NCBI GenBank assembly: GCA_947302895.1
Contig: CAMYWU010000014.1
Location: 1 to 14,933 of the forward strand
Direction: 5' to 3'
DNA: 14,933 nt
DNA from: an uncultured Clostridia bacterium
GTDB taxonomy: Bacteria; Bacillota; Clostridia; Oscillospirales; Acutalibacteraceae
Positions 1 through 14,933 of this stretch are shown here, one piece after another (the stretch's first letter is position 1; each line of letters begins with the position of its first letter). The notes beneath the pieces were generated by a model. It did no database searches, was not told where the DNA came from, and was given only the letters and a program-made list of their open reading frames with translations. Position numbers and translations under genes: made by a program.

Positions 1-227
1 GAACGTGAATTTTTATTTGAACCGAGCTGTTTTCTGTCGTCATTGTTTGAGGTCAGGTCGTTATATTCGGAATAATGATGATATTCCTTAACATTACGGC
101 TTGCATACTCCTCAGCCGATGTGTATCTAACCTTTTTGTATTCCCTGTTGTATTCGTCGTAGGATGGATGTTGACCGCCTGAAAGGATATTACGCGCTGG
201 CCACGCGCCGTATTCTTTTGCTATCAT
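1..227 (-). CDS. Tyrosine-rich hypothetical protein, 3' end outside window
   Basis: An open frame starts at the ATG at 227-225 on the minus strand and is still open at base 1, giving at least 75 residues. The start is chosen because a strong GGAGG lies 7 bases before it. The visible protein begins MIAKEYGAWPARNI, has no signal peptide or membrane segment, and is very polar. Nine tyrosines occur in 75 residues, concentrated between residues 23 and 55 (Y-x2-Y-x3-Y-x4-Y spacing), followed by an Asn/Asp/Lys-rich stretch. I recognise no family. It lies 19 bases after the MscS-family gene and is probably the last visible member of the same transcript. It could be an N-terminal fragment of a larger protein, since no stop codon is seen. 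Confidence 0.7.
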   Translation of the reverse strand, partial: MIAKEYGAWPARNILSGGQHPSYDEYNREYKKVRYTSAEEYASRNVKEYHHYSEYNDLTSNNDDRKQLGSNKNSR

Positions 228-246
228 GGCGTTGCCTCCAGATTAA

Positions 247-1254
247 TTATTCTTCCACGCCCGGTGCGCCAAGCTGAACTCCGTTCTCATCAAACATATT
301 TTTAACTTCTTTGTAAAGGGCACGTTCAACGTCGTATTTATTTGCCTCATTACAACCTGCGATGAAGAGAAGCATCTGAACACCCTTCTTGGTGATTTCG
401 CAAAGGCCAAGATAAATGGGCTCTGCTTCCATCTTGTCGCATCTGCTCTTAATAGCTGCGGGGTCAAAGTGCTGATTAATAACCTCTTCAACATGCTCAA
501 GTGATTCCTGAGGTGCAATCGGGAAGGTGAGAGCAGCGCAGGAGGTACGGTCTGTGAGGTTAACAACCGAACCGATAGAGGAGTTACGCATTGTGAGAAT
601 ATCACCGCCGACATCAGCAAACTTTGTTGAACGGATACCGATTGAAACAACTGTTCCACGGAAGCCATCGATAACAACGATATCATTAACATCAAAGATT
701 TGCTCGGCAATGATGAAAATACCTGCAACGATATCTTCAATAAGCGAGGTAACGCCGAGACCAAGAATTAAGCTTAAGATACCGAGACCTGCAACAAGCT
801 CTGTTGTGTTAACGCCGAGAGCGCCGAGAATAAGGAATACGAGAACTAAAACTGCAACATATTTAACTGTGTTACCGATGAGCTCAATAACTGCAACGCC
901 GATTTTCTGGGTAATCTTCTTGTTGTTTACCATTCTGCCGATGAAGAAACGAAGAACAAAGCTAATCGATAAAGTCAGAATGGCAAGAGAGATAACTCTT
1001 ATAATCTGGTTTGGATTCTTAGCCCCTGAAAACGGGTCAAGGCTCTGCATAAACCAGCCTTCTTTTTCCATAAAGAATCTGCCGAAGATAAGAAGCACAT
1101 AATAAGCAATTGCTATAAGAGCTGCAATTGTTCTTGAAATGATTGTGCCGGGAGAAAGCTTTTTCTGCTTCTTTTCCTCTTCCCTTTTTTTCTTGTTAGC
1201 TTCGAGGCGTTCAATATCCTCTTTTGTGATTTTTGCCTGATTGTGTTCAGCCAT
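247..1254 (-). CDS. MscS-family small-conductance mechanosensitive ion channel
   Basis: This 335-residue membrane protein is expected to open under membrane tension and release solutes during hypo-osmotic shock. After a highly charged cytoplasmic N-terminus (residues 1-33, Lys/Glu-rich) come hydrophobic segments at about 36-58, 84-106 and 127-146. A Gly/Ala/Leu-rich pore helix follows at about 148-180 (GLGILSLILGLGVTSLIEDI), typical of MscS TM3. The beta domain with the family pattern (FDVNDIVVIDGFRGTVVSIGIRSTK) spans about 187-235, and an alpha/beta cytoplasmic domain lies at 240-328. The length is usual for single-unit MscS proteins. The start is supported by AAGGAGG about 7 bases before the ATG. 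The gene begins 18 bases after the stop of the giant secreted protein gene, so the two are probably one operon. Family assignment is firm; the gating stimulus and ion preference cannot be read from the sequence. Confidence 0.93.
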   Translation of the reverse strand: MAEHNQAKITKEDIERLEANKKKREEEKKQKKLSPGTIISRTIAALIAIAYYVLLIFGRFFMEKEGWFMQSLDPFSGAKNPNQIIRVISLAILTLSISFVLRFFIGRMVNNKKITQKIGVAVIELIGNTVKYVAVLVLVFLILGALGVNTTELVAGLGILSLILGLGVTSLIEDIVAGIFIIAEQIFDVNDIVVIDGFRGTVVSIGIRSTKFADVGGDILTMRNSSIGSVVNLTDRTSCAALTFPIAPQESLEHVEEVINQHFDPAAIKSRCDKMEAEPIYLGLCEITKKGVQMLLFIAGCNEANKYDVERALYKEVKNMFDENGVQLGAPGVEE

Positions 1255-1272
1255 TTTTATATCCTCCTTAAA

Positions 1273-4200
1273 TTATGATACCGTTATCGGCATTGTTAAT
1301 GTGTTTTCTACTCCGTCGGTCCAGGTTACCGTCATCTTGTACCTGCCCTTGGGAACGTTTGCAAAACCTATCTTATTAAGTGATACGTTTTCAAGAGTGT
1401 AAACTCCTTCGCCGCCCATTCCAACAAGGGAAACATTAACGTTGCCCCCGAACGAGCCGAGCACTACATTGCTGTCGAGCGTGTAATACGGAGTGTAGCC
1501 TATGGCAAAGGTTGAGAAGCTTGTTGAATAGATATAAACAAAACCGTTTTTCTTATCAATTCTGAAGGTGCCGTCTTCCCCGCTGTCGCTCTCTTTGAGC
1601 TTTTTAACCTTTGAGCCGTCGCAGTAGTATGCTGCAAGGTCTTTCCTGTTAATTTTCTCATAGGGAACGGCAATTTCAAGAACATTTCTTGAATTCTTCA
1701 AAACGGTTATTTTTGAATCAACGGTTTTTTCGAGCTGAACGTCAAAGAACATAAACGTTGTGTTTACGCTGAGGTCTGTGAAGGCTTTTGAATTATTAGC
1801 CGTTTCAACTGTTTTAGCTTCAACCGTCATCTTAAGAGAAAGGTTTTGCTCGTCTTTAAGACCGTCTGCGATTCTTATTGCTTTTGCCTCTTCGTTAAGA
1901 CCGCCGACAACAACATCAAAGCCCTCTGTATCTGAATTGATGTCAACCACTGACTCCGTGTTTCCGCCGAGCATTGAAATATCCTGCTTCTTGGTTTTGA
2001 ATAGCTCAACTGCGGTTGTTTCGCTCTTGCCGTTATATGTTGTAACAATGTTATAAAAACCTGCGGGAACAATGAACTGATATTTGCCGTCGGTTGCTGT
2101 TATTTCATAATCAACCTTATTGCTGCCCTTCATAAGAGTTATTGTTGCGTCCTCAATCGGAGTTTTGCCGTCCTTCTGATAGAGAACACCGCTGAGGGTT
2201 ACCCAATCCTCTTCTGCAATAACAACCTTAATGCACTGAGGTGCAATGTCGAAATGGTTTTTATCCGCAGCAACTCTGTACCAGACATAGTAGCTGCCCG
2301 TTTTCTTGGCAGTCGGGATTGAGGTTTTGAAACTGCTTTCATCGGGAGCGCTCTTCGGATTTTCGCCGATAGCATAGAAAAGCGTTCCTCCGTCAACCTT
2401 GCCCGCCTTAACAAGCTTAAGCTTTGAGCCGTTATATATCGGGTTTGCTGTTGCAGGTGCAGTTGTTATAACTGCGTCAACAGTATTTACCGTAACATAT
2501 CCGTCTGTAACCTCAAAGGTAACCGTTGCAAAGTTTGAATTTGTGTTTGCAAACTGCTCAGGTGCAAGTCCCATATTTGTTGTTCCTGCATTTGTTCTTG
2601 AAGCAGTTGCATCACCCGAGAAGGTGAAATCCTTTGAAACATCATAAAGGCTTGTGTTTGCATTTGCAACGTAGCCTGTTATTGTGTGCTCAGTTCCGTC
2701 ATAATCAACCGTGCTGTTGTTTCCGACAATCGTAACCGTTGCATTGATTTTGTTAATCTTAACAGTTTCAACGCCGATAACGGTGATATAGTTCTTTCTG
2801 CTTACCTCATAGTAAACGTTATATTCACCTGCGTTTGTGTATGTCGGGTTCGTGGTCGAATTAATGCTTTCAATGCTTGTTCCGTATTTAACGGTTGCAC
2901 CCTCGGGTTTGGTTACTGTGATGCTGTGAGCATTTCCGTCGTAATTAACTGTGCAGCCCGCTGCCGAAACCTCGTCATTCATTGACTTTTCGTCAATTGT
3001 GAATTCTGCAGAAGCTGTAGCCTCGCCAAGCGTTATGCTTGCGGTGTAGGTGCCCGCGTCGGTGTTGCCCGAATACTGAATTGTCGGAACGGAAAGTCCG
3101 TTATCCGTGGTCCAGTCATCGCTCTTTTTCAGCGTAGCCGTTACTGCGCTGCCGTCGTAGGTCTTGCCCTGGGCGCTGATTTGGATAGTTTGCTTCTCCA
3201 ACGGGCAAACGCCTGATTCATAACCGGAGCAGGTGGCGGTAATGGTGTCACCGTCAGCCGCATAGCTCCAGCTGTGCGTATGCGGAGGACCGATGCAAAC
3301 CTCGCCGTTTCTCATAGCCTGCACTTCATATCCTACCGCGTCAGCGGTGAAGTAGTCGCCGGGCTTTTTGCCGTTCATATAGGTCGGCCATCCGCTGGTA
3401 ACCACTGCTGTGGTGTTGGAGGATTTAATGCCGACAGAAGCCGTGCTGTCAAGCTCGCCGATTATTGTTACAACAGCGCCTGCGGCAACATTTACATTGT
3501 TTGCCGCGTTGCTTGTTGTTTTGTTATCGGTGATTTGCGGATTGCCGGAAAGTTTCATTGTTGCTGCTCTTGAAACATGAATTCCGCCTCCGTTTTTAGC
3601 GGTGATATTATTGACGATAGAACCGCCGCAGACATCAACAACGCAAGTGTTGCCTTCGGGCATATAGATTGCGCCGCCCCATGCGCCGGCTTTGTTGTGG
3701 TGGATGGAACCGCCGCTGATATAAAGTTCGGAAGGTCTGCCGCAGAAGACTGCGCCTCCGCCTCCGCCTGTATAGTTATAGGCAATGCTGCCGCTGTTAA
3801 TGTGAACCGTGCTGTTTGCATTCGTGCAGATAGCTCCGCCGTTTCCGCCGGTGTTGCCGATGATGTTACCGCCGTTAATGTTGAGCGTGCCGCTAACAAC
3901 AAATGCGCCGCCGCTGCCGGTTGTGTTACCGCCGGTGATGTAACCGCCATTTACGGCAACCGTTCCGTTTGATTCATCAAGTGTTGCAAGCGAATTGCTG
4001 TTTACAGTGAAGTTATGCGTTGTCTCTGTATGTGAGTCAATCAGATTCATCGTTGCGTCGCTGCCAACATCAAATACTCTTGCGTTGCCTGTCATTTTGA
4101 TACCGTGACCGCCCAGGTCAAGCGTATGCTCGCCCGACGGAACATTGATTGTGCTTGAGGTTGTTACATCTTTCAGCAGCTTGAGCGTGCTGTCGTCTGC

Positions 4201-5919
4201 CCAGGCATTTACGGCGTCTTCAAATGAAGTATAGATTTCTTCATCATCGCCCTTAACAACGCTTGCAACGAAATTGCCGATTGCCGCTTCGCCTTTCACT
4301 AAAGCAACGATATAATCGCTGTTATCGCTCGTTAAATAGTTTGCAGGGCTCTTGCCGCTCATATGGGTATCCCAGCCACTTGTGAACACGCCCGTGCCGT
4401 TGTTCATCTTTATGCCGATTTTTGCGTCATTGTTAAGTGTACCTACAGCGATTGTATAGCCGTTTCCAAGCTCAATGTTGCTTACGCCCTTGCTTGTCAG
4501 GTTGTTTTCAATAACGGTGCTGCCCGAAACCTCTGTTCCCGTGGTTGTCATCCAGATTCCCGCTCCGGGACCGTTTTCAGCGTAGTTGCCGCTGATTTCA
4601 CAATCTTTCAAAATTACCGGGATTGTTCCTCCGACATGAATACCTCCGCCGTCTGCGCTAACGACATTATTTATGATTTTACCACCAAGGATTTCGCAGC
4701 CGGCGCCTTGCAGACGAGTTGCACCACCGCATTGTCCGGCATTATTCTGAATTGAACCGCCGTACATTTTGAATGTACCTGATTCTATTGTAGAGAATCC
4801 TCCGCCGTGCGTAGTGCCATACTGACCGTTTCCGATAACAGTACCGCCGTACATTTCTACAGCGCCACTGATATAAAATGCACCGCCCCTACTCCAGTTG
4901 TTTACGCGTGTTCCTTTACCACCTGTGATATAGCCGCCTGTAAAGGTTTCGTATCCGCTTGTCAGAGAATCGTTAACCGTTGCAAATCCTGCGCCGTTGG
5001 ATTTTTTGTTGGAAACAGAAAATCTGTGTTCGGTTTCAGTATCGCAATCATAAATTTTAAGCGTTGCCCCCGTGCTTACGGTCATAACGCTGCTGTTGCC
5101 AGTCATCTTGATTCCGTGACCGTTAAGGCAAAGGTTAGTTGTGCCGCTCGGAACATTCCATGTGCTTGAAATAGTAACATCCTTATCAAGGAAATAGTTA
5201 CCTGCCGAGCTTGGCAGTGAGTTGGTGCTGTCCCATTTTGTGAAGGTGATATCGTCGTGGTCGGAGTGGCTTACCGGTGCGGGTCCGCCGAATGCAATAT
5301 CAGCCAATGTGCAGGTTGCAGTCGGATTGGAAAACGGTACGTCGTGGCCGCTTCTTCCTGCGCCTGCAAGCGCGGTGATTGTGAACTGATAATATTGATA
5401 AGCCGTTGTGTTATTAAACGAATAAACATTTTGCTTATAACCCTCGGAAGCATCAATCGTTTCGTTAGCAACCAAAACGGTGCTGCAGGAATCAGCGCTG
5501 TTACCCGCCTTCAAATTCCATCCCGCAGGATTACGGTGCGCATAATTCGCTTTAAAGGTATCTGCACCCGCAACTATTTTGAAATGGTCAATAACAACGG
5601 GCTGGCTCATATGAACAGTTACCATAATTTCTTTGCCGTTGCCGCTCAGATTCTGATAGTTTACCTCAGGGTCAGCAGTGGAAACATAAAATATGGTGCC
5701 GGTGTTATTATCAACCAAACAATCAAAACCTCTGTTGGATTTGCCGTCGGTGTACATTTTGTCTTCACCGAAAAGGATGTGCTTGTCGATAGTAACATCG
5801 TTTTTTGTATACCACATTTCCGGCTCTGTGTCTGCCATTACATATATGGGTGCTGTATTAACAAGCATCAGCAATGCCATAAAGCAGGCAATAGCAGCCT
5901 TTATTTTAACCTTTTTCAT
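1273..5919 (-). CDS. Giant secreted beta-helix / MBG-repeat protein
   Basis: This 1548-residue exported protein has a Sec signal peptide (MKKVKIKAAIACFMALLMLV, likely cleavage after VMA, residue 29). Regions in order: a discoidin/F5-8C-like beta domain at about 38-213; a right-handed beta-helix at about 240-550 with repeated GG-(A/G)-(I/F) and NN turns (GGSIQNN, GGKIINN); a second homologous helix at about 560-878; and a linker with HTHSW and paired cysteines at about 880-905. Then come MBG/Ig-like repeats at about 908-1235 with the YDG hallmark (KTYDGSA, NYDGNAH, DYDGTEH), a carboxypeptidase-regulatory-like (SpaA/CnaB-like) fold at about 1239-1310, and an unassigned C-terminal region. No LPXTG motif, SLH repeat, dockerin or C-terminal membrane helix is seen, so the mode of cell attachment is unknown. 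The start has AAAGGAG 7 bases upstream. The role is probably binding glycans or host/neighbour surfaces (inference); a catalytic polysaccharide-lyase role for the helices cannot be excluded. Confidence 0.9.
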   Translation of the reverse strand: MKKVKIKAAIACFMALLMLVNTAPIYVMADTEPEMWYTKNDVTIDKHILFGEDKMYTDGKSNRGFDCLVDNNTGTIFYVSTADPEVNYQNLSGNGKEIMVTVHMSQPVVIDHFKIVAGADTFKANYAHRNPAGWNLKAGNSADSCSTVLVANETIDASEGYKQNVYSFNNTTAYQYYQFTITALAGAGRSGHDVPFSNPTATCTLADIAFGGPAPVSHSDHDDITFTKWDSTNSLPSSAGNYFLDKDVTISSTWNVPSGTTNLCLNGHGIKMTGNSSVMTVSTGATLKIYDCDTETEHRFSVSNKKSNGAGFATVNDSLTSGYETFTGGYITGGKGTRVNNWSRGGAFYISGAVEMYGGTVIGNGQYGTTHGGGFSTIESGTFKMYGGSIQNNAGQCGGATRLQGAGCEILGGKIINNVVSADGGGIHVGGTIPVILKDCEISGNYAENGPGAGIWMTTTGTEVSGSTVIENNLTSKGVSNIELGNGYTIAVGTLNNDAKIGIKMNNGTGVFTSGWDTHMSGKSPANYLTSDNSDYIVALVKGEAAIGNFVASVVKGDDEEIYTSFEDAVNAWADDSTLKLLKDVTTSSTINVPSGEHTLDLGGHGIKMTGNARVFDVGSDATMNLIDSHTETTHNFTVNSNSLATLDESNGTVAVNGGYITGGNTTGSGGAFVVSGTLNINGGNIIGNTGGNGGAICTNANSTVHINSGSIAYNYTGGGGGAVFCGRPSELYISGGSIHHNKAGAWGGAIYMPEGNTCVVDVCGGSIVNNITAKNGGGIHVSRAATMKLSGNPQITDNKTTSNAANNVNVAAGAVVTIIGELDSTASVGIKSSNTTAVVTSGWPTYMNGKKPGDYFTADAVGYEVQAMRNGEVCIGPPHTHSWSYAADGDTITATCSGYESGVCPLEKQTIQISAQGKTYDGSAVTATLKKSDDWTTDNGLSVPTIQYSGNTDAGTYTASITLGEATASAEFTIDEKSMNDEVSAAGCTVNYDGNAHSITVTKPEGATVKYGTSIESINSTTNPTYTNAGEYNVYYEVSRKNYITVIGVETVKINKINATVTIVGNNSTVDYDGTEHTITGYVANANTSLYDVSKDFTFSGDATASRTNAGTTNMGLAPEQFANTNSNFATVTFEVTDGYVTVNTVDAVITTAPATANPIYNGSKLKLVKAGKVDGGTLFYAIGENPKSAPDESSFKTSIPTAKKTGSYYVWYRVAADKNHFDIAPQCIKVVIAEEDWVTLSGVLYQKDGKTPIEDATITLMKGSNKVDYEITATDGKYQFIVPAGFYNIVTTYNGKSETTAVELFKTKKQDISMLGGNTESVVDINSDTEGFDVVVGGLNEEAKAIRIADGLKDEQNLSLKMTVEAKTVETANNSKAFTDLSVNTTFMFFDVQLEKTVDSKITVLKNSRNVLEIAVPYEKINRKDLAAYYCDGSKVKKLKESDSGEDGTFRIDKKNGFVYIYSTSFSTFAIGYTPYYTLDSNVVLGSFGGNVNVSLVGMGGEGVYTLENVSLNKIGFANVPKGRYKMTVTWTDGVENTLTMPITVS
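3289..4227 (-). repeat. Beta-helix unit, copy 2 of internal duplication
   Basis: This segment encodes residues about 565-877 of the giant secreted protein. Its landmarks match copy 1 in order: KDVTTSSTINVPSG, GHGIKMTGN, GGYITGG, GGAI/NN coils, then TSGWPTYMNGKKPGDY and a final VCIG. It is a divergent tandem duplicate of copy 1, separated by a short linker of about 15 residues. Confidence 0.75.
4270..5202 (-). repeat. Beta-helix unit, copy 1 of internal duplication
   Basis: This segment encodes residues about 240-550 of the giant secreted protein. It opens with a strand-rich cap (KDVTISSTWNVPSG, then GHGIKMTGN), continues through a TGGYITGG turn and several GG-x-I-x-NN coils, and closes with TSGWDTHMSGKSPANY and an AAIG end. 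The same order of landmarks recurs in copy 2. The repeat is seen at protein level; the DNA copies have diverged. Confidence 0.75.
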
Positions 5920-5976
5920 AGTTTACTCCTTTATAAATGCGAAATAGTTAAAAATCAAAATTCTGAAAAATGCTTA

Positions 5977-6004
5977 ATTCTAACTCGAGTATGCCAAATG
6001 TGAA
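5977..6004 (-). promoter_or_regulatory. Possible promoter of the secreted protein operon
   Basis: On the minus strand a TTCACA (6004-5999) is followed after 16 bases by TAGAAT (5982-5977), about 58 bases before the start codon. The -10 matches the sigma-A consensus at four of six positions with a preceding GT, and the -35 is partial. The 202-base gap is AT-rich, so chance matches are likely. This is the best candidate seen, not a firm call. Confidence 0.3.
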
Positions 6005-6059
6005 CAAATTGTTAAATAGCTATATAAATGTTTTTAATATTATATTTAACAAATATTCC

Positions 6060-6093
6060 CTGCCGATTTTGTTTGGTTTTCACAAATCGGCAG
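6060..6093 (-). terminator. Perfect 10-bp inverted repeat, possible terminator after the acetyltransferase gene
   Basis: CTGCCGATTT at 6060-6069 pairs exactly with AAATCGGCAG at 6084-6093 around a 14-base loop. It lies about 29 bases beyond the stop of the acetyltransferase gene. Read on the minus strand the stem is followed by GGAATATTTGTT, so the uridine tract is poor. It may be a weak or factor-assisted terminator, or an operator upstream of the secreted protein gene. Confidence 0.45.
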
Positions 6094-6121
6094 TGAAAAT
6101 TTGACATTTCTGTGATTTTTA

Positions 6122-6772
6122 TCAGGTGTTAAAGGGCTTGTTTCTTTCTTCGCAAATCTGAGTGAAATTTTCCCAATCAATTCTTTCGCTGCGGAAATAG
6201 AATTCATTATCCTGTTCTTCAATTTCCCTGACAACCCTGCAGGGAGTTCCCATTGCAAGAACGCCGTCGGGAATATCGCGGGTAACAACGCTTCCTGCGC
6301 CGATAACGGTGTTCTTTCCGATTGTAACGCCCGGAAGGATTATTGAGCCTGCGCCAATCCAGGTGTTATCGCCGATGTGAATCTCTTTTGCAAAAGCAAT
6401 AGCCGCTTTTCTGAGCTCGGGTTCAAGAGAATGGCTGGAGGTTGTAACAACAACATTCGGTCCGAATAAAACACGGTTGCCGACATAGATATGAGCGTCA
6501 TCGCACATAGTTAAATTATAGTTGCCGTAAACGCCTTTGCCGAAATGAACATGGTGACCGCCCCAGTTTGAGCGAAACGGCAGTTCAAGATAACAGCCGT
6601 CGCCGCATTCGGCAAAAACCTCTTTCATATACGCTTCCTTTTCAGCACGCTGTGAGGGTCTGAGCTGATTGAACTCCCACATTTTTTCAACATACTGTTT
6701 TTGCTGTGCCGCTATTTCTTCATCGTATGTATCGTAGAGCATTCCCTGCTCCATTCTTTCCTTTTGCGTCAT
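6122..6772 (-). CDS. Maltose/galactoside O-acetyltransferase-like hexapeptide-repeat enzyme
   Basis: This 216-residue cytoplasmic acetyl-CoA-dependent O-acetyltransferase belongs to the Maa/LacA/NodL group, which transfers acetyl to a sugar hydroxyl. Residues 4-55 form the maltose-acetyltransferase cap (ERMEQGMLYDTYDEEI). Residues about 70-180 form a left-handed beta-helix from hexapeptide repeats (VGNRVLFGPNVVV, IGDNTWIGAGSIILPGVTIG, NTVIGAGSVVT). His114 in TTSSHSLEPELR sits where LacA has its catalytic histidine, and the AMGTPCRVVR end is typical. The length is normal for the family. The start has only a weak AGG-type ribosome site. The gene lies 3' of the response regulator gene but is separated by a strong terminator, so it has its own promoter region, which carries an 11-bp-period tandem repeat. 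The actual acceptor sugar is not predictable. Confidence 0.92.
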   Translation of the reverse strand: MTQKERMEQGMLYDTYDEEIAAQQKQYVEKMWEFNQLRPSQRAEKEAYMKEVFAECGDGCYLELPFRSNWGGHHVHFGKGVYGNYNLTMCDDAHIYVGNRVLFGPNVVVTTSSHSLEPELRKAAIAFAKEIHIGDNTWIGAGSIILPGVTIGKNTVIGAGSVVTRDIPDGVLAMGTPCRVVREIEEQDNEFYFRSERIDWENFTQICEERNKPFNT

Positions 6773-6853
6773 TTGTCCTACTGCCTTGTGGATTTAAAAA
6801 ATAACCGGATTTTTGTTTAGATATATTAATACAAAATAACAATACACCCCTAT

Positions 6854-6875
6854 GTACAACAAAAGTACAACAAAT
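6854..6875. repeat. Tandem direct repeat with 11-bp period, candidate operator
   Basis: GTACAACAAAA (6854-6864) is followed immediately by GTACAACAAAT (6865-6875): ten identical bases repeated at an 11-bp period. On the minus strand the pair lies about 26-52 bases upstream of AT-rich -10 candidates (around 6823-6831) for the acetyltransferase gene, where a good -35 is lacking. The spacing places both copies on one DNA face, as for OmpR/SARP winged-helix regulators. The regulator in question is inferred. Confidence 0.5.
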
Positions 6876-6939
6876 AATAATAAAATTTCAAAAAAATTAA
6901 AATATTTATAGAATATTTCAGCATTTTTTACTGCTGAGC

Positions 6940-6965
6940 AAAAAAAGAAGGGCACAAAGCCCTTC
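6940..6965 (-). terminator. Strong rho-independent terminator after the response regulator
   Basis: On the minus strand GAAGGGC (6965-6959), loop TTTGT, GCCCTTC (6953-6947) form a perfect 7-bp stem followed directly by seven T residues (6946-6940). It begins 14 bases beyond the response regulator stop codon and closes the kinase/regulator transcript. Confidence 0.92.
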
Positions 6966-6978
6966 CTGTAAAAAACAA

Positions 6979-7776
6979 TTATTCAATATTTTCCGTGAGT
7001 TTTGCTTCCGAAAAAGCCGCCCAGGGATATGAATTCATATACTGACCACGATAGGAATTAATCGCCTGAGAATCGCCCTCAAAGAAGCGAAACATATCGC
7101 AGTCTATTTTTTCGGGAACAATTCTGTATAATCCCCTCCGGCGCTCAACAATATCCGAAACGCCGTATTTATCAAGCGTATCAAGCATTGAATTAATTAG
7201 GATTGAAAGATATTTCTGTTTTGACCTATCGTATATTTCATCCTCAAACAGGGCTGCAAAAATCGCCTTTGTTGTTACGCTGCCGCCCTGGTTATCAATA
7301 AGAAAAGCAAGAATTTCCTTTGCTTTCAGGCGTGGAAAAACAACCGCTTCCCCGTCAACAAATAAATCAAATTCGCCAAAGGTACGGGCAACAATATGCG
7401 CCGAAAAAACCTGCTGCGGCTTTTGCGACATTGCATAATTGACTTCCTCTTCAAGCTCATTCCTATCAATTGGCTTTAAAAGATAGCCCGAGGCGTGGAG
7501 CTTGAAGGCATCCGCCGCATACTGCGAATAGCCTGTTAAAAAGATAATCGATGTATCGGGGGAAATCTCCTTTATTCTCGCCGCAAGCGTTAAGCCGTTC
7601 ATATCGGGCATATCAATATCAAGCAGGGCAATATCAAAAGCCTGAGAAGCTGCGCCCTCAATTGCGGCACTCGCTCTGCCGTATGAAAAAACCTGAGGCT
7701 TTTGCTTTAGCTCCCTGCAAAGATGAACGGTATGATTTAAAACAACCGCTTCATCGTCCACACACATTATTTTCAT
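6979..7776 (-). CDS. Two-component response regulator, REC plus SARP/OmpR-type winged helix
   Basis: This 265-residue cytoplasmic transcription regulator is predicted to be phosphorylated by the kinase encoded just upstream. The receiver domain (1-118) has the acidic pair D7/D8, phospho-acceptor D53 in LLDIDMPDMNG, T81 and K101 in LLKPID. Residues about 130-220 form a winged-helix DNA-binding domain beginning FGEFDLFVDG with RLKAKEILAFLI, as in SARP-like regulators (COG3947 type). Residues 221-265 (DCDMFRFF..., YRGQYMNSYPWA) look like the start of a bacterial transcriptional activation domain (BTAD) that is cut short; family members with full BTAD are about 360-380 residues. The start codon overlaps the kinase stop by ATGA, implying translational coupling. 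A strong terminator follows. The target genes are unknown; the 11-bp repeat just downstream is a candidate site. Confidence 0.92.
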   Translation of the reverse strand: MKIMCVDDEAVVLNHTVHLCRELKQKPQVFSYGRASAAIEGAASQAFDIALLDIDMPDMNGLTLAARIKEISPDTSIIFLTGYSQYAADAFKLHASGYLLKPIDRNELEEEVNYAMSQKPQQVFSAHIVARTFGEFDLFVDGEAVVFPRLKAKEILAFLIDNQGGSVTTKAIFAALFEDEIYDRSKQKYLSILINSMLDTLDKYGVSDIVERRRGLYRIVPEKIDCDMFRFFEGDSQAINSYRGQYMNSYPWAAFSEAKLTENIE

Positions 7777-9032
7777 ATATTCTCTCCTGCTCCGTCAGGA
7801 ATAAACAAGCTGACTGAGGTTCCTTTTCCTATAGCGCTTTGAACCTCCATCCATCCGCCGCACATAGTTTCAATTCTCTCTTTAACATTTGTTAAGCCGA
7901 TATGCGTTCCCGTTTTTTTAATTGCTTCAACATCAAAACCAACACCGTTATCCTCAACCTTTATTATAACTCCGCCGTCCGTTTTATCGGCAAAAACCTT
8001 TACAATTCCCTGCTCACGGTTGCGAACGCCGTGGCGAATTGCATTTTCAACAAGGGGCTGAACGCTAAGCGCAGGAAGCTTAAAATTATCGTATTCAATA
8101 TCATAATTAACGCTGATATTCGGAAAGCGCACCTGCTCGATATCCGAATAAACCTTTGTATGCTGCAATTCCTTATCAAAGGGGATAAGCTCGGGCTGTT
8201 CAAGCGAATCGAGATTCTGTCGCAGATATTTGCCGAATTTTCCCGTTATTTCGGAAGCCTCTTCGGGATTTGTTAAGCAAAGCGCCTGAATTGTTGAAAG
8301 CGTGTTATATAAGAAATGGGGCTGAATCTGCGACATCATTATTTTAATACGCTGTTCCGCCATCAGGTCTTTTCTGTGTTTTTCTTCATATTCAACGTGC
8401 AGCCATATGAAATAATACAGCGAACAGCTGACAATCGCAAGTGTTATATATGAAACAGGGTAATTAAAATACAGCGGAGATATATCAAGAGCAGTTGCAG
8501 CAACTAGTATTCCGATAATAAACAGCGCCGCCCACCACAGTTTTTTCTTAAAGCGGTGTTCAAGAATCGTGCAATAAACAAGATATGCTATAAGAATTGC
8601 ACTTATAATAAATGCTGTGTATCCAAGTACACCTCGTTTAAATACGTGGTTTTGGTCATAATAAAATACAAGATGACTGCCTGCAATTGAATCCACTATA
8701 TGAATCGCCGCATTGATACCGACAAGAATTGACGCCAAAATATGCTTTTTGTTGATTGCAACAAAATAACAGAAAAGCAAAATAATAATCGGGCGTATAC
8801 TGTAGCCGACGCCGCCGCTAATATACCTCATTTCATTATAAACACCCTTGGTTGAAAGGGTATAATCAACAACATTCTGTGCAACAAGAATTGTGTCGCA
8901 CAAAATAATTTCGATCATTATTATTTTCTGCTTCTTTGACGAATGCTTGTCATTGAACATAAAAAACACAATTCCAAGCAGCTGAAGCAATATAGGAAGC
9001 AGAATAATATATTCTCTGACAATTTCTCTCAT
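7773..9032 (-). CDS. LytS/YehU-type sensor histidine kinase with seven predicted membrane helices
   Basis: This 419-residue membrane sensor kinase has hydrophobic segments at about 8-26, 38-55, 78-94, 97-116, 134-154, 166-184 and 192-212 with short loops and no large extracytoplasmic domain. A charged linker leads into a His_kinase (PF06580-type) segment with H239 in SQIQPHFLYNTL. An HATPase_c domain follows, with the N box (PLVENAIRHG, N330), G1 (DNGVGF, 361-366) and a glycine-rich lid (GTHIGLTNVKER). The signal is presumably sensed in or near the membrane and is unknown. The ATG at 9032 is preferred over an in-frame TTG at 9050 because GAGGA lies 7 bases before the ATG and nothing suitable precedes the TTG. 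The gene starts 80 bases after the GH3 gene and overlaps the regulator gene by four bases. Confidence 0.92.
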   Translation of the reverse strand: MREIVREYIILLPILLQLLGIVFFMFNDKHSSKKQKIIMIEIILCDTILVAQNVVDYTLSTKGVYNEMRYISGGVGYSIRPIIILLFCYFVAINKKHILASILVGINAAIHIVDSIAGSHLVFYYDQNHVFKRGVLGYTAFIISAILIAYLVYCTILEHRFKKKLWWAALFIIGILVAATALDISPLYFNYPVSYITLAIVSCSLYYFIWLHVEYEEKHRKDLMAEQRIKIMMSQIQPHFLYNTLSTIQALCLTNPEEASEITGKFGKYLRQNLDSLEQPELIPFDKELQHTKVYSDIEQVRFPNISVNYDIEYDNFKLPALSVQPLVENAIRHGVRNREQGIVKVFADKTDGGVIIKVEDNGVGFDVEAIKKTGTHIGLTNVKERIETMCGGWMEVQSAIGKGTSVSLFIPDGAGENI

Positions 9033-9039
9033 AACACAT

Positions 9040-9044
9040 TCCTC
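9040..9044 (-). promoter_or_regulatory. Ribosome binding site that fixes the kinase start
   Basis: GAGGA on the minus strand lies 7 bases upstream of the ATG at 9032. It falls inside the reading frame that would be translated if the upstream TTG at 9050 were used, and so argues for the shorter, 419-residue kinase. Confidence 0.7.
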
Positions 9045-9089
9045 ATTCAATCACATTTTTCTGCAACTGAAATATATTTTCGATTTGAA

Positions 9090-9109
9090 GGGAGGGCGCA
9101 AACCCTCCC
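9090..9109 (-). terminator. GC-rich hairpin right after the GH3 stop codon
   Basis: GGGAGGG (9090-9096) and CCCTCCC (9103-9109) form a perfect 7-bp all-GC-rich stem with a 6-base loop, starting three bases after the GH3 stop. On the minus strand it is followed by TTCAAATCG, a poor uridine tract. It may terminate partially, leaving read-through into the kinase gene, or protect the mRNA 3' end. Confidence 0.55.
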
Positions 9110-9112
9110 GTA

Positions 9113-11557
9113 TCACAGTTTAATATCCATTGCCATTTTAAGAACATTCATAGCGCAGCGCTGCATTTCGCCGAGGGTTATTCCGTATGGCTTGCCAAGG
9201 GAGGCAAGCAAGGTTCCGTCGGACTTTCGTGTGTAGTTGGTTTCTCCGGGCGGCATATACGGTGCGCCGGGCATAAAGAGGTCAACCTGCGCACGAACAC
9301 GGTATGCCTGGTCACGAAGAATCGGAAATTCGGGACTCTTTGATTTTTGAATCCACCAATCCGTCATAACGTTGCCCTCATATCCCCATTCGTTTCTGAG
9401 AATCGTTGTGAACAAATCATAGTTATAATGCCCCCATACGCCGTTTATCTTATTATATGAGGTCATAATATTCATCGGCTTTGCTTCCTTTATACAAATT
9501 TCAAAGCCCTTGAGATATATCTCTCTGAGAGCTCTTTCCGAAAGCCTTGAATCGTTTTTTGTTCTTTTGAATTCCTGATTGTTGCACGCAAAATGCTTAG
9601 GGCAGGCTGAAAGTCCGCCGCTCTGAATTCCCTTAACATATGCCGCAGCCATCTTTCCGCTTACATACGGGTCTTCGCTGAAATATTCAAAGTTTCTTCC
9701 GCAAAGCGGATTTCTGTGGATATTAAGTCCGGGAGCAAGAAGAATATCCGAGCCCCTGTTTTCCATCTCCTTTGCAAGCTCTGTGCAAAGCGCTTCAACA
9801 AGCTCCGTATTAAAGGTGCAAGCAAGAAGGGTTGCGCACGGAATTAAAGAGCAGTTGCTTTTGAGCTTAATTCCCGAAGGACCGTCGGTTGTTGTTATAA
9901 CGGGAACGCCCTTTTCTCTCAGGGATTCAAGAACGCCTGCGCAAATGCCCGTATTGCCCGGTGCGCCAAGCGGATTATCGGTTATATAATCGCCCCTTGT
10001 TATGGCTTCAAGCTCATCAAGACTTAGCTGAGCAACAAATTCCTGCATTGTAATTCTGCCCTCTTTAACATCAACAAGCTTATAGCCGACATCACCGACA
10101 GGCTCAATATCCTCGGGCATATTATTAAGTATTCTTGTTGCCATATCATATTTCTGCTTGGCAACAGCTTTTTTCTTTAAAACGGGCTTTCCGTCAACAA
10201 GCTCTGCATGGTAAACCTCAAAATGCTCCTGCGGAGCAGAAGCCTGCTTATGCTGGGAATAAACAAAGTCCTCTTCCTGATAGAAATTGAATACCTCTTC
10301 GTTATTCCTTGAATCCTTTCCAAGATGGAATTTATAATCTCCTTTTTCAACAACATAGCAGCCTGCATGGTTGGTTGAACCGCAATCGTCATATGAGCAA
10401 AGCTGATAGAAATCAACAAAAAGCTCAAGCTCCTGAGCCTCGCCTGCTGCAAGCTCCTTTGTTTTTGCAAATGCCGCAAGCTCCCTTGCAGGATTGCCGA
10501 GTCTGCCCATGGGCTTTTCGAGATAGAGCTGAACAACCTCTTTACCCGAATGATTGCCGATATTTGTAACCTTCACCTTAAACTCAAAGCCGTTATCAAC
10601 AGCCTTTGCCTTAACGCATTCCATTTTGAAATCGGTATAACCAAGACCGAAGCCGAAGGGATAAAGAACGCTGTTTTTATCAAAGCTTTCAAAATATCTG
10701 TAGCCTACAAAAATATCCTCTTCATAGTTATTGAAGGCTTTTGAGCCGTAGTTTTCAGAGGAGGGATAGTCAAAATAGCTTCTTGCAATGGTATCGGTCA
10801 TTCTGCCGCACGGCGAAACCTTACCGCAAAGCAAATCACAAATTGCGTTGCCGCTTTCCATTCCGCCCTGCCAAACGCAGAGAATAGCGCTGATTTTATC
10901 GCCGAAGCTTTCAACCCACGCCATATCCATAATAATTCCGATATTGAGCAAAACAACAACGTTTTCAAAATGCTCGGTTATGAGACCGAGGTTTTCAAGC
11001 TCGCTGTCGGTAAGATAGTAGCTGCCCTTATTCAGCTCGCAATCCCTGTCTTCACCCGAGCCCCTGCCTATAACAAAAACGGCAACGTCGCTCTTTTTGC
11101 CTGCGTTTTTAACAAGCTCAGCATCAAGAGGCATATCCTCGTGGTAAAAAGGCCAGGTTCCCCAGGCATGCTCTTTTTCAAGCGGGTTTTCCCTGCAAAA
11201 AATATCGTATTCAAAAGCAAGCTCTTCATTAACGGTAAAATCGCCGCACTTTCTTGCAGCGGCAAGAAGGCTTGCTTTCCGGTTACAGCTAACGTCTCCG
11301 CCCGAGCCGTAGCCAACATAGAACCAATCCTTCTGAAGTCTTGAAAAGAAAGAAACACGGCTTCCCTTTTTCAGCGGAAGCACGCCGTTATTTTTCAGAA
11401 GCACAGCGCCCTCGGCAGCCGCCTGTCTTGAAAGCGCAACTATTTTTTCATCAAGTTTTTCATCGGAAATATTGTTCTTATTCTGCTTCTGAGCAAGCAA
11501 TCCCGCTGAAGTTACCACCCTGTTGATTCCCCCTTTAATTCTATCTTTTACGCTCAT
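9113..11557 (-). CDS. Glycoside hydrolase family 3 enzyme with swapped domain order
   Basis: This 814-residue enzyme is probably an intracellular beta-glucosidase or related exo-acting glycosidase; no signal peptide is seen. The order of parts is reversed relative to ordinary GH3. The alpha/beta sandwich normally found C-terminally comes first (about 40-265: EGAVLLKNNGVLPL, VFVIGRGSGEDRD, CVWQGGMESGNAICDLL), then the FnIII-like domain (about 320-415: VKVTNIGNHSGKEVVQLYL). The TIM-barrel comes last (about 500-814: TTDGPSGIKL, FSEDPYVSGKMAAAYVKGIQ, CPKHFACNNQE). D733 in GNVMTDWW is the predicted nucleophile; E169 in GSGEDRD is a candidate acid/base (less sure). This order is known from Ruminococcus albus and Butyrivibrio fibrisolvens beta-glucosidases. 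It has a strong promoter and an AAGGG ribosome site, and it precedes the two-component genes. The substrate linkage is not determinable from sequence alone. Confidence 0.93.
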   Translation of the reverse strand: MSVKDRIKGGINRVVTSAGLLAQKQNKNNISDEKLDEKIVALSRQAAAEGAVLLKNNGVLPLKKGSRVSFFSRLQKDWFYVGYGSGGDVSCNRKASLLAAARKCGDFTVNEELAFEYDIFCRENPLEKEHAWGTWPFYHEDMPLDAELVKNAGKKSDVAVFVIGRGSGEDRDCELNKGSYYLTDSELENLGLITEHFENVVVLLNIGIIMDMAWVESFGDKISAILCVWQGGMESGNAICDLLCGKVSPCGRMTDTIARSYFDYPSSENYGSKAFNNYEEDIFVGYRYFESFDKNSVLYPFGFGLGYTDFKMECVKAKAVDNGFEFKVKVTNIGNHSGKEVVQLYLEKPMGRLGNPARELAAFAKTKELAAGEAQELELFVDFYQLCSYDDCGSTNHAGCYVVEKGDYKFHLGKDSRNNEEVFNFYQEEDFVYSQHKQASAPQEHFEVYHAELVDGKPVLKKKAVAKQKYDMATRILNNMPEDIEPVGDVGYKLVDVKEGRITMQEFVAQLSLDELEAITRGDYITDNPLGAPGNTGICAGVLESLREKGVPVITTTDGPSGIKLKSNCSLIPCATLLACTFNTELVEALCTELAKEMENRGSDILLAPGLNIHRNPLCGRNFEYFSEDPYVSGKMAAAYVKGIQSGGLSACPKHFACNNQEFKRTKNDSRLSERALREIYLKGFEICIKEAKPMNIMTSYNKINGVWGHYNYDLFTTILRNEWGYEGNVMTDWWIQKSKSPEFPILRDQAYRVRAQVDLFMPGAPYMPPGETNYTRKSDGTLLASLGKPYGITLGEMQRCAMNVLKMAMDIKL

Positions 11558-11596
11558 AAAAAAGCCCTTCCCTTCTTATACGCATTTATGAAAATT

Positions 11597-11625
11597 ATTA
11601 TATCATTGATAAACTCTTTGTGCAA
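11597..11625 (-). promoter_or_regulatory. Extended -10 sigma-A promoter of the GH3 gene
   Basis: On the minus strand TTGCAC (11625-11620) is followed after exactly 17 bases by TATAAT (11602-11597), a perfect -10 preceded by TGA, which makes an extended -10 (TGnTATAAT). The expected transcript start is near 11590, leaving a leader of about 33 bases before the start codon. This is the clearest promoter in the window. Confidence 0.75.
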
Positions 11626-11635
11626 TATCTTTATT

Positions 11636-11668
11636 AAGACATATTTCGCATTAAACATTCGATATTAT
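11636..11668 (+). promoter_or_regulatory. Possible Spo0A-type promoter of spoIIE with 21-bp spacer
   Basis: AAGACA (11636-11641) and TATTAT (11663-11668) are separated by 21 bases. Long spacers of 21-22 bp are known for the Spo0A-activated spoIIE and spoIIG promoters of Bacillus subtilis. TTCGATA (11658-11664) overlapping the -10 matches the reverse 0A box (TTCGnCA) at all but one fixed position. Each element is weak and the region is AT-rich, so this is a suggestion. Confidence 0.3.
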
Positions 11669-11699
11669 ATGAAGGAAATTTAAAAAAGCGGATGATAAA

Positions 11700-13811
11700 A
11701 TGGAAGTTAAAGAAAGAATAATAGCGAAAAAGGGATTATTTGAAAATAAAAAAGCAAAACCTTTTTTAGAGGGCTTCGTATTTTTAATGCTTGGCTTTCT
11801 GATGAGCACGGGAAGAGTTGTTAATAATATCCAACCCTTCGGCATATCACTTGTTGCAGTTTCAAAGAATAAGAACATCTTTTTTTCATTTGTCGGCGCC
11901 GTTCTCGGCTATCTTACAAGCGGTGTTGACGCAAGCTTTGCAAGGTATTTTGCAGGTTTGGTTATTGCGCTGATTGGTGCCATTGCTTCAAGCGCCTTTG
12001 AGCTTGGCGAACGCCCTGCATTTCCCTCAACCGCCGCATTTTTGGCGAATTTTGCAAGCGGTTTTGTTATGAATTTCAAGCTGCAAAGCATATACACGGC
12101 ATACATAATAACCTTCGGCGAAGCGCTTCTTTGCTGCGGCGGCGCATTTTTCTTCTTCAAAAGCATAAACTGCGCCTATAAAAGAATAAGACCCAATGCG
12201 CTCCCCTTTTATGATATCTGCTGTCTGATGATTTCGTTTTCAGTAATGCTGATGAACCTTTCTTATTTCTATGTTTACAGCATATGCCCTGCAAGAGCGC
12301 TTGTAATTGCCGCACTTTTAATTCTTCAAAGGATGAACAATCCCAAGCTTTGTTTAATTTTTGCAATAAGCAGCGGATTTTCCTTTTCAATTGCCCAGAA
12401 GGGCAATATGTTCATCCTCGGCGCACTTGCCTTTTCCTGTCTTGTTGCCTGGATTTTCTTTGATTATTCGGCTCTTGCATCGGGGATTGCGTTTCTTTGC
12501 TGTATCGGCTTTTTCAGCATTTCTTCAGGCAGTTCGGTTGCGCTTTCGCTCTTTATTGAAGCGGCTATCGGCGTTGTTATATTCCTCCTTGCGCCGTCAA
12601 GGCTCAACAGAAGGCTTGAAAGCCTTGGAGAAAACGCCGTTCCCTCCGACAGCTCACTTCGCCAGAGCCTTGTTTTAAAGCTGCGCTTTGCCTCCTCCGC
12701 TATGGCTGCGATAAGCGAAAGTGTTGAACAGGTTCGTGAAAAAATAGACGAAATAACCCGAAACGAAAACGAGATAAACAAGCTGAATATGAGCCGTGAG
12801 GAATACATAAACAAGGAGATAATCCTTGAAAAAACCAATCAGATTAGAATGGTTGCCTCCGACCAGTTTTTTTCAATTGCCGATATGCTTGAGGAGCTTG
12901 CCTTTGAATACGACGAAGCCGAAACCTTTGATTCAGCCGCCTGTGAAAAAATACGGGCGCTCCTCGGAGAATACGGAATTTATCCAAAAAATGTTTCGGT
13001 TATTGAGGACAAGTTCTCAAGAATGCGAGTTGAAATTCTCAGCAATACCCCTTCTGAAAAGCTTGAAAATCCAGCCTTTCAGGAAGAAATAGGAAAAATC
13101 TGCTCCCGCTATTTTGAACGGGGCAGAATAACGAGCTTCAAGGATGAAAATATGCTCTCCTTTTTTGAGCGCCCCTCATACAGACTTAATATTGGCTTTG
13201 CTCAGCACAGTGCGGAAGGAACGCTTTGCGGCGACACGGTTAAGATTATAAACGACTATAAAGGACACTGCATTTTAATTATCAGCGACGGTATGGGGAA
13301 GGGCTCACGAGCGGCGCTTGACGGAGCGATGGGAGCAGGACTCCTTGCAAAGCTCATAAACGCAGGCTTTGGTTTCAACAGCGCACTGAAAATAATCAAC
13401 TGCGCCCTGCTTGTTAAAAGCAATGATGAAAGTCTTGCAACGCTTGATATTGCAAGCATTGATTTATTCACGGGCAAATGTGAATTTTATAAGGCGGGCG
13501 CTCCTGCAAGCTACATTATAAAAAACCGTGGAGTTATTAAATGCGAACTTTCTTCAATGCCCGCAGGCATTTTGCGAGGGGTTGAATTTGCCAAAAAAAG
13601 CGCAGTTTTAAGCCCGGGAGACTGCCTTGCGCTTATGAGCGACGGCGTTGGAGATTTGGGCGAGGAATGGCTTGAGGGCGTTCTTTTATCGAATAACGAT
13701 TTAACCTCAAAACAAAAATCACAGCGAATTATTGAAGAAGCAATTGAAAAATCAGAGAGTAATAAAATGGACGATATGAGTATAATCTATGCCAAACTTG
13801 AAAGGAACTGA
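11700..13811 (+). CDS. spoIIE: Stage II sporulation protein E, PP2C-type phosphatase
   Basis: This 703-residue membrane protein dephosphorylates the anti-anti-sigma factor SpoIIAA to activate sigma-F in the forespore, and it links this to polar septation. Residues about 24-298 contain many hydrophobic segments (about ten helices expected). A charged, helical central region (about 300-480) includes a probable coiled coil (SVEQVREKIDEITRNENEIN). The PP2C domain spans about 490-700, with GDT (511-513), ISDGMGKG (528-535), TLDIASIDLFTG, MSDGVGD (646-652) and DDMSIIYAKL near the end. D530, D648 and D692 are candidate metal ligands. The protein is shorter than B. subtilis SpoIIE (827 residues), mainly in the N-terminal and central parts. 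The ribosome site before the ATG at 11700 is modest (GGATGA). The gene is transcribed divergently from the GH3 gene and is closely followed by a GlmS-like frame. Confidence 0.95.
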   Translation: MEVKERIIAKKGLFENKKAKPFLEGFVFLMLGFLMSTGRVVNNIQPFGISLVAVSKNKNIFFSFVGAVLGYLTSGVDASFARYFAGLVIALIGAIASSAFELGERPAFPSTAAFLANFASGFVMNFKLQSIYTAYIITFGEALLCCGGAFFFFKSINCAYKRIRPNALPFYDICCLMISFSVMLMNLSYFYVYSICPARALVIAALLILQRMNNPKLCLIFAISSGFSFSIAQKGNMFILGALAFSCLVAWIFFDYSALASGIAFLCCIGFFSISSGSSVALSLFIEAAIGVVIFLLAPSRLNRRLESLGENAVPSDSSLRQSLVLKLRFASSAMAAISESVEQVREKIDEITRNENEINKLNMSREEYINKEIILEKTNQIRMVASDQFFSIADMLEELAFEYDEAETFDSAACEKIRALLGEYGIYPKNVSVIEDKFSRMRVEILSNTPSEKLENPAFQEEIGKICSRYFERGRITSFKDENMLSFFERPSYRLNIGFAQHSAEGTLCGDTVKIINDYKGHCILIISDGMGKGSRAALDGAMGAGLLAKLINAGFGFNSALKIINCALLVKSNDESLATLDIASIDLFTGKCEFYKAGAPASYIIKNRGVIKCELSSMPAGILRGVEFAKKSAVLSPGDCLALMSDGVGDLGEEWLEGVLLSNNDLTSKQKSQRIIEEAIEKSESNKMDDMSIIYAKLERN

Positions 13812-13815
13812 GAAG

Positions 13816-14933
13816 ATGAGCAGAATATTTGCAAGCATTCAGATAAACGGAAAAAAAGACATTCTTTTACCAACAAAAAACGAGAAATTCAGCCTTGCTT
13901 CAAACGGCGATATCGAGAATATCAAAGCGCTCAGAAAGCTTTGCGATTTCTCTGAAGCCTATGAAAACGAGGAGGAGCTGCTGCTTAGCTGTCTTGGCGC
14001 TATGAGCGAAAAAAACAGGCTTGAATTGCTCTTTAAGCTTACGGACAGCGCTATAGGTAATTTATCCTTCGTTTTCACTCCGAGCGATGAAAATGCGCTG
14101 TACTGCAAGGGCGGAATTTCAAAGCTCTTTATCGGAGTTTGCAAAAGCGGAGCATATGTTTCAAACGAGCTTGAAGCTATATTCCCCCTGTGCGATAAAT
14201 ACACCGTTCTTGAAAACAACCAAACCGCAAAGATAGGAAAGGATAAAATTCTTTTCTTCGACTCCCGTCATAAAAGAATAAAAAAGACCTTTACGCCCAT
14301 AACGGAAAAGCGCCCGCAAAGCAATAATTTTCAGATTGCAGACAACACCTTTATCTGCTCTCTTTCTGCAAAGGAAACCTTTTTCAGATTTGTTAAAAGC
14401 GGCAAACTTTCCTTTGATTATATGAAGCTTAAAGGCGGATTTCTGAACAAAATAAACAAAGTAATACTTGTTGGAAGCGCCTCGGCAAAAAACACCGCAA
14501 CAATATGCAGAAAGCTCTTTGAAACCTATTGCCTTATCGATACATTTGCCCTTGAAAGCGAGGAGCTCATAACCTTGAAAACTCCGCTTGATAAATGCAC
14601 TCTTGTTATTGCGATTTCAAATAATTCTGAGGATAACAGACTGCTTGAAGCGATTTCAAAGGCAAAGGAAAGCGGAGCTAAAACACTTGCCCTTACCGAT
14701 AATAAACATTCCGCCCTCGCGCTTGAATGCGATTATTTAATAAATCCGAAAAGGAATTATCAAAGCGCTTCTTTGGCTGCTGAATTTATCTCAAACTATT
14801 TTGCTCTCAGCCTTTTTGCGCTCTGGATGGGCTATAAAACAAGGGTTATTTCGGAGCTTTTTATCGGCGTTTCACTTAAAATGGCTGAGATGCTTTCGGG
14901 AATAATTCAGGCATCAACAAAAGCCTCACCGAT
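13816..14933 (+). CDS. Degenerate GlmS-like SIS-domain protein, 3' end outside window
   Basis: A continuous frame of 372 residues starts at the ATG at 13816, four bases after the spoIIE stop, and is still open at the window end. It is probably co-transcribed with spoIIE. Residues about 28-150 resemble the rear half of the GlmS glutaminase domain: NGDIENIKALRKL matches the family's HNGIIEN pattern, and ALYCKGGISKLFIGV and AYVSNELEAIF match its R-x-GSPL-x-IG and ASD-x-x-A patterns. The front part with the catalytic Cys and the RWATHG loop is missing. The start MSRIFASI resembles MCGIxGYI with Ser in place of Cys. Residues about 213-340 form a first SIS domain (VILVGSASAKNTA, LVIAISNNSEDNRLLEAI, ALTDN, YQSASLAAEF), where GlmS has CGTS, SQSGET and GVASTK. 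Loss of these residues suggests it is not a working GlmS. The second SIS domain would lie beyond the window. The assignment rests on motif recognition only. Confidence 0.75.
   Translation, partial: MSRIFASIQINGKKDILLPTKNEKFSLASNGDIENIKALRKLCDFSEAYENEEELLLSCLGAMSEKNRLELLFKLTDSAIGNLSFVFTPSDENALYCKGGISKLFIGVCKSGAYVSNELEAIFPLCDKYTVLENNQTAKIGKDKILFFDSRHKRIKKTFTPITEKRPQSNNFQIADNTFICSLSAKETFFRFVKSGKLSFDYMKLKGGFLNKINKVILVGSASAKNTATICRKLFETYCLIDTFALESEELITLKTPLDKCTLVIAISNNSEDNRLLEAISKAKESGAKTLALTDNKHSALALECDYLINPKRNYQSASLAAEFISNYFALSLFALWMGYKTRVISELFIGVSLKMAEMLSGIIQASTKASP

Follow-up and report, generated by a model that had tools for sequence, protein, structure and literature searches.

A predicted GlmS-derived pseudoenzyme encoded directly behind spoIIE in one genus of gut Clostridia

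Introduction

SpoIIE has several known partners, FtsZ, DivIVA and SpoIIAA, and to our knowledge none of these is a SIS protein. Here we describe a gene that sits directly behind spoIIE, where a cofactor of SpoIIE could be co-made, and whose product is related to GlmS. A first-pass annotation of this locus had stated that no SpoIIE partner of such a kind was known to it, and had named tilS, hpt and ftsH as more typical neighbors. Searches of one library of open papers likewise yielded none, nor any earlier description of a GlmS-like pseudoenzyme tied to spoIIE.

The gene shares with GlmS (TIGR01135) both its ancestor and its domain order. The least changed dead copy tested (L189), a dead copy being a spoIIE-linked relative in which catalytic residues are missing, reaches up to 266 bits against that model, and the solved relatives 3ooj, 2j6h and 4amv match protein P0007 at about 1e-28. 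In contrast to GlmS, the dead copies score below 418 bits, Cys1, H504 and K603 are each absent from all 48 dead copies aligned, and the glutaminase half has been shortened in the window and is missing from copies that consist of the SIS half only. These SIS-only copies have the body plan of the stand-alone double-SIS enzymes NagB-II, GlmD and FrlB, whose profiles they match weakly; unlike those enzymes, they match far under the curated cut-offs, show no common catalytic set and are encoded behind spoIIE. RssB (PMC5468089) is a pseudoenzyme that has similarly lost catalysis and retained a regulated fold. It differs in its fold and its pathway, and in the present case extant relatives still display the transition from enzyme to dead copy.

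Results

A GlmS relative directly follows spoIIE

The window, that is, the whole stretch of 14,933 nucleotides analyzed here, is the entire contig of a fragmented 1.6 Mb genome that is 82% complete. Its spoIIE gene (11700..13811, plus strand) has 703 codons and encodes a membrane part and a PP2C-type phosphatase. The product matches PF07228 (4.3e-24) and PF19732 (7.2e-11) in Pfam and the solved SpoIIE of B. subtilis, 5ucg (3.9e-25), which bears out the identity first assigned to it, yet its 253.7 bits against TIGR02865 remain under the NCBIfam equivalog cut-off of 490.8. A frame starting four bases 3' of spoIIE had also been reported, and this frame is real: the spoIIE TGA occupies 13809-13811 and the ATG begins at 13816. 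The sequence AAAGGA (13801..13806, plus strand), a putative ribosome-binding-like stretch, lies within the last spoIIE codons, nine bases before this ATG.

The linked gene (13816..14931, plus strand), a dead relative of GlmS, is open for 372 codons and is ended by the contig edge without a stop, because the window is the whole contig. A full-length relative, P0001, is 99% identical to the protein encoded in the window and has 528 codons, 519 of them counted from the ATG that matches 13816; the whole window protein should thus have about 519 residues. An assembly or frame artefact was ruled out, as the open frame recurs across many independent assemblies. G020 is exceptional among the linked loci in that both spoIIE and the linked gene are fragmentary. 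A separate, complete GlmS (603 residues, 691 bits) is encoded on another contig of the window's genome. Elsewhere in the window, the minus strand carries a gene for a surface-like protein of 1548 residues (1276-5919) with no Pfam match at 0.001, and a response regulator (PF00072) and a histidine kinase (PF06580, PF02518) whose genes overlap by a few bases (6982-9050).

The profile search proposed with the first-pass annotation places the relationship to GlmS and SIS proteins beyond chance. The window fragment matches the NCBIfam glmS model (TIGR01135) in GlmS domain order at 1.7e-17 and 63 bits, with residues 22-343 aligned to model positions 91-422, and P0001 scores 74 bits, both below the cut-off of 418. 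The first SIS domain (14443..14766, plus strand; residues 210-317) matches PF01380 at 4.3e-10, and its scores of 39.9 bits in the window and 47.9 bits in P0001 both exceed the gathering threshold of 25. The glutaminase-half remnant (13816..14340, plus strand, approximate bounds), delimited by the NCBIfam glmS match and the alignment, consists of the first strand, a gap of about 65-70 residues and the rear part, so that its earlier description as the rear half of a glutaminase domain was correct.

The catalytic losses listed in that annotation held for most positions. In the alignment Ser replaces Cys1, and K403, K485, E488, H504 and the C-terminal, Lys-bearing tail are lost, as are R26 and the R73-W74-T76-H77 stretch. 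The SQSGET loop of the first SIS domain, however, had been described as lost and still retains its first Ser and its Glu (SNNSED), and Asn98-Gly99 is also kept (SNGDIEN against HNGIIEN).

The linkage is conserved within one genus

The genus, which we take to be Eubacterium_R, comprises 80 genomes with Eubacterium coprostanoligenes included; by named records its members include E. coprostanoligenes ATCC 51222 and many assemblies from ruminant, rabbit and pig gut. PMC13079761 treats relatives of E. coprostanoligenes within Acutalibacteraceae. The end of spoIIE was found in 75 genomes, and since the contig of G221 stops 174 bases later, 74 were readable. In 67 of these, the gene after spoIIE is a relative of GlmS: 17 copies are intact, 23 (that of the window among them) are dead, whether full-length or shortened, and 27 retain the double-SIS half only. 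The remaining seven genomes (G018, G028, G208, G215, G217, G228 and G229) have no linked gene and no detected vestige of one, and the gene is therefore dispensable.

A survey of the neighborhood of spoIIE across relatives had been suggested at the outset, and it revealed a linkage that is conserved in the genus and, as sampled, confined to it. No GlmS-like stretch was found at any of 17 loci outside the genus (6.5-7.8 kb each; nine from the same family and eight from the same order), nor was adjacency seen by eye among the order-wide matches listed, and we reject the linkage as a general trait of Clostridia. The nearest spoIIE/GlmS pairs among those listed matches are about 25 kb apart (G128, G157). 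A profile of the clade II proteins, one of the three groups defined below, finds at least 84 protein clusters above a wide score gap (E 7.6e-106, then 1.4e-33) among the matches listed; where these are named, it is as 'SIS domain-containing protein' or 'hypothetical protein'. One record titled Bacteroides sp. (L232, JAMPEQ010000008.1) carries a spoIIE of the genus and a SIS-only gene, and is probably a mislabelled assembly.

A tree of SpoIIE divides the genus into three groups, here called clades. Clade I holds the 17 genomes with an intact linked GlmS plus G217, in which the linked gene is absent. Clade II holds 22 SIS-only copies and six genomes without the linked gene. Clade III holds the 23 dead full-length or cut copies, a nested group of five SIS-only copies and G221, which ends at the contig edge. 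As SIS-only copies occur both in clade II and nested within clade III of the SpoIIE tree, there were two or more separate losses of the glutaminase half.

The dead copies share a pattern of lost residues

The catalytic table covers 48 of the 50 dead copies, the short ones of G020 and G225 being excluded. Besides the three residues that all of them lack, E488 is retained in only six and is absent from the window. The same three residues are complete in unlinked GlmS proteins (38/38 each), and in the intact linked copies Cys1 is found in 17/17 and both H504 and K603 in 16/17, the 17th being truncated by unread bases. Common replacements recur in clade III (C1S in 17, H77R in 16, N98D in 18 and K485R in 19, each of 22), a pattern indicating that residue losses in this clade are not random. 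No NCBIfam model reaches its own cut-off in the dead copies tested. Taken at the level of sequence, these comparisons identify the linked protein as a GlmS-derived pseudoenzyme in which catalysis is predicted to be lost.

Dead copies descend from an intact linked GlmS

In GlmS trees, built by a quick method and with long branches among the dead copies, these copies group with the intact linked type (B), and a support of 100 separates the two from the other GlmS of the genus, type A, and from the outgroup. An origin of the dead copies from the cell's other GlmS, type A, was rejected (AU test, p 0.000109). Measured against a single reference sequence per type, the conserved residues of the dead copies favor B over A by 23:3 in clade II, where a further 17 fit neither type, and by 12:5 in clade III, where a further 10 fit neither. 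The trees and residues concur in showing that the dead copies derive from an intact GlmS linked to spoIIE.

Of the 50 genomes that carry a dead copy, 46 encode a further GlmS, and of the 17 whose linked copy is intact, none does (Fisher p 1.8e-12, relatedness ignored). For several genomes this count rests on a fragment at a contig edge, and sequence and tree confirmed only part of these additional genes as type A. Four of the 50 have no other GlmS that we could find, and one of these four genomes is 97% complete. A glmS ribozyme precedes 11 of 21 scanned unlinked type A genes, for example at L075:3702-3850 (minus strand) and L183:1830-1986 (plus strand), and none of the 17 intact linked genes.

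The linked gene of three clade I genomes, G032, G220 and G194 (L122, L124 and L125), is of type A and nests among the type A genes of clade III, which suggests replacement in place by transfer. Genome G217, which is 98% complete in about three contigs, has no GlmS match at all (L118, G217:C2:217000-225300). The gene facing spoIIE there resembles a hexosaminidase, judged by eye, and may be an amino-sugar scavenger.

The dead gene is constrained as a protein

Eight pairs of dead copies, which share genomes (G210, G232 and G233 account for three pairs), had a linked dS below 1.3, out of 69 genome pairs with a spoIIE dS below 1.6. By a simple Nei-Gojobori count, dN/dS was 0.090-0.137 in seven of these eight pairs; the eighth, with the fragmentary G020, gave 0.32. 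In the same seven pairs SpoIIE had values of 0.022-0.079, the linked gene being two to six times higher, and unlinked GlmS gave 0.032 and 0.038 in two of the seven. The dead gene therefore evolves faster than its neighbors, yet these ratios indicate that it is clearly constrained as a protein.

The values bear on the possibility that the gene is a relic on its way out, in slow decay. The linked protein does shrink through a series of 605, about 587, 519 and about 350 residues, the gene is gone from seven of the 74 genomes, and it changes faster than SpoIIE and GlmS, all of which would be expected of a relic. The relaxed selection expected of a pseudogene is, however, not seen in those seven pairs; the frames stay open over wide divergence, replacements are shared, and a SIS-only clade II representative (L238) has a confidently predicted fold, with a mean pLDDT of 91.5 and a pTM of 0.90, residues 1-15 being unordered. 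That fold represents clade II and not the window's own family (A2). We regard mere decay as quite improbable.

The close spacing to spoIIE also admits that the gene matters only within the spoIIE mRNA, say by stabilizing the transcript or ending it, and that its protein has no role. Selection acts on the protein sequence, though, and seven genomes hold spoIIE without the linked gene, which makes this highly improbable.

The phosphate loop is mostly gone in one clade

A catalytically dead protein of this kind had been proposed to bind sugar phosphates and so to sense amino-sugar or cell-wall precursor status, or else to modulate SpoIIE. The sensor proposal is weakened in clade II, where the phosphate loop is mostly lost (T352 and Q348 in 0/21, S347 in 7/21, S349 in 6/21), and fares better in clade III, which mostly keeps S347 (20/22) and E351 (18/22), although S349 is kept in only 2/22; an Arg in its place in 11/22 could still hold phosphate. 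A sensor would thus be conceivable mainly for clade III.

More broadly, the SIS half could be a changed ligand-binder, either a sugar-phosphate sensor or an enzyme, isomerase or deglycase, with a different substrate, given that active enzymes are found among double-SIS proteins that have no glutaminase half and that the NagB-II and GlmD models match weakly. Against an enzyme or ligand-binder stand the loop losses of clade II, the absence of H504 and K603 from all 48 dead copies aligned, the rarity of E488 and, in the dead copies tested, the lack of any NCBIfam model over its cut-off. We consider a changed ligand-binder unlikely, although it deserves to be kept in view.

Position and rate of the linked gene relative to spoIIE

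The median gap from the spoIIE stop to the linked start, measured by a mechanical first-ATG rule, is 5 bases in clade III (n=23), 2 bases for SIS-only copies (n=27) and 30 bases for intact copies (n=17), the difference between dead and intact copies having p 2.4e-7 with relatedness ignored. Dead copies would usually be near enough to spoIIE for translational coupling. The largest other cluster of shared neighbors occurs at 19 of 64 loci in mixed positions; a GH3 enzyme is common upstream in clade III loci.

Branch rates were compared in several correlations, uncorrected for their number. When the other GlmS and SpoIVA are controlled for, the rate of the linked gene follows that of SpoIIE in clade III (r 0.44, p 0.016) and in clade II (r 0.55, p 0.0015), the rank correlation in clade II not being significant (rho 0.31, p 0.09). 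With SpoIVA the clade III rates correlate no less strongly than with SpoIIE (r 0.54, p 0.003), so that sporulation as a whole may be what the linked gene is tied to.

GlmS acts as a pair of subunits, in which a His of one completes the active site of the other. The dead protein might accordingly pair as a subunit with the other GlmS, present in nearly all genomes with a dead copy, and tune it in sporulation. The gene adjoins spoIIE and not the other glmS, however, and after control its clade III rate does not follow that of the other GlmS (r -0.14, p 0.47), while in clade II it does so only weakly (r 0.33, p 0.07). We judge such a pairing to be improbable.

Expression and sporulation context

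The position of the gene had been taken to imply expression with spoIIE at the start of sporulation, and this was not supported. Of 72 loci, one has an exact Spo0A box (TGTCGAA) within 200 bases upstream of spoIIE, where shuffled sequences give 1.5, and in 17 genomes the linked position holds the sole GlmS, presumably needed in growth. Allowing one mismatch to this one consensus gave 31 against 28 in shuffles over the same 72 loci and 200 bases. Control of the spoIIE locus by Spo0A was thus rejected, as no 0A box signal rises over the shuffles, and so was a promoter in the gap (5 sigma-70-like sites against 4.7 by chance across 11400-14000). In clade I the linked GlmS, lying 17-116 bases behind spoIIE (e.g. 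L060, L067), is the sole GlmS and presumably has to be made in growth, so that either the pair would be expressed then or the gene would have a promoter inside spoIIE.

A spoIVA match exceeds its cut-off in 65 of the 80 genus genomes, and none was found in the window's own incomplete genome. sigF-type matches occur in all 80, none over the cut-off and with other sigma factors among them. PMC13079761 terms cholesterol-reducing Eubacterium strains non-spore-forming. Despite that label in the same source, E. coprostanoligenes ATCC 51222 (L206, G005) carries spoIIE, spoIVA over the cut-off and a sigF-type match. In C. difficile, according to PMC3789822, glmS is among the genes of late sporulation regulons, a case unrelated to the link with spoIIE.

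A displaced GlmS as a possible partner of SpoIIE

We favor, at about even odds (roughly 0.5), the explanation that a displaced GlmS, whose descent the trees establish, is kept as a non-catalytic partner that would be made with SpoIIE. The ancestor of the genus, or that of its three clades, had an ordinary GlmS directly behind spoIIE, as homology and the tree show. In the two clades with another GlmS elsewhere, often under ribozyme control, the linked copy lost its chemistry, and its glutaminase half was cut back or discarded, on two or more occasions. The dead protein is kept as an intact frame under purifying selection, almost always right after spoIIE. We hypothesize that its double-SIS part acts without catalysis as a scaffold or regulator, produced in step with SpoIIE, and that it most likely binds SpoIIE itself or some other protein located with it at the membrane.

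Several results count against a partner of SpoIIE: the losses in 7 of 74 genomes, a dN/dS higher than that of SpoIIE, the covariation with SpoIVA, the 4 of 50 genomes without another GlmS, the lack of a 0A signal and the description of relatives as non-spore-forming.

The more specific proposal, that a housekeeping enzyme encoded behind spoIIE was freed where another GlmS was present and turned, within one genus, into a dedicated subunit of the SpoIIE machinery with no catalysis of its own, is tentative, and we consider it less likely than not. Under it, living relatives would display the steps in turn: an intact enzyme, a dead full-length protein, a truncated one, and a SIS body with a putative membrane-seeking tail. 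If the dead protein works with SpoIIE, it would be a new component, in common gut bacteria, at the switch that starts forespore-specific gene expression. The series from essential enzyme to pseudoenzyme is unusually complete, and its probable cause, another GlmS in the genome, is also in view; the origin of a pseudoenzyme is therefore testable here by comparison of sister species.

Recurrent protein ends

Both ends of the linked protein show recurrent features. In clade II the N-terminal tail is basic (e.g. L238:9071-10120), with at least four Lys or Arg among the first 20 residues in all 21 proteins examined. This tail could bind the membrane, and in the partner model it could keep the double-SIS protein there. 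In clade III, all 25 uncut linked proteins end in Ala, Ser, Val or Gly, often as QSA, AAS or KAV, despite wide divergence, and this end is possibly a degradation or docking tail.
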